Positions 1 to 45,483 of a DNA stretch of 45,483 nt are shown here, piece by piece. The DNA is taken from the IMG/VR virus record IMGVR_UViG_3300031999_000048, positions 1 to 45,483 of that record; one strand, written 5' to 3'. Numbering within the stretch: the first letter of the stretch is position 1; every line of letters begins with the position of its first letter. The notes under the pieces were generated by a model. The model ran no database searches. It worked only from the letters and a program-made list of their open reading frames with translations, and was not told the DNA's origin. The stretch comes from a virus. A program made the position numbers and the translations under genes.

Positions 1-133
1 GCGGCTGAGGTATGTCTAGCGACAGTGGAGGCATTGGCGCCGACAGTTACCGGCACGGCCAGTGTGGTTAGTGTTGTGGCTGGGGCAAGTGCTGAGGCAG
101 CCATACCAGCACTCAACAGCACGGTAGAAATAA
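1..133. repeat. Terminal redundancy (copy of 45351-45483)
   Basis: See the right-end copy. The real unit length is about 45,350 bases. Confidence 0.95.
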
Positions 134-540
134 CCGCACCCGCGATGTCGCTTACGGCTCAGGCGGAGATACCGACAGTCGATGGCGGGGCGATATCTGA
201 GGATGCTTATGTCACAGCCATCTCGGCTGAGGCAACGGCGGTAGGGCATGCGCCTGTGGTTACCCCTGGGGTCTTGATCGTGGTAGTAGATGGACAGGCG
301 AGCGCCGCGATGAGCATACCGGTGCTGATGCTGACCGCGCGGGTTGACGCGGTGGTAGCGGCGGCATTGGCGGGGATGGTCGTTCCTGGCCTGGAGGCGA
401 TGCAAGCGAGACACATTTTGGACAGTGCGGCGGCGATCTGTCGGACGGCGACGAGCGCGGTCGGGGTGACAGTGGCAACTCGAACAGCTGAGGCAGCGGT
501 CGTGGATCGGGCCAGCATCGAGGTGCAGTTATGGCAATGA
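1..540 (+). CDS. Adhesin, C-terminal part (continues from 43692-45483 across the circle)
   Basis: This is the 3' end of a gene whose 5' end is at 43692. Base 1 is codon position 1 of the frame that leaves the right end, and bases 1-133 repeat 45351-45483. Across the join the protein is about 732 residues. This part continues the Ala/Val-rich degenerate repeats of roughly 24 residues (patterns such as APxVTPGV and AEAxxP) and ends in a short basic tail. The stop at 538-540 overlaps the start of the next gene at 531. The repeat fold probably forms an extended fibre or stalk. Its position among capsid and connector genes points to a surface adhesin or fibre; the function is inferred from context. 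Confidence 0.75.
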   Translation, partial: AAEVCLATVEALAPTVTGTASVVSVVAGASAEAAIPALNSTVEITAPAMSLTAQAEIPTVDGGAISEDAYVTAISAEATAVGHAPVVTPGVLIVVVDGQASAAMSIPVLMLTARVDAVVAAALAGMVVPGLEAMQARHILDSAAAICRTATSAVGVTVATRTAEAAVVDRASIEVQLWQ

Positions 541-842
541 CCGGATTGATTGAGGGAGACTTCGGCGCGGTCATCGAGGTGACGGTGCGGGAAGGCGGCG
601 TGGCGGTGGACATTTCCGGGTATACGACGCGGACGTACAAGTTCCTGTCGCCGGCCGGGGTGACCAAGTCGAAGACGGCGGCGTTCAAGGTAAGCGGCGC
701 GGATGGGGTGTTGACCTACGCGTTGGCGAATGGAGATATCGACGAGCCAGGTGAATGGAAATTGCAGGTGTACCTGGCGGCCGCGACGCGGCAGGTGAGC
801 AGCGCGCCGGTGACGTTCGAGGTGGGGCGGAGATTGGCGTAG
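531..842 (+). CDS. Small virion protein, baseplate/Ig-like (BppU N-terminus-like)
   Basis: The 103-residue protein starts inside the last codons of the adhesin gene, a 10-base overlap that implies translational coupling. The sequence (GDFGAVIEVTVREGGVAVDI near the N-terminus, then alternating strands ending in FEVGRRLA) resembles the small beta-sandwich of BppU-type baseplate proteins or phage Ig-like modules that modulate fibres. No signal peptide or catalytic motif is visible. It is probably a fibre-attached structural or assembly protein. The assignment rests on strand pattern and context only. Confidence 0.6.
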   Translation: MAMTGLIEGDFGAVIEVTVREGGVAVDISGYTTRTYKFLSPAGVTKSKTAAFKVSGADGVLTYALANGDIDEPGEWKLQVYLAAATRQVSSAPVTFEVGRRLA

Positions 843-876
843 GCCGGGGCAGGTCGGGGTGTACGGGAGGCAAGAG

Positions 877-1251
877 ATGAAGGTCAGGATACTGGTGGAC
901 GGGGCGTACAGCGATTTCGAGAGTGAGCCGCGGTACAGGGCGGTCCTGCGGGCGGCAGGCGAGGAGGTGGAGTACGTGGAGTGGTACGCGCGGTCGCTGG
1001 TGGCGAGCGGGATGGCGGAGGAATCCCACCCCCTTCCCCCTCCCTTGATAAGGGAGGGGGACAGTGAGCCGGCGGTTGAAACCGCGGCTCCAGGGCCTGA
1101 GCCGGCGGTTGAAACCGCGGCTCCAGGGCCTGAGGCCGCGATGTCCCCCTCCGGGGACAAAAGGGAGCGGCAGGGCAGAGGCGGGCCGGGGCTATCGGCG
1201 ACGGGGGTGGAGTTGGGGAAGGCGAGGGAGTACAGGGGGAGGGGCGGGTGA
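877..1251 (+). CDS. Small phage protein, paralogue of the 42764 gene, with embedded repeats
   Basis: The ATG at 877 is preferred over a GTG at 859 because GGGAGG lies 6 bases upstream. Residues 1-47 form a compact domain (MKVRILVDGAYSDFESEP at the start) nearly identical to the start of the gene at 42764; small proteins of this kind are common near phage head genes. After residue 47 the protein is mostly encoded by interspersed elements: one C-rich palindrome (1021-1060) and a tandem duplicated 33-base element giving EPAVETAAPGP twice. A short non-repeat tail follows, and the stop codon overlaps the next element. Probably only the first domain is functional. The function is unknown. Confidence 0.6.
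   Translation: MKVRILVDGAYSDFESEPRYRAVLRAAGEEVEYVEWYARSLVASGMAEESHPLPPPLIREGDSEPAVETAAPGPEPAVETAAPGPEAAMSPSGDKRERQGRGGPGLSATGVELGKAREYRGRGG
1017..1160 (+). repeat. Class A palindrome plus tandem class B elements inside a gene
   Basis: Class A runs from GAATCCCACCC to AAGGGAGGGGG (1020-1060). Class B has a CGGTTGAAACCG hairpin, exactly duplicated with a 33-base period (1066-1131), and ends in GTCCCCCTCCGGGGAC. All are read in frame by the gene at 877. Confidence 0.9.
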
Positions 1252-1330
1252 ATCCCACCCCCGGCGGATGAATCCCACCCTCCCGGGACAGCACCGGGAC
1301 TTCGCCGGCCCCTCCCTTAAAAAGGGAGGG
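1250..1330 (+). repeat. Class A elements (two, nested) in an intergenic gap
   Basis: Two GAATCCCACCC starts lie 19 bases apart, followed by CTCCCGGGA, GCACCGGGACTTCG and a CCCCTCCC/GGGAGGGG palindrome. The 3' purine-rich arm lies 14-20 bases upstream of the ATG at 1344 and may act as an extended ribosome binding region. Confidence 0.85.
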
Positions 1331-1343
1331 GAGGAGCAAAGGC

Positions 1344-2216
1344 GTGAATGAGTATTGCAGTTTTGAGGAGTTGAAGGCGGAACTGGGGATCACGGACACG
1401 ACGGACGACAGCCGGCTGCGGAAGTTGATGAGGGACGCAAGCCGGGGGGTGGACGGGCACTGCCGGCGGACGTTCTATCCGCTGCGGGAGACGCGCTATT
1501 TCGACCATCCCTGGGACGCGAGTGTGCTGCGGCTGGACCGGGAACTGCTGGAGGTAGTGACGTTCACAACGCAGAACGGGGCGATCACGCCGCTGCCGGG
1601 GGACTATTACCTGATGTGCGGGCAGGTGGAGGGGATGCAACCGTACGACCGGATCGCGATGCGGGTAGACGGGGATTACCCGACGCTGTCGTATAACGAG
1701 ACGGAGCAGCGGGCGAACGCGATCACGGGGATCTGGGGCTACCACGAGGACTGGGCGAATGCGTGGGAGGCGGTGGACGCGCTGGCGGCGGGGATCACGG
1801 CGGCGGCGACGACGCTGACGGTGGCGGACGCGGATGGGGCGGACCTGGACGGGTTGACGCCGCGGTTCATGGTGCAGCAGTTGATCAAGGTGGGCTCGGA
1901 GACTATGTACGTGACGGCGAAGGTGGCGGGGACGACGAACAGCCTGACGGTGCGGCGAGGGGTTAATGGAACGACGGCGGCGATCCAGGCGATCTCGGCG
2001 CCGGTGAGTGTGTTCCGGCCGATGGAGGCGGTGGCGCGGGCGACGATGATGCAGGCGGCGCGGCTGTGGAAGCGGAAGGACACGGCGTTCGCGACGGTGG
2101 TGGGGCCGGGCGGGATGAGCGGGCGGAACGCGGCGACGGGGATGTTCGAGGTGTACCGGGGGGTGGACCCGGACGTGGAGCAGTTGCTGGGGCCGTACGT
2201 GCGGCGGGAGATCTAG
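1344..2216 (+). CDS. Head-tail connector / adaptor protein
   Basis: The protein has 290 residues. The N-terminal part (MNEYCSFEELKAELGI, then a helical segment with RLRKLMRDASRGVDGHCRRTF) is the pattern of gp6/gp15-type head-tail adaptors, which open with a short FxSxEELKxxLGI-like motif. The middle (TLTVADADGADLDGLTPRF) is a beta domain often inserted in long versions from environmental phages. The C-terminal helix (EAVARATMMQAARLWKRKD) is the usual adaptor helix. It would form the ring below the portal. It lies after the adhesin cassette and before the tail-completion gene, as expected for connectors. It is longer than the classical adaptors of about 100 residues. Confidence 0.75.
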   Translation: MNEYCSFEELKAELGITDTTDDSRLRKLMRDASRGVDGHCRRTFYPLRETRYFDHPWDASVLRLDRELLEVVTFTTQNGAITPLPGDYYLMCGQVEGMQPYDRIAMRVDGDYPTLSYNETEQRANAITGIWGYHEDWANAWEAVDALAAGITAAATTLTVADADGADLDGLTPRFMVQQLIKVGSETMYVTAKVAGTTNSLTVRRGVNGTTAAIQAISAPVSVFRPMEAVARATMMQAARLWKRKDTAFATVVGPGGMSGRNAATGMFEVYRGVDPDVEQLLGPYVRREI

Positions 2217-2340
2217 GGGCGGGAGTAGGGAGTAGGAATCCCACCCCTCCCGGCACCCTGCCACAGACCAGGGCAGAGGCGGGACCGGGACTACGCTGCC
2301 CCCTCCCTCCCGGGACTTCGGGATAAGGGAGGGGATGGAG
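2217..2340 (+). repeat. Intergenic class D and class A elements
   Basis: A GGGAGTAGGGAGTAGGAA tract (class D, 2219-2237) leads into a long class A copy with the inner hairpin CCCTGCCACAGACCAGGG and a terminal GGGATAAGGGAGGGG. There is no gene in this 125-base gap. Confidence 0.85.
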
Positions 2341-2355
2341 GGGCGGAGGTGTAGG

Positions 2356-2766
2356 ATGGCGACGCTGCAGGAAGCGATTACGGAGATACAGGCGCTGGTG
2401 GGGGCGCTGACGGGGATCAGGAAGGCGCCGACGGCGGCGCCGGAGAGCGCGAGTGCGTTCCCGTTTGCGGTGTGCTACCCGGAGAGCGGGCACTGGGAGC
2501 GGGTGAGCGACTGGAAGAAGGGGCTGCACACGGTGGTGGTGGAGGTGCATGTGGCGCGGATCGACCTGGCGCGGGACATCGCGAGTGCGCTGTCGTATAG
2601 CGAGAGCCTTGTGAATGCATTGCTGAATGCGCCGACGCTGGGGGGGAAGGTGGACACGATCGTGGGGCCGATCAGTTACAAGTTCGGGGAGATGAAATAT
2701 GCGGGGCAGCCGACGCTGGGGTGGCAGTTCCGGGTGACGTTTAAGCAGCAATCGGCGGTGGGCTAG
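2356..2766 (+). CDS. Tail completion / head-closure-like protein
   Basis: The protein has 136 residues. The ATG at 2356 has GGAGG 7 bases upstream and is preferred to the in-frame ATG at 2335, which lies in the repeat. The protein starts with a helix (LQEAITEIQALVGAL) and continues with a mixed alpha/beta core (HTVVVEVHVARIDLARDIASAL). Size and position, between the adaptor and the tail tube, fit the tail-terminator/tail-completion family of siphophages, which caps the tail tube and joins it to the head. No specific motif decides between these. Confidence 0.6.
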   Translation: MATLQEAITEIQALVGALTGIRKAPTAAPESASAFPFAVCYPESGHWERVSDWKKGLHTVVVEVHVARIDLARDIASALSYSESLVNALLNAPTLGGKVDTIVGPISYKFGEMKYAGQPTLGWQFRVTFKQQSAVG

Positions 2767-2803
2767 AGGTTCACCGCAGAGGCGCAGAGGACGCGGAGGA
2801 TTA
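2767..2803 (+). repeat. Class C element
   Basis: TTCACCGCAGAGGCGCAGAG followed by GACGCGGAGGA. It sits between the stop at 2766 and the start at 2818. Its GGAGG and the following AGGAGAGGGGG are ribosome-binding-like. Confidence 0.9.
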
Positions 2804-2817
2804 TAGGAGAGGGGGAA

Positions 2818-4149
2818 ATGGGCGAGGGGGAAGGGTTGCGGGCGGTGTTGCAGGGGTGGCGAGAGGTGGAGGGGTGGTGCACGGACGAGGAGGGGATGTA
2901 CCTGTATGAGTGTGCGCGGAGATTGCCCAGCGGGTCGGTGGTGGTGGAGATAGGATGCTGGCACGGGAAGAGCACGATCGCGCTGGCGCTGGGCTGCCGG
3001 GAGAGCGGGAGCCGAGTGGTGAGCGTGGATCACCTGCAGGGGGACGGCAGGGTGGTGCCGGCGACGGGCATCGAGACATTTTCGCACAACCTGGTGCGGT
3101 TCGGGGTGCAGGATATCGTGACGCTGCAGGTGATGGACAGTCAGGCGGCGGCGGAGAGGTTTGGGGAATCCCACCCCTTCCCCTCCCTCCCGGGACTTCG
3201 GGATAAGGGAGGGGTGAAGGTGGGGCTGCTGTATGTGGATGGGAGCCACGAGGCGGAGGACGTGTACGGGGATCTTCGAGCGTGGCTGCCGCATTGCAGG
3301 GAGGACGCAATCATTCTGTTTCACGATTACGCGGCGGGGTGGCCGGGGGTGATCCTGGCGACGGGAAAGGCGGCGGCGGAGGGGCTGATCAAACGGGTGC
3401 AGGTGGTGGGCGACATCGGGCATTTCGTACGACCTGGGCGCGGTGACCGCGCTCCTACGGAACCGAGACGGGTATTTTGGACGATCCTGATGGAACGGAA
3501 CCTGTCGTGTTTCGCGGCACAGGCATTGGTGCGGATCGCGGGCCGGTGCGCGCGGGACGGGTTCGCCTACATCGCGCTGCCGTACGCGCGGACGGACGAT
3601 GCGCGCAACACGGCGTGCCTGGCGCTGGCGAAGGGGATGGCGAACGACCGGGACACGCTGGTGATGTTGGACTGCGACCACGAGCACCCGCCGGACATCG
3701 TGCAACGGCTGGTACGGCACGACGTCGGGGTGGTGGGGGCCCTGTACTTCCGCCGATCGGCGCCGCACGACGCGATGTTCTTCATTCGCGCCGAGGACGG
3801 TGAGTTGCAGCAGCCGGAGGAGTGGGACGCGGACACGGGTATCGTGGCGGGGACGGTGGTGGGGACGGGGGCGATCGCGATCCAGGGATGGGTGTTCAAG
3901 CGGCTGATGGAAAAGGGGTTCCAATGGCCGTTCTTCCGCTATACGTATACGGAGGAGGGGATGGTGCAGCCGACGGAGGATATGTACTTCGGGGTGATCT
4001 GCGAAGAGGCGGGCATCCCGCACTACTGCGATTTCAGCACGGTGACGCCGCACTTGACGACGAGCCACGTGGATCAGAAGACATTTGAGGCGCACCGGGG
4101 CGAGGAGCATAAGGTGCCAAGCATGGAGGTGGAGGTGGAGCAATGTTGA
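2818..4149 (+). CDS. Class I SAM methyltransferase - GT-A glycosyltransferase fusion
   Basis: The protein has 443 residues in two domains. Residues 20-195 are a Rossmann methyltransferase of the MTase_24 type: glycine motif VVVEIGCWHGKS (about 41-52), an acidic strand end SVDHLQG, and LLYVDGSHEAEDVYGDL. Residues 222-435 look like a GT-A glycosyltransferase: RTDDARNTACLALAKGM, then the metal-binding MLDCDHEHP (about 283-291), then a long acceptor domain. A class A element (3166-3214) is inserted in frame in a methyltransferase loop. A second palindromic element (about 3427-3455) lies at the junction of the domains, so the fusion may have arisen by loss of a stop through element insertion. Its place among head and tail genes suggests modification of virion proteins or of host-surface glycans. 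Stop overlaps the next start. Confidence 0.75.
   Translation: MGEGEGLRAVLQGWREVEGWCTDEEGMYLYECARRLPSGSVVVEIGCWHGKSTIALALGCRESGSRVVSVDHLQGDGRVVPATGIETFSHNLVRFGVQDIVTLQVMDSQAAAERFGESHPFPSLPGLRDKGGVKVGLLYVDGSHEAEDVYGDLRAWLPHCREDAIILFHDYAAGWPGVILATGKAAAEGLIKRVQVVGDIGHFVRPGRGDRAPTEPRRVFWTILMERNLSCFAAQALVRIAGRCARDGFAYIALPYARTDDARNTACLALAKGMANDRDTLVMLDCDHEHPPDIVQRLVRHDVGVVGALYFRRSAPHDAMFFIRAEDGELQQPEEWDADTGIVAGTVVGTGAIAIQGWVFKRLMEKGFQWPFFRYTYTEEGMVQPTEDMYFGVICEEAGIPHYCDFSTVTPHLTTSHVDQKTFEAHRGEEHKVPSMEVEVEQC
3166..3214 (+). repeat. Class A palindrome inside the methyltransferase domain
   Basis: GGAATCCCACCCC through CGGGATAAGGGAGGGG is read as ESHPFPSLPGLRDKGG. It falls between two core strands and keeps the frame. 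Confidence 0.9.
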
Positions 4150-4364
4150 GGTACGTGGGTGGCGGAGCATTCCTGCCGGGGGTGCCGGCACGGGATTTGA
4201 CGGAGGAAGAGGCCAAGGAGTTGGGCCGCAAGAAACTGGTGGCGTCGGGGCTGTATGAGGATACGGAGAAGACCCCACCCCTTGCCCCCTCCCCTGATAC
4301 CCCGACAAGGTCGGGGCAGGCGGGAGGGGGGAAAAAGGCCGAGGTGAGAGATGGCAGGCGTTAA
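4143..4364 (+). CDS. Small conserved-type phage protein with embedded repeat
   Basis: The protein has 73 residues and overlaps the previous gene by 7 bases and the tail tube gene by 14. Residues 1-40 (MLRYVGGGAFLPGVPARDL, then TEEEAKELGRKKLVASGLYE) resemble the small phage proteins of the VxGxPARDLTxEEA type usually found near tail tube or head genes. The C-terminal half is largely encoded by a class A element (4272-4336: TPPLAPSPDTPTRSGQAGGG), which suggests it is a passenger. The function is unknown. Confidence 0.65.
   Translation: MLRYVGGGAFLPGVPARDLTEEEAKELGRKKLVASGLYEDTEKTPPLAPSPDTPTRSGQAGGGKKAEVRDGRR
4272..4336 (+). repeat. Class A element with inner CCCCGAC/GTCGGGG hairpin
   Basis: CCCCACCCC start, TACCCCGACAAGGTCGGGG inner hairpin and GCGGGAGGGGGG end, read in frame in the small gene at 4143. 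Confidence 0.9.
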
Positions 4365-5352
4365 GGCACTACGCAAGATTCAGATGGGCAAGGAGACGAC
4401 GGCCGGGACGGCGGTGGTGGCGACGGCGATCTGGCGCGGGATGGGGACGATCGAGGACCAGCGCGAGACGGGCCGGGCGGAGGAGGATGTGGGCATCCTG
4501 ATGGCGCCGGCGCGAATTTACGCCAGCCGGTACCAGGCGGGGCTCGAACTGGAGGCGGTGCCGGCGACGTTCGAGCAGTTGCCGTATATCCTGGAGATGG
4601 GCGTCAAGGCGATTTGGACGGGGGCCACGGCCGATGCGGGAAGCGGCAAGGTGTATCTCTACACGGCGCCGACGACTGTGCAGAACACGATCCAGACCTT
4701 GACCATCGAGGGGGGCGACAACCAGCAGGCGGAGGAGATGGAGTTCTGCTTTGCGCGCAGTTTCGCACTGGCCGGGAAGCCGGGCGAGCCGTGGAAGATG
4801 AGCGCGAGCCTGGTGGGGCGGCAGGTGGCGACGACGACGTACACGACGGGCATCAGCATCCCGACGGTGGAGGAGATCCTCTTCTCAAAATCGACGTTGT
4901 ACATCAACACGGCGGGCAGCATCGGGACGACGTCGAAGTCGCAGACGCTGCTGGCGGCTGAGTTGAACGTGGAGGACACGGGGCTGGTGCCGGTGTACAC
5001 GGCGGACGGGCAGTTGTACTTCTCCTTCCAGAAGGGACTGGCGGCCAAGGCGACGCTGCAGATCACGTTCGAGCACGACAGCACGGCGGTGGCGGAGATC
5101 GCGGCGTGGCGGGCGCTGACGGAGCGGGCGATCCGCATCCTGACGACAGGGAACGCGCTGGCGACGACGGGGACGACGCACGCGACGAAGAAGTTGATCA
5201 TCGACTGCTACGGCCAGTGGGAAAAGTTCGACAAGATCGGGGAGCAGGACGGGAACGACATCGTGACGGGGACGTTCCGCATCGGGTACATTGCGTCGGC
5301 GGCGAAGGCGCTGGAGATCACGGTGGTGAATGAGTTGGCGAATCTGACGTAA
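4351..5352 (+). CDS. Major tail tube protein
   Basis: The protein has 333 residues and starts MAGVKALRKIQMGKETTAGT, the typical opening of siphophage tail tube proteins of the long (over 300-residue) class. It has a beta-rich body and a second repeat of the fold (SMALL strand pairs such as LYFSFQKGLAAKATLQITF). It would polymerise as hexameric rings around the tape measure. The next two genes are the overlapping tail assembly chaperones and then the tape measure, which is the fixed siphophage order and supports the call. Start overlaps the preceding gene. Confidence 0.8.
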   Translation: MAGVKALRKIQMGKETTAGTAVVATAIWRGMGTIEDQRETGRAEEDVGILMAPARIYASRYQAGLELEAVPATFEQLPYILEMGVKAIWTGATADAGSGKVYLYTAPTTVQNTIQTLTIEGGDNQQAEEMEFCFARSFALAGKPGEPWKMSASLVGRQVATTTYTTGISIPTVEEILFSKSTLYINTAGSIGTTSKSQTLLAAELNVEDTGLVPVYTADGQLYFSFQKGLAAKATLQITFEHDSTAVAEIAAWRALTERAIRILTTGNALATTGTTHATKKLIIDCYGQWEKFDKIGEQDGNDIVTGTFRIGYIASAAKALEITVVNELANLT

Positions 5353-5420
5353 ACGCACCCCGCCACTTGTTCGGATTGCGAATTGCGGATTGCGGATTGC
5401 GGATTGAGGGGAGGGAGACG
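5353..5420 (+). repeat. Class E tandem (GGATTGC) element
   Basis: GGATTGCGAATTGCGGATTG and further GCGGATT units lie between the tail tube stop and the chaperone start. No gene. Confidence 0.85.
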
Positions 5421-5756
5421 ATGGCGAAGGTGGTGTTGGAGAGGCCAGGGCCGGAGGCGCCGGGGTATTTGAGGCGGTCGCGGCGGCTGTTGGAGATCCA
5501 GGAGCGGCTGTCAAAAGAGGCGAGCCTGGCGGCGCTGGACGAGTTGATCGGGTTCTTGCTGGACTTCGTGACGGAGCCGGTCGAGCGGGGGCAGGCGCGG
5601 GAGATGCTGCTGGACCTGTCGCAGCGGGAGATCGAGGAGCTGGGGAAGGCGGTGGCGGGCGCAGGCGAGACCCCTTTATCCCCGCCGGGGCCGAGCGAGA
5701 GCTCAAATGGTGGCACAAAGGCGTCCTCGGGGCGAAGGCGCCGCGCGAAGGAATGA
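5421..5756 (+). CDS. Tail assembly chaperone, G-type product
   Basis: The protein has 111 residues: an acidic helical body (RRSRRLLEIQERLSKEASLA, then LDELIGFLLDFVTEPV) and an unstructured basic tail. GGGAG precedes the ATG. Its position between tail tube and tape measure matches lambda gpG and equivalents. At 5672-5678 the mRNA carries CCCTTTA, phased as C CCT TTA in this frame, a textbook -1 slippery heptamer. Slippage yields the longer GT-type product described at 5678-5878. The zero-frame product ends at 5756 with a low-complexity SSGRRRRAKE tail. Confidence 0.8.
   Translation: MAKVVLERPGPEAPGYLRRSRRLLEIQERLSKEASLAALDELIGFLLDFVTEPVERGQAREMLLDLSQREIEELGKAVAGAGETPLSPPGPSESSNGGTKASSGRRRRAKE
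5672..5690 (+). promoter_or_regulatory. -1 ribosomal frameshift site with CCCC/GGGG hairpin
   Basis: The heptamer CCCTTTA (X XXY YYZ, 5672-5678) is in the correct phase of the 5421 gene. One base later begins a CCCC-GCC-GGGG stem-loop (5680-5690). The short spacer is unusual, so a larger structure further on may do the pausing. Confidence 0.75.
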
Positions 5757-5878
5757 TCCTGGCGGCGGCGCGGGAGTGGGGTGCCCCGCCGTGGGTGGTG
5801 GAGGAGCGGTGTTCGCAGAGGTGGTGGGAATGGTGGACAGTGGATACGAACGCGAGGGTGGAGGCGAGCCGGAAGTAA
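5678..5878 (+). CDS. Tail assembly chaperone T domain, made by -1 frameshift from 5421
   Basis: In the -1 frame after the slippery site, 66 codons run from 5678 to a TAA at 5876-5878 and have no start codon of their own in the right place. The peptide reads IPAGAERELKWWHKGVLG and then APPWVVEERCSQRWWEWWTV, a Trp-rich segment that looks like a genuine chaperone extension rather than a shadow. The fused product is 152 residues (86 + 66). In siphophages the fused chaperone coats the tape measure and recruits tail tube subunits. The stop falls where a class E element begins. Confidence 0.75.
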   Translation: MPAGAERELKWWHKGVLGAKAPREGMILAAAREWGAPPWVVEERCSQRWWEWWTVDTNARVEASRK

Positions 5879-6012
5879 GAATGCAGAGTGATGAATGCAG
5901 AACCCCACCCCCCCGGGACCCTGCCACAGACCAGGGCAGAGGCAGCACCGGGACTTCGCCTGCCCCTCCCCTCCCCGAGAGGACCGGGGACTTCGTGATA
6001 GGGGAGGGGGAA
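5871..6012 (+). repeat. Class E and class A elements between chaperone and TerS-like gene
   Basis: AGAATGCAGAGTGATGAATG (class E) is followed by a class A copy containing CCCTGCCACAGACCAGGG and GAGAGGACCGGGGACTTCG and ending GATAGGGGAGGGGG. The stretch can be read open in the downstream frame, but I regard it as non-coding. Confidence 0.8.
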
Positions 6013-6033
6013 TTCCACCCGATGGGGGGAGTG

Positions 6034-6687
6034 ATGCCGTTGCCGGGAATGGGGGAGGTGGAGGTGGTGGAGGACGCGGCGCTGCGGGCGGCGGCGGCGC
6101 GGCAGATTTTCGAGTCGAGCGAGGAGGCGGCGCCGTGGCTGGAGGATTACTGGTCCTTGGTGGGGGAAGGGTGGCCGTGGAGGCAGGCGATCTATATGTT
6201 GTGGGCGAGCCAGCCGCGGGACACGCGGCGGCCGCGGACGCAGTACGAGCTGGCGCGCGAGGTGCTGGGGCTGGCGACGGATCGGGCGATCCGGGAGTGG
6301 CGGTCGAAGAATCCGGCGATGGATACGCTGATCGCGAAGCTCGCGGCGAGCGTGCTGGCGAAGCACCGGGCGGAGATCTACGAGGCGCTGATCCGGGCGG
6401 CGACGAATTCGGACCCGCGGGCGCACCAGGACCGGCGGATGGCGTTGGAGATGATGGGGGATTACGTGCCGCGGCAGCGCCTGGACGTGGGGTCGGCGGC
6501 GGCGGGGGACTACCGGGAGATGACGACGGAGGAGCTGGCGGCGGTGGCGGTGGATCCGGCGAGGCCGGGCAACAGGGATCCCACCACCCCGGGACCCTGC
6601 CACAGACCAGGGCAGAGGCAGCACCGGGACTTCGCCGACCCCTCCCCTGATACCCCGACAAGGTCGGGGCAGGTGGGAGGGGCGTAG
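6034..6687 (+). CDS. Terminase-small-subunit-like DNA-binding protein
   Basis: About 217 residues. Starts at 6022, 6031 and 6034 are all possible; none has an ideal ribosome site. The core (WRQAIYMLWASQPRDTRRP, then TQYELAREVLGLATDRAIRE, then HRAEIYEALIRAATNSDPRA) is a helix-turn-helix followed by the long helices typical of phiBC6A51/PBSX-type terminase small subunits, ending GDYVPRQRL. If correct, it is the pac-recognition subunit placed 20 kb from the large subunit around the circle, between chaperones and tape measure, which is unusual. The last roughly 35 residues come from class A elements. It could instead be another HTH protein recruited to the tail operon. Confidence 0.55.
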   Translation: MPLPGMGEVEVVEDAALRAAAARQIFESSEEAAPWLEDYWSLVGEGWPWRQAIYMLWASQPRDTRRPRTQYELAREVLGLATDRAIREWRSKNPAMDTLIAKLAASVLAKHRAEIYEALIRAATNSDPRAHQDRRMALEMMGDYVPRQRLDVGSAAAGDYREMTTEELAAVAVDPARPGNRDPTTPGPCHRPGQRQHRDFADPSPDTPTRSGQVGGA

Positions 6688-6738
6688 GGACCCCACCCCC
6701 ACCCCAATCCTCCCCGTGCACGGGGAGGGGGAAGGGAG
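6577..6738 (+). repeat. Two class A elements at the end of the TerS-like gene and before the tape measure
   Basis: The first (6577-6686) codes the C-terminal tail and stop region of the TerS-like gene. The second (6689-6735) has a CCTCCCCGTGCACGGGGAGG palindrome. A GAGGGGGAGGAAGCGGGAG purine tract then leads to the ATG at 6760. Confidence 0.85.
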
Positions 6739-6759
6739 AGGGGGAGGAAGCGGGAGACG

Positions 6760-9534
6760 ATGGCGGACACGGTAGAAGTCATCATTAAGGGAACGGACCA
6801 GCTGTCCAAGGCGGTGGGCGAGGCGAGCGCCTCGCTGGCGGGCCTCGGGAAGACGGCGGGGATCCTGGCTGGGGTTGGATTGGCGGGGGCGGTGGCGGCG
6901 GGCGGCGTGCTGGTGGGCATTCTGGCGGACCTGACGGGGGCGGCGGCGGCGGCGGAGCCGGCGACGGCGAAACTGGAGGCGATCCTGCGCAACACGGGGA
7001 TCGCGAGCGGGGTGACGGCGGAGCAGGCGAAGACACTGGCGGAGAAGTTCCAGGGGTTGACGACGTTTTCGGATACGGCGACGCTGGCGGGGCAGACGGT
7101 GCTGGCGGTGTTCAGCGATATCGGGACGAACGTGTTCCCGGCGGCGACAGGCGCGATGCTGGACCTGGCGACGAAGATGGGGACGGATACGCCGCGAGCG
7201 GCGGAGTTGCTGGCGCGGGCGATGGGGGGCGACCCCTTCTCCTTGAAGGCGTTGCAGCGGGAGATCGGGCCGTTCACCACGGCGCAGTTGAAGATGATTG
7301 CCGGGTTTAAGGAAACGGGAGACAAGGCCGGGCTGCAGAACGTGGTGCTGGAGGCGGTGAAGGGCAAGATCGGCGGGCTGGCGGAGGCGATGGGGAACAC
7401 GGCGACGGGGCAGATGACGATCTTCAGCAATACGCTGGAGGGGATCAAAGTGAAGTTGGGGACGCCGATGTTGAAGCCGCTCACGGACCTGGCCAGGGTG
7501 TTGAACGAGCAACTGGCGAAGCCGGAGGTGCAGGCGGCGCTCACGGCGACGGCGGAGGCATTGGGAAAGCTGGCGAGCACGGTGCTGCCGGCACTGGCGG
7601 GCCTGCTGCCGGCGGTGGCGGTGGGGATGACGGTGATCGCGAACGCGGTGACGTTGATCGCGAATGCGATTACGACGGGGGACTGGAAGCCGGTGACGGA
7701 TGCGTTGACGGCGACGGCGACGGGGTGGGGGACGGCGATGTGGGAGGGGATCACGGGCTCGTTCAAGCCGACGCCGGAGCGGAACGCGGCGATGGCGGCG
7801 GTGCTGAGCAACGAGGACCTGAAGGCGCAGATGACGGCGCAGGCGCGGCTGAGCGGCCAGGCGGCGGCGCAGGGGATGAGCGACGGACTGGCAGGCTGGT
7901 TGGAGGCGGACCTGACGGGGAAGGCGCGGGTCCTGGCGTGGGGGCAGAGCGTGGGCACGGAGGGTGTGATCGCGGGGCTGAGTACGGCGATATCGGCGGC
8001 GGGGTCGGTGGTGTCGGACGCGATAATGAGACTAGTCTTCGGGCCGGGCGGGATATTGGGGTTTCAGATAGCGATCACGTGGGGCACGGCGGTGGCGGGC
8101 GGGTTCGTGAGCGGGATGTGGGACACGGTGACGAAATTATGGAAGGACGTGGATTTTGCGTCGCTGGGGCAAGGCATTATTGATGGAGTGGTGAAGGGGA
8201 TCACGGACAACGCGTCAAAGGTGGCGAGCGCGATCAGCGGGGCGGTGAACGACGCGATCGCGGCGGCGAAGGGGGTGCTGGGGATTCAGTCGCCGTCGCG
8301 GGTGTTTGCGGAGATCGGCAGAAACGTGGGGCAAGGGTTGGCGAACGGTATAACGGCGGCGGTACCGGGTACGAGAGGCGCCGCCGCGATGATGATAAAT
8401 GCGGTGATCCAGGCTGTGGACGATGGGATTGCGGAGGGGCCGTCGCCGGCGCAGATGTGGGCGGCCAAATGGCCGGCCGATTTGATGAGGGCATCAATCG
8501 AACCGATGAGGAAGGTGGGTATCGCGTGGGTGGATGCCATCTTGTCAGGCATGAGCAACCAGACGACCGGCATCACGAGTGGGACCAAGACGGCCCTGGA
8601 GGGGACGTTCAGGCAGTGGTGGACGGCGTTGAAGACGACGTTCGGCAATCCAGGGTCGGGCGTCCGCCGGCAATTCCAGGACTGGATGGGTGACTGGATG
8701 ACGATTGCCAGCCAGGGCGCCGGCGAAACGCTGGGAAGTGTGGCGAGCCGTATGCTGGATACCGCCGTGAGGACCGCCGGCCCAAATATAGCCAGGATCG
8801 TCACTGCAAACAGGGGGTTGTTCCTGTCACTCATGGGCAGCGGCGTTTCCCAGACGAGCGGGGGCATGTTCGCCGGCTTCGATAAGATAATGAGCCTTGC
8901 GGGGACTCTCGGAGGGCTGGGAGGCGCGGCGGCGAGCCGGTACCAGGCGCAGGTGCTGGACCCGGCGCGGGCGCACCTGCAGGTGCTGGAGGATCAGCTG
9001 GCGACGATGCAGGAGCAGAACGTGTCGCAGACCAGGCAGGCGGCGATCGTGAAGCAGATCGCGGCGCAGAAGAAGGAGATCGCGGCGAGCGAGAAGATGC
9101 TGACTTCGTTGGCGAAACAACAGGCGGACCTGCAGTTCATCCAGGCGCAGGCGGACCTGATCAAGATGATCAAGGAGAACGGGCTGGACGCGAAGAAGAT
9201 CCTGGGCGGGCTGAAGTTGGGATTGGGGGCGGATCTGTCAGCGGTGATCGCGGCGATGACGGCGGCGATGCGGCAGATGGTCAGGGCGGCGCAGAGGGAG
9301 TTGGGGGTGGCCAGCCCGAGCCGGGTGTTTGCGCAGATCGGCGAGCAGGTGATGGCAGGGTTCGGCGGCGGCGTATTGCGGGCGGCGCCGGCGGCGGCGG
9401 GGATGGTGGGGATGGGGATGCGGTCGGTGGTGACGCAGAACACGTACCACTATAACCTGAGTGCGAATTACAAGTACGAGAGCCAGGCGTCGGTGGTGGA
9501 CCGGATCAAGGTGCTGAGGATGTTGACGGGGTGA
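6760..9534 (+). CDS. Tape measure protein
   Basis: The protein has 924 residues, the longest gene of the tail module, and would set tail length. It has an Ala/Gly-rich N-terminus (KGTDQLSKAVGEASASLAGL), several hydrophobic helical segments (for example VLPALAGLLPAVAVGMTVIA) and two copies of the tape-measure signature SPSRVFxxIG (about residues 510 and 852). A coiled-coil follows residue 725 (LQVLEDQLATMQEQNVSQTR). No lysozyme or peptidase domain is obvious. Bases about 8330-8930, between the two SPSRVF motifs, have less gcg/ggg codon bias than the flanks, which suggests an internally exchanged segment. Confidence 0.9.
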   Translation: MADTVEVIIKGTDQLSKAVGEASASLAGLGKTAGILAGVGLAGAVAAGGVLVGILADLTGAAAAAEPATAKLEAILRNTGIASGVTAEQAKTLAEKFQGLTTFSDTATLAGQTVLAVFSDIGTNVFPAATGAMLDLATKMGTDTPRAAELLARAMGGDPFSLKALQREIGPFTTAQLKMIAGFKETGDKAGLQNVVLEAVKGKIGGLAEAMGNTATGQMTIFSNTLEGIKVKLGTPMLKPLTDLARVLNEQLAKPEVQAALTATAEALGKLASTVLPALAGLLPAVAVGMTVIANAVTLIANAITTGDWKPVTDALTATATGWGTAMWEGITGSFKPTPERNAAMAAVLSNEDLKAQMTAQARLSGQAAAQGMSDGLAGWLEADLTGKARVLAWGQSVGTEGVIAGLSTAISAAGSVVSDAIMRLVFGPGGILGFQIAITWGTAVAGGFVSGMWDTVTKLWKDVDFASLGQGIIDGVVKGITDNASKVASAISGAVNDAIAAAKGVLGIQSPSRVFAEIGRNVGQGLANGITAAVPGTRGAAAMMINAVIQAVDDGIAEGPSPAQMWAAKWPADLMRASIEPMRKVGIAWVDAILSGMSNQTTGITSGTKTALEGTFRQWWTALKTTFGNPGSGVRRQFQDWMGDWMTIASQGAGETLGSVASRMLDTAVRTAGPNIARIVTANRGLFLSLMGSGVSQTSGGMFAGFDKIMSLAGTLGGLGGAAASRYQAQVLDPARAHLQVLEDQLATMQEQNVSQTRQAAIVKQIAAQKKEIAASEKMLTSLAKQQADLQFIQAQADLIKMIKENGLDAKKILGGLKLGLGADLSAVIAAMTAAMRQMVRAAQRELGVASPSRVFAQIGEQVMAGFGGGVLRAAPAAAGMVGMGMRSVVTQNTYHYNLSANYKYESQASVVDRIKVLRMLTG

Positions 9535-9640
9535 ATGAAGAATGCAGAGTGCAGAATGAAGAATGCAGGCAGCCAGCGATTGAAATCGCGGCTGGAGGGC
9601 CAGGGGCCGGGATGTCCCCCTACGGGGACACAAAGGATTG
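9535..9640 (+). repeat. Class E and class B elements
   Basis: ATGCAGAGTGCAGAATGAAG (class E) is followed by a class B copy: GCGATTGAAATCGC hairpin and GTCCCCCTACGGGGAC. No gene in the 110-base gap. Confidence 0.9.
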
Positions 9641-9644
9641 ACGC

Positions 9645-10526
9645 ATGAGTGTGACGGCGTGGGTAGGAAGTGAGTCGCTGAGTCTGTCGGACGGGAATCC
9701 GTTCTGGCTGGCGGGATACGTGGGGCTGGGGATGGCGCCGCTGCACGTGATCACGTCGCGGGGGCCGGAGCAGCACGGGGAGACGCGGGTGGATTTCCGC
9801 TTGGACCCGCGGGCGTTCTCGCTGGTGCTGGGGATGGCGCCCGACACGGCAAGCGACCTGCAGACGTACAAAGACCAACTTACGGCGTTCTTGACGCCGT
9901 GGGGGGATGGGCTGCTGTTGGAATGGCTGCTGGCCAACGGGGCGACGCGGCGGATCACCTGTATGCGGTGCGGCGACGGGGACATGTCCAGCGCGGACAA
10001 GCAGGGGTTTATGCAGCGGGCGGCGGTGGAGTTTCACGCGGGGGACCCGACGTTTTACGACCCGGTGGCAGGCGCGCAGACGTTCGACCTGGGCGGGGCG
10101 GCGGACGGTTTCGCGGTGCCGACGGCGGTGCCGACGGCGATTGGGGCGAGCACGATCGACCAGACGCACCTGGTGACGTACCCGGGCAGCGCGCCGTCGT
10201 CGCCGGTGGTGCGGATCGTGGGGCCGATCACGAACCCGATTATCACGAACGTGACGACGGGGAAGGTGCTCAGTTTCACGGGGTACACCGTGGCGGCGGC
10301 GGACTGGTACGACACCGACACGCGCTACGGGCAGCAGACGGTGGTGGACGCGGCGGGAGCGTCGCAGATCGCGAAACTGACGGATGCGAGCGACCTGGGG
10401 ACGTTCGCGCTGGCGCCGTGGCCGGTGGCCGCGGGTGGAGTGAATGCGATCCGGGTGACGGGGTCGGCGATCACGGCGGCGACGCAGGTGATTGTGACGT
10501 GGTGGAATAGGTATCTCGGAATTTGA
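9645..10526 (+). CDS. Distal tail protein (Dit-like)
   Basis: The protein has 293 residues and lies directly after the tape measure, the standard Dit position. The N-terminal half (LGMAPLHVITSRGPEQHGET, then VDFRLDPRAFSLVLGM, then LQTYKDQLTAFLTPWG) matches the ring-forming Sipho_tail domain, which binds tail tube on one side and hub on the other. The second half is a beta-rich carbohydrate-binding-like or extension domain. No export signal is present. Confidence 0.8.
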   Translation: MSVTAWVGSESLSLSDGNPFWLAGYVGLGMAPLHVITSRGPEQHGETRVDFRLDPRAFSLVLGMAPDTASDLQTYKDQLTAFLTPWGDGLLLEWLLANGATRRITCMRCGDGDMSSADKQGFMQRAAVEFHAGDPTFYDPVAGAQTFDLGGAADGFAVPTAVPTAIGASTIDQTHLVTYPGSAPSSPVVRIVGPITNPIITNVTTGKVLSFTGYTVAAADWYDTDTRYGQQTVVDAAGASQIAKLTDASDLGTFALAPWPVAAGGVNAIRVTGSAITAATQVIVTWWNRYLGI

Positions 10527-10648
10527 GATTGCGGAATGCGGAATGCGGAATGCAGGTTGGGAAACACCAAGAAACACCAAGTTTGCCGGCGATTGAAATC
10601 GCGGCTATAGGGCCAGAGGCCGGGCGTCCCCCTACGGGGACGCGGAGG
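10527..10648 (+). repeat. Class E, tandem GAAACACCAA and class B elements
   Basis: GCGGAATGCGGAATGCGGAA, then AAACACCAAGAAACACCAAG, then a class B copy ending GTCCCCCTACGGGGAC. The 130-base gap has no gene. Confidence 0.9.
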
Positions 10649-10655
10649 TAGGGAG

Positions 10656-11777
10656 ATGAAGAGGGGATTGAGGGCAGCGGGTGTGTTGGCGGCGGGCGGG
10701 TTGCTGGCGCTGATGACGGTGCTGGTGTTCGGGGGCCTGGTGCAGCCGGAGCCGGCAGGGGTGGCGGTGCCGCTGGAGGGGGTGAGTTCGCTGCGGCTGA
10801 TGGATCTGCCGACGGCCTATGCGGCGGCGCCGACGCAGATGAGTTATCTGTGGACGACGGGCGGGGCAGGGGACGGGGCGAGTACGTACACGCGGGCGGA
10901 CTGGAGCAACATCGCGAAGATCATCGCGAGTTGCCCGGGCGACACGGGCGTGGGCGACGGGGCGCTGAATGAGTTAAACGGCACGGCCGGGACGAACAAG
11001 GTGACGATGGACACCGGCTACGCGCTGGTGGACGGGAAGCCGTTTATCACCACGGTGGCGGGGGATCTGACGATACCCTCGGCGGTGGGGGGCGGCAACA
11101 CGCGCATCGACCGGATCGTGGCGCGGGCGGACTGGACGCTGCAGACGGTGCGGCTCAGGGTGATCACGGGGACGGACGCGGCGTCGCCAGTGGCGCCGGC
11201 GATCGTGCAGACGGCGGGGACGACGTACGACATCTATCTGTGGGAGGCGCTGGTCAACACGTCGGGGGCGGTGACGGTGACGGACGAACGCACCTGGTGC
11301 GCGACGGCGTTGGCCGGCCGGGGGTTGTCGGCGGAGACGGACGGGCAGATCGGGATTGCGACGGGGGCGATCACCAGCACGTTGATACTGAACGGCACGG
11401 TGGATACAGTCGATCTGGCCGATAACGCGGTGGACGATGAGAAGGCGGGCGACCGGGTGCCGCAGTTCTATCGGCGCCAGGGGGGAAGTGCGACGAATTG
11501 GTCCAGTGACGGCACGACGACCTATACGCCCACAAGCGTTAGAATGCAAGGGGGAACGTTTACGAGTGGCGCCTCGGGAGCCACCACGGTGACGTTCCCA
11601 ACGGCATTCAGCAATGTGCCTATCGTCATTCTTACGCCGAAGTCGGCGATTGGGGTGCATTTTGTCGCTGATGCCACAGTCATCAGCAGTTCCGCTTTCA
11701 CTTCGGTGGTAGTAAACATGGCGGATACTGGGGTTTCATCGGTTGATGTATATTGGCTGGCCATCGGGCCGGAGTGA
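10656..11777 (+). CDS. Tail-tip / receptor-binding-like protein with N-terminal signal-like helix
   Basis: The protein has 373 residues and GGGAG precedes the ATG. Residues 8-31 (AGVLAAGGLLALMTVLVFGG) form a hydrophobic export or anchor segment, unexpected for a tail component. Residues 60-225 (VDGKPFITTVAGDLTIPSAV and following) resemble the upper domain of siphophage tail-tip or fibre proteins. The C-terminal 100 residues, ending VDVYWLAIGPE, look like a small H-type-lectin-like beta sandwich and have a distinctly lower codon bias. A receptor-binding role is inferred from the domain order and its place between Dit and hub. Confidence 0.6.
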   Translation: MKRGLRAAGVLAAGGLLALMTVLVFGGLVQPEPAGVAVPLEGVSSLRLMDLPTAYAAAPTQMSYLWTTGGAGDGASTYTRADWSNIAKIIASCPGDTGVGDGALNELNGTAGTNKVTMDTGYALVDGKPFITTVAGDLTIPSAVGGGNTRIDRIVARADWTLQTVRLRVITGTDAASPVAPAIVQTAGTTYDIYLWEALVNTSGAVTVTDERTWCATALAGRGLSAETDGQIGIATGAITSTLILNGTVDTVDLADNAVDDEKAGDRVPQFYRRQGGSATNWSSDGTTTYTPTSVRMQGGTFTSGASGATTVTFPTAFSNVPIVILTPKSAIGVHFVADATVISSSAFTSVVVNMADTGVSSVDVYWLAIGPE

Positions 11778-11828
11778 GAGGGGTGCGAGGGCGGGCCGGG
11801 GGCGCGCTGGAGGGTGTATTTGCCGATG

Positions 11829-12012
11829 GTGAAGCAGGGAGTAGGAAGTAGGAAGTAAGAAGTAGGAAATAGAAATCCCACCCCTCCCGTGAGGGGACCG
11901 GGACTACGCTGCCCCCTCCCTCCCGGGACTGCGGGATAAGGGAGGGGAGGGCAAGAGCGGAGGCAGGCCCGACCCTGCCAAGGATCAGGGCCGAGGCAGG
12001 GTCGGGGTGCCA
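11829..12012 (+). repeat. Class D and class A elements
   Basis: AGTAGGAAGTAGGAAGTAAG is followed by a class A copy (GGACCGGGACTACGCTG, then GGGATAAGGGAGGGGAGGG) and a CCGACCCTGCCAAGGATCAG/GGGTCGGGG hairpin. No gene in the 246-base gap. Confidence 0.85.
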
Positions 12013-12023
12013 GGAAGCGGGCA

Positions 12024-13100
12024 ATGGCGGCGGAATACGAGGTGTTGGTCTATAGCGCGGGCGGGGCAAAGGTGGGGCAGTTCACGTCGTTCGAGGGGCT
12101 GTCGTATTCGCAGCGGGTGAACGAGGTGGGGATGCTGGAGTTCCAGTTGCGCGGGGATCACGCGGCGGTGGCTCTGCCGATGGCGCTGAACGGCGAGGTG
12201 GTGGTGCAGCGGGGGAACGCGGCGATGGGGCTGAGTAAGGCGGCGGACTTCGCGGGGCTGCTGCGCTATTGGAAGCCGAGCCGGACGGATCGCACGATCT
12301 GGCTGGGGCGGGCGTATACGCTGCATTCGCTGCTGGGGCGGCGGTGCGTGCAGTGGGCGGAGGGGACGGCGAACCGGACGGACTTCACGGCGGTTAAAGG
12401 CGAGACGATTATGAAGACGCTGGTGTCGTATAACGCGGCGGCCAGCGCGACGGTGGTGAACGGGCGGAAGCGGGCGGGGGCGATCACGGGGTTGACGGTG
12501 GAGGCCGACGGGGCGCACGGGAGCACGGTGGACTGGTACTGCGCGCGGGGGAACCTGCTGGAGACGCTGCAGCAGTTGGCGCTGATCGCGGGCGGGGACT
12601 TCGACGTGATCAGGACGGCGGCGGGGGCGTACCAGTTCCGATGGTACACAGGGCAGCGGGGGACGGACCGGACGGCGACGGTGAAGTTCTCGACGCAGCT
12701 GGGGAATATGGGCAACCCGGCGATGTCGTTCGATCACACGGATGAAGCCACGGCGGCGGTGGTGTGGGGGGCGGGCGAAGGGAGCGCGCGCGCGACGGCG
12801 GTGCGGACGTCGGCGGATTACGCGGCGGGCAACGACATCGAGATAGCGGTGGAGGCGAGTGGGGCGGTGACGCTGAACGACGCGGGGGACGCGGCGCTGG
12901 CCGAGAAGAAGAAGGTGCATACGTTCGAGTTTGAGGTGATCCAGACGCCGGGGTGCTATTACGGCGTGCACTACTTCCTGGGCGACCTGGTGAGCGCGCA
13001 GTGGGGGGGGACGACGTATACCCTACGGGTACGAGGCGCCACGATCACGCTGGACGAGGGCGGGCAGGAGCAGATCGACGTGGAGATGGTGCGGACGTAG
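12024..13100 (+). CDS. Tail hub / tail-associated protein (Gp37-like, ReqiPepy6 type)
   Basis: The protein has 358 residues. The opening (YEVLVYSAGGAKVGQFTSFE) and the line WKPSRTDRTIWLGRAYTLHS, with LHSLLGRR, are the recognisable frame of the siphovirus Gp37-like hub family, the counterpart of T4 gp27/lambda gpL-type hub proteins. It would close the distal end of the tail under the Dit ring. The C-terminal YYFLGDLVSxxW-like element is also family-typical. The next gene starts 3 bases after its stop. Confidence 0.75.
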   Translation: MAAEYEVLVYSAGGAKVGQFTSFEGLSYSQRVNEVGMLEFQLRGDHAAVALPMALNGEVVVQRGNAAMGLSKAADFAGLLRYWKPSRTDRTIWLGRAYTLHSLLGRRCVQWAEGTANRTDFTAVKGETIMKTLVSYNAAASATVVNGRKRAGAITGLTVEADGAHGSTVDWYCARGNLLETLQQLALIAGGDFDVIRTAAGAYQFRWYTGQRGTDRTATVKFSTQLGNMGNPAMSFDHTDEATAAVVWGAGEGSARATAVRTSADYAAGNDIEIAVEASGAVTLNDAGDAALAEKKKVHTFEFEVIQTPGCYYGVHYFLGDLVSAQWGGTTYTLRVRGATITLDEGGQEQIDVEMVRT

Positions 13101-13102
13101 CG

Positions 13103-13621
13103 ATGGACGAGATCACGACGGGCCTGCTGAGGCGGCTGGAGGGGCTGGAGACGCGGCTGCGGCGGCTGGAGCGGATTGAGCATGCGTCGGGGGTGACGAC
13201 GGCGCACACGCACGCGAAGTTGGTGGCCAGCGACGGGAGCCCGGACCCGGCGACGGATACGGATGCGGCGGGTGCGCTGACGGCGCATTACGGGCTGACG
13301 GTGGACAATGCGCTGGTGCTGAGCGACGGCGGGGAGTTGACGATTTATGCGGGCGCGATCACGGTGACGCACAGCCGGCACTCGGTGGATACGTGGAATG
13401 ACACAGCCGCCGACGACCTGGACACGATAAACGGTGGGGTGGACGGGTGGGTGCTGACGATACGGTCGGCACACAACGACCGGGATGTGACGGTGAAGGA
13501 CGCGACGGACAACCTATATCTGGAGGGCGACTGCGTGCTGAACAATACGCAGGACACGCTGACGCTGCTAAACCGCGGTGGGCAGAACTGGTATGAGTTG
13601 GCGCGGAGTAATAACGCATGA
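13103..13621 (+). CDS. Tail-tip accessory protein with N-terminal coiled coil
   Basis: The protein has 172 residues. Residues 5-27 (TTGLLRRLEGLETRLRRLER) form a short coiled coil that could trimerise it. The rest is beta-rich (AGAITVTHSRHSVDTWNDTA, then GGVDGWVLTIRSAHNDRDV), like fibre-tip or neck domains of tail fibres. It is linked to the hub gene without a gap, so it is probably a short fibre or adaptor. Confidence 0.6.
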   Translation: MDEITTGLLRRLEGLETRLRRLERIEHASGVTTAHTHAKLVASDGSPDPATDTDAAGALTAHYGLTVDNALVLSDGGELTIYAGAITVTHSRHSVDTWNDTAADDLDTINGGVDGWVLTIRSAHNDRDVTVKDATDNLYLEGDCVLNNTQDTLTLLNRGGQNWYELARSNNA

Positions 13622-13642
13622 GGGGGTGGAATTGAGGCGGGT

Positions 13643-13873
13643 ATGATAACCGATGAGACGACCGTCCTGATTATGAACCGGATTGCAGCTCTCGAGCGGG
13701 CGCTGGTGCGGGTGATCACGCGGGATGTGATCGACACGAGCGCGACGGGGGCGTGGTATCTGGGCGACCCGGGCACCGACGGCTCCTGGCGGATCACGCG
13801 CAGCGGGACGGATTTGGTGATCCACCGGCGCGAGAGCGCGGTGTGGACGACGAAGCAGACGGTGGCGGCATGA
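13643..13873 (+). CDS. Small tail-tip protein with N-terminal helix
   Basis: The protein has 76 residues. Its N-terminal helix (LIMNRIAALERALVRVITRD) parallels the coiled coil of the preceding protein. The short C-terminal beta part ends in VWTTKQTVAA. The stop overlaps the ATG of the glycosidase (ATGA at 13870-13873), so translation is coupled. It may be a linker or chaperone for the glycosidase. The function is unknown. Confidence 0.65.
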   Translation: MITDETTVLIMNRIAALERALVRVITRDVIDTSATGAWYLGDPGTDGSWRITRSGTDLVIHRRESAVWTTKQTVAA

Positions 13874-15696
13874 ACCTGAGCGAGTTTCCTCGGCCAGCGG
13901 GAGACAACGGCCGCGGCGTGCACTGGGCCGCCAGTCCCTACGAGTGGGGGAAGTCCGACTGGCCGTTTTGGCGGAAGCAGATCCTCGCCATGCATCTGAA
14001 GTGGATCAAGATCATAGACGACGGCGGCGGGTCGGCATTGCCGTGCGCCCGCCAACTGATAGACATCGGCGTCATGCCAGTGGTTCGACTCTATCGGCCG
14101 GAGCAGAACCCGGGCAACATCGGCTCGCGTGGCGGCGACGCGGTGAAGCAGTACGTCAAAGCGGGCGCGATGTATTTTGAGACGAACAACGAACCCGACC
14201 TGGCGCTCGAATGGAAAGGCGGCAAGCGACCCGATAACTGGCTGGAGGTGGTGGTCAATGACTGGATCGTCGACGCAGGAATCATACTCGCGGAAGGTGG
14301 ATACCCCGGCTTCCCCGCCTTCGGCGTTGGAACGCAGCGTGATCCTTTCGCGCTGGTCGTCAAGAAGGGCCGCGCAGATCTGTTCGGCAAGGGCGCATGG
14401 TGCGCCGTGCACAACTATTGCCTGGCGCGGCCGCTTGAATATCCGAACGATGCGGTGAACCTGGAGGGTGTTCCGCTCACGGAAAACGAATGGCAGGCGG
14501 CGGGCGGGATGTGGGCATGGGAAATGGGGATGGAGGCGGTGAATAAGGTGCGGGCGGCGAACGTGAATCCGAGCGCCAGCATCACGAGCGATAGCACATG
14601 TTTCCGGGCCTATGAACAGGTGAATGCGCTGGTGACGGCGGCGTTTGGCCATTCGGTGCCGATCCTGACGACGGAGGGCGGCTACAATGTGGGGCAGCGT
14701 GCCGGCACGACGGCGGGTGATGACGTGAGGTATGCAAAGCCCACGCCGCGGTTGGCCAGCGAATTGAACGCCCGCCTCTTCCGGTTCATGGACGGTTCGG
14801 AGACGGTGCTGGGCAAGACAGTGCCTGAGTACTACTTTGCCTGTATGCCGTGGTTGATTGCAGCCTATCGCATCGGCGTGTGGGCAAACCCGGCGGAGAA
14901 TCAGGGTCCGTGGTTCACGGACAAGTATAATGCTGAGTTCGGACTACACGGCGAACTGCCGCTGGTGCAGATGCTGAAGGAGATCGGGGGACGTGTGAGG
15001 CAGGAGGGACCAATGCCAGAACAGTGGATGAATTCGACGTGGGAGCAGGAACTGGGTGACGCCTGGGATAGCCGGCTCAAATACCTGGGCGTGGGGTTGA
15101 AGGCGGCACCCGTTGCGGCGCCTCGCGGACCTTACTGGAAGCTGGTGAGCGCGCAGTGGCAGGATCAGGATGAGGTGCGGGGGGCGGGTTACATCTTCGT
15201 GCAGGCCGAGGACGAGAAGGGTAAGCTCATCGAGAACGCGACCTTCGTGGTAGCACGGCGGGATGCCAGCGACTGGGCGCCGACGAAGGGTGAGGTGGAC
15301 GGGTTCTGGGGCAACTACGCCATGCGCGGGTTCCTGGGCACGTACAACGTGTCTATGAAGCAGGGCGGCCATCCATCGGAGACGGTGACGGGGTTGGGAC
15401 TGGGGCTGGAGGACAACCATGCTGTGTGGACGCGGACGGCATTTCGGTTGGTGTTCCGGTTGACGGCAGCCACGCCGGTGCCGAGCCCGACGCCGACGCC
15501 CGCGCCGATACCGGTGCCCACGCCAGTGCCGATACCAACGCCGACGCCGGTGCCGAATAACGGCACGGCGGCCGAGACGCGGGTGAAGGAGCTGGAAACG
15601 CTGCTGGCGCTGATCGTGACGCCGCTGGAGTACGCTCAGGAGGCGTTGGGGTCGACGCTGACCGCGATAAAGGCGGAATTGCCGCCGAATCCGTAG
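13870..15696 (+). CDS. Glycoside hydrolase-like virion enzyme or lysin with Pro/Thr linker
   Basis: The protein has 608 residues. Residues 1-380 resemble a TIM-barrel glycosidase of the GH5/GH39-like clan: FETNNEPDL, with E108 as the likely acid/base, and PILTTEGGYN, with E269 as the likely nucleophile. Residues 415-530 form a beta-sandwich (WKLVSAQWQDQDEVRGAGYI) of a type seen in secreted Chloroflexota proteins. A Pro/Thr-rich linker (PTPTPAPIPVPTP, about 536-562) leads to a C-terminal helix. The last structural gene before a terminator is a usual site for a depolymerase or endolysin. There is no signal peptide, so export would need the holins or virion attachment. Codon use is more balanced than its neighbours, suggesting recent acquisition from a bacterium. 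Confidence 0.7.
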   Translation: MNLSEFPRPAGDNGRGVHWAASPYEWGKSDWPFWRKQILAMHLKWIKIIDDGGGSALPCARQLIDIGVMPVVRLYRPEQNPGNIGSRGGDAVKQYVKAGAMYFETNNEPDLALEWKGGKRPDNWLEVVVNDWIVDAGIILAEGGYPGFPAFGVGTQRDPFALVVKKGRADLFGKGAWCAVHNYCLARPLEYPNDAVNLEGVPLTENEWQAAGGMWAWEMGMEAVNKVRAANVNPSASITSDSTCFRAYEQVNALVTAAFGHSVPILTTEGGYNVGQRAGTTAGDDVRYAKPTPRLASELNARLFRFMDGSETVLGKTVPEYYFACMPWLIAAYRIGVWANPAENQGPWFTDKYNAEFGLHGELPLVQMLKEIGGRVRQEGPMPEQWMNSTWEQELGDAWDSRLKYLGVGLKAAPVAAPRGPYWKLVSAQWQDQDEVRGAGYIFVQAEDEKGKLIENATFVVARRDASDWAPTKGEVDGFWGNYAMRGFLGTYNVSMKQGGHPSETVTGLGLGLEDNHAVWTRTAFRLVFRLTAATPVPSPTPTPAPIPVPTPVPIPTPTPVPNNGTAAETRVKELETLLALIVTPLEYAQEALGSTLTAIKAELPPNP

Positions 15697-15710
15697 CAGA
15701 GGGCTTCGTA

Positions 15711-15777
15711 CAGGAATCCCACCCCTACCCCTCCCTTGTTACCCCGACAAAGTCGGGGCAACAAGGGAGGGGTTTTT
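15711..15777. terminator. Class A element acting as bidirectional intrinsic terminator
   Basis: A near-perfect stem CCCCTCCCTTGTT / AACAAGGGAGGGG encloses CCCCGAC/GTCGGGG (15728-15772) and is followed by TTTTTCTT. It lies between the convergent tail and integrase genes. It is a class A repeat, showing that these elements can serve as terminators. Confidence 0.8.
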
Positions 15778-15778
15778 C

Positions 15779-16759
15779 TTACAGCCAGTTGGCGACGGGG
15801 GAGCAGCGGTGGTGAGCGGCGGCGCAGTCGACTTGCGAGATGGCCAGGTAACGTTTCACCATGTCGAGGCTGCTGTGGCCGAGGAGTTGCTGGAGGGTGT
15901 AAGGATCGCCGCCGTTGCGCAAATATGCGATCGCAAAGGTGTGGCGGAAGCGGTGGGGGTGGACGTTGGGGACGCCGGCGCGGCGGCCGAGGCGGCGCAG
16001 GTGGAGGGCCAGATGGCGGCGCTCGATGGGGGCGCCGTCGGTGGTGGCGAAGAGAGGAGCGTCGGGCGGGGCGTCGCGACGGACCAGGTAGGCCCAGAGG
16101 GCTTTGCGGGTAAGGGACTCGATGTAGACGATACGCTGGCGGCCGGCGCCGGAGTTGTGGCGCGACTTCCCGAAGACGCTGAGGGCGCCAGTGGTCTGGT
16201 TGTAGTCGGCGACGGAGAGGCCGCAGAGTTCGCTGGCGCGGATGCCGGTGTCGAGGAGGACGAGGATGAGGGCGCGGTCGCGGCGGCGCAGGTCGGCGGG
16301 GCGGGTGTTGCGGCTGCCGGGACGGTCGCGGTAGGGGCGGGATTGTTCGACGGCGCGCAGGAGGGCGTGCACCTCCTCACGGGTGAGGGGCTCCACGGCG
16401 GTGGCGGATGGGCGGGGCGGGGTGATCTGGGCGGCGACGTTGGTGGCGGCGTAGCCCTCGGCTACGGCCCAGCGCCAGAGGCTGCGCAGGGTGGTGTGGG
16501 TGTTGAGGATGGTTTTGGGCGAGAGGACGGCGGCGGGACGCGGGGCGACGCCGGGCGGTGCGATCCGTGAGGTCTGGAGTCGGGCCAGGAAGCCGCGCAG
16601 GTCGGCGGCGGTGACATGCGCCAGGGCGGTGGCGGGTCCGAGGTGCGCGGCGAGACGGCGCAGGTCGAGGCTGTAGTTGCGTAGGGTGCACGGTGAGCAG
16701 CCCTCGATCTGGCGGGCAAGCAGGAAGCCGGCGGTGGCGTGTTCGATTGTGAGGTCCAT
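15779..16759 (-). CDS. int: Tyrosine recombinase, phage integrase
   Basis: The protein has 326 residues: an N-terminal SAM-like core-binding domain (about 5-110) and a C-terminal catalytic domain. The catalytic set is complete: R174 (TGIRASELCGL), K198, H269-R272 (HPHRFRHT), H295 (LLGHSSLD) and the nucleophile Y304. The start codon lies 110 bases from the tRNA-identity core of attP, so this is the recombinase for site-specific integration into a tRNA-Val gene. It is the last gene of the leftward lysogeny operon, and its start follows a CGGAG ribosome site. It converges with the tail operon at the terminator. Confidence 0.92.
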   Translation of the reverse strand: MDLTIEHATAGFLLARQIEGCSPCTLRNYSLDLRRLAAHLGPATALAHVTAADLRGFLARLQTSRIAPPGVAPRPAAVLSPKTILNTHTTLRSLWRWAVAEGYAATNVAAQITPPRPSATAVEPLTREEVHALLRAVEQSRPYRDRPGSRNTRPADLRRRDRALILVLLDTGIRASELCGLSVADYNQTTGALSVFGKSRHNSGAGRQRIVYIESLTRKALWAYLVRRDAPPDAPLFATTDGAPIERRHLALHLRRLGRRAGVPNVHPHRFRHTFAIAYLRNGGDPYTLQQLLGHSSLDMVKRYLAISQVDCAAAHHRCSPVANWL

Positions 16760-16781
16760 ACGTGTGCGCTCCGGTCTGTAT

Positions 16782-17001
16782 CTACAGTTGGATGGTTAAG
16801 GGCAATTCTCCACTGTAGACCACACGGATGGCTCTGGGCAGGAGCCGTGAGCGCAGGAGTATGGACTTTGGTGGGCGCGACAGGGCTCGAACCTGTGACC
16901 TCACGGATGTGAACCGGGTCGCCGTGAGGGCCAGCGTAGCGCACACGGATCCCGCCAGGCGCGAGCCGTGCGGTCTAGAGTTTGCGAACCGTGTGGTCTA
17001 C
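16782..17001. other. attP: attP region with inverted arm-type repeats
   Basis: A tRNA-identity core (see 16869-16918) is flanked by GTAGACCACACGG at 16815-16827 and by inverted copies CCGTGCGGTCTAG (16966-16978) and CCGTGTGGTCTAC (16989-17001). These are candidate arm-type integrase sites. An inner inverted repeat CTACAGT/ACTGTAG (16782-16788, 16812-16818) sits in the int promoter region. The right arm overlaps the stop codon of the 16998 gene. Confidence 0.75.
16869..16918 (-). tRNA. Partial tRNA-Val(CAC), 3' part only: attP core identity block
   Basis: Read on the - strand: anticodon loop TTCACAT (anticodon CAC), stem CCGTG, variable AGGTC, T-arm ACAGG-TTCGAGC-CCTGT, acceptor CGCGCCC and ACCA. 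The 5' half is absent, and the 5' anticodon strand pairs at only 4 of 5 positions, as expected where tRNA identity ends. It is not a functional gene here; integration would restore the host tRNA 3' end. Confidence 0.85.
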
Positions 17002-17483
17002 GGTTGGGGCGCGGACTGCATGGTTGCGTCGCCGAACCCGCCAAGGGCGAATTTGATGTAACTGACCTTGGCCTCGGCGGGCACCTGGAAGCCTATCCAG
17101 CCGCGCGCTTTCTCGCCGGGATTGAGCGTCATGATGTCCAATTCCGTACCATCCCGGAGACCGAGGTCGCCGCGGTAGGAAAAGCCATCGGTGTCTACCA
17201 TCACGCCGCGAGTTGGATCGATATCCAGCGGTTTGCCGGCAACGTTGCTGATGATGAATTCCACGGCGACAATCTCTTGACCGACCTCCAGCTTGGCCAG
17301 CCATCCAGGCGTCGCCGGGTCCTCAATCTTGCCGATCTGGAGCGTGTATTGGGCGGCGCCGGGTGGGAGCGGGGTGGCGCAGGGACAGACACAGGGCGGG
17401 CATTCGGTGCCCTGGGCCAGGACGGTCGGCACCGCCAGGAACGCGAGACAGCAGACAACGGCAATCCAGATGTGACTCCTCAT
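16998..17483 (-). CDS. Secreted cysteine-rich-N-terminus protein, DUF4352-like; lysogenic conversion candidate
   Basis: The protein has 161 residues. The signal peptide covers residues 1-24 (WIAVVCCLAFLAVPTVLAQ) with a likely cleavage after VLA. A Cys/Pro stretch follows (ECPPCVCPCATPLPPG). The body is an immunoglobulin-like sandwich (LEVGQEIVAVEFIISNVAGK, then GWIGFQVPAEAKVSYIKF) typical of DUF4352-like secreted proteins, where a modified GWIxFxVP motif is common. It is expressed from the repressor operon, so it should be made in lysogens and exported to the envelope. Superinfection exclusion or surface modification is an inference. The stop lies within an integrase arm site. Confidence 0.7.
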   Translation of the reverse strand: MRSHIWIAVVCCLAFLAVPTVLAQGTECPPCVCPCATPLPPGAAQYTLQIGKIEDPATPGWLAKLEVGQEIVAVEFIISNVAGKPLDIDPTRGVMVDTDGFSYRGDLGLRDGTELDIMTLNPGEKARGWIGFQVPAEAKVSYIKFALGGFGDATMQSAPQP

Positions 17484-17500
17484 TGTCTCCTCCTACAGTG

Positions 17501-17710
17501 CTAGCCCTTCTCGATATCGTAATCAGCGCGTTCTTCCGCCACATGCAAAAGCGAATCACCCCCGCGGGCTGCTCGCGCCTTTTTCCATTCGCGGTGCACG
17601 GCCTCATAGATGCTATATTGATCAGCGGCCGAGCCGCTCAGATCCATCTCCTTGCACATCTGGCGCAGTCCCTCATGAATCTCGGGCCACTCGAAATCAC
17701 CCAGATGCAC
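17501..17710 (-). CDS. Small lysogeny-operon protein of unknown function
   Basis: The protein has 69 residues, rich in acidic and basic helical segments (PEIHEGLRQMCKEMDLSG, then YSIYEAVHREWKKARAARGG). It lies 14 bases downstream of the repressor and 17 upstream of the secreted protein, clearly one transcription unit. I do not recognise a family. A repressor partner or anti-repressor is possible on context only. Confidence 0.6.
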   Translation of the reverse strand: MHLGDFEWPEIHEGLRQMCKEMDLSGSAADQYSIYEAVHREWKKARAARGGDSLLHVAEERADYDIEKG

Positions 17711-17724
17711 CGTACCGTCTCCTC

Positions 17725-18069
17725 TCAGCGGTATGTGGTTTTGATCTCTCGGAAGGCGCGCACTAACGCACGGGCCTCCCGTTGGCCAGGGGTATCCAGC
17801 CTGCGGTAATCATCCACCAGTTCGGCCTCGCCAGGTGCAATCTCGGAAGGCGGCGGTTCGAGACCGGCCATCGCGAAAAGGCAGTCTTTATCCTCTTTCA
17901 GCGCTTTGGCGACGGCAGCGCAAAAATCGTAGGTCGGTGCTGAGTCGCCGGAAAGGACCTTGCTGATCCAGGAGTGGGATATACCAGCCATGCGCGCAAG
18001 CTGCCTCATCGAAAGCCGGCGCTGGGACATCTCTAGCGCGAGCCATATTACCAAGTCGGTTTCCATCAT
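17725..18069 (-). CDS. XRE-family repressor (CI-like)
   Basis: The protein has 114 residues. The helix-turn-helix covers about residues 20-65 (SMRQLARMAGISHSWISKVL) and is followed by a helical C-terminal part (LDTPGQREARALVRAFREI) without a peptidase domain, so it would not self-cleave like LexA/CI. It is divergent to the small ribbon-helix-helix gene at 18196 and heads the leftward operon ending in integrase, so it is the likely lysogeny repressor. Its -10 box (18079-18074) is so close that transcription should start on the ATG, giving a leaderless mRNA as for lambda cI from PRM. Confidence 0.85.
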   Translation of the reverse strand: MMETDLVIWLALEMSQRRLSMRQLARMAGISHSWISKVLSGDSAPTYDFCAAVAKALKEDKDCLFAMAGLEPPPSEIAPGEAELVDDYRRLDTPGQREARALVRAFREIKTTYR

Positions 18070-18073
18070 TCCG

Positions 18074-18082
18074 ATTATACCA
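18074..18082 (-). promoter_or_regulatory. Repressor promoter with extended -10, leaderless start
   Basis: On the - strand the sequence reads TGGTATAAT (extended -10) ending 5 bases before the first ATG at 18069. The -35 region (GTCAAA near 18101) is weak, which suggests activation, and overlaps a TTGACACC half-site. Confidence 0.7.
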
Positions 18083-18097
18083 ATCCCGATGGATGTT

Positions 18098-18159
18098 TTG
18101 ACACCAAACAGTATTCCCTATTGACACCTGGTGGGTATGGGTGTACAATGGTGTTATAA
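18098..18159. promoter_or_regulatory. Divergent switch operators (TTGACACC / GGTGT half-sites)
   Basis: TTGACACC occurs at 18098-18105 and 18121-18128. Inverted forms occur as GGTGTACAA (18140-18148) and GGTGTTATAA (18150-18159). They cover the -35 region of the repressor promoter and both boxes of the rightward promoter, as expected for operators shared by the repressor and the Cro-like protein. Confidence 0.55.
18121..18149 (+). promoter_or_regulatory. Rightward early promoter
   Basis: Consensus -35 TTGACA (18121-18126), 17-base spacer and -10 TACAAT (18144-18149). The transcript would start near 18156, about 40 bases before the Cro-like gene at 18196. Confidence 0.85.
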
Positions 18160-18195
18160 AGACCGGTTTGGCGGTGTAGAGACCAGGGGGACACA

Positions 18196-18375
18196 ATGGA
18201 AGCTATAGAAACTAAGGAACGGACGGAAAAGCGCAGTATTTCGATGCCGCCACGGGATTGGCGAGCAGTCGAGGAATACGGTAGCCGCAGGGGTCTGGAC
18301 GTCTCCAGTACGGTCCGGATGTTGCTGCGGACGCACCCGGAGTTGGTGGGTCGGCGCGACGGGCAGGGTCAGTAG
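18196..18375 (+). CDS. Ribbon-helix-helix regulator (Cro-like position)
   Basis: A 59-residue protein preceded by AGGGGG at 5 bases. The pattern is Arc/CopG-like: a beta strand (KRSISMPP, about 12-19), helix A (DWRAVEEYGSRRG) and helix B (VSSTVRMLLRTHPEL). As the first rightward gene divergent from the repressor it occupies the Cro position, although a CopG fold instead of HTH is less usual there. An intrinsic terminator follows at once. Confidence 0.75.
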   Translation: MEAIETKERTEKRSISMPPRDWRAVEEYGSRRGLDVSSTVRMLLRTHPELVGRRDGQGQ

Positions 18376-18380
18376 AGAGA

Positions 18381-18412
18381 CCCTGGGCAGGTGGGCGGGC
18401 CCGGGGCTTTTT
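18381..18412 (+). terminator. Intrinsic terminator after the Cro-like gene (tR1-like)
   Basis: Stem CCCTGGGC / GCCCGGGG (18381-18388, 18399-18406) with one G-U pair, then CTTTTTG. It lies 5 bases after the Cro-like stop and before the next ribosome site, so downstream early genes need read-through, antitermination or another promoter. Confidence 0.8.
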
Positions 18413-18436
18413 GTTGCCAATTCACAGGAGGGGGAA

Positions 18437-19366
18437 ATGGGATACCTGGAGGTGTTGATGGAGGCGGCGCAGCGAGACAGGGCGATGGCGGCGGAGGCGC
18501 GTGCGCGGCAGCGCGAGGCCGACCAGAACGTGCGGCTCGACGAGGCGGCGGAATTCGTGGCGCGTATGGGCCTGGAACGGTTACTCCAGGCGGGGGGAGA
18601 TCCGGCGCCGGACCTGCACCTGCACGCCTACGAGCGGCCTGGACAGGTCGTCTATCGGCTGAGGCTGCGGTTCTCTGACGTTGAGGTGACGGCGCACCTG
18701 ATAGTGTACAAGGAACGGGCAGGGGTGATGGGCAGGCTGGAGGCGGACGGGTTCCAAGTGCAGACGTGCAACTTGTCGTGGAACACCGACCACCTGCCCG
18801 ACTGGGTGCTGGACGTGCACGAGGCGGCGGTGAAGTATCGCGAGCAGATGCTGCGCTGCGACCTGGCCAGTCTGAAAGCGGCGCCGAATGAGGCGGACGC
18901 GGAGGTGCAGCGGGGGCAATGCTACTCACAGTATCCCGAGGCGGAGGCGCAAATCGAGGGGGCATTCTTGGAGGGGCTGCAGCGCATCCGCGAGCGGACT
19001 GAGGAGGTGCTGGCGGCACACCGTGCGGAGGTCGAGGCGAAGGTGGAATGGGACGCGCGTGAGGCGGAGCGCGAACGGCGACAGGCTGAGGCGTGGCATC
19101 CCTTCAGGCTCTACAAAGTGACGTACGGCATCGTGGCCGATGGCGACGGAGCCCACTTCTGCGACACGGCCGAGATCTACACCCTGGACAGCGCACCGAA
19201 TCCTGATGGATGGTGGCATACGATCCAACGCGACGGGAGACTCGGTCGCACGCGTTTGATGCACCCGGTGGCTGTCGAACGGTGGGACATCGGCGACATC
19301 GGCTCATTCTGTACCCTGTGCGATGGCGTGTATTATCCGCCGGCGGAGGCGGAGATCATCGAGTAG
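18437..19366 (+). CDS. Early protein of unknown function with central coiled coil
   Basis: The protein has 309 residues and a strong AGGAGGGGG site precedes the ATG. It has an N-terminal charged helix (MEAAQRDRAMAAEARARQRE), a mixed alpha/beta domain (VVYRLRLRFSDVEVTAHLIV) and a long charged helix (residues about 175-225, ERTEEVLAAHRAEVEAKVEW). A C-terminal beta domain contains two Cys (FCTLCDGVYYPP) that could bind metal with FCDTAEIYTL upstream. I do not recognise the family. Codon use is more balanced than in the structural genes. Confidence 0.75.
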   Translation: MGYLEVLMEAAQRDRAMAAEARARQREADQNVRLDEAAEFVARMGLERLLQAGGDPAPDLHLHAYERPGQVVYRLRLRFSDVEVTAHLIVYKERAGVMGRLEADGFQVQTCNLSWNTDHLPDWVLDVHEAAVKYREQMLRCDLASLKAAPNEADAEVQRGQCYSQYPEAEAQIEGAFLEGLQRIRERTEEVLAAHRAEVEAKVEWDAREAERERRQAEAWHPFRLYKVTYGIVADGDGAHFCDTAEIYTLDSAPNPDGWWHTIQRDGRLGRTRLMHPVAVERWDIGDIGSFCTLCDGVYYPPAEAEIIE

Positions 19367-19380
19367 TTGTTAAGGTACGC

Positions 19381-19411
19381 GGGGCAGGCGGGCCGGCCTG
19401 CCCCTCTTCTT
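19381..19411 (+). terminator. Hairpin terminator-like structure
   Basis: GGGGCAGGC / GCCTGCCCC (19381-19389, 19396-19404) with a 6-base loop, followed by TCTTCTT. It lies 15 bases after the preceding stop. Confidence 0.6.
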
Positions 19412-19600
19412 GGGACGGGTGCTCGCGGGGCGAGCGTGAACGGCGGCCGTGGATCCCGTCAGGGCGACGCTGAGGCGACAGCGTCGGGATCCGCGATGTA
19501 ACGGGGCGCGAGGGGCTGTGTGCCGCGACTGATGGCCTCCCCGGTTCGACTCCGGACCGTCCTTCCTGCAGGTACGTCCCCTCTGGGGAATTGAATCCAT
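19412..19600. other. Non-coding structured region
   Basis: No convincing gene. Nested inverted repeats are present: GCTCG/CGAGC; GGATCC at 19451 and 19487 around CGACGCTG/CAGCGTCG (19465-19486); GAGGGG/CCTCCCC; and a T-arm-like CCGG-TTCGACT-CCGG (19541-19555). GGGACGG (19413) could pair with CCGTCCT (19557). A structured RNA is possible; no known family fits. Confidence 0.45.
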
Positions 19601-19620
19601 TATCACACAGGAGGAACAGC

Positions 19621-19923
19621 GTGGTGACCTTTGTACTGGTTTTGGCCGCGATTTGGGGCGTGGGCTGGGCGTTGTTCCTGGAATATGTGCCGCTGGGGCG
19701 CTGGTTGGCGGCGCGGCGGACTTGGTTGACGGTGGTGATCGGCGTGGGGGTGGACCTGGGACTGGTGGCGCTGGTGCTGCCGTTTGAGTACTGGTGGCCG
19801 GTGGCGGCCGTGGTGGCCGTGAGCAGCGTGGGGGTGATCGCGCGCAGCATCGTGATCGAGATGCGCGAATGGGCGGAGCTGATGGAGCAGGAGTATGGCG
19901 AGAAAACCGGCGGCGGTGAATAA
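19621..19923 (+). CDS. Small membrane protein (three transmembrane segments)
   Basis: The GTG at 19621 lies 6 bases after AGGAGG and is preferred over a TTG at 19591. The 100-residue protein has three hydrophobic segments (VVTFVLVLAAIWGVGWALFL, then LTVVIGVGVDLGLVALVLPF, then VVAVVAVSSVGVIA-like) and a charged C-terminus. It begins the early cluster with the recombinase. A role as a holin is unlikely here; an inner-membrane early protein (exclusion or replication membrane link) is possible. The function is unknown. Confidence 0.7.
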   Translation: MVTFVLVLAAIWGVGWALFLEYVPLGRWLAARRTWLTVVIGVGVDLGLVALVLPFEYWWPVAAVVAVSSVGVIARSIVIEMREWAELMEQEYGEKTGGGE

Positions 19924-20128
19924 GAGACTGGCCAACCGGGTGATGTGGGGGCTGGAGGACATCATGGCGGCCTGCATCAGCCTGCGGCGGGCGCTGACGG
20001 TGGCCAGGCAACGGGCCGAGGCGCTGCAGGACGTGCTGATCCTGGGCAGGCTGGGGGACATCGGGGAGCAGGTCGCTATCATCGAACGGAGGGCGGTCGA
20101 TGCCAGACGGGGAGAATATCGTCAGTGA
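19895..20128 (+). CDS. Small helical protein overlapping both neighbours
   Basis: The protein has 77 residues, overlapping the membrane protein by 29 bases and the recombinase by 29. It is basic and helical (NKRLANRVMWGLEDIMAACI, then LRRALTVARQRAEALQDVLI). The tight overlaps imply translational coupling with the recombinase, so it may be a recombination directionality factor or partner. That is inference; no winged-helix motif is visible. Confidence 0.6.
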   Translation: MARKPAAVNKRLANRVMWGLEDIMAACISLRRALTVARQRAEALQDVLILGRLGDIGEQVAIIERRAVDARRGEYRQ

Positions 20129-21050
20129 GTGGACGCGGGCGCGGCAGGAGTGGCTGGCGCAGGTGTGCCGGGGGAGTTTGCACACGGCGCGGATGTACAA
20201 CGCGGCGATGGGGCACCTGGGGGAGTTCGTTAACCCGATGCGGATCGACCAGGTGGGCGGGAATACTGTGACGCGCTGGGCGAACCATATGGCCCACATG
20301 GGGCTGAGCGAGACGACGATCAACGCGCGATTGGCGGCGGTGTCGTCGTTTTTTTGTTTCTGCCAGCACTGGACGGACGGGCAGGGAAGGGCGCTGGCGA
20401 CGGTCAACCCGGTGGATGCGGTGAAACGCTACCGGGTGGATCCGTATGGCAACAGCCAGCCGCTCAGCGTGGAGGAGGTGGGCGCCGTGCTGGGGGCGGT
20501 GGACAGAACCACGGCGGCGGGGTTGCGGGACTATGCGGTGCTGATGATGGCGCTGTACACCGGGCGGCGGTCGGCTGAGCTGCGCGGGCTGCGTTGGGGG
20601 GACATTCAGCACACGGCGGATGGGCGGGCGCGCTATGCGTGGCGGGGGAAGGGCGGCAAGGCGCGCTGGGATGACCTGCCGCAGCCGGCGCTGATCGCGA
20701 TCCGGCTATACCTGGATGCTGCCAGGCGGCGCCCTGAGCCGGACGAGCCGGTATTCGTGCAGCACAATGGGCAGGCGGACGGGAAACCGTTGACGTCGGA
20801 GTGGCTGAATGCAATGGTGCAGCGCTACGCGGCGGCGGCGGGGATTCGGCGCATCCATGCGCACACGTTGCGTCACACAGCGGCGAACCTGCGTGCGCGG
20901 GCGGGGCACAGCCTGGAGAGCATCTCGATGCTGTTGGCTCATTCGTCGTTGCGCGTGACGCAGATCTACCTACAACGACAGGCAGGCTTTGTGGACACAG
21001 GGTGGCAGGATGTCGAGCAGATGCTGGCTGGCGGGCAAGTGGATGGATAG
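20100..21050 (+). CDS. Second tyrosine recombinase (XerC/D-like size)
   Basis: The protein has 316 residues; CGGAGGG lies 6 bases before the ATG. It has an N-terminal SAM-like domain (about 8-110, ending VNPVDAVKRYRV) and a complete catalytic set: R157 (TGRRSAELRGLRW), K184/K187, H255-R258 (HAHTLRHT), H281 (LLAHSSLRVT) and Y290. It is expressed early and in the opposite direction to the integrase at 15779. It has no adjacent attP-like core. Candidate roles are resolution of genome multimers, as on plasmids, or a second integration system. Its presence beside a par locus favours the resolvase idea. Confidence 0.88.
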   Translation: MPDGENIVSEWTRARQEWLAQVCRGSLHTARMYNAAMGHLGEFVNPMRIDQVGGNTVTRWANHMAHMGLSETTINARLAAVSSFFCFCQHWTDGQGRALATVNPVDAVKRYRVDPYGNSQPLSVEEVGAVLGAVDRTTAAGLRDYAVLMMALYTGRRSAELRGLRWGDIQHTADGRARYAWRGKGGKARWDDLPQPALIAIRLYLDAARRRPEPDEPVFVQHNGQADGKPLTSEWLNAMVQRYAAAAGIRRIHAHTLRHTAANLRARAGHSLESISMLLAHSSLRVTQIYLQRQAGFVDTGWQDVEQMLAGGQVDG

Positions 21051-21179
21051 CAGTAGCAGTATGACCCCGCAAGTACCGGAAATGGCACGCCCGCCTGCCT
21101 GGCGGGGGCGGTGTGGGCGCGGGCTCGCGGGTGAGTGTGGGTGAGGGTATGGGTGTAGTGGGTGCAGAATGGGGGCAGT

Positions 21180-21201
21180 TGTGATAACGGTCATTATCAC
21201 A
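21180..21201. promoter_or_regulatory. Palindromic operator candidate before the primase gene
   Basis: TGTGATAA and TTATCACA, perfect 8-base half-sites with a 6-base spacer, lie 18 bases before the primase ATG at 21219. A TTATCACA half-site also occurs at 19600-19607 next to the ribosome site of the membrane-protein gene. Confidence 0.55.
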
Positions 21202-21218
21202 GGTGTTTGGAGCGACAA

Positions 21219-24059
21219 ATGACAGTCGATGTTGACGAGATTAAAGGGGCAAACCCGATTGAAGAGGTGATGAACGAGGATGAACCTCTTGAACATAGGA
21301 CAGGTCGCTATGTCAGAGGGGTGCGACACGATAGCCTGGTCGTCGATGTTCGCAATCAGACGTACTACTGGAACGCCAACAACGAATGGGGAGACGTGAT
21401 TGAGTGGGTGCAAAGGCATAGGAAATGTGACTTTACCGAGGCGTGCCGGCTGTTGGCGAGGCGTGCAGGATTGCCCGAACCTGTCTGGCACAATGAGGAT
21501 GGACAACAGGCCCTGGCAGCCAGGACACGCAGCGACGTGTTGACGGTTGCGTGTAGATGGTGGGTAACCCGAATTTGGATCTCGGAAAGCCCCCCCCCTA
21601 GTCAGTCACCACCTCCGACTACATCACAAATTCCCAGCGCGTGCCCCGGGTTGACGTACGCGAGGTGGCGGGGATGGACGGACGAGACGATCAAGGCGGC
21701 CGGGCTGGGCTACACAGATGGAGATATCAAGGGGCTGCGGGGCGAGTTGCAGATGCACGGACTGGATGTGGACAGCCCAGCGGCGAAGGCGGTGCTGATG
21801 GCGCCGGCTGGGCACCTGGTGTACCCCTGCCAGCGAGGGGGCAGGGTGGTGTATTTCGCGACGCGCAGCGCCTCCAGGGAGACGAAGGCGCATTGGAACC
21901 CGCCGAGCGACCTGGTGGGGGAGCGGCAGCCGCTGTTCAACGCGGCCTGGTCGCCGTTCGAGGACGTGATCGTGGTGGTGGAGGGGCAGGCGGATGCGGT
22001 GACGCTGGCGCAGTGGGGGGTGGCAGCGGTGGCACTTTCGGGAACATCGGCGAACGATCTACTACTACGGGTTTTGAGTAAGCACGCGGTGCGGGTTGTG
22101 GCGCTGGACGCGGACGCGGCGGGGGGGACGGCGCGCGGGGCCTTGTCGGACGCGCTGGGGCCGTTGACGCGGGTGTTACGGTGGCCGGAGCCGTGGAAGG
22201 ACGCGAATGAGTGGTTGCAGAAGGACCCCACCCTTGCCCTCCCCTCAGAAGGGGAGGGAACAAGCGGGGAGGGAGCAATCGCGAGGTTGATAGACGAGGC
22301 GCCGACGTGGGCGGAGGTGGTGGCCGGCCAGGCGGGAGAGGCGGAGGGACTGGAGCGGGAGCGGGCACTGAAGCAGGCGTTCAGTCTGTTCACGAGGATG
22401 CCGGATTTCGACTGCGCGATGCGGCGGGAGGAACTGGCGAAGGCGGCACATCTGACACTTCGACAGTTCAATGTGCTACTGAAGACGGCGAGAGGGGAGC
22501 GCGCCGAGGATAACGGCGACGGGACGCCGGCGATCGAGATGGACATCCCGGGTGGGCTGGTGGCGGAGCACCTGGTGGAGACGGTAGCGATCCCACCGGA
22601 GAACATGTCGGGGCTGACGGGGCAGGGATGGACGACAAAGTTCGCGGTGCGCTACCCGGATGGGCGGATCGCGGTGGTGAATTACCTGGACTGGGAGGGG
22701 GTGCGCTACCGGCCGGTGTCGTCGTTGAACCGGGTGCTGACGGAGCGGGTGGTGCGGTTCGCGTCGGGCCTGGGGGAGCGGATGTCGCTGCGCGACCTGG
22801 TGCGGATGGTGCAGGCGACGATCCGCAAGTATGTGGACGTGGATGTCTTCTATGAGACGCTGGCGGCGTATTACGTGCTGTTCACGTGGCTGTACGACGC
22901 GTTCAACACGGTGGCATACCTGCGGCTGCTGGGGGACACGGGGACGGGGAAGAGCCGCTTCCTGCAGGTGGTGGGGGCGCTGTGCTTTCGCTCGACCTCC
23001 GTGTCGGGAGCGGCCACCACGTCGCCGATCTTCAGGATCCTGGACCGCTACCGGGGAACGCTGATTATGGACGAGGCGGATTACCGGGCGAGCGATGAGA
23101 AGGCGGACATCATCAAGATATTGAATACGGGCTATCAGCGGGAGCAGGGGGTGGTGCTGCGGTCGGGGGACAAGAATGTGGGGTTCGAGACGGAGGTGTA
23201 CGTGGTGTACGGGCCGAAGGTGATCGCGACGCGCAAACGGTTTTACGACAAGGCGCTGGAGAGCCGGTGCATCACGTACGAGACGGGGGGGCCGACGACG
23301 CGGCTGGACATCCCGGTGGAGATGCCGAACGACTGGGCGGCGGAAGCGACGGACCTGCGCAACCGGCTGCTGAGGTATCGGATGGAGTATTGGCGGCCGA
23401 ACATCGAGTTGAATTACGCGGCGGTGGAGGTGAGCGCACCGCCGCGGCTGCGGCAGGTGACGGTGGCGCTGCAGACGATCATCGACGATCCGGACCTGCA
23501 ACGCGACCTGCGGACGTTCGTGGAGGAGTATAACCGGCAGTCGATCGTGGAGTCGGGGATGACAGTGGAGGCGAAGGTGCTGGAGGCGGTGTGCGGGGTG
23601 TGGTTTATGGACCTGTACGACAACCACGTGCCGGATATGAGGATGAAACGGCTGGCGCAGGCGGTAAATCTGTTGATCGACGAGGAGAACGAGGGGGACG
23701 GGAGCGCGTCGGGCGGCGCGGCAGGGGACGCGTCTGGCGACGCGGAGGGGGGACAACAAGAGGGCGGCAAGCCGGCCTGGGGACGCAGCCAGGACACGAT
23801 GCGGAAGGTGACGCCGAAGCGGGTGGGACAGGTGGTGCGGACGGTGTTGCATCTGCGGACGGAGCGGGACAGCAACGCGGGGCGGCGGTATATCGTGATG
23901 TACGACCACGAGCGGGTGACGGCGCTGCGGGAGCGGTTTGGGGTGACGGAGGATTGGTTGAACGACGTGATCGCGACGCTGCGGAAGGGGGGAATGGCAG
24001 TCGGGGCGGTGAAGGCGGTGGCGGCGGAGCAGACGGTGTTGAGGTTGAATGAGGAGTGA
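21219..24059 (+). CDS. Primase-helicase fusion (TOPRIM + SF3/AAA-like ATPase)
   Basis: The protein has 946 residues; the ATG at 21219 is chosen because GGAG lies 6 bases upstream. Residues 25-85 mimic a CHC2 primase zinc domain in pattern (YYWNANNEWGDVIEWVQ) but lack the cysteines. A Pro-rich linker (about 122-142) leads to a TOPRIM primase domain (VVVEGQADA at about 251-259 and VVALDADAAGG at about 292). The ATPase has Walker A LLGDTGTGKS (about 570-579) and Walker B TLIMDEAD (about 613-620), then a regulatory C-terminus with a Gly/Asp-rich linker. It should prime and unwind phage DNA. A class A element is inserted in frame at about residues 336-350 between the two enzymatic parts. The first 420 bases have lower codon bias than the rest. 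Confidence 0.88.
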   Translation: MTVDVDEIKGANPIEEVMNEDEPLEHRTGRYVRGVRHDSLVVDVRNQTYYWNANNEWGDVIEWVQRHRKCDFTEACRLLARRAGLPEPVWHNEDGQQALAARTRSDVLTVACRWWVTRIWISESPPPSQSPPPTTSQIPSACPGLTYARWRGWTDETIKAAGLGYTDGDIKGLRGELQMHGLDVDSPAAKAVLMAPAGHLVYPCQRGGRVVYFATRSASRETKAHWNPPSDLVGERQPLFNAAWSPFEDVIVVVEGQADAVTLAQWGVAAVALSGTSANDLLLRVLSKHAVRVVALDADAAGGTARGALSDALGPLTRVLRWPEPWKDANEWLQKDPTLALPSEGEGTSGEGAIARLIDEAPTWAEVVAGQAGEAEGLERERALKQAFSLFTRMPDFDCAMRREELAKAAHLTLRQFNVLLKTARGERAEDNGDGTPAIEMDIPGGLVAEHLVETVAIPPENMSGLTGQGWTTKFAVRYPDGRIAVVNYLDWEGVRYRPVSSLNRVLTERVVRFASGLGERMSLRDLVRMVQATIRKYVDVDVFYETLAAYYVLFTWLYDAFNTVAYLRLLGDTGTGKSRFLQVVGALCFRSTSVSGAATTSPIFRILDRYRGTLIMDEADYRASDEKADIIKILNTGYQREQGVVLRSGDKNVGFETEVYVVYGPKVIATRKRFYDKALESRCITYETGGPTTRLDIPVEMPNDWAAEATDLRNRLLRYRMEYWRPNIELNYAAVEVSAPPRLRQVTVALQTIIDDPDLQRDLRTFVEEYNRQSIVESGMTVEAKVLEAVCGVWFMDLYDNHVPDMRMKRLAQAVNLLIDEENEGDGSASGGAAGDASGDAEGGQQEGGKPAWGRSQDTMRKVTPKRVGQVVRTVLHLRTERDSNAGRRYIVMYDHERVTALRERFGVTEDWLNDVIATLRKGGMAVGAVKAVAAEQTVLRLNEE
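22226..22266 (+). repeat. Class A element inside the primase-helicase
   Basis: CCCCACCCTTGCCCTCCCCT then CAGAAGGGGAGGGA, read as DPTLALPSEGEG. It is the only copy I see between 15.8 and 24 kb. Confidence 0.88.
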
Positions 24060-24130
24060 AGAACAGGGAGTAGGAAGTAGGGACGCAGAGCGGGAGTAGG
24101 GAGCAAGGAATAAGGACCGGTCCGGACCGG
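24060..24130 (+). repeat. Class D element and GGACCGGTCC palindrome
   Basis: AGGGAGTAGGAAGTAGGGAC and related units fill most of the gap after the primase. A 10-base palindrome GGACCGGTCC overlaps GGTCCGGACC near 24114-24128. Confidence 0.8.
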
Positions 24131-24147
24131 AGCAAAGGGGGAGCGAG

Positions 24148-24285
24148 ATGGCGAAGGTGGTGCTGTTGGTGTTGCTGGTGGCGTGGCTGGGGGTGATGGT
24201 GAGCCACGTGGGGGGGACGCGGGCGCAACGGTGCTGCGAGCGGCGGGAGTGCACGGCGAGGGAGTACCGGGTGTGGTGCAGATGA
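24148..24285 (+). CDS. Small Cys-rich membrane or secreted peptide
   Basis: A 45-residue peptide with GGGGGAG upstream of its ATG. Residues 3-20 form a single hydrophobic helix (KVVLLVLLVAWLGVMVSH). The C-terminus is basic with four cysteines (RCCERRECTAREYRVWC). Its TGA overlaps the methyltransferase ATG (ATGA at 24282-24285), so the two are coupled. Good ribosome site, TM-then-basic pattern and coupling argue that it is real. The function is unknown; small periplasmic peptides of lysis or exclusion systems look similar. Confidence 0.6.
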   Translation: MAKVVLLVLLVAWLGVMVSHVGGTRAQRCCERRECTAREYRVWCR

Positions 24286-25271
24286 AGGCAATCCACCTGT
24301 GTTGCGGGGGAGGTGGGACGACGCTGGGGTTCGAGCGGGCCGGCATCGAGACAGCCTACGCGTTCGATTATTGGCCGCCGGCGGTGGAGACGCACCGGTT
24401 GAACTGGCCAGATGTGCGGTGCGAGCAACGCGATATACGAGCCCTGCACGCGGCGGATCTGCCACAGGCGGACGTGTGGACGTGCGGGATCCCGTGCGAG
24501 CCGTTCTCGGTGGCGGGATATCGGCTGGAAGAGCGAGACGAGCGGGATATCTCGGCGGAGTTGGCGCGGTTGTTGAATGAGGCGTCGGCGGCCGGCAGGG
24601 GACCGGCGTATGTGTTCCTGGAGAATGTGCCGCAGTACCGGCACAGCGCTGGCGCCGAGATGATCCGCGAGGCGCTGGCTGGGTATGGTGTCTTCGAGGC
24701 GGTGTTACGACACGCGGATTGGGGCGTGCCCCAGAAGCGGCAACGGTGGCACATTATCGCCAGCCGAGCCGGCCGGGTGATCACGCCGGAGGCGACGCAC
24801 AGCGAGCAACCGGACCTGTTCGGTCGGCCGGGTTGGGTGCGGTTCGGCGAGATCGGCGAGCGGGACGTCGCAGAGCCGCACTACATGTCGGCCAGGGCGC
24901 TGCGCGGGGTGATCCGCCGGCAGCGATCGAAGGTCCTGAGCGGACTGGCGCGGGATGCGAGTGTGTTCGGGGTGCTCTACATCGTGGATGACGCGGATTT
25001 GATGCCGACGGTGATGGCGACGGCGCACAAGGGGATCTCGCGGAACCAGGCGGTGGTGGTGTTCGACGATTACCGGTTCCGGCAGCCGACGGAGTTGGAG
25101 TTGCGACGGGCGCAGGGGTTGCCGGACGATTTCGTGCTGGCGGGTAACAAGCGGGAACGGTATGAGCAGATCGCGCGGGCGGTAGCGCCGCCAGTTGCAG
25201 AGGCGGTGGGGCGGGCGATGATCGCGGATGCGGCTGCCGTTGGGGTGATCCCACCCCTGCCCCTCCCTTAA
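24282..25271 (+). CDS. DNA (cytosine-5) methyltransferase
   Basis: The protein has 329 residues. SAM motif I LCCGGGGTTLGFERAG (6-21), catalytic Cys72 in GIPCEPFSVAG (motif IV), ENVPQY (motif VI, 114-119), QKRQRWH (motif VIII, 151-157) and a C-terminal motif X-like part (PVAEAVGRAMI). It would protect phage DNA from host restriction; no cognate endonuclease gene is seen nearby, so it is an orphan. The last six residues and the TAA are supplied by a class A element. Confidence 0.9.
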   Translation: MKAIHLCCGGGGTTLGFERAGIETAYAFDYWPPAVETHRLNWPDVRCEQRDIRALHAADLPQADVWTCGIPCEPFSVAGYRLEERDERDISAELARLLNEASAAGRGPAYVFLENVPQYRHSAGAEMIREALAGYGVFEAVLRHADWGVPQKRQRWHIIASRAGRVITPEATHSEQPDLFGRPGWVRFGEIGERDVAEPHYMSARALRGVIRRQRSKVLSGLARDASVFGVLYIVDDADLMPTVMATAHKGISRNQAVVVFDDYRFRQPTELELRRAQGLPDDFVLAGNKRERYEQIARAVAPPVAEAVGRAMIADAAAVGVIPPLPLP

Positions 25272-25284
25272 CAAGGGAGGGGTG
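25244..25284 (+). repeat. Class A element providing the methyltransferase stop codon
   Basis: GATCCCACCCCTGCCCCTCC then CTTAACAAGGGAGGGG. The TAA inside the loop terminates the gene. Confidence 0.9.
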
Positions 25285-25303
25285 GTCGGCTGCGCAGGAG
25301 GAG

Positions 25304-25522
25304 ATGACGGGGATGAAGGCGACGGGTTCCGAAGAGGTGATGCTGAACCTGGACCGGTGGAAGCGGGGGGATCTACGACCGCCGGAGTGGTGCGTGTTCG
25401 TGGGGAACGTGGCGGCGCGGGACTACTGCTGGTCGTGGGTGTGCGGGTTGCCGGTGACGGCGGAGGATTGCCGGGAGTGTGAGTGGTTCCTGGGGATGGG
25501 GAATCCCCCCAACCCCCCTTGA
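25304..25522 (+). CDS. Small Cys-rich (zinc-binding-like) protein
   Basis: The protein has 72 residues; an ATG at 25313 is also possible and fits the AGGAGG spacing better. The six Cys include WCVFVGN, YCWSWVCGLP and EDCRECEWF, a pattern like small treble-clef or zinc-ribbon proteins found beside phage methyltransferases. The stop codon TGA comes from a class A element (GNPPNPP tail). The function is unknown. Confidence 0.65.
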   Translation: MTGMKATGSEEVMLNLDRWKRGDLRPPEWCVFVGNVAARDYCWSWVCGLPVTAEDCRECEWFLGMGNPPNPP

Positions 25523-25535
25523 TAAGGGGGGCGGT
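25499..25535 (+). repeat. Class A element providing a stop codon
   Basis: GAATCCCCCCAACCCCCCTT then GATAAGGGGGGC. Its TGA ends the 25304 gene. Confidence 0.88.
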
Positions 25536-25539
25536 AAGG

Positions 25540-25915
25540 TGGGGGTAACATAACAAGTTGACAGTTATGAAACTTTGGGAACATTGAATCGGGTTTTGGG
25601 GGATGAATCAAGAAAAAATATTTGTTTGTGTTTTGGGGTGGAATCGGTGATTCAATGTTCTCAAAGTTCCAGGAAGGGAGTATGGAGTAAGAAGTAGGGA
25701 GTAGGAAGAAGAACGAGGATCAGGGACGGAGACTGATTCTGGGGGAATATGGGTGGGTTTAGGAACATAGAGAACATAGAGAACATTACCTATAGGGGAT
25801 AGCCGACGTTTGTGGGAAAGTGGGGGGCTGTAGGTAGTTATGTCATGGAACTTTAGGAACTTTGAAAAGGGGGGTGTTTTTGAGATGTTCTCAAAGTTCC
25901 TGTGAGTCAATCTGA
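25540..25915. other. Candidate replication origin with iterons
   Basis: A 380-base non-coding, relatively AT-rich region. GGAACTTTGAGAACAT-type units are at 25569-25590 (+), 25649-25670 (inverted; 20 of 22 bases agree with the first), 25762-25786 (GGAACATAGAGAACATAGAG, +), 25847-25865 (GGAACTTTAGGAACTTTGA, +) and 25882-25900 (inverted). An A/T-rich tract (25603-25634) lies between the first two. TTGACA at 25558 may start a promoter overlapped by unit 1. It also contains a class D repeat (25678-25712). Location soon after the primase-helicase fits an origin. Confidence 0.6.
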
Positions 25916-25978
25916 GGGATGGGGGGTAGGTTAATGCAGAATGCAGAGTGCAGAACGCAGAATGGGGAAGAGGAGCAG

Positions 25979-26197
25979 GTGTTGATCGGGTATGGGAGGG
26001 CATATCACCGGCGGGTGCGGAGCCGGGGCGGGCTGCCGGTGGCGGCGTGCGGGGTCGGCCTGAAGCGGGCGGTGGCGGTGTGGGCGATCCTCGAGCGGGA
26101 GCGGGTGGATAAGGCGGGGGTGTATCTGCCGTGCAAGAACTGTTGGCGGGCGGGGAAGAAGGGGAAGGACGGATCCCACCCCCAACCCCTCCCTTAA
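25979..26197 (+). CDS. Small protein with Cys/His motif
   Basis: The start is uncertain: GTG 25979 or TTG 25982 follow GAGGAG, while an upstream ATG at 25919 reads through a class E element. About 72 residues: YGRAYHRRVRSRGGLPVAA, then CGVGLKRAVAVWAILERERV, then LPCKNCWRAGKK. One His, one single Cys and a CxxC could form a zinc site, as in small phage and mobile-element regulators. The C-terminal SHPQPLP and TAA derive from a class A element. Confidence 0.6.
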   Translation: MLIGYGRAYHRRVRSRGGLPVAACGVGLKRAVAVWAILERERVDKAGVYLPCKNCWRAGKKGKDGSHPQPLP

Positions 26198-26212
26198 TAA
26201 GGGAAGGGAACG
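26167..26212 (+). repeat. Class A element providing a stop codon
   Basis: GGATCCCACCCCCAACCCCT then CCCTTAATAAGGGAAGGG. The TAA ends the 25979 gene. Confidence 0.88.
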
Positions 26213-26225
26213 GGGCGAACGGGAG

Positions 26226-26612
26226 ATGGCAGAGATGGGAGAGGGGGTGGTATTTCGGCCGAGGTACGGGTGTCTGAATGCGATAGAGGGGCGTGAGGTA
26301 CACGCAGGGGTATGGCGGTGCCGGGACGTGGTGACCGGTGTGGGGTTCAACCTCAGAGAGGAAACGCTGAGGCAGTTCTGGAAGTGGACCCCGCCAGGGG
26401 CGGGGCTCGCTGACGCTCGGGGGGAAAGAGATGGAAACGGCGACGTATCGGTTGAAGGTGATCCTGGAGACGGAGTTGCTGGGGAGCCAGACGACGCGGA
26501 AGATCGCGACGGAGTTCCTGGCGAAGAAGTCGGGGTTCGAGATCCCGGACGACGAGATAGAAAGCCTGCCGGAGGCGCTGGAGCGGGCGACGACGGTGTT
26601 CCACCGGGATGA
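26226..26612 (+). CDS. Small protein probably extended by element insertion
   Basis: The ATG may be 26226 or 26235 (GGGAG 9 bases upstream). The first 55 residues (VVFRPRYGCLNAIEGREVHA, then WRCRDVVTGVGFNLREETLR, then QFWKWT) look like a genuine small protein. Then a GC palindrome (26389-26421) intervenes and the frame runs 180 bases into the next gene out of phase, giving low-complexity sequence (GEPDDAEDRDGVPGEE). The natural stop was probably lost with the element. The functional part is likely only the N-terminal portion; the function is unknown. Confidence 0.45.
   Translation: MAEMGEGVVFRPRYGCLNAIEGREVHAGVWRCRDVVTGVGFNLREETLRQFWKWTPPGAGLADARGERDGNGDVSVEGDPGDGVAGEPDDAEDRDGVPGEEVGVRDPGRRDRKPAGGAGAGDDGVPPG
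26389..26422 (+). repeat. Class G palindrome (CCCGCC-GGGGCGGGG type)
   Basis: CCCGCCAGGGGCGGGGCTCG followed by CTGACGCTCGG. Related palindromes occur at 30147, 30222, 32664, 36118, 36402 and 42905. Confidence 0.75.
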
Positions 26613-27054
26613 GAAGGGGGAGCCGGTGCTGTGGGACTACCAGATCAAGGGGTTCCTGAAGGAGAGCGCGCGGCTGCTGTCGGGGCACGACGGGCTGCCG
26701 AAGAACCTGCGGGCGAAGGTGGGGAATTACCTGTTCATCTCGCCGCGGTGCGTGGCGCTGATAGCGCCGGATGGGGACGGCCAGCCGTGCAGTGAGCTGA
26801 TCGACGTGCTGGAGCGGCCGCTGCGAGCGCAGACGGCGCTGGGGGAACGGGTGGCGATCGCGTCGAGCGAGCTGCTGCCGGCGGGGGTGTGGTTCGGGTG
26901 CGGGTTGACGGTGATCCTGGCGGGGAAGGCGGAGGACCAGGTGACGGAGGAGGTGCTGCGGCAGTTGCTGGACTACGGGTTCTGGAAGGGGCTGCTGCAG
27001 TGGCGGAGCGGGGGGTATGGGAGGTTTCGGTACGAGTTGGTGAGGGAGGACTAA
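26431..27054 (+). CDS. Conserved-type phage protein with RAMP/Cas7-like features
   Basis: The protein has 207 residues. The plan is: an N-terminal strand YRLKVILETELLGSQTTRK; IKGFLKESARLL (about 73-84); LRAKVGNYLFISPR; LERPLRAQTALGERVAIASS; a C-terminal strand GVWFGCGLTVIL; helix EEVLRQLLDYGFWKGL; and a terminal glycine-rich turn QWRSGGYGRFRYEL. I recall similar hypothetical proteins from diverse temperate phages. The ferredoxin-like pattern and C-terminal Gly loop resemble RAMP (Cas7/Csm3-like) proteins, suggesting nucleic-acid binding. No catalytic residues are evident and no other cas genes are present. The function is unknown; the fold is inference. Confidence 0.65.
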   Translation: METATYRLKVILETELLGSQTTRKIATEFLAKKSGFEIPDDEIESLPEALERATTVFHRDEKGEPVLWDYQIKGFLKESARLLSGHDGLPKNLRAKVGNYLFISPRCVALIAPDGDGQPCSELIDVLERPLRAQTALGERVAIASSELLPAGVWFGCGLTVILAGKAEDQVTEEVLRQLLDYGFWKGLLQWRSGGYGRFRYELVRED

Positions 27055-27112
27055 TTCACCGCAGGGAGGAAAGCCCTCCCACTTCGGAGGCGCAGGGGAC
27101 GCGGAGAAATGT
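27055..27112 (+). repeat. Class C element interrupted by a short palindrome
   Basis: TTCACCGCAGGGAGG, then AAGCCCTCCCACTTCGGAGG, then CGCAGGGGACGCGGAGA: a class C copy with a foreign hairpin inserted. Confidence 0.75.
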
Positions 27113-27516
27113 AGGGGGAGAAGGGGAGTGAGGCGGGAGCCGAGTAGCGTTCTGGTGCGCGACGTGAGGGTGCTGTGACGACGGGGGGGGTGCATCAGAG
27201 GCAACGTAGAGGTTTGCGCAGCGTTGGTTCGGTACGGATAGGCAGGGTCGAGGGCGGGTTTGGTTGTGTATTGCGACGCGGGGGTCGCGCTTGGGACGGT
27301 TAAGCGGGGGCGCAGTGGAGGTGGGTGGGGTGCCGCGGCGGTCATGTCTTGGGAAGTCTAGTTATGCGGCGGCGAGTTGACCACCGGATGGCAAGGCGGA
27401 GGCCGGGTGTCGCGAGGGAATGCCGGGGTGAGGGATTGATGCGCATTGTGGTGGTGAGGTCACATCTGGAGAGGCGCGGGCAGTGTTTAGTCCAGGCAGG
27501 TATGGCGGGGGTGCGG
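27113..27516. other. Non-coding G/T-rich region left of the par genes
   Basis: I see no credible gene in these 400 bases. The region shares words with 29030-29405 on the other side of parA: GAGTAGCGTT (27141), AGGCAACG (27199), CAGCGTTGGT (27219) and GTATGGCGGGGGTG (27499). It may be a partition or regulatory region. Confidence 0.45.
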
Positions 27517-27741
27517 AATCCCACCCCTGCCCCTCCCTTCCCCGAAAGGACCGGGGACTTCGTATTAAGGGAGGGGTGGTCGGTTGGGCGGTTGCGCGGT
27601 TGGGCAGTTTGGCGGAGGATGGTGACGCGAGGGGTAGTGTTCGGTCCAGGACTGTGTTGCGGGGGCATCGATGGGGAGCCAGCGGTTGAAACCGCGGCTC
27701 GGGGGCCAGGGGCCGGGATGTCCCCCTACGGGGACATCGAG
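27517..27741 (+). repeat. Class A element, spacer and class B element upstream of par genes
   Basis: Class A at 27517-27577 (CCCCGAAAGGACCGGGG inner hairpin, ATTAAGGGAGGGG end), then G/T-rich spacer, then class B at 27678-27738 (CGGTTGAAACCG, GTCCCCCTACGGGGAC). A GAGGAGG ribosome site follows. Confidence 0.88.
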
Positions 27742-27761
27742 AGGGGGCGAGGAGGTGTGAG

Positions 27762-28049
27762 GTGACGGACGGGGAGTTGGTGCGAGAGTTGTTGGAGGCG
27801 ACGGCGGTGGGGTGCGCGCTGGCGCGGGATGCGTTGCGGGAGGCGTGGGGGCCGGAGGCGCACGTGGTGCAGGGGCTGTGCCTGGCGGAGGCGTGGCTGG
27901 GGCAGGCGGCGCGGGCGCAGGTGCTGCTGGAGGGGGTGACGCTCGGGGAGGAGGCGCGGTTGATGGTGATGGAGGCGGCCGTTGGAATGCGGCCGCGAGG
28001 GGATGTAGGAACCCCACCCCCGGCCCCTCCCCTGGTAGGGGAGGGGTGA
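27762..28049 (+). CDS. Small helical protein upstream of ParA
   Basis: The GTG at 27762 lies 6 bases after AGGAGG. The protein has 95 residues, Ala/Leu-rich and helical (ELVRELLEATAVGCALARDA, then GLCLAEAWLGQAARAQVLLE). The last 14 residues and the TGA come from a class A element. It shares the upstream region of parA and is probably in the same operon. No family recognised. Confidence 0.6.
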   Translation: MTDGELVRELLEATAVGCALARDALREAWGPEAHVVQGLCLAEAWLGQAARAQVLLEGVTLGEEARLMVMEAAVGMRPRGDVGTPPPAPPLVGEG

Positions 28050-28050
28050 G
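28008..28050 (+). repeat. Class A element providing a stop codon
   Basis: AACCCCACCCCCGGCCCCTC then CCCTGGTAGGGGAGGGG. The following TGA ends the 27762 gene. Confidence 0.88.
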
Positions 28051-28130
28051 AGGATCGGCAGGGGTCCTGTTTTGTGGTGTTGAGTCGAGGTCGGCCAAGC
28101 AGTGGAAAGGCACGGCGAGGGAGGTGGGGG

Positions 28131-28976
28131 ATGAGAGTGATAGCGGTAGTAAACCAAAAAGGGGGCGTCGGCAAGACGACGACGGCGGTGACGCTGGCGC
28201 ATGGCCTGGCGCTGCTGGGGAAGCGGGTGTTGCTGGTGGACCTGGACGCGCAGGGGAATGTGGCGGATGCGCTGGGGATGGAGAAGGGGGATGGGGTGTA
28301 TCGGTGGTTAACGAATCCCACCCCCAGCCCCTCCCTTGGCAAGGGAGGGGAGCAGAACGGGGTGGTGCGGTTTTCGGGGCGGGGGGGGTTGTCGGTGTTG
28401 GTGGGGGATAAGCGGACGGTGGAGGCGAGAGAGATGCTGGCGGGCCAGGCGTTCCGGGAGATGGTGGTGAAGGACGGGCTGGAGCGCCTGGGCCTGCCGG
28501 GGTTCGAGGTGGCGATCCTGGACACGGCGCCGGGGGCGGACTTGCTGCAGGTGGCGGCGCTGATCGCGGCGACGGAGTTCATCGTACCGGTGTGCCTGGA
28601 CCACCTGGCGATGGTGGGGGTGGTGGACCTGCTGGCGACGGCGGCGAGTCTCGCTCGCGCGGGGGCGTCGGGGGCGCGGTTCCTGGGGGTGCTGCCGACG
28701 ATGTGGGAGCGGACGACGCGGGAGAGCCAGGCGCAGTTGGAGGAGATGACGGAGGAGTTCCGGGAGTGGGTGTGGCCGCCGATCCCGGTGGACGTGCGAT
28801 GTAAAGAGGCGGCGGCGCACGGGCGGACGCTGTGGGAGTGGGCGCCGGGGTGCCGGGCGCTGGATGGGGTTGAGCAGGGCGACATGCCGCGGATCGGGGG
28901 ATATCGGGCGGTGTTGAGGCGTCTCACGGAGAAGGCGGGCAGTTTGACCGCGGAGGCGCAGAGCACGCGGAGGTAA
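28131..28976 (+). CDS. parA: ParA-family partition ATPase
   Basis: The protein has 281 residues; GAGGGAGG precedes the ATG. The deviant Walker A KGGVGKTT (10-17), Walker A' LLVDLDAQGN (34-43) and Walker B EVAILDTAPG (about 126-135) are all present. It lacks the N-terminal HTH of type Ia ParA, so it is closer to type Ib or chromosomal Soj. A class A element is inserted in frame at about residues 62-75, after the switch region, and a class C element codes the C-terminal LTAEAQSTRR and stop. With the ribbon-helix-helix gene and direct repeats downstream it could form a plasmid-type segregation system for an extrachromosomal prophage. No ParB of the KorB/Spo0J type is present. Confidence 0.88.
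   Translation: MRVIAVVNQKGGVGKTTTAVTLAHGLALLGKRVLLVDLDAQGNVADALGMEKGDGVYRWLTNPTPSPSLGKGGEQNGVVRFSGRGGLSVLVGDKRTVEAREMLAGQAFREMVVKDGLERLGLPGFEVAILDTAPGADLLQVAALIAATEFIVPVCLDHLAMVGVVDLLATAASLARAGASGARFLGVLPTMWERTTRESQAQLEEMTEEFREWVWPPIPVDVRCKEAAAHGRTLWEWAPGCRALDGVEQGDMPRIGGYRAVLRRLTEKAGSLTAEAQSTRR
28314..28353 (+). repeat. Class A element inside parA
   Basis: GAATCCCACCCCCAGCCCCT then CCCTTGGCAAGGGAGGGGAG, read as NPTPSPSLGKGGE. Confidence 0.92.
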
Positions 28977-29000
28977 TTTGGGATTGCGGATTGCGGAGTG
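28943..29000 (+). repeat. Class C and class E elements at the parA 3' end
   Basis: TTGACCGCGGAGGCGCAGAG then CACGCGGAGGTAA (the stop of parA), followed by GGGATTGCGGATTGCGGAG. Confidence 0.88.
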
Positions 29001-29029
29001 GGCGGAGGCGAGGTTTTGGGGTGCGGCGC

Positions 29030-29405
29030 GGCGGTGGGGTTAGGCCGGGGCAAGTATGGCGGGGGTGAGGTTGTGGTCCGTCTTGTTCTGCATTGGCGTT
29101 GTGTCGTTTGGTCGGGTGGGCGAGACGTATTGCGCGGGAGAGCGGGGGCGGGGTAGGGGACTGATGGGTTCGGTAGGGGCTGTGTGCGGCAGCGTTGGTC
29201 TGGGTGGGGGCTTAGTGCAGGGGCGTAATGCTCAGCGGCGGCGGAGTAGCGTTCCGCTGGGTTCTGCGGGGGTAAGGCAACGCATAGTTTGGTCCGGCGG
29301 GAGTGGGGTAGCGGCCTGTCATGTTATGCCTGGGTTGAGTGCCGTTGCGCAGAGGTCGGTGCGGCTGCGGTGTGGGGTCGTTTGGTCTGGTGATGGGTGG
29401 GCGAA
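29030..29405. other. Candidate centromere: direct repeats spaced about 90 bases
   Basis: Non-coding G/T-rich region between ParA and the ribbon-helix-helix gene. (G)TTTGGTC or GTTGGTC followed by GG/TGG/CGG occurs at 29106, 29194, 29287 and 29380, with TTGGTC spaced 87, 94 and 93 bases. It shares GAGTAGCGTT, AGGCAACG, CAGCGTTGGT and GTATGGCGGGGGTG with 27113-27516. An open frame at 29056-29409 exists but looks non-coding. Confidence 0.45.
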
Positions 29406-29545
29406 GTAGGGAGTAGGGACGCAGAGCGGGAGTAGGAAGTAAGGAGTAGGAATCCCACCCCCTACCCCCTCCCCTGATACCCCGACCCCTGCCACAGACC
29501 AGGGCCGAGGCGGGTCGGGGCAGGCGGGAGGGGGAGGGAGAGGGG
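29406..29545 (+). repeat. Class D and class A elements
   Basis: AGTAGGGAGTAGGGAC and AGTAGGAAGTAAGGAGTAGG (class D), then a class A copy with the hairpins CCCTGCCACAGACCAGGG and CCCCGACC/GGTCGGGG. Confidence 0.88.
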
Positions 29546-29565
29546 GAGTTGAGTGAGGAGGGAAT

Positions 29566-29898
29566 ATGGGGCGGCAACGGGTGGGGTTGGATCCGGCGGT
29601 GGCGGCGGCGCTGGGGGATGGGGAGCGGCGATCGCGACGGCGGGGGATGACGGCAGGGGAACGGCGGTCGGCGAAGCGGCAGGAGGGACGGTCGAAGATG
29701 ACGCTGGATCTGCCGGCCGCGCTCATCGAGGAGTTGCGGCGCCTGGCGGGGGCGGAGGAGTGCAGCGAGAGCAGCCTGGCGGCGGCGCTGCTGGCGAGGG
29801 GGCTGGAGGCGTACGCGCGGGGAGAGGTGGGGCTGCGGAAGCGGCTGAGCCGGAGTCCGAGGTTCAGGTGGGTGGTGGAAGTAGGCAGTAAGGAGTAG
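29566..29898 (+). CDS. Ribbon-helix-helix DNA-binding protein (possible ParG/ParB-like partner)
   Basis: The protein has 110 residues; AGGAGGGAAT precedes the ATG. An Arg/Lys-rich disordered N-terminus (RRSRRRGMTAGERRSAKRQE) precedes an RHH core at about 45-90: strand KMTLDLP, helix AALIEELRRLAG, helix SESSLAAALLARGLEAY. An unstructured basic arm plus a small RHH domain is the architecture of type Ib centromere-binding proteins such as ParG. It lies downstream of parA and between two sets of direct repeats. The par role is inferred; a transcriptional regulator is the alternative. The C-terminal end derives from a class D element. Confidence 0.65.
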   Translation: MGRQRVGLDPAVAAALGDGERRSRRRGMTAGERRSAKRQEGRSKMTLDLPAALIEELRRLAGAEECSESSLAAALLARGLEAYARGEVGLRKRLSRSPRFRWVVEVGSKE

Positions 29899-29965
29899 GA
29901 AGTAAGGAGTAGGAAGTAGGAAGTAGGGAGCAGGAAGAATCACCACAAAGACACAAAGATACAGA
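29876..29965 (+). repeat. Class D element and ACCACAAAGACACAAAGATA repeat
   Basis: GTAAGGAGTAGGAAGTAAGG and further units, then the CACAAAGACACAAAG repeat, another element commonly seen in environmental bacterial genomes. Confidence 0.85.
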
Positions 29966-30002
29966 TGTCCACGATTTCTGCGGAGAGGGTTAAGGGGATG
30001 GC

Positions 30003-30096
30003 CTAGGCTGGCGTAAAGGCCAGCATAAGGGCCAGCGTTGGGGGAAGGGGATAGGCTGGCGTAAAGGCTGGCGTAAAGGCTGGCGCAACGGTCTGC
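30003..30096 (+). repeat. 12-base tandem iterons (GGCTGGCGTAAA)
   Basis: Units at 30006 (GGCTGGCGTAAA), 30018 (GGCCAGCATAAG), 30030 (GGCCAGCG, partial), 30054, 30066 (both exact), 30078 (GGCTGGCGCAAC) and 30090 (partial). The exact period and position just after the RHH gene suggest a protein-binding array. Confidence 0.75.
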
Positions 30097-30118
30097 AGGA
30101 TGGCGCAGGAGGTGAAAC

Positions 30119-30520
30119 GTGGGGATAGCCGGGGGGTTGGTCAGCCCCGCCCAGGGCGGGGTCACTGAGGCGGTTTTGGGCCAGCAGAGGGCCGCTGGGA
30201 AGGCTGCTCAGCGTGCCCCCGCCAAGGGCGGGGACTTCGTGGGGCAGAAGTGCCCAAAGTGCAAGCGGGAGTACATGCCGGAGGAGTTCGTGGGACAGAT
30301 GGGGCAGCGGGTGCGGGTGTGCCGGCGGTGCCGGGAGCAGGTGTGGCGGATAAAGGCGAGGAGGCGGACCGAACAGCCGGTGGAGATAGACCTGGACCTG
30401 GACGACGCGGGGCTGGGGGTGCGGTACGGGTGTGTGGCGCGGGAGCAGCGGGGGCTCGCGGTGCGCCTGGGGCGGGGGAATGGGTGCCGGCGGGGGGAGG
30501 TGGGGTGGGAGGTTGTGTGA
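30119..30520 (+). CDS. Zinc-ribbon protein upstream of the late promoter
   Basis: The GTG at 30119 is exactly 6 bases after AGGAGG, which decides the start. The protein has 133 residues. The N-terminal 40 are partly encoded by two GC palindromes (PAQGGV, PAKGGDF). The functional part has CPKC (about 45-48) and CRRC (about 69-72), a four-Cys zinc ribbon (GQKCPKCKREYMPEEF), and an acidic segment (EIDLDLDDAG). It sits directly before the late promoter and its early terminator, the position held by Q-type late antiterminators in lambdoid phages. A late-regulator role is a positional inference. No HNH residues are seen. Confidence 0.65.
   Translation: MGIAGGLVSPAQGGVTEAVLGQQRAAGKAAQRAPAKGGDFVGQKCPKCKREYMPEEFVGQMGQRVRVCRRCREQVWRIKARRRTEQPVEIDLDLDDAGLGVRYGCVAREQRGLAVRLGRGNGCRRGEVGWEVV
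30147..30242 (+). repeat. Two class G palindromes in the zinc-ribbon gene
   Basis: CCCCGCCCAGGGCGGGG (about 30147) and CCCCCGCCAAGGGCGGGG (about 30221), both read in frame. Confidence 0.8.
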
Positions 30521-30610
30521 GGTTCACCGCAGAGGCGCAGAGGACGCGGAGATTCATGTTGTCAACAGGGAGTCCGCATCAGCCGCAGAGCGTGCGGACT
30601 ACTCAGAGGC
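30521..30610 (+). repeat. Class C and class F elements
   Basis: Class C at 30522-30553. Class F at about 30570-30598: GTCCGCATCAGCCGCAGAGC then GTGCGGAC, an imperfect palindrome also found at about 36030-36056. Confidence 0.85.
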
Positions 30611-30620
30611 AGGGGGGCTA

Positions 30621-30649
30621 TTGAGCGAACCTGAATAACTGTGTATAGT
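30621..30649 (+). promoter_or_regulatory. Late promoter candidate
   Basis: TTGAGC (30621-30626), 17-base spacer, TATAGT (30644-30649), in a locally AT-rich stretch before the lysis/packaging genes. Confidence 0.65.
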
Positions 30650-30747
30650 TAAGATAGATGGTAGATATTGGCCGAAACGCATCGGCATCCGGGGATGGGA
30701 CGGGGATGGACACAAGGGGTAGCCCTGCCAGAGACCAGGGCTGAGGG

Positions 30748-30779
30748 GGGGGACGCGGCGGGGTCGTGTCCCCTTTTTT
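30748..30779 (+). terminator. Intrinsic terminator just after the late promoter
   Basis: Stem GGGGAC / GTCCCC (30749-30754, 30768-30773), then TTTTTTG. A larger alternative pairs GGACAC (30708) with GTGTCC (30766) around an AGCCCTG/CAGGGCT hairpin. It lies about 100 bases after the promoter and before the first late gene. Confidence 0.75.
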
Positions 30780-30805
30780 GTATTGCCCGGACCAGGTCGG
30801 GACGG

Positions 30806-30852
30806 GGGAATCCCACCCGTAGCCCCTCCCCGCTCTGCGTAAGGGAGGGGAA
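30806..30852 (+). repeat. Class A element
   Basis: GGAATCCCACCCGTAGCCCC, then TCCCCGCTCTGCG, then TAAGGGAGGGGAAGG. The purine-rich end merges into the ribosome site of the holin gene. Confidence 0.88.
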
Positions 30853-30871
30853 GGAAAAGAAGGAGAGGGAG

Positions 30872-31207
30872 ATGAGTTTCACGCAAGCGTTGGAGTACGC
30901 GAAGGGGCCGGGGATCGCGGTGATTGCCGGCCTGATCATTTCGATCCTGGTGGAGTATTGGCCGGCGTTCCAGGCGATGCCGGGTAAGAGCCGGGTGCTG
31001 GTTTACATCGTGCTGTGCCTGCTGGTGCCGTCGGCCGCGACGGCGCTGGGGATTGCCGTGGGCCTGGCTGGTGCGTGGGCGGACCTGGGGAACACCTGGT
31101 GGCCGGCCATTGCGGCCGGATTGACAGCGGCAGGGATCGGGACGCTGTTCCACGCGTGGGCGCCGGAGCCGAGGGCGGCGAAAGTGAACAACGCGCCGCC
31201 GGCGTGA
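30872..31207 (+). CDS. Putative holin with three transmembrane segments
   Basis: The protein has 111 residues and AGGAGAGGG precedes the ATG. Hydrophobic segments cover about 12-30 (PGIAVIAGLIISILVEYW), 40-65 (VLVYIVLCLLVPSAATALGI) and 75-95 (WPAIAAGLTAAGIGTLFHA). The C-terminus is short and basic. Size and topology fit a class I holin that times lysis by permeabilising the inner membrane. It heads the late operon together with the next membrane protein. No endolysin is adjacent; the glycosidase at 13870 is the nearest enzyme candidate. Confidence 0.6.
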   Translation: MSFTQALEYAKGPGIAVIAGLIISILVEYWPAFQAMPGKSRVLVYIVLCLLVPSAATALGIAVGLAGAWADLGNTWWPAIAAGLTAAGIGTLFHAWAPEPRAAKVNNAPPA

Positions 31208-31229
31208 GGCTGCGGCGTGACGGTGAAAC

Positions 31230-31526
31230 ATGGCAGACGACATCGCGGAACGGGTGGCGAAGCTGGAGCAGCGGTTCGAGGGTGTGCCGAGCTGCGCCCA
31301 GCTGGTGCGGGTGGAGGAACGGGCCGAGGCGGCGAAGGACGTCGCGGACAAGTTCATCTCACTGAGGACCTATCATAACGACATATTAGAACGGAGAGTG
31401 AGCGATTTGGAAAAGACCTGCGTGGCAATCAACGTGAAGCTGGCGCTCATCGGGATCGTGGGCATCGCCTCATTCGGCGGGGTGATTACGATGCTGATCA
31501 GGATGTTTGAGACGGCGGTGAAGTGA
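31230..31526 (+). CDS. Coiled-coil plus C-terminal membrane protein (XhlA-like)
   Basis: The protein has 98 residues. The N-terminal coiled coil (IAERVAKLEQRFEGV, then LVRVEERAEAAKDVADKFIS) is followed by a single hydrophobic segment at about 72-92 (VKLALIGIVGIASFGGVITM). This is the topology of the XhlA/haemolysin-type lysis accessory proteins, which act with a holin. It follows the holin by 22 bases. The assignment is based on topology and neighbourhood. Confidence 0.6.
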   Translation: MADDIAERVAKLEQRFEGVPSCAQLVRVEERAEAAKDVADKFISLRTYHNDILERRVSDLEKTCVAINVKLALIGIVGIASFGGVITMLIRMFETAVK

Positions 31527-31650
31527 GGGGAATCCCACTCTGAGGGCTGGGGCTCGGGCAACCCACCCGATCCCCCCGGGCCGCCCGCCCGGGCCTCAGC
31601 CTTCAGGGTAGGGATAGTTTCACCGCAGAGACGCAGAGGACGCAGAGGTT
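31527..31650 (+). repeat. Class A-like hairpin and class C element before terminase
   Basis: GGAATCCCACTC leads into a large stem (GGCTGGGGCTCGGG at 31545 with CCCGGGCCTCAGCC at 31588, two G-U pairs). Class C follows (TTTCACCGCAGAGACGCAGA then GGACGCAGAGG, 31619-31649). No gene. Confidence 0.85.
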
Positions 31651-33202
31651 GATAGGGACGGGCAACAAGCGGGAACTGGCGCGGCGGGAGTTGGCGCGGC
31701 GGGAGTTGGCGCGGCGACAGTTGATGGTGTTCACGTGCTACACGTTTCCGCAGTACGTGGTGGGGGGGGCGCACGCGCTGCTGGGGAGTTATCTGGAGCA
31801 GGTGGAGCGGTACGTGGCCAGCGGCGGCCAGGAGGGGATCGGGCGGCTGATGGTGTTCGAGCCGCCGCGACACGGGAAGTCGGAACTGGTGAGTGTGCGG
31901 TTTCCGGCGTGGTTCCTGGGACGGAATCCGGATATGCCGGTGATTGAGGCGAGTTGTACGGCGGAGTTGGCGGTGGGGTTCTCGCGGCGGGTGCGCAACC
32001 TGGTGCGGGATACGCCATTCCAGAACGTGTTCGGGGGACGGGCGGGGTTGCGACCGGAGGAGACGGTGCGGCTGGCGGAGGACACGCAGGCGGTAGAGGA
32101 GTGGGGGCTGGCCGGCCACCGAGGCGGACTGAAGGCGGCGGGCGTGGGGGGAGCGATCATCGGACGGGGGGCGAAGTTGGCGATCATCGATGACCCGTTC
32201 CGGGACCGGAAGGATGCGGAGTCGAAGGCGACGCGCGACGCGGTGGACGATTGGTACCGGTCGACGCTGTACACACGGGTGGAGGACGGCGGGGCAATCG
32301 TGTTGATGCACCAGCGGTGGCACGCGGACGACCTGGCGGGCCGGCTGCTGAGACGGATGGTGACGGACGAGGGGGCGGATCAGTGGGTGATCCTGTGCCT
32401 GCCGGCGGTGGCGGAGGAATGGGCCCGGACGGAGACGGTAGACCGGCGGGCGCTACAGGAAGGCTGGTGGAAGGGGCCGGACCCCTTGGGGCGGGCGCCG
32501 GGAGAGGTGTTGTGGGAGCGGAAGTACCCGGCGGCGGCGCTGGAGGGGATACGGGCGAATATTGGGGGGTACGAGTGGGACGCGTTGTATCAGCAGCGTC
32601 CGCGGCGGATGGAGGGGACGCTGATACGGGCGTATGAGATAAGGATTGTGGACGCGGTCGGCGACCCCGCCCAAGGCGGGGCACGCGCGGAAGGGGACGC
32701 GCGGGAGGTGAGGTATTGGGATCTGGCGGTGAGCGGGCGGGAGACGGCTGACTACATCTGCGGGGCGCGGGTGGGATATAGGGCGGCGGATGGACGGTAT
32801 CGGATCATGGACGTGCGGCGGATGCGGGGGCCGTGGGCGGATGCGCGGGGGGCGATGAAGGCGGTGATGCTGGCGGACGGGGCCGAGGTGCCGCAAGGGA
32901 TCGAGGTGGCCGGCCAGCAGGCGGGGTATTTCCAGGAGTTGCAACGGGACCCTGATCTGCAGGGGCGGGTGCTGGTGGCGGTGAATCCGCAGCAGGCGGG
33001 GAACAAGGAAGTGCGGGCGCAGGTGTGGGCGAGCCGGATTCCGGACGGGTTGATCGAGATGGTTGAGGCGGGGTGGAACGACGCATTTATCGCGGAGTGT
33101 CTGGCGTTTCCGCGCGGGCAGTACGACGACCAGGTGGACGGGGTGAGCGGGGCGTTTCAGATGCTGACGACGCGGATGGATGTGCAGTTAGGGTTCGCGT
33201 GA
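31649..33202 (+). CDS. terL: Terminase large subunit
   Basis: 517 residues from a TTG at 31649; the true start is uncertain and may lie further in. The N-terminus has a three-fold 15-base tandem repeat coding ELARR. ATPase: Walker A PPRHGKSE (about 72-79) and Walker B AKLAIIDDPFRD (about 175-186) with the coupling motif later (GGAIVLMHQRWH). RNase H-like nuclease from about 353 (VRYWDLAVSG, then YRIMDVRRMRG, then DQVDGVSGAFQML near the end). It packages DNA into the prohead through the portal encoded just downstream. A class G palindrome (about 32663-32688) adds GDPAQGGAR in frame between the two domains. The small subunit is not adjacent. Confidence 0.93.
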   Translation: MIGTGNKRELARRELARRELARRQLMVFTCYTFPQYVVGGAHALLGSYLEQVERYVASGGQEGIGRLMVFEPPRHGKSELVSVRFPAWFLGRNPDMPVIEASCTAELAVGFSRRVRNLVRDTPFQNVFGGRAGLRPEETVRLAEDTQAVEEWGLAGHRGGLKAAGVGGAIIGRGAKLAIIDDPFRDRKDAESKATRDAVDDWYRSTLYTRVEDGGAIVLMHQRWHADDLAGRLLRRMVTDEGADQWVILCLPAVAEEWARTETVDRRALQEGWWKGPDPLGRAPGEVLWERKYPAAALEGIRANIGGYEWDALYQQRPRRMEGTLIRAYEIRIVDAVGDPAQGGARAEGDAREVRYWDLAVSGRETADYICGARVGYRAADGRYRIMDVRRMRGPWADARGAMKAVMLADGAEVPQGIEVAGQQAGYFQELQRDPDLQGRVLVAVNPQQAGNKEVRAQVWASRIPDGLIEMVEAGWNDAFIAECLAFPRGQYDDQVDGVSGAFQMLTTRMDVQLGFA

Positions 33203-33207
33203 TTAAG

Positions 33208-33272
33208 CCGGCGAATGAATTCGCGGCTGGGGTGCCTCCGGCCGCGCGTCCACCTACGTGGACGCGGAGCAC
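33208..33272 (+). repeat. Class B variant element
   Basis: GCCGGCGAATGAATTCGCGG then GTCCACCTACGTGGAC: the same architecture as class B with compensatory changes in both stems, indicating that the hairpins are selected. Confidence 0.8.
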
Positions 33273-33280
33273 GATGAGCG

Positions 33281-34822
33281 ATGGCATTTTACGATAGGTT
33301 TGTGGACCGGACGATAGCCCGGTTGGGATATACGAAGAGTGCGATGGGGCCGGTGTTTGCGGGGGAGTCGCCGCTGGGGTCGTTCGGGGCGGATTACCTG
33401 GGGCCGGACGCCTCGGAGGAACAGCGGGAGCGGCTGGCGATCACGTCGGCGTGGGTGTACTCGGACATCCGGACGATCGCGAACGAGGCGAGCGCGGCGG
33501 ACGTGGACGTGTTCGAGGGGAAGAAGGAGATCGAGGATCACGCGTTCGAGACGCTGCTGGAGCATCCGAACCCGGACATGACGTCGTCGTGGATGCGGCA
33601 GTATACGCTGTGGTGGCTGCTGTTGCGGGGCGAGGCGTACTGGATGAAGGCGTACGACCGGTCGGGGGAGTTGCGGGAGTTGTGGCCACTGCCGAGCAGC
33701 CACATTCAGCCGATCCCGGACAAACAACGCTACATCAGCGGATACAAGTACACGCCGACGAATGGCCAGGAGGCGGTCGTCTTCCCGAAGGAGCAGATCG
33801 TCTTCTTCCGGCTGCCGAATCCGTTTGATTTCCACCGCGGGCTGTCGCCGCTGACGGCGTACCGGCTGGCGGTGGAGACGGACGTGGCGGCCGCCGAGTG
33901 GAATAAGAAGACGTTCAAGGACGACATGACGCTGCGGATGTTGATCAGCCTGCCGGCGGAGACGGGGCCGGCGACATACACGCAGTTGAAGGCGCAGTTG
34001 ATCGAGGAGTTGGTGGAGCGGAAACGGCGCTACGTGATCGCACGGGCGGGGGATATCAAGGCGACGCAGCTGAGCGTGGCGCAGAAGGATCTGGAGTTCC
34101 TGGCGGGGCGGGGGTTCACGCGGGAGGAGATCGACCGGGTGTTCGGGATCCCGGCGGGGTTCTGGGCGAAGGAAGCGACGAAAGCGAACTCGGACGCGGC
34201 GAAGGCGGTGCTGATCGAGCAGGCGGTGTGGCCGCTGCTGGTGTTGGTGGCGGAGACGCTGACGACGCAGATCCTGCAGGTGGACTTTTCGAAGGGGTTG
34301 CGGTGCGTGTTCGACGACATCCGGGAGACGGACCGGGGTGTGCTGGTGCAGGAGCGGCGGGTGTATTGGCAGGTTAAGACGGTGAATGAGGCGCGGGAGG
34401 AGTTGGGGCTGGAGGCGTTGGAGGACGAGGAGATCGGGGGGACGCTGGTGCCGCTGGCGGTGAAGGGGAATCCCACCCCCAACCCCTCCCTTGGTACCCC
34501 GACAGGGTCGGGGCAGGCGGGAGGGGGGGCCAGGCCGGGGCCGGCGCCGGATGGGACGCCGGAGTTTGCGCCGGAGTTGGTATCGGTGGAAGGTGCGGCG
34601 GCGGATGCGCAGAATGAGGCGCAGATGCGGCGGCAGTTGAAGACCTGGGAGGGGATCGCGCGGCGGCGGATAAGGGCAGGGGAGAGTGCGGGGTATGACT
34701 TCGAGAGCGAGGCGATTCCGGGGGAGTTGAAGGCGGTGATCCTGGAGGGACTGGGGAAGGCGGGGAATGAGGAGGAGGTGAAGGCTGCGTTTGCGGCCGG
34801 GTTTTGGTGGAATTATCCGTGA
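33281..34822 (+). CDS. Portal protein (HK97 type)
   Basis: The protein has 513 residues. The HK97-like portal pattern is clear: SAWVYSDIRTIANEASAADV near the N-terminus, HAFETLLEHPNPDMTSSWM, LLLRGEAYWMKAYDR, LPSSHIQPIPD, and the C-terminal core helices (LEFLAGRGFTREEIDRVFGI, then PAGFWAKEATKANSDAAKAV). It forms the dodecameric DNA channel and docks terminase. A class A element with inner CCCCGAC hairpin is inserted in frame at about residues 397-415 (GNPTPNPSLGTPTGSGQAGG) in the C-terminal region. Another element begins right after the stop. Confidence 0.92.
   Translation: MAFYDRFVDRTIARLGYTKSAMGPVFAGESPLGSFGADYLGPDASEEQRERLAITSAWVYSDIRTIANEASAADVDVFEGKKEIEDHAFETLLEHPNPDMTSSWMRQYTLWWLLLRGEAYWMKAYDRSGELRELWPLPSSHIQPIPDKQRYISGYKYTPTNGQEAVVFPKEQIVFFRLPNPFDFHRGLSPLTAYRLAVETDVAAAEWNKKTFKDDMTLRMLISLPAETGPATYTQLKAQLIEELVERKRRYVIARAGDIKATQLSVAQKDLEFLAGRGFTREEIDRVFGIPAGFWAKEATKANSDAAKAVLIEQAVWPLLVLVAETLTTQILQVDFSKGLRCVFDDIRETDRGVLVQERRVYWQVKTVNEAREELGLEALEDEEIGGTLVPLAVKGNPTPNPSLGTPTGSGQAGGGARPGPAPDGTPEFAPELVSVEGAAADAQNEAQMRRQLKTWEGIARRRIRAGESAGYDFESEAIPGELKAVILEGLGKAGNEEEVKAAFAAGFWWNYP
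34466..34530 (+). repeat. Class A element inside the portal gene
   Basis: GGAATCCCACCCCCAACCCC, then TTGGTACCCCGACAGGGTCG, then GGGCAGGCGGGAGGGGG, in frame. Confidence 0.92.
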
Positions 34823-34862
34823 ATCCCACCCCCTGCCCCCTCCCTTACTAAGGGAGGGGGAA
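34821..34862 (+). repeat. Class A element
   Basis: GAATCCCACCCCCTGCCCCC then TCCCTTACTAAGGGAGGGGG. It starts at the portal stop codon and fills the gap to the MuF-like gene. Confidence 0.9.
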
Positions 34863-34898
34863 ACGGGAACGAAGGCGGCGAAGGTGCCGAAGGAGAGG

Positions 34899-35543
34899 AT
34901 GGCACTGGAAGGGGCGGCGGTGAGGCGGCTGAGGAAGGCGTTGGGGGGGCAGTTTCAGCAGGTGATGGCGGATGTTCAGGCGGGGAAGTCGGTGGATGAG
35001 GTGGTGGCGGGGATCGTTGGATGGGAGGAACTACGGGCGGCGGTGGAGCGGACGTTGCTGGAGGCGGCAGACCTGGGGGTGGAGGCGGGCGCGGCACAGT
35101 TGACGATCGGGATCGATTGGACGCTGGCGAATATCGCGGCGCGGGAGTGGGCGCTGGGGCAGGCGGGGCGGATGTTACTGGAGATCGACGCGACGACGCG
35201 GCGGATGCTGCAGCAGGCGGTGGGGCGGTGGATCGAGAGCGGTGAGCCATTATCGGACCTTATACGGGATCTGAGCCCTATCTTCGGCCGGCGGCGGGCG
35301 GAGACGATCGCGGTGACGGAGACGACGCGGGCGTATGCACAGGCGAACCTGGAGGCGTGGGGGCAGGCGGGGATCGTAAAGCGGAAGCGCTGGCTGACGG
35401 CGCGGGACGAGGTGGTGTGCCCGGTGTGCGGGGAGTTGGACGGGGAGGACGTGTTGCTGGATTACGGGTTCTCGAACGGGCAGTTTGCGCCGCCGGCGCA
35501 CGTGAATTGCCGGTGCGCGCTGGCGCCGGTGGTGGAAGAGTAG
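34899..35543 (+). CDS. MuF-like / SPP1 gp7-type head morphogenesis protein
   Basis: 214 residues from the ATG at 34899 (AAGGAGAGG upstream; a GTG at 34884 is an alternative). Long N-terminal helices precede the signature C-terminal Mu-F motif: KRKRWLTARDEVVCPVCGEL (CPVC at about 174-177) and FAPPAHVNCRCALAPV (about 196-211), with His and Cys likely binding metal. Such minor head proteins are packaged with the portal and influence DNA ejection. Its place right after the portal is canonical. Confidence 0.88.
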   Translation: MALEGAAVRRLRKALGGQFQQVMADVQAGKSVDEVVAGIVGWEELRAAVERTLLEAADLGVEAGAAQLTIGIDWTLANIAAREWALGQAGRMLLEIDATTRRMLQQAVGRWIESGEPLSDLIRDLSPIFGRRRAETIAVTETTRAYAQANLEAWGQAGIVKRKRWLTARDEVVCPVCGELDGEDVLLDYGFSNGQFAPPAHVNCRCALAPVVEE

Positions 35544-35580
35544 GTTCACCGCAGAGGCGCAGAGGACGCAGAGGTTCACA
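35543..35580 (+). repeat. Class C element
   Basis: GTTCACCGCAGAGGCGCAGA then GGACGCAGAGG between the MuF-like stop and the gp10-like start. Confidence 0.92.
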
Positions 35581-35585
35581 AGTAG

Positions 35586-35978
35586 ATGGAGATAACGATT
35601 GAGTTAAAGGGGTTGGAGGCGGTGGAGGCGAAGTTGGGGCGGCTGGGGGCGTTCGAGGCGATGGAAGCGCCGATGACGGAAGCGACGGCGCTGGTGCAGG
35701 CGGCAATGGAGGAGTATCCGCCGGCGATAGCGGGGTCCGGTTACCGGAGGACGATGACGCTGGGGCGGCGGTGGACGAGCCGAGTGGAAAGTCTGGCGAG
35801 CGAGGTGGTGGGGGTGGTGGGGAACGACACGGTTTATGCGCCGTACGTGCAGGGGGAGTTGCAGGCGCGGGTGCACCAGGGACGGTGGCAGACGGGACAG
35901 GCGGTGCTGGAGAAGTTGAGGGGGAAGATCGTGGAGTTCTTTACGCGGGAAATTCAGAGGTTGATAGCCAGCGGTTGA
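35586..35978 (+). CDS. HK97 gp10-like head-tail / tail completion protein
   Basis: The protein has 130 residues. It starts with a strand (MEITIELKGLEAVEAKLGRL), then a helix with multiple Ala, and the family-typical NDTVYAPYVQGELQARVHQG followed by a C-terminal helix (EKLRGKIVEFFTREIQRLIA). In the gp10/HI1506 family the TxYAxyvE-like motif is characteristic. Normally this gene is after the capsid gene; here it precedes the protease. The last codons come from a class B element. Confidence 0.75.
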   Translation: MEITIELKGLEAVEAKLGRLGAFEAMEAPMTEATALVQAAMEEYPPAIAGSGYRRTMTLGRRWTSRVESLASEVVGVVGNDTVYAPYVQGELQARVHQGRWQTGQAVLEKLRGKIVEFFTREIQRLIASG

Positions 35979-36066
35979 AACCGCGGCTGGAGGCCTACGG
36001 CCGGGCGTCCCCCTGCGGGGACGCGGCGGGTCCGCATCAGGCGCAGAGCGTGCGGACTCCTCCCGG
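35962..36066 (+). repeat. Class B and class F elements
   Basis: Class B (GCGGTTGAAACCGC, then GTCCCCCTGCGGGGAC) supplies the stop of the gp10-like gene. Class F (GTCCGCATCAGGCGCAGAGC then GTGCGGAC) follows. No gene in the 110-base gap. Confidence 0.9.
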
Positions 36067-36091
36067 CGAGAGGGAGAAGGGCAGGTGCGGG

Positions 36092-37285
36092 ATGGAGTAC
36101 GGGATTATGAGGGGCGCGCCCCGGACAGGGTCGGGGTCCGCGGACGAGGCGAAGTCGGTGGGGTTGCGAGAACAGGCGAACCAGATCGAGCAGGCGTGGC
36201 ATGGGGAGTTCGATCCGCCCCGGCCGGCGATGGAGATGGGTCCCCGGTGGGCATATGTGCGGGACGTGACGGACGACCAGTTGATCGTGGAGGAGGATAG
36301 CCGGCTGTACTCGTACGCGTACGCGCGAGGTCTGGACGGGGCGATCACGTTCGGGGAGGCGGTGGAGGTGCGGATCGAGTATGTGCCGGTGGAGGGGACC
36401 AGTACCCCGACAGGGTCGGGGTCTGCGAAGGCGATCGGGAAGCGGAAGGACGTGACGGCGGCGGACCGGAAGCGGGCGCTGACGGAGTACGGGAATGTGC
36501 AGTTCGCCGACGAGAAGAACAAGAAGTACGCGCTGGACACGGAGGCGCACATCCGGGCGGCGTGGAGTTACATCAACCAGGAGAAGAACGCGGCGAAGTA
36601 CGACGCGGACGAGGTGACGGCGATCAAGCGGCGGATCGTGGGGGCGTGGAAGAAGAAGATCGACAAGGAAGGGCCGCCGGCGGCGGGGAAGTCGCTGGCG
36701 ATCAAGGCGCTGAGCGAGGACGAGTTAGGCTGCACGGTGGGCGGGTACCTGGTGCTGTGGGGCGGTCCGAAGGCGAAGGACCTGCAGGGGGACTGGTTCA
36801 CACCGGCGACGGAGCTGATGCTGGAGCATTACAAGACGGCGCCGGCGCTGTTCCACCACGGTCTGGACGGGGCGGTGGGCGGGGTGGTGATCGGCCGGCG
36901 GCTAAGCGCGGCGAAGGACGAGACGGGGGTATGGGTGGAGGACTGGCTGGATAAGAGCAACCGGTACTGGAACATGGTGGAGCCGCTGTTGAAGGCGGAA
37001 CGGTTGTTCTATTCGCCGGGGAGCGCGCCGCACATGGTGAAGCGGGCCGACGACAAGCCGGGGGAATTGGTGCGGTTCCCGGTGGTGGAGGATACGCTGA
37101 CGCCGGTGCCGGCACAGTACCGGCTGCGGCCGATTGAGGAGATCAAGGCGGCTTATAAGAGCGCCTCGATTGATATGCCTGAAGTGGGTTCTGCTGCCGA
37201 CGGGGGGCCGTCGGGTGTGGAGGCGCTGAAGGCGCGGGTAGAGGTAGAGGAGTTGTTGATCGAGTTGGAGGGGAGCGGGGGGTAA
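36092..37285 (+). CDS. Prohead protease / XkdF-like protein with DUF6582-like domain
   Basis: About 397 residues from ATG 36092. Residues about 45-105 (MGPRWAYVRDVTDDQLIVEE, then RLYSYAYARGLDGAITFGEA) are typical of XkdF-like N-termini. Residues 128-195 (NVQFADEKNKKYALDTEAHI, then RAAWSYINQEKNAAKYD) match a DUF6582-like helical domain. Residues 215-375 look like the HK97-type prohead protease fold with FHHGLDGAVGGVVIGR (His at 255-256), LFYSPGSAPHMV (Ser at 308 or 311) and VVEDTLTPVPAQYRLRP. It would process scaffold and capsid before packaging. Two class G palindromes (TGSGSA twice) are embedded in the N-terminal part. Confidence 0.75.
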   Translation: MEYGIMRGAPRTGSGSADEAKSVGLREQANQIEQAWHGEFDPPRPAMEMGPRWAYVRDVTDDQLIVEEDSRLYSYAYARGLDGAITFGEAVEVRIEYVPVEGTSTPTGSGSAKAIGKRKDVTAADRKRALTEYGNVQFADEKNKKYALDTEAHIRAAWSYINQEKNAAKYDADEVTAIKRRIVGAWKKKIDKEGPPAAGKSLAIKALSEDELGCTVGGYLVLWGGPKAKDLQGDWFTPATELMLEHYKTAPALFHHGLDGAVGGVVIGRRLSAAKDETGVWVEDWLDKSNRYWNMVEPLLKAERLFYSPGSAPHMVKRADDKPGELVRFPVVEDTLTPVPAQYRLRPIEEIKAAYKSASIDMPEVGSAADGGPSGVEALKARVEVEELLIELEGSGG

Positions 37286-37362
37286 GTTCACCGCGGAGGC
37301 GCAGAGGGCGCAGAAGCGGCAACCCCACCCCAACCCTCCCCGTGAACGGGGAGGGGGAACTA
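37286..37362 (+). repeat. Class C and class A elements before the capsid gene
   Basis: Class C (TTCACCGCGGAGGCGCAGAG) and class A with a CCTCCCCGTGAACGGGGAGG palindrome. A GGAGGAAGGG ribosome site follows. Confidence 0.9.
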
Positions 37363-37383
37363 ACGAGCAATGGAGGAAGGGCG

Positions 37384-38739
37384 ATGAATGTGCAGGAACT
37401 GCTCGCGGCGGCGAAGGTCAAAGCGAGCGAGGCGAAGGCAATGCTGGCAGGCGATGCGCCGGATATGACGAAGGCGAACGCGCTGCTGGCGGAGGCGAAG
37501 GGGTACCGCGAGAAGGCGGAGGCGATCAAGTCGGCGGAGGGGATCCTGGAGTACGCGGCCGGCGTGGTGAGGCCGGAACTGCCGGGCGGTGGAGACCAGG
37601 CGGCCGCGGCCGATGGCCAGGCGGCGCTGAAAGCCGCGAACGTGCTGCGGTTCGGGGCGGTGGACGAGCCGACAGACCTGGTGATGCGCGAGGTGTACGG
37701 GGGCGACTACCGGCAGATCGCGCTGGACCAGATCAAGTCGTTCACGCGCTACATGCGCAGCGGCGCGGTGGACCGGGCGCTGACGCGGCAGGTGTGGGGC
37801 ATCGAGGATGTGAAGTCGATGCTGAAGGACGGGCTGGGGGTCAGCGAGATCAAGGCGACGATGATTGAGGGCCAGGACACGCTGGGCGGGTACGCGGTGC
37901 CGCCGCAGATGGCGGCGGAGATCCTGGGCCGGCTGCCGGGGCTGACGGTGGTACGGGGCGGCGGGGCGACGATCGTGCAGACGGCGAGCAACGCGATTGA
38001 GTGGCTCAAGTTGACGGGCGGGGGCTCGCAGTACCGGACGGCAATGCGCGGGCTGTGGGGCTCGGAAGTAGCGAGCCCGACAGAGGACGACTGGACGTTC
38101 GGGCTGGAGACGATCAACGTCAACACGTACACGTACAAGGCAAGCATGTCGCAGAGCCTGATCGAGGACGCGCAGAACATCGTGTCGATCTTCAACCGGC
38201 TGGTGACGGACACGCTGGCGATCGACGAGGACGCGGCGTTCCTGGTGGGCGACGGGGCGGGGAAGCCGCGGGGCATCCTGCCCTCCAGCGCGAACGGGCA
38301 CTCGATCACCGAGGTTCACAGCGGGCACGCGTCGCTGCTGACGGTGGAGGGGATCAAGAAGTTGCGGCGCGGGGTGGCCAGCCAGTACCGGAACGCGGGG
38401 CGATGCTCGTGGATCGGGAACAGCGCGACGGCGACGGCGATGGAGGTGTTCAAGGATGGCGTGGGACGGTTCTACTTTGAGTACCTGGACGCCGGGGAGA
38501 CGTTCATGCGGTCGGCGTGGCGGGAGAGCGAGAGTATGCCGGACATCGCCGGGAGTGCGTTCCCGCTGTTGTTCGGCGACCTGAGCGGGTACTTCATCGT
38601 GGAGCGGCTGGGGCTGTCGGTGGTGCGGTTCCAGGACTCGGCGACGGGGATCAACAAGGTGGAGTTCCACGTCAGGCGGCGGATCGGCGGGAACCTGCTG
38701 GAGCCGTGGAAGTTGGCGGTGCAGGAAGTGGCGGCGTAG
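37384..38739 (+). CDS. Major capsid protein (HK97 fold)
   Basis: The protein has 451 residues. The N-terminal roughly 130 residues are helical (VQELLAAAKVKASEAKAMLA, then ALLAEAKGYREKAEAIKSAE), as in the delta domain that serves as scaffold and is cleaved by the protease. The HK97 core follows: GQDTLGGYAVPPQMAAEILG, SEVASPTEDDWTFGLETINV, YTYKASMSQSLIEDAQNIVS, then DGAGKPRGILPSSANG, and near the C-terminus LFGDLSGYFIVERLGLSVVR. It assembles the icosahedral shell. Codon use is strongly biased like the other core structural genes. Confidence 0.93.
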   Translation: MNVQELLAAAKVKASEAKAMLAGDAPDMTKANALLAEAKGYREKAEAIKSAEGILEYAAGVVRPELPGGGDQAAAADGQAALKAANVLRFGAVDEPTDLVMREVYGGDYRQIALDQIKSFTRYMRSGAVDRALTRQVWGIEDVKSMLKDGLGVSEIKATMIEGQDTLGGYAVPPQMAAEILGRLPGLTVVRGGGATIVQTASNAIEWLKLTGGGSQYRTAMRGLWGSEVASPTEDDWTFGLETINVNTYTYKASMSQSLIEDAQNIVSIFNRLVTDTLAIDEDAAFLVGDGAGKPRGILPSSANGHSITEVHSGHASLLTVEGIKKLRRGVASQYRNAGRCSWIGNSATATAMEVFKDGVGRFYFEYLDAGETFMRSAWRESESMPDIAGSAFPLLFGDLSGYFIVERLGLSVVRFQDSATGINKVEFHVRRRIGGNLLEPWKLAVQEVAA

Positions 38740-38805
38740 GGTTGACCGCGGAGGCGCGGAGGACGCAAAGGTAATTTCGGATTGCGGATTGCGGATTGAA
38801 GCAAG
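38740..38805 (+). repeat. Class C and class E elements
   Basis: TTGACCGCGGAGGCGCGGAG then GACGCAAAGGTAATTT, followed by GGATTGCGGATTGCGGATTG. Confidence 0.9.
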
Positions 38806-38817
38806 GAGAAGGATAAG

Positions 38818-39282
38818 ATGGGCGGAGAGATTTTCGCGAGCAAGTACAAGGTGGTGCCGGGGCAGGCGAGCCCGGAGGATATCTTGGTCGATGCGACGAA
38901 TTACCCGGCGAGCGGGTCGTTCATCGACGTGTCGGGGTGCGAGCGGTTCCACGTGGTGGTGCAGGTGGGGGCGCTGAATGCCGGGAGCACGATCACGTTG
39001 GAGGTGCGGCAGGCGGAGGCGATCAACGGGACGGCGGATGTGATCGACGCGACGTACTGCAAGCACACGGTTGAGAATGATGACGACGACCAGTTGATCT
39101 TCTTCACGGTGGAGGTGGACAAGCTGGAGAAGGATCATCATTTCGTGACGCTGCAGGTGGAGGGGACGGTGGCGAGCAACAACTACGCCTGCATCCTGTT
39201 CCTGCTGCCGCTGACGTCGGAGCCGGTGACGCAGGATACGACGCTGTGTCCGGCGGGGAACGAGCACGTGTTTGTGGGGTAG
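38818..39282 (+). CDS. Capsid decoration-like protein
   Basis: The protein has 154 residues, a compact beta-rich protein (FIDVSGCERFHVVVQVGALN, then STITLEVRQAEAINGTADVI) with no signal peptide or enzyme motif. The position directly after the major capsid gene and the size match decoration or head-completion proteins. The exact family is not recognised. Confidence 0.65.
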   Translation: MGGEIFASKYKVVPGQASPEDILVDATNYPASGSFIDVSGCERFHVVVQVGALNAGSTITLEVRQAEAINGTADVIDATYCKHTVENDDDDQLIFFTVEVDKLEKDHHFVTLQVEGTVASNNYACILFLLPLTSEPVTQDTTLCPAGNEHVFVG

Positions 39283-39289
39283 GCGGGTA

Positions 39290-39358
39290 GGTAGCCGGCG
39301 GTTGAAACCGCGGCTGGATGGCCTATGGCCGGGATGTCCCCCTGCGGGGACATCCCGA
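39290..39358 (+). repeat. Class B element
   Basis: GCCGGCGGTTGAAACCGCGG then GGGATGTCCCCCTGCGGGGA. It precedes a GGAGGTGAGGAG ribosome site. Confidence 0.92.
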
Positions 39359-39380
39359 GCCAGGTAGCGGAGGTGAGGAG

Positions 39381-40190
39381 ATGAAGAGGTTGAATTTCCG
39401 GTGGTATTGGGTGATGCTGGCGATCGGGCTGGTGTTGGGGATCGCGACGCTGGTGGTGCCGGCCTACAGTCAGTATCAGACGAAGGTGTACCTAGACAAC
39501 AACGGGGACCGGCTGAACATCGCAGCGGGCGGGGAGTTGAAGATCGCGGCGGACGCGACGGTGACGATCCACGACGCGACGTACCTGCAGGCGAACGCCA
39601 ATATGTATGTGAACGCACCGACGGCGATTGCTACGGCGACCCCGGCACTGATGGTGAACAGCCTGGGGGTGAGCAATCTGTTTGAGGTGCGGGACGCGAG
39701 CACGCCGGTGGCGCAGTTCTACAACGGAGGCGGGGCGAAGATTGCGGCGCCGACGGCGATCGCGACGGCAGTGCCGGCGCTGGTGGTGGACTCGCTGGGG
39801 GTGAGTAATCTGTTCGAGGTGCGTGACGCGGCGACGCCGGTGTTTGCGGTGAACAACGGTGGGGCGGTGGTCGCCGGCGGAGCGTTGGATGTAGGCGGTA
39901 CGCTGAACTACGGGGCGAATGACCTGTACGCGGTGGGATACGCGAGCGCGGGCCAGGCCATCGTGGCCGGGGTGACGGCAACCTTCACGGGGACGACAAC
40001 CGTTGCCAGCGGATTGACGACAGTGATCGCGGCGGTTTGTGTGCCGTACACGGCGCCGGCGGCGACGGCGGCGACGTGTTATGCGACGTGGTCGGGGGCG
40101 ACGGTGACGCTGCGTTCGGTGAAGGCGGACGGGGTGACGGCGGGAGACACGGGGACGACGGTCAACTACATGATATTCGGGACGAAGTAG
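39381..40190 (+). CDS. Exported repeat protein encoded in the capsid region
   Basis: The protein has 269 residues with GGAGGTGAGGAG upstream. Residues 10-34 form a signal or anchor segment (YWVMLAIGLVLGIATLVVPA, then YSQ). Then come two tandem repeats of about 43 residues (APTAIATATPALMVNSLGVS, then NLFEVRDASTPVAQF; second copy from about 123) and a beta C-terminal domain (TTTVASGLTTVIAAVCVPYT). A signal peptide on a gene between capsid proteins is unexpected. It may be a lysis- or envelope-associated moron product, or a virion protein with a membrane step. The function is unknown. Confidence 0.65.
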   Translation: MKRLNFRWYWVMLAIGLVLGIATLVVPAYSQYQTKVYLDNNGDRLNIAAGGELKIAADATVTIHDATYLQANANMYVNAPTAIATATPALMVNSLGVSNLFEVRDASTPVAQFYNGGGAKIAAPTAIATAVPALVVDSLGVSNLFEVRDAATPVFAVNNGGAVVAGGALDVGGTLNYGANDLYAVGYASAGQAIVAGVTATFTGTTTVASGLTTVIAAVCVPYTAPAATAATCYATWSGATVTLRSVKADGVTAGDTGTTVNYMIFGTK

Positions 40191-40258
40191 GCGGCGATTG
40201 AAATCGCGGCTGGAGGGCCAGGGGCCGGGATGTCCCCCTGCGGGGACATCCCTCCGGA
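40191..40258 (+). repeat. Class B element
   Basis: GGCGATTGAAATCGCGGCTG, then GGGATGTCCCCCTGCGGGGA, just before a CCGGAGG ribosome site. Confidence 0.92.
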
Positions 40259-40266
40259 GGTGAGAG

Positions 40267-41382
40267 ATGAGCGATCAGGTGATGGTGTTCAATCACGTGT
40301 TTCAGGCGGCGGCGGTTGCGACGGCAAATGGGACGGCGATGAATGTCGGCGGCCTGCCGGCGGTGGGGGTGCAGATCGCGGGGATCACGTCGGCGACGAT
40401 CACGTTCGAGGGCATCCAGGATGGCAGCAACTGGGTCGCGGTCCAGGCAATCAACCGGACGACGGGCGCCAAGGGGACGACGGCGACGGCGGACGGACTG
40501 TATCTGGTACCGACGGCAGGGCTGGACCAGTTGCGGGTGCGCATCAGCACGTGGGTGAGCGGGGCGATTACGGTGACGGGGAAGGGCGTGCTGAACGCGG
40601 CGGAGATGTCGTTGGCACTGATGGGCATTGACCAGACCACGCCGGGCGCGTCGAACGGCGTCTACTCTGCCCCTGCGCCGCAGACGCCGACGGCCTACCG
40701 CACCGGCCTGACGGCGATAGACACACTGGCCGCGGTTGGCACTGTGACGTGCACAAAAATAGCCGGGGCTGGATTGACGGCTGGCGCCTATATCACCAAT
40801 GTCGTCGCCGTCAACGCATTCGGACGTGGCATAGCAAAGGTCGGTAGCGCCACCATCACGACAGAGACCACTAACCTGCGCATCAATGCGGCCTTTGCTC
40901 AGGTGCCAGGGGCGACGCACTACGACATCTATTGCACCACCGTAGCCGCGCTCTGGTCGGGCCGCATCACAGAAGCGCAACGAGCGGCGGGTGTGCTGCT
41001 CAGCACGTTGGGTGCAGGGTCGGCCATCAACTCTGTTGACATCGACGTAATTGGAACGGGACTGGCAGGCAGTCTGGCAGCGATCAACACTGCCTACGTC
41101 ATCCCAGCGTCGCCGGTGGTCTGCACGGGGTACATGAACGTGGACTTCCACCTGACATGCAGCAGGACGGGTGATGCAGTGGCACCGGCCCTTACCGTAG
41201 CGCCTGCGTTCCTGAACGCGCGAGACAGTACATACTCTGTGGCGGCTCCAGTTGCCCTGACGTTCGGCTCGATGAAGCAGGTCATCCGTGTGGATGCGCG
41301 GGGATACCCTGCGGTGGCACTGCTCATTACGGCAATCGCTGGCACGGGTATGTCGGTCGTGGTGGAAGCTTCTAGGAGTTAG
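40267..41382 (+). CDS. Virion surface / adhesin-like protein with mosaic composition
   Basis: The protein has 371 residues. The N-terminal 120 (FNHVFQAAAVATANGTAMNV, then GVQIAGITSATITFEGIQDG) look like a beta-sandwich anchor and have the strongly biased codons of neighbouring structural genes. From about base 40640 the composition changes to balanced codons, and two further beta domains follow (ITNVVAVNAFGRGIAKVGSA, then FGSMKQVIRVDARGYPAVAL). The junction inside the gene suggests exchange of the exposed domains. It is probably a capsid-attached or tail-attached adhesin. Confidence 0.6.
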   Translation: MSDQVMVFNHVFQAAAVATANGTAMNVGGLPAVGVQIAGITSATITFEGIQDGSNWVAVQAINRTTGAKGTTATADGLYLVPTAGLDQLRVRISTWVSGAITVTGKGVLNAAEMSLALMGIDQTTPGASNGVYSAPAPQTPTAYRTGLTAIDTLAAVGTVTCTKIAGAGLTAGAYITNVVAVNAFGRGIAKVGSATITTETTNLRINAAFAQVPGATHYDIYCTTVAALWSGRITEAQRAAGVLLSTLGAGSAINSVDIDVIGTGLAGSLAAINTAYVIPASPVVCTGYMNVDFHLTCSRTGDAVAPALTVAPAFLNARDSTYSVAAPVALTFGSMKQVIRVDARGYPAVALLITAIAGTGMSVVVEASRS

Positions 41383-41385
41383 GCG

Positions 41386-42747
41386 ATGCCATTCATCACA
41401 ACCTGCCACGAAGAGACTGTCTATGGGCGCGAGCACCATGCGGTCATCAGTATCGCACCAGTCGCTTACCCTGGCGCTGACGGCTACCTGCGGCGCATTA
41501 TACCGGACTGGGCAGACGGCGACAGCAACTTCCCGCACATCATCACTGCCGCGAAACTGAAAACCTATACGGCGGCGGATGGCATGCGGCGCATCTGCCC
41601 GACCAGCGACCTGCAACGGTATGCCGAGATCGGCGCGCCCTACATCAAGGTCGGGGGTGTCTGGACAAGGGTAAGTCTCGGTACGCCGACGCGCACTGCC
41701 AACAAGTTGTCCTGGACGACAGCCAACGCTGATGTGTACGTGCAGCACGTGGGGCACTACATCAAGCTTGGCGTGTTGCTCAAGACCAACTGGCGACCGG
41801 CCAACAACATGTTCGCCTTCCCCGTTGGACTGAACGGCCTGACGCGCAACGGCAATCAACTGCTGGCAGACGGCGTGCCGGTGATGAGTTTCCGTCCTTT
41901 CCATGTCGAGGATGCCGACAATCCGATGGACGTGCGACAGGTTGTGTCCGACTTCGTGCAGGTGGGCGGCCAGTGGTACGTCGTCTGCACGCTACCGACC
42001 TTGGAACCGGGGAAGCGATGGCTGCTCGACCCGACCCTCGTCTTGCAGCCGGATGCGGCGGCGGGGAAGGATACGGCGATCCTTGAGGCCCTGCCAACCT
42101 TTAACTGCGGTGCTAGGGGCTTTGCATGGATATACAGTAATCGAAAAATGCTACTTGGGTTCAATCTGTCAAGTATCAATGCCACGGCACTGTGTACGAC
42201 CGCGACATTGGCGTTGACAGTGAACGCTGGTGCGGCAACTCAGCAGACGATCACTGTTTATGGGATTTCGACAGCCAATGGGGATTGGATTGAGGGTACA
42301 CAGGTACAGAATTTGGCCGCGTCAGGTGAACCTTGTTGGAATGCTAAAGTGGCTGACGGTGCTGGTGGAGTTACAACGGCATGGGCAGGTAGTGCGGGAT
42401 TAAGCACTGCCATAACTGACTATCTGGCGGCAACACTTGGTTCCTGGACATGGTTTGTTGCCGATGGTGTGGGGACAGTACACTCCAATGCCCTGACACC
42501 TGCTACCGTTCAATCCTGGTTTGGCACAGCCACCAACAACGGCATGTTGATCGTTGGATCGGACGCGGGCCCGAACGATCCAAACTATGCCGACTCCGAC
42601 CACGCCACCGCCGCCTACCATCCGATGCTGACGGTGGACTGGATAGAAGCAGTTGTAGCGACGACAGGGCGTACCATCGCCTACATCCCTGGGTTCAGCA
42701 CGATAGTGGCGTTGCCGGGTAACGGGGTGGTGGTGGGGATACAGTGA
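41386..42747 (+). CDS. Large adhesin-like protein with DNRLRE-like domain
   Basis: The protein has 453 residues; AGGAG lies 8 bases before the ATG and 3 bases separate it from the previous stop. The N-terminal half (HEETVYGREHHAVISIAPVA, then FPVGLNGLTRNGNQLLADGV) is beta-rich. Residues about 215-350 (DPTLVLQPDAAAGKDTAILE, then KMLLGFNLSSINATALCTTA) resemble a DNRLRE-type carbohydrate-binding domain found in bacterial surface proteins. It may have been captured from a bacterial surface protein and bind host glycans. Codon use is balanced, unlike the capsid genes. Confidence 0.6.
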   Translation: MPFITTCHEETVYGREHHAVISIAPVAYPGADGYLRRIIPDWADGDSNFPHIITAAKLKTYTAADGMRRICPTSDLQRYAEIGAPYIKVGGVWTRVSLGTPTRTANKLSWTTANADVYVQHVGHYIKLGVLLKTNWRPANNMFAFPVGLNGLTRNGNQLLADGVPVMSFRPFHVEDADNPMDVRQVVSDFVQVGGQWYVVCTLPTLEPGKRWLLDPTLVLQPDAAAGKDTAILEALPTFNCGARGFAWIYSNRKMLLGFNLSSINATALCTTATLALTVNAGAATQQTITVYGISTANGDWIEGTQVQNLAASGEPCWNAKVADGAGGVTTAWAGSAGLSTAITDYLAATLGSWTWFVADGVGTVHSNALTPATVQSWFGTATNNGMLIVGSDAGPNDPNYADSDHATAAYHPMLTVDWIEAVVATTGRTIAYIPGFSTIVALPGNGVVVGIQ

Positions 42748-42763
42748 GGGAAGGGAGACACGA

Positions 42764-43186
42764 ATGAAGATCAAGATTCTGAAGGATGGCCAATACTCAG
42801 ATTTCGAGAGCGAGCCGCGATACCGGGCGGTGCAGCGGGCGGCAGGCGAGGAGGTGGAGTACGTGGAGTGGTACGCGCGGTCGCTGGTGGCGAGCGGGAT
42901 GGCCGCCCCGACCGGGTCGGGGTCCGAGGCATCTCAGCCGGCGATTGAAATCGCGGCTGCTGGGCCGACGGCCGGGATGTCCCCCTCCGGGGACAAACGG
43001 AAGAGGCGGGCCGGCGGGGCCGACTTGTCGGCGGGGGGTGTGGAGTTGGGGAAGGCGAGCGACGGGTCGGCGCTGACGACGATGGATCGGATGCCGATCA
43101 ACTCGCGGATCACGGCGGCGGTGGCGGAGACGACGCTGGTGACGACACAGAACCTGGTGACGGTGACGGTGTACTGGGGGCAGTAA
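42764..43186 (+). CDS. Small phage protein, paralogue of the 877 gene, with embedded repeats
   Basis: The protein has 140 residues. Residues 1-47 (MKIKILKDGQYSDFESEP and onward to VASGMA) match the 877 protein; 69 bases (42835-42903) are identical to 948-1016. Then class G and class B elements (PTGSGSEASQPAIEIAAAGP, then TAGMSPSGDK) are read in frame, and a unique C-terminus (MDRMPINSRITAAVAETTLV) follows. The two paralogues lie on either side of the adhesin cassette. The function is unknown. Confidence 0.6.
   Translation: MKIKILKDGQYSDFESEPRYRAVQRAAGEEVEYVEWYARSLVASGMAAPTGSGSEASQPAIEIAAAGPTAGMSPSGDKRKRRAGGADLSAGGVELGKASDGSALTTMDRMPINSRITAAVAETTLVTTQNLVTVTVYWGQ
42904..43002 (+). repeat. Class G and class B elements inside the 42764 gene
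   Basis: CCCCGACCGGGTCGGGG at about 42906, then GCGATTGAAATCGC and GTCCCCCTCCGGGGAC. Confidence 0.9.
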
Positions 43187-43238
43187 AGGGCCTGACCCGT
43201 GGCGTATCTGTTGATTATGGCGGAGGAGGTTTAATCAA

Positions 43239-43682
43239 ATGACAGTATCAGCAAAGTGGTATGGAAACGGCCTGTTGAAGGCCCTCAACAAAGAGGTTGA
43301 TTGGGACAGTGATTCGATCAAGGTGTCACTGCATGCGGTAGGTTACGTGCCCAACCAGGACACGGACATCTACTATAATCAGGTGACGAGTGAGGTCGGG
43401 GCCTCGGGCGATTACGTGGCCGGCGGCCAGGCGCTGGGCACGAAGACCATCGGCTATACGCCCGGGACCAACGTCATCAAAGTGAGCGCAGCGCCTACGG
43501 TGTGGACAGGTGCGACGATAACGGCGCGCATTGCGGTGATCTATGACGCGGCGACCGGTGTGGCCACTACCGAGCCACTCCTGGGTTACGTGGACTTCGG
43601 AGCCGACGTGAGTTGCACCGCCGGAACGTTCACGATCACCTGGGACGCGGCGGGAATCTTTACGATCACACCGGCGGCATAA
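43239..43682 (+). CDS. Conserved phage structural protein
   Basis: The protein has 147 residues; GGAGGAGGTTTAATCAA precedes the ATG. The sequence (MTVSAKWYGNGLLKALNKEV, then IKVSLHAVGYVPNQDTDIYY, then ITARIAVIYDAATGVATTEP, then LLGYVDFGADVSC) is a widely distributed phage virion protein pattern in which a W-YG start, DWDxDxIKVxL and a YVDFG motif recur. Its usual neighbours are capsid and adhesin genes. It is probably a decoration or fibre-base protein. Codons are balanced. Confidence 0.7.
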   Translation: MTVSAKWYGNGLLKALNKEVDWDSDSIKVSLHAVGYVPNQDTDIYYNQVTSEVGASGDYVAGGQALGTKTIGYTPGTNVIKVSAAPTVWTGATITARIAVIYDAATGVATTEPLLGYVDFGADVSCTAGTFTITWDAAGIFTITPAA

Positions 43683-43691
43683 AGGCGCTCA

Positions 43692-45483
43692 ATGGCGACC
43701 TTGATCTTCTGTTGCGGAGCTGAGTGTGGCATCGTTGGGGTGGGCGGCGCGACCACACTGCCCAAGCATTGGGACGTGGCTACTGGTACTGCCCCGACTA
43801 TCCTGACGACTAATCAACGACCGCCAGGGCTTCGGTGTTATCAGTTCGCGACTTCAGCAGCCACCGGATTCCTCACCCATAACATCGTGGCTGGCAACCG
43901 CACGACGGTGCTGCGGTTGGCGGTTCGCACCTCCGTGCGCCCTGGTGTCACAACTACCCTCGTGAACTTCACTGGACCGGCGAGTGTTCCCGGATTGCGC
44001 ATCAGCAGTGCTGGTGTGTTAATCGCGAAGATTAGTACAACGGAACAAACCGGCCCAACGTTGGCGCTGAACACCTGGGCGGTGGTCGAGCTGAAGGCCG
44101 TTACCAGCGGCACGACCACTACCTTGGATTGGTATGTTGATGGGGTCGCACAAACACAGGTCACACTGGCGGGGCAGACCGCTGCCGATATGACCGCCTT
44201 GCAAGTTGGGGTCGTCACCAGCTCCACGATGACACTGCAGGTAGATGACATCGCCCTGAGCGTGACGGCGGGCGACTGGCCGCTCGGGATGGGTTGTATA
44301 CTCGGTTACTCGCCGAATGTGGACGGTGCCCATTCGTTCACTGCCAACGATTTCAAGTACAACAACACCACCACGTTTCTTTATACCGCCACGGATATCA
44401 ATACTTACGTTGACGAAGTGCCGCTGACCTCGATCTCCGACTTCATCAGTCAGAATGTCGTCAACGCCGTTGGTTATGTGCAGGTTGGATTTGCCAATCT
44501 TGTAGATGGCGGGGTCATCAAGGGTGTCGAGGTCGTCAGTGCTATGCATGCCAGCGCAACAGGTGCCAATACGTGCACGCTGAAGCTTAATGATGGCACT
44601 ACACTGAGCGATGTCTACGCCCTTGGTGACTTCTCTAACACGGCCATCACCTATCACTCGAAGCATTATCCGCTAAACCCGACTGGTGGCGCGTGGTCGA
44701 GTGGTATCTTTGATGCGTTGTTGGCGCGCTGGGGTTATGCCACCGACGTGGTCGGCATACCGTTCCTCGATGCAATCATGCTGGAAGTTGATCTCATCAT
44801 CAATGCCAGCGTGACCGTCCCAGGGCCAGCGACCGCGCCGGCCGCATCTGTGGTGCCGGTAGTCACGCCGGGAGTTGAAGTTGTGGCGGTAGTTGCCACA
44901 GCGCCGGCGGCTAGCGTAACCCCGACGGCTACAGGCACTGCCGTTGTAGCAGGCGCACTGGCGACCGCACCGGCGGCAGCAATCGCGCCGGCGATCGGAG
45001 GCACCGCCGAGGTAACTGCCGTAATGAGTACTGCGGTGGCGGCGGGTATCGCACCTGCAGTTGTGGGCGAGGCCAACGCTAACGTTCTAGCACCTATGGC
45101 GGCCTGCGCGGCCCAGGCAGAGGCACCGGCAGTCACACCGGGAGTCGTCGTAATAGCCACAGTGGGTGCCGCAAACGCTGAGGCGCTTGTGCCTACTGTC
45201 ACTCCGGGAGTCGAGGCAAGTGCGGTATTGGCTGAGGCAATAGCCGAAGCAGAGGTGCCGATAGTCACCGGTACGGCGGCCATCACGTCAGTAGTGGCGG
45301 GGGCGAGTGCCGATGCCATGTCCCCTGCGGTGGCTGGCGCGGCCACGATTGCGGCTGAGGTATGTCTAGCGACAGTGGAGGCATTGGCGCCGACAGTTAC
45401 CGGCACGGCCAGTGTGGTTAGTGTTGTGGCTGGGGCAAGTGCTGAGGCAGCCATACCAGCACTCAACAGCACGGTATAAATAA
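43692..45483 (+). CDS. Adhesin with LamG-like head and Ala/Val repeat stalk, N-terminal part
   Basis: 597 codons in the window; the gene continues at base 1 to the stop at 538. Residues 1-200 look like a concanavalin/LamG-type sandwich (FATSAATGFLTHNIVAGNRT, then LNTWAVVELKAVTSGTTTTL, then DWYVDGVAQTQVTLAG). Residues 205-375 form a second beta domain (YVDEVPLTSISDFISQNVVN). From about 375 to 720 there are degenerate repeats of about 24 residues. The TAA at 45477-45479 exists only in this end copy: the same place at base 127 has G (GAA). I read the stop as an end-of-contig error or variant, not the real end. Likely host-binding fibre or capsid fibre. Confidence 0.75.
45351..45483. repeat. Terminal redundancy (copy of 1-133)
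   Basis: Identical to 1-133 except T at 45477 versus G at 127. It indicates a circular assembly or circularly permuted genome. Confidence 0.95.

Follow-up and report, generated by a model that had tools for sequence, protein, structure and literature searches.

The gene described here encodes, in one frame, a methyltransferase (MT) followed by a glycosyltransferase (GT), and its product is probably a bifunctional enzyme that decorates the virion, formed by the joining of adjacent MT and GT genes and entered later, within the MT, by a repeat element. The window analysed is the entire IMG/VR record IMGVR_UViG_3300031999_000048 (45,483 bp) and, given that a 133-bp direct repeat, 99% identical between its copies, lies at both ends of the record (1-133 and 45351-45483), it is likely to be a complete phage genome. 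Terminase, portal, MuF-like, HK97-type capsid, tail tube, tape measure, integrase and primase-like products are encoded in it and, given the integrase gene, the phage may be temperate. There is also a 140-nt duplication, 87% identical, at 877-1016 and 42764-42903, within two small ORFs. A second phage, IMGVR_UViG_3300031772_000100 (L043), encodes the same fusion, 421 aa in length. The features of the window are:

2335-2766, + strand: upstream gene, putative tail terminator, with same-slot homologues in several phages
2770-2794, + strand: TTCACCGCAGAGGCGCAGAGGACGC, a dispersed repeat with 7 copies in the window, this one lying shortly before the fusion gene
2818-4149, + strand: MT-GT fusion gene, 443 aa, an open frame; the L043 fusion is 57% identical over the whole length
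2854-3432, + strand: Methyltransf_24 domain, aa ~13-205 (PF13578, E 1.8e-23; four phage MT homologues)
2947-2976, + strand: predicted SAM-binding motif I, EIGCWHGKST, read from the sequence; L043 counterpart EIGAWRGRST
3163-3207, + strand: in-frame insertion of ~15 residues in the MT (GESHPFPSLPGLRDK), missing from four phage homologues and from L043
3181-3214, + strand: repeat element core of 34 nt, identical to intergenic 2301-2334, with 3 copies at one mismatch or fewer
3433-3468, + strand: interdomain linker PGRGDRAPTEPR, from the L043 alignment; aa 208-214 are of low confidence in the full-length model
3438-3452, no strand assigned: perfect palindrome GCGCGGTGACCGCGC with 7-bp arms, occurring once in the window, within the linker
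3466-4149, + strand: GT-A glycosyltransferase domain, aa ~217-443 (18-relative alignment, model pLDDT 87, PDB fold matches)
3664-3693, + strand: MLDCDHEHPP, predicted DxD metal-binding motif; D70, D72 and H73 are invariant across 18 relatives
3976-3981, + strand: ED motif, aa 387-388, probable catalytic region by analogy with GT-A enzymes, invariant across 18 relatives
4143-4364, + strand: gene for a small YVGGG protein, overlapping the GT stop; L044 has the same overlap
4351-5352, + strand: tail tube protein (Phage_tube_2), candidate substrate (PF18906, E 2.8e-7; 66% identical in L043)

The assignment of the GT half follows from its fold and its conserved motifs. YxRxDxxRN, MLDxDH, ED and PH are invariant across the 18 relatives, and the AlphaFold2 model of the domain (pTM 0.86), when searched with Foldseek, matched the GT domains of LH3, COLGALT1 and mimivirus R699 with E-values of 1.8e-9 to 2.5e-7; model, fold matches and DxD invariance together indicate a GT-A fold. 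Neither PF00535 nor any other Pfam glycosyltransferase family matches the GT module of the window (3463-4149), and PF00535 matches the relatives L002 and L056 below its cut-off. The sole PHROG match is a weak one to the PHROG 12406 glycosyltransferase (E 0.003); 14 of the 18 aligned relatives match PHROG 1574, which has no functional name, and PHROG 34859 is also found in the family. A tblastn search of the GT against 50,697 phage records gave no match, and narrow patterns identified no relatives in GTDB genomes. The pairing of an MTase_24-like domain and a GT-A domain bearing MLDCDHEHP, proposed by an earlier sequence-only reading of this DNA, is borne out by the uninterrupted 443-aa frame, the PF13578 match and the confident GT-A model.

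The MT half belongs to Methyltransf_24: the PF13578 profile matches aa 43-171 with 83.9 bits against a gathering score of 26.3 (83.3 bits for L043), and homology extends to aa ~200. The best PDB match by sequence is 6g7d (profile E 1.1e-10), which we take to be MeT1, a mycobacterial sugar (mannoside) O-methyltransferase, and a query of IMG/VR with the MT alone, as a single sequence, gave no match. In the full-length structure model, for which the alignment held two sequences, the MT half is poor. The window MT is 16 aa longer (net) than the L043 MT, precisely at the position of the repeat element, and an E-INS-i alignment with four other phage MTs places a 15-aa insertion in the window MT; this insertion is invisible in the default MAFFT alignment and the hmmsearch profile aligned through it, and it is revealed by E-INS-i and by L043. 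The sequence-only reading was right to see a copy of an element in an MT loop, as the core at 3181-3214, besides its identity to the intergenic copy, differs by only 1 nt from 11914-11947, where shuffling expects 0 such copies. The insert directly precedes the VGLLYVDG strand and sits between a helix and this strand, where a loop is likely. Rickettsia palindromic elements are palindromic repeats found in frame inside open coding genes, and the window MT has the corresponding properties: a repeat copy within the gene that is absent from homologues and keeps the frame. The likeness is one of behaviour only, as the window holds unrelated GC-rich hairpin families, in a phage. Given that L043 and the more distant MTs are all without the element, the simplest reading is that its in-frame entry into the window MT came once the lineages of the window and L043 had separated.

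Dispersed repeats occur across 1030-43038 of the window, 69 copies of eight families with 27 inside forward ORFs, as counted by regex with loose patterns and a hand-picked ORF list. Examples are:

1277-1330: dispersed repeat
2300-2346: dispersed repeat
4273-4331: dispersed repeat
22226-22273: dispersed repeat
34483-34530: dispersed repeat

The in-frame copies, for instance in the primase-like and portal genes, encode peptides like NPTPNPS and SHPLPPP; comparison of the portal protein with those of L003 and L010 for in-frame elements gave a highly divergent alignment. Seven exact repeat patterns had no match in the other loci compared (~0.9 Mb), and an exact search with part of one repeat element gave no match in GTDB genomes or IMG/VR.

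The origin of the fusion is best approached through the two phages that carry it and through relatives in which MT and GT are apart. The MT-GT fusion itself was found in only two phages, that of the window and L043, whose proteins are 46% identical in the MT, 63% in the GT and 66% in the tail tube. In L043 the fusion occupies the same slot, with a terminator-like gene on one side and the tail tube on the other; the terminator-like gene of the window is without any profile match of its own, and its homologue in L043 has a weak tail-terminator PHROG match (E 0.02). L043 also encodes, further upstream (955-1614), another, divergent member of this GT family. An IQ-TREE analysis of 73 GT domains unites the window and L043 in one clade (support 100/96) and places L044 as its sister (100/94). 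L044 has a stand-alone GT in a gene order identical to that of the window (terminator, GT, the small overlapping YVGGG gene, tail tube), and its 31-kb record holds no match to an MT of the window/L043 type. In L049, MT and GT are adjacent genes in the same frame, with one TAG and a 16-codon spacer between them, and the MT is 40.6% identical to that of L043. Separate homologues, which the sequence-only reading had suggested looking for in related phages, thus exist both as a GT alone (L044) and as an adjacent gene pair (L049). The L049 GT belongs to another clade, which makes L049 a parallel and not an ancestor; nevertheless, it illustrates how such a fusion could arise: with the genes so arranged, losing a single stop could be enough.

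This raises the question of the short palindrome at about 3427-3455, which the sequence-only reading took for an element whose insertion could have caused the fusion. Its perfect part, 3438-3452, does lie inside that interval and, as had been claimed, where the two domains meet: the linker that contains it separates the end of the MT (aa ~205) from the beginning of the GT (aa ~217). Its standing as an element is another matter. There is no second copy in the window and none in the L043 record, the best match in the L044 record is at 2 mismatches, the exact 23-mer is absent from IMG/VR (from which the window's own record was possibly excluded), and the 44-nt junction, when BLASTed against plasmids, gave only chance-level GC-rich matches. 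Given the absence of further copies in the window and of any in IMG/VR (exact 23-mer) or the L043 record, the palindrome is not supported as a mobile element. Palindromes with arms of at least 7 bp are in excess in the window (56 observed against a shuffle mean of ~24), and many of the excess ones belong to dispersed repeat families, to which the junction palindrome does not belong. With the amino acids fixed, 21 of 2000 synonymous-codon shuffles (~1%) gave so tight a linker palindrome, and it is best described as mildly unusual and noticed after the fact. The linkers of the window (PGRGDRAPTEPR) and L043 (AGVNPDAPTK) both contain APT and differ by only 3 residues (net, between GHF and FW), that of L043 being the shorter; gaps can be placed in more than one way in the DNA alignment, and the comparison uses just the net difference of 9 nt. 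Given that L043 is fused and lacks the palindrome, the fusion predates the palindrome as it now stands or is independent of it. Among the fusion junctions scanned, those of L002, L006, L028, L029 and L032 (L055, L056, L097 and L118 lie outside the scan), none has a perfect palindrome with 7-bp arms, and L028 has one with 6-bp arms. It is therefore very unlikely that the linker derives from a small palindromic element which landed between separate MT and GT genes and did away with the stop, even though the palindrome falls within the linker, is rare among synonymous shuffles and has a counterpart of sorts in L049. The 30-kb L049 record (G002) has 15 exact copies of its own palindrome, GTACCCCAGGGGTAC, which looks like an operator or stoperator-type site; several are intergenic and one lies in the MT/GT spacer, so that an element-in-spacer history is possible for such gene pairs generally. 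Copies of GTACCCCAGGGGTAC include:

L049, 529-558: palindrome copy
L049, 2163-2192: palindrome copy
L049, 2954-2983: palindrome copy
L049, 3435-3464: palindrome copy
L049, 6626-6655: palindrome copy

The sequence-only reading had named the same fusion with an unrelated linker in many distant phages as the observation that would speak against its proposal; what was found agrees with this only in part: one phage, L043, with the same fusion and a different linker, and several analogous fusions with unrelated junctions. The preferred reading is that adjacent, complete MT and GT genes would have been joined end to end in one frame, in that order and once, in the lineage of the window and L043, and that the junction palindrome would be part of a fast-changing linker; the repeat element would have entered the MT, in frame, after the divergence from L043.

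The GT of the fusion belongs to a family in which such joining is recurrent. Mapped on the GT-domain tree, the stand-alone and fused states require 7 changes, gains and losses counted together, of which at least 5 are forced by well-supported branches. Sulfotransferase-like N-terminal domains are fused to the GT in L002, L055 and L056; the Pfam sulfotransferase matches are weak and all below the curated cut-off (E 0.012 for L002, 7e-5 for L056 and 0.00045 for L006), and for L055, which has no such match, the label is a reading of similar motifs. A GT2 domain is the N-terminal partner in L097, a different MT occupies this position in the same slot in L118, and an MT is C-terminal, again in the same slot, in L032, the MT matches of L032 and L118 being below or near cut-offs. 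An MptE-like domain lies C-terminal to the GT in L028, L029 and L031. The most elaborate arrangement is a single ORF in L006, in the order MT, GT2, sulfotransferase, GT:

L006, 2988-5666: multidomain ORF of ~890 aa with methyltransferase, GT2, sulfotransferase-like and GT-A domains; another MT gene lies just upstream

A further ORF, L125:4110-5549, has an N-terminal part that is GT-like by eye, with no Pfam support, and a C-terminal Methyltransf_24 domain, which raises the possibility that this MT type has paired with GTs more than once, and also in reverse order. All of the GT loci sampled are viral contigs, and in 58 of 70 the flanks contain capsid, connector, terminator, tube or other structural genes, so that the GT gene lies among virion genes; with flanks this short and queries this divergent, the true number is likely to be higher. 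The sequence-only reading placed the gene 'beside capsid genes'; in the window the immediate neighbours are tail genes, the putative tail terminator and the tail tube, and the major capsid gene (37342-38739) would lie ~9.4 kb further upstream on a circular record. The more interesting part of the result lies outside 2818-4149, in a GT family mostly without functional name whose members, encoded close to capsid and tail-tube genes, have been fused to other enzymes time and again. It is conceivable, though we hold it only tentatively, that this GT is a modular hub within structural operons, repeatedly fused to capping or modifying enzymes (MT, sulfotransferase-like, GT2, MptE-like) and combinatorially diversifying virion glycans, with intercistronic palindromes sometimes read through as linkers.

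In the proposed mechanism, the GT-A domain would use a nucleotide-sugar donor to glycosylate a virion protein soon after its synthesis, with the metal bound at the DxD motif and catalysis near ED; the most likely acceptor would be the capsid or the tail tube, whose gene lies directly downstream, and the Methyltransf_24 domain would then O-methylate that sugar in a SAM-dependent manner, giving a capped glycan. Here we infer the substrate, the donor sugar, the order of the reactions and the virion target, as well as stop-codon loss as the step of fusion. Virion decoration is plausible in that it fits the gene setting, the fold matches, which include protein O-glycosyltransferases, the sugar-MT relative and the glycan-modification partners, and the earlier suggestion of glycosylated or methylated virion proteins accordingly gains from context (the 58 of 70 loci, the LH3 and COLGALT1 folds and the 6g7d match). 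GTs in structural operons could nevertheless modify something other than the virion. One such scenario has both domains of the fusion acting on a polysaccharide of the host surface, in seroconversion or superinfection exclusion. O-antigen conversion by phage GTs is known, 1 of 18 family members weakly matches a GtrB-like PHROG (E 0.006), and the integrase would suit a temperate phage. This scenario is unlikely, given that the gene lies within the late structural operon and that its family keeps company with capsid and tail genes; seroconversion genes are usually outside this operon and accompanied by flippases. It is also quite unlikely that the in-frame element inactivated the MT half and that the protein acts as a GT alone. 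The ~15-16 residues inserted right before the VGLLYVDG strand and the sister L044, which carries the GT without an MT, would be consistent with such a loss; however, recognisable SAM-site and DGSH/HDY motifs are retained and match L043, the frame is open, and the insert lies in what is likely a loop. A bifunctional enzyme acting on the virion is the more probable reading.

Comparison with known systems places this proposal among several partial parallels. In mycobacteriophages, phage-encoded GTs are thought to glycosylate capsid and tail-tube subunits (Freeman et al. 2023, via PMC12619734, PMC11256854). The window is alike in its phage-encoded GT and in its proposed targets, and differs in that its GT is of another family by sequence, is fused to an MT and lies in a structural operon. 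In Actinoplanes phage phiAsp2, Pas33 (a GT) is followed directly by Pas34 (Methyltransf_24), downstream of a putative major head gene; these are separate genes, however, and the MT, only 26% identical, forms the C-terminal portion of a protein of 596 aa. The GT module is akin to members of the PHROG 1574 and PHROG 34859 family, although it matches only PHROG 12406 itself, and weakly. LH3 and COLGALT1, the collagen glycosyltransferases that are the best solved folds for the GT (E ~1e-9 to 1e-8), are protein O-glycosyltransferases; they are eukaryotic multidomain enzymes with 14-16% identity and share no sequence-level membership. MeT1, to which we assign 6g7d, likewise has a sugar substrate but is distant, has no GT fusion and acts on free polysaccharide precursors. 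Its activity, that of a mycobacterial mannoside 1-O-methyltransferase, has been described (PMC9883506).

The window MT provides a case of a repeat element tolerated in frame inside a phage enzyme, and the pairing of domains suggests a methylated sugar on the tail tube or capsid as the product to look for. To our knowledge, phage virion glycosylation is recently recognised and little explored beyond mycobacteriophages. If the proposal is true, the virions of many uncultured phages would bear capped, variable glycans of their own making, which could influence adsorption, stability and recognition.
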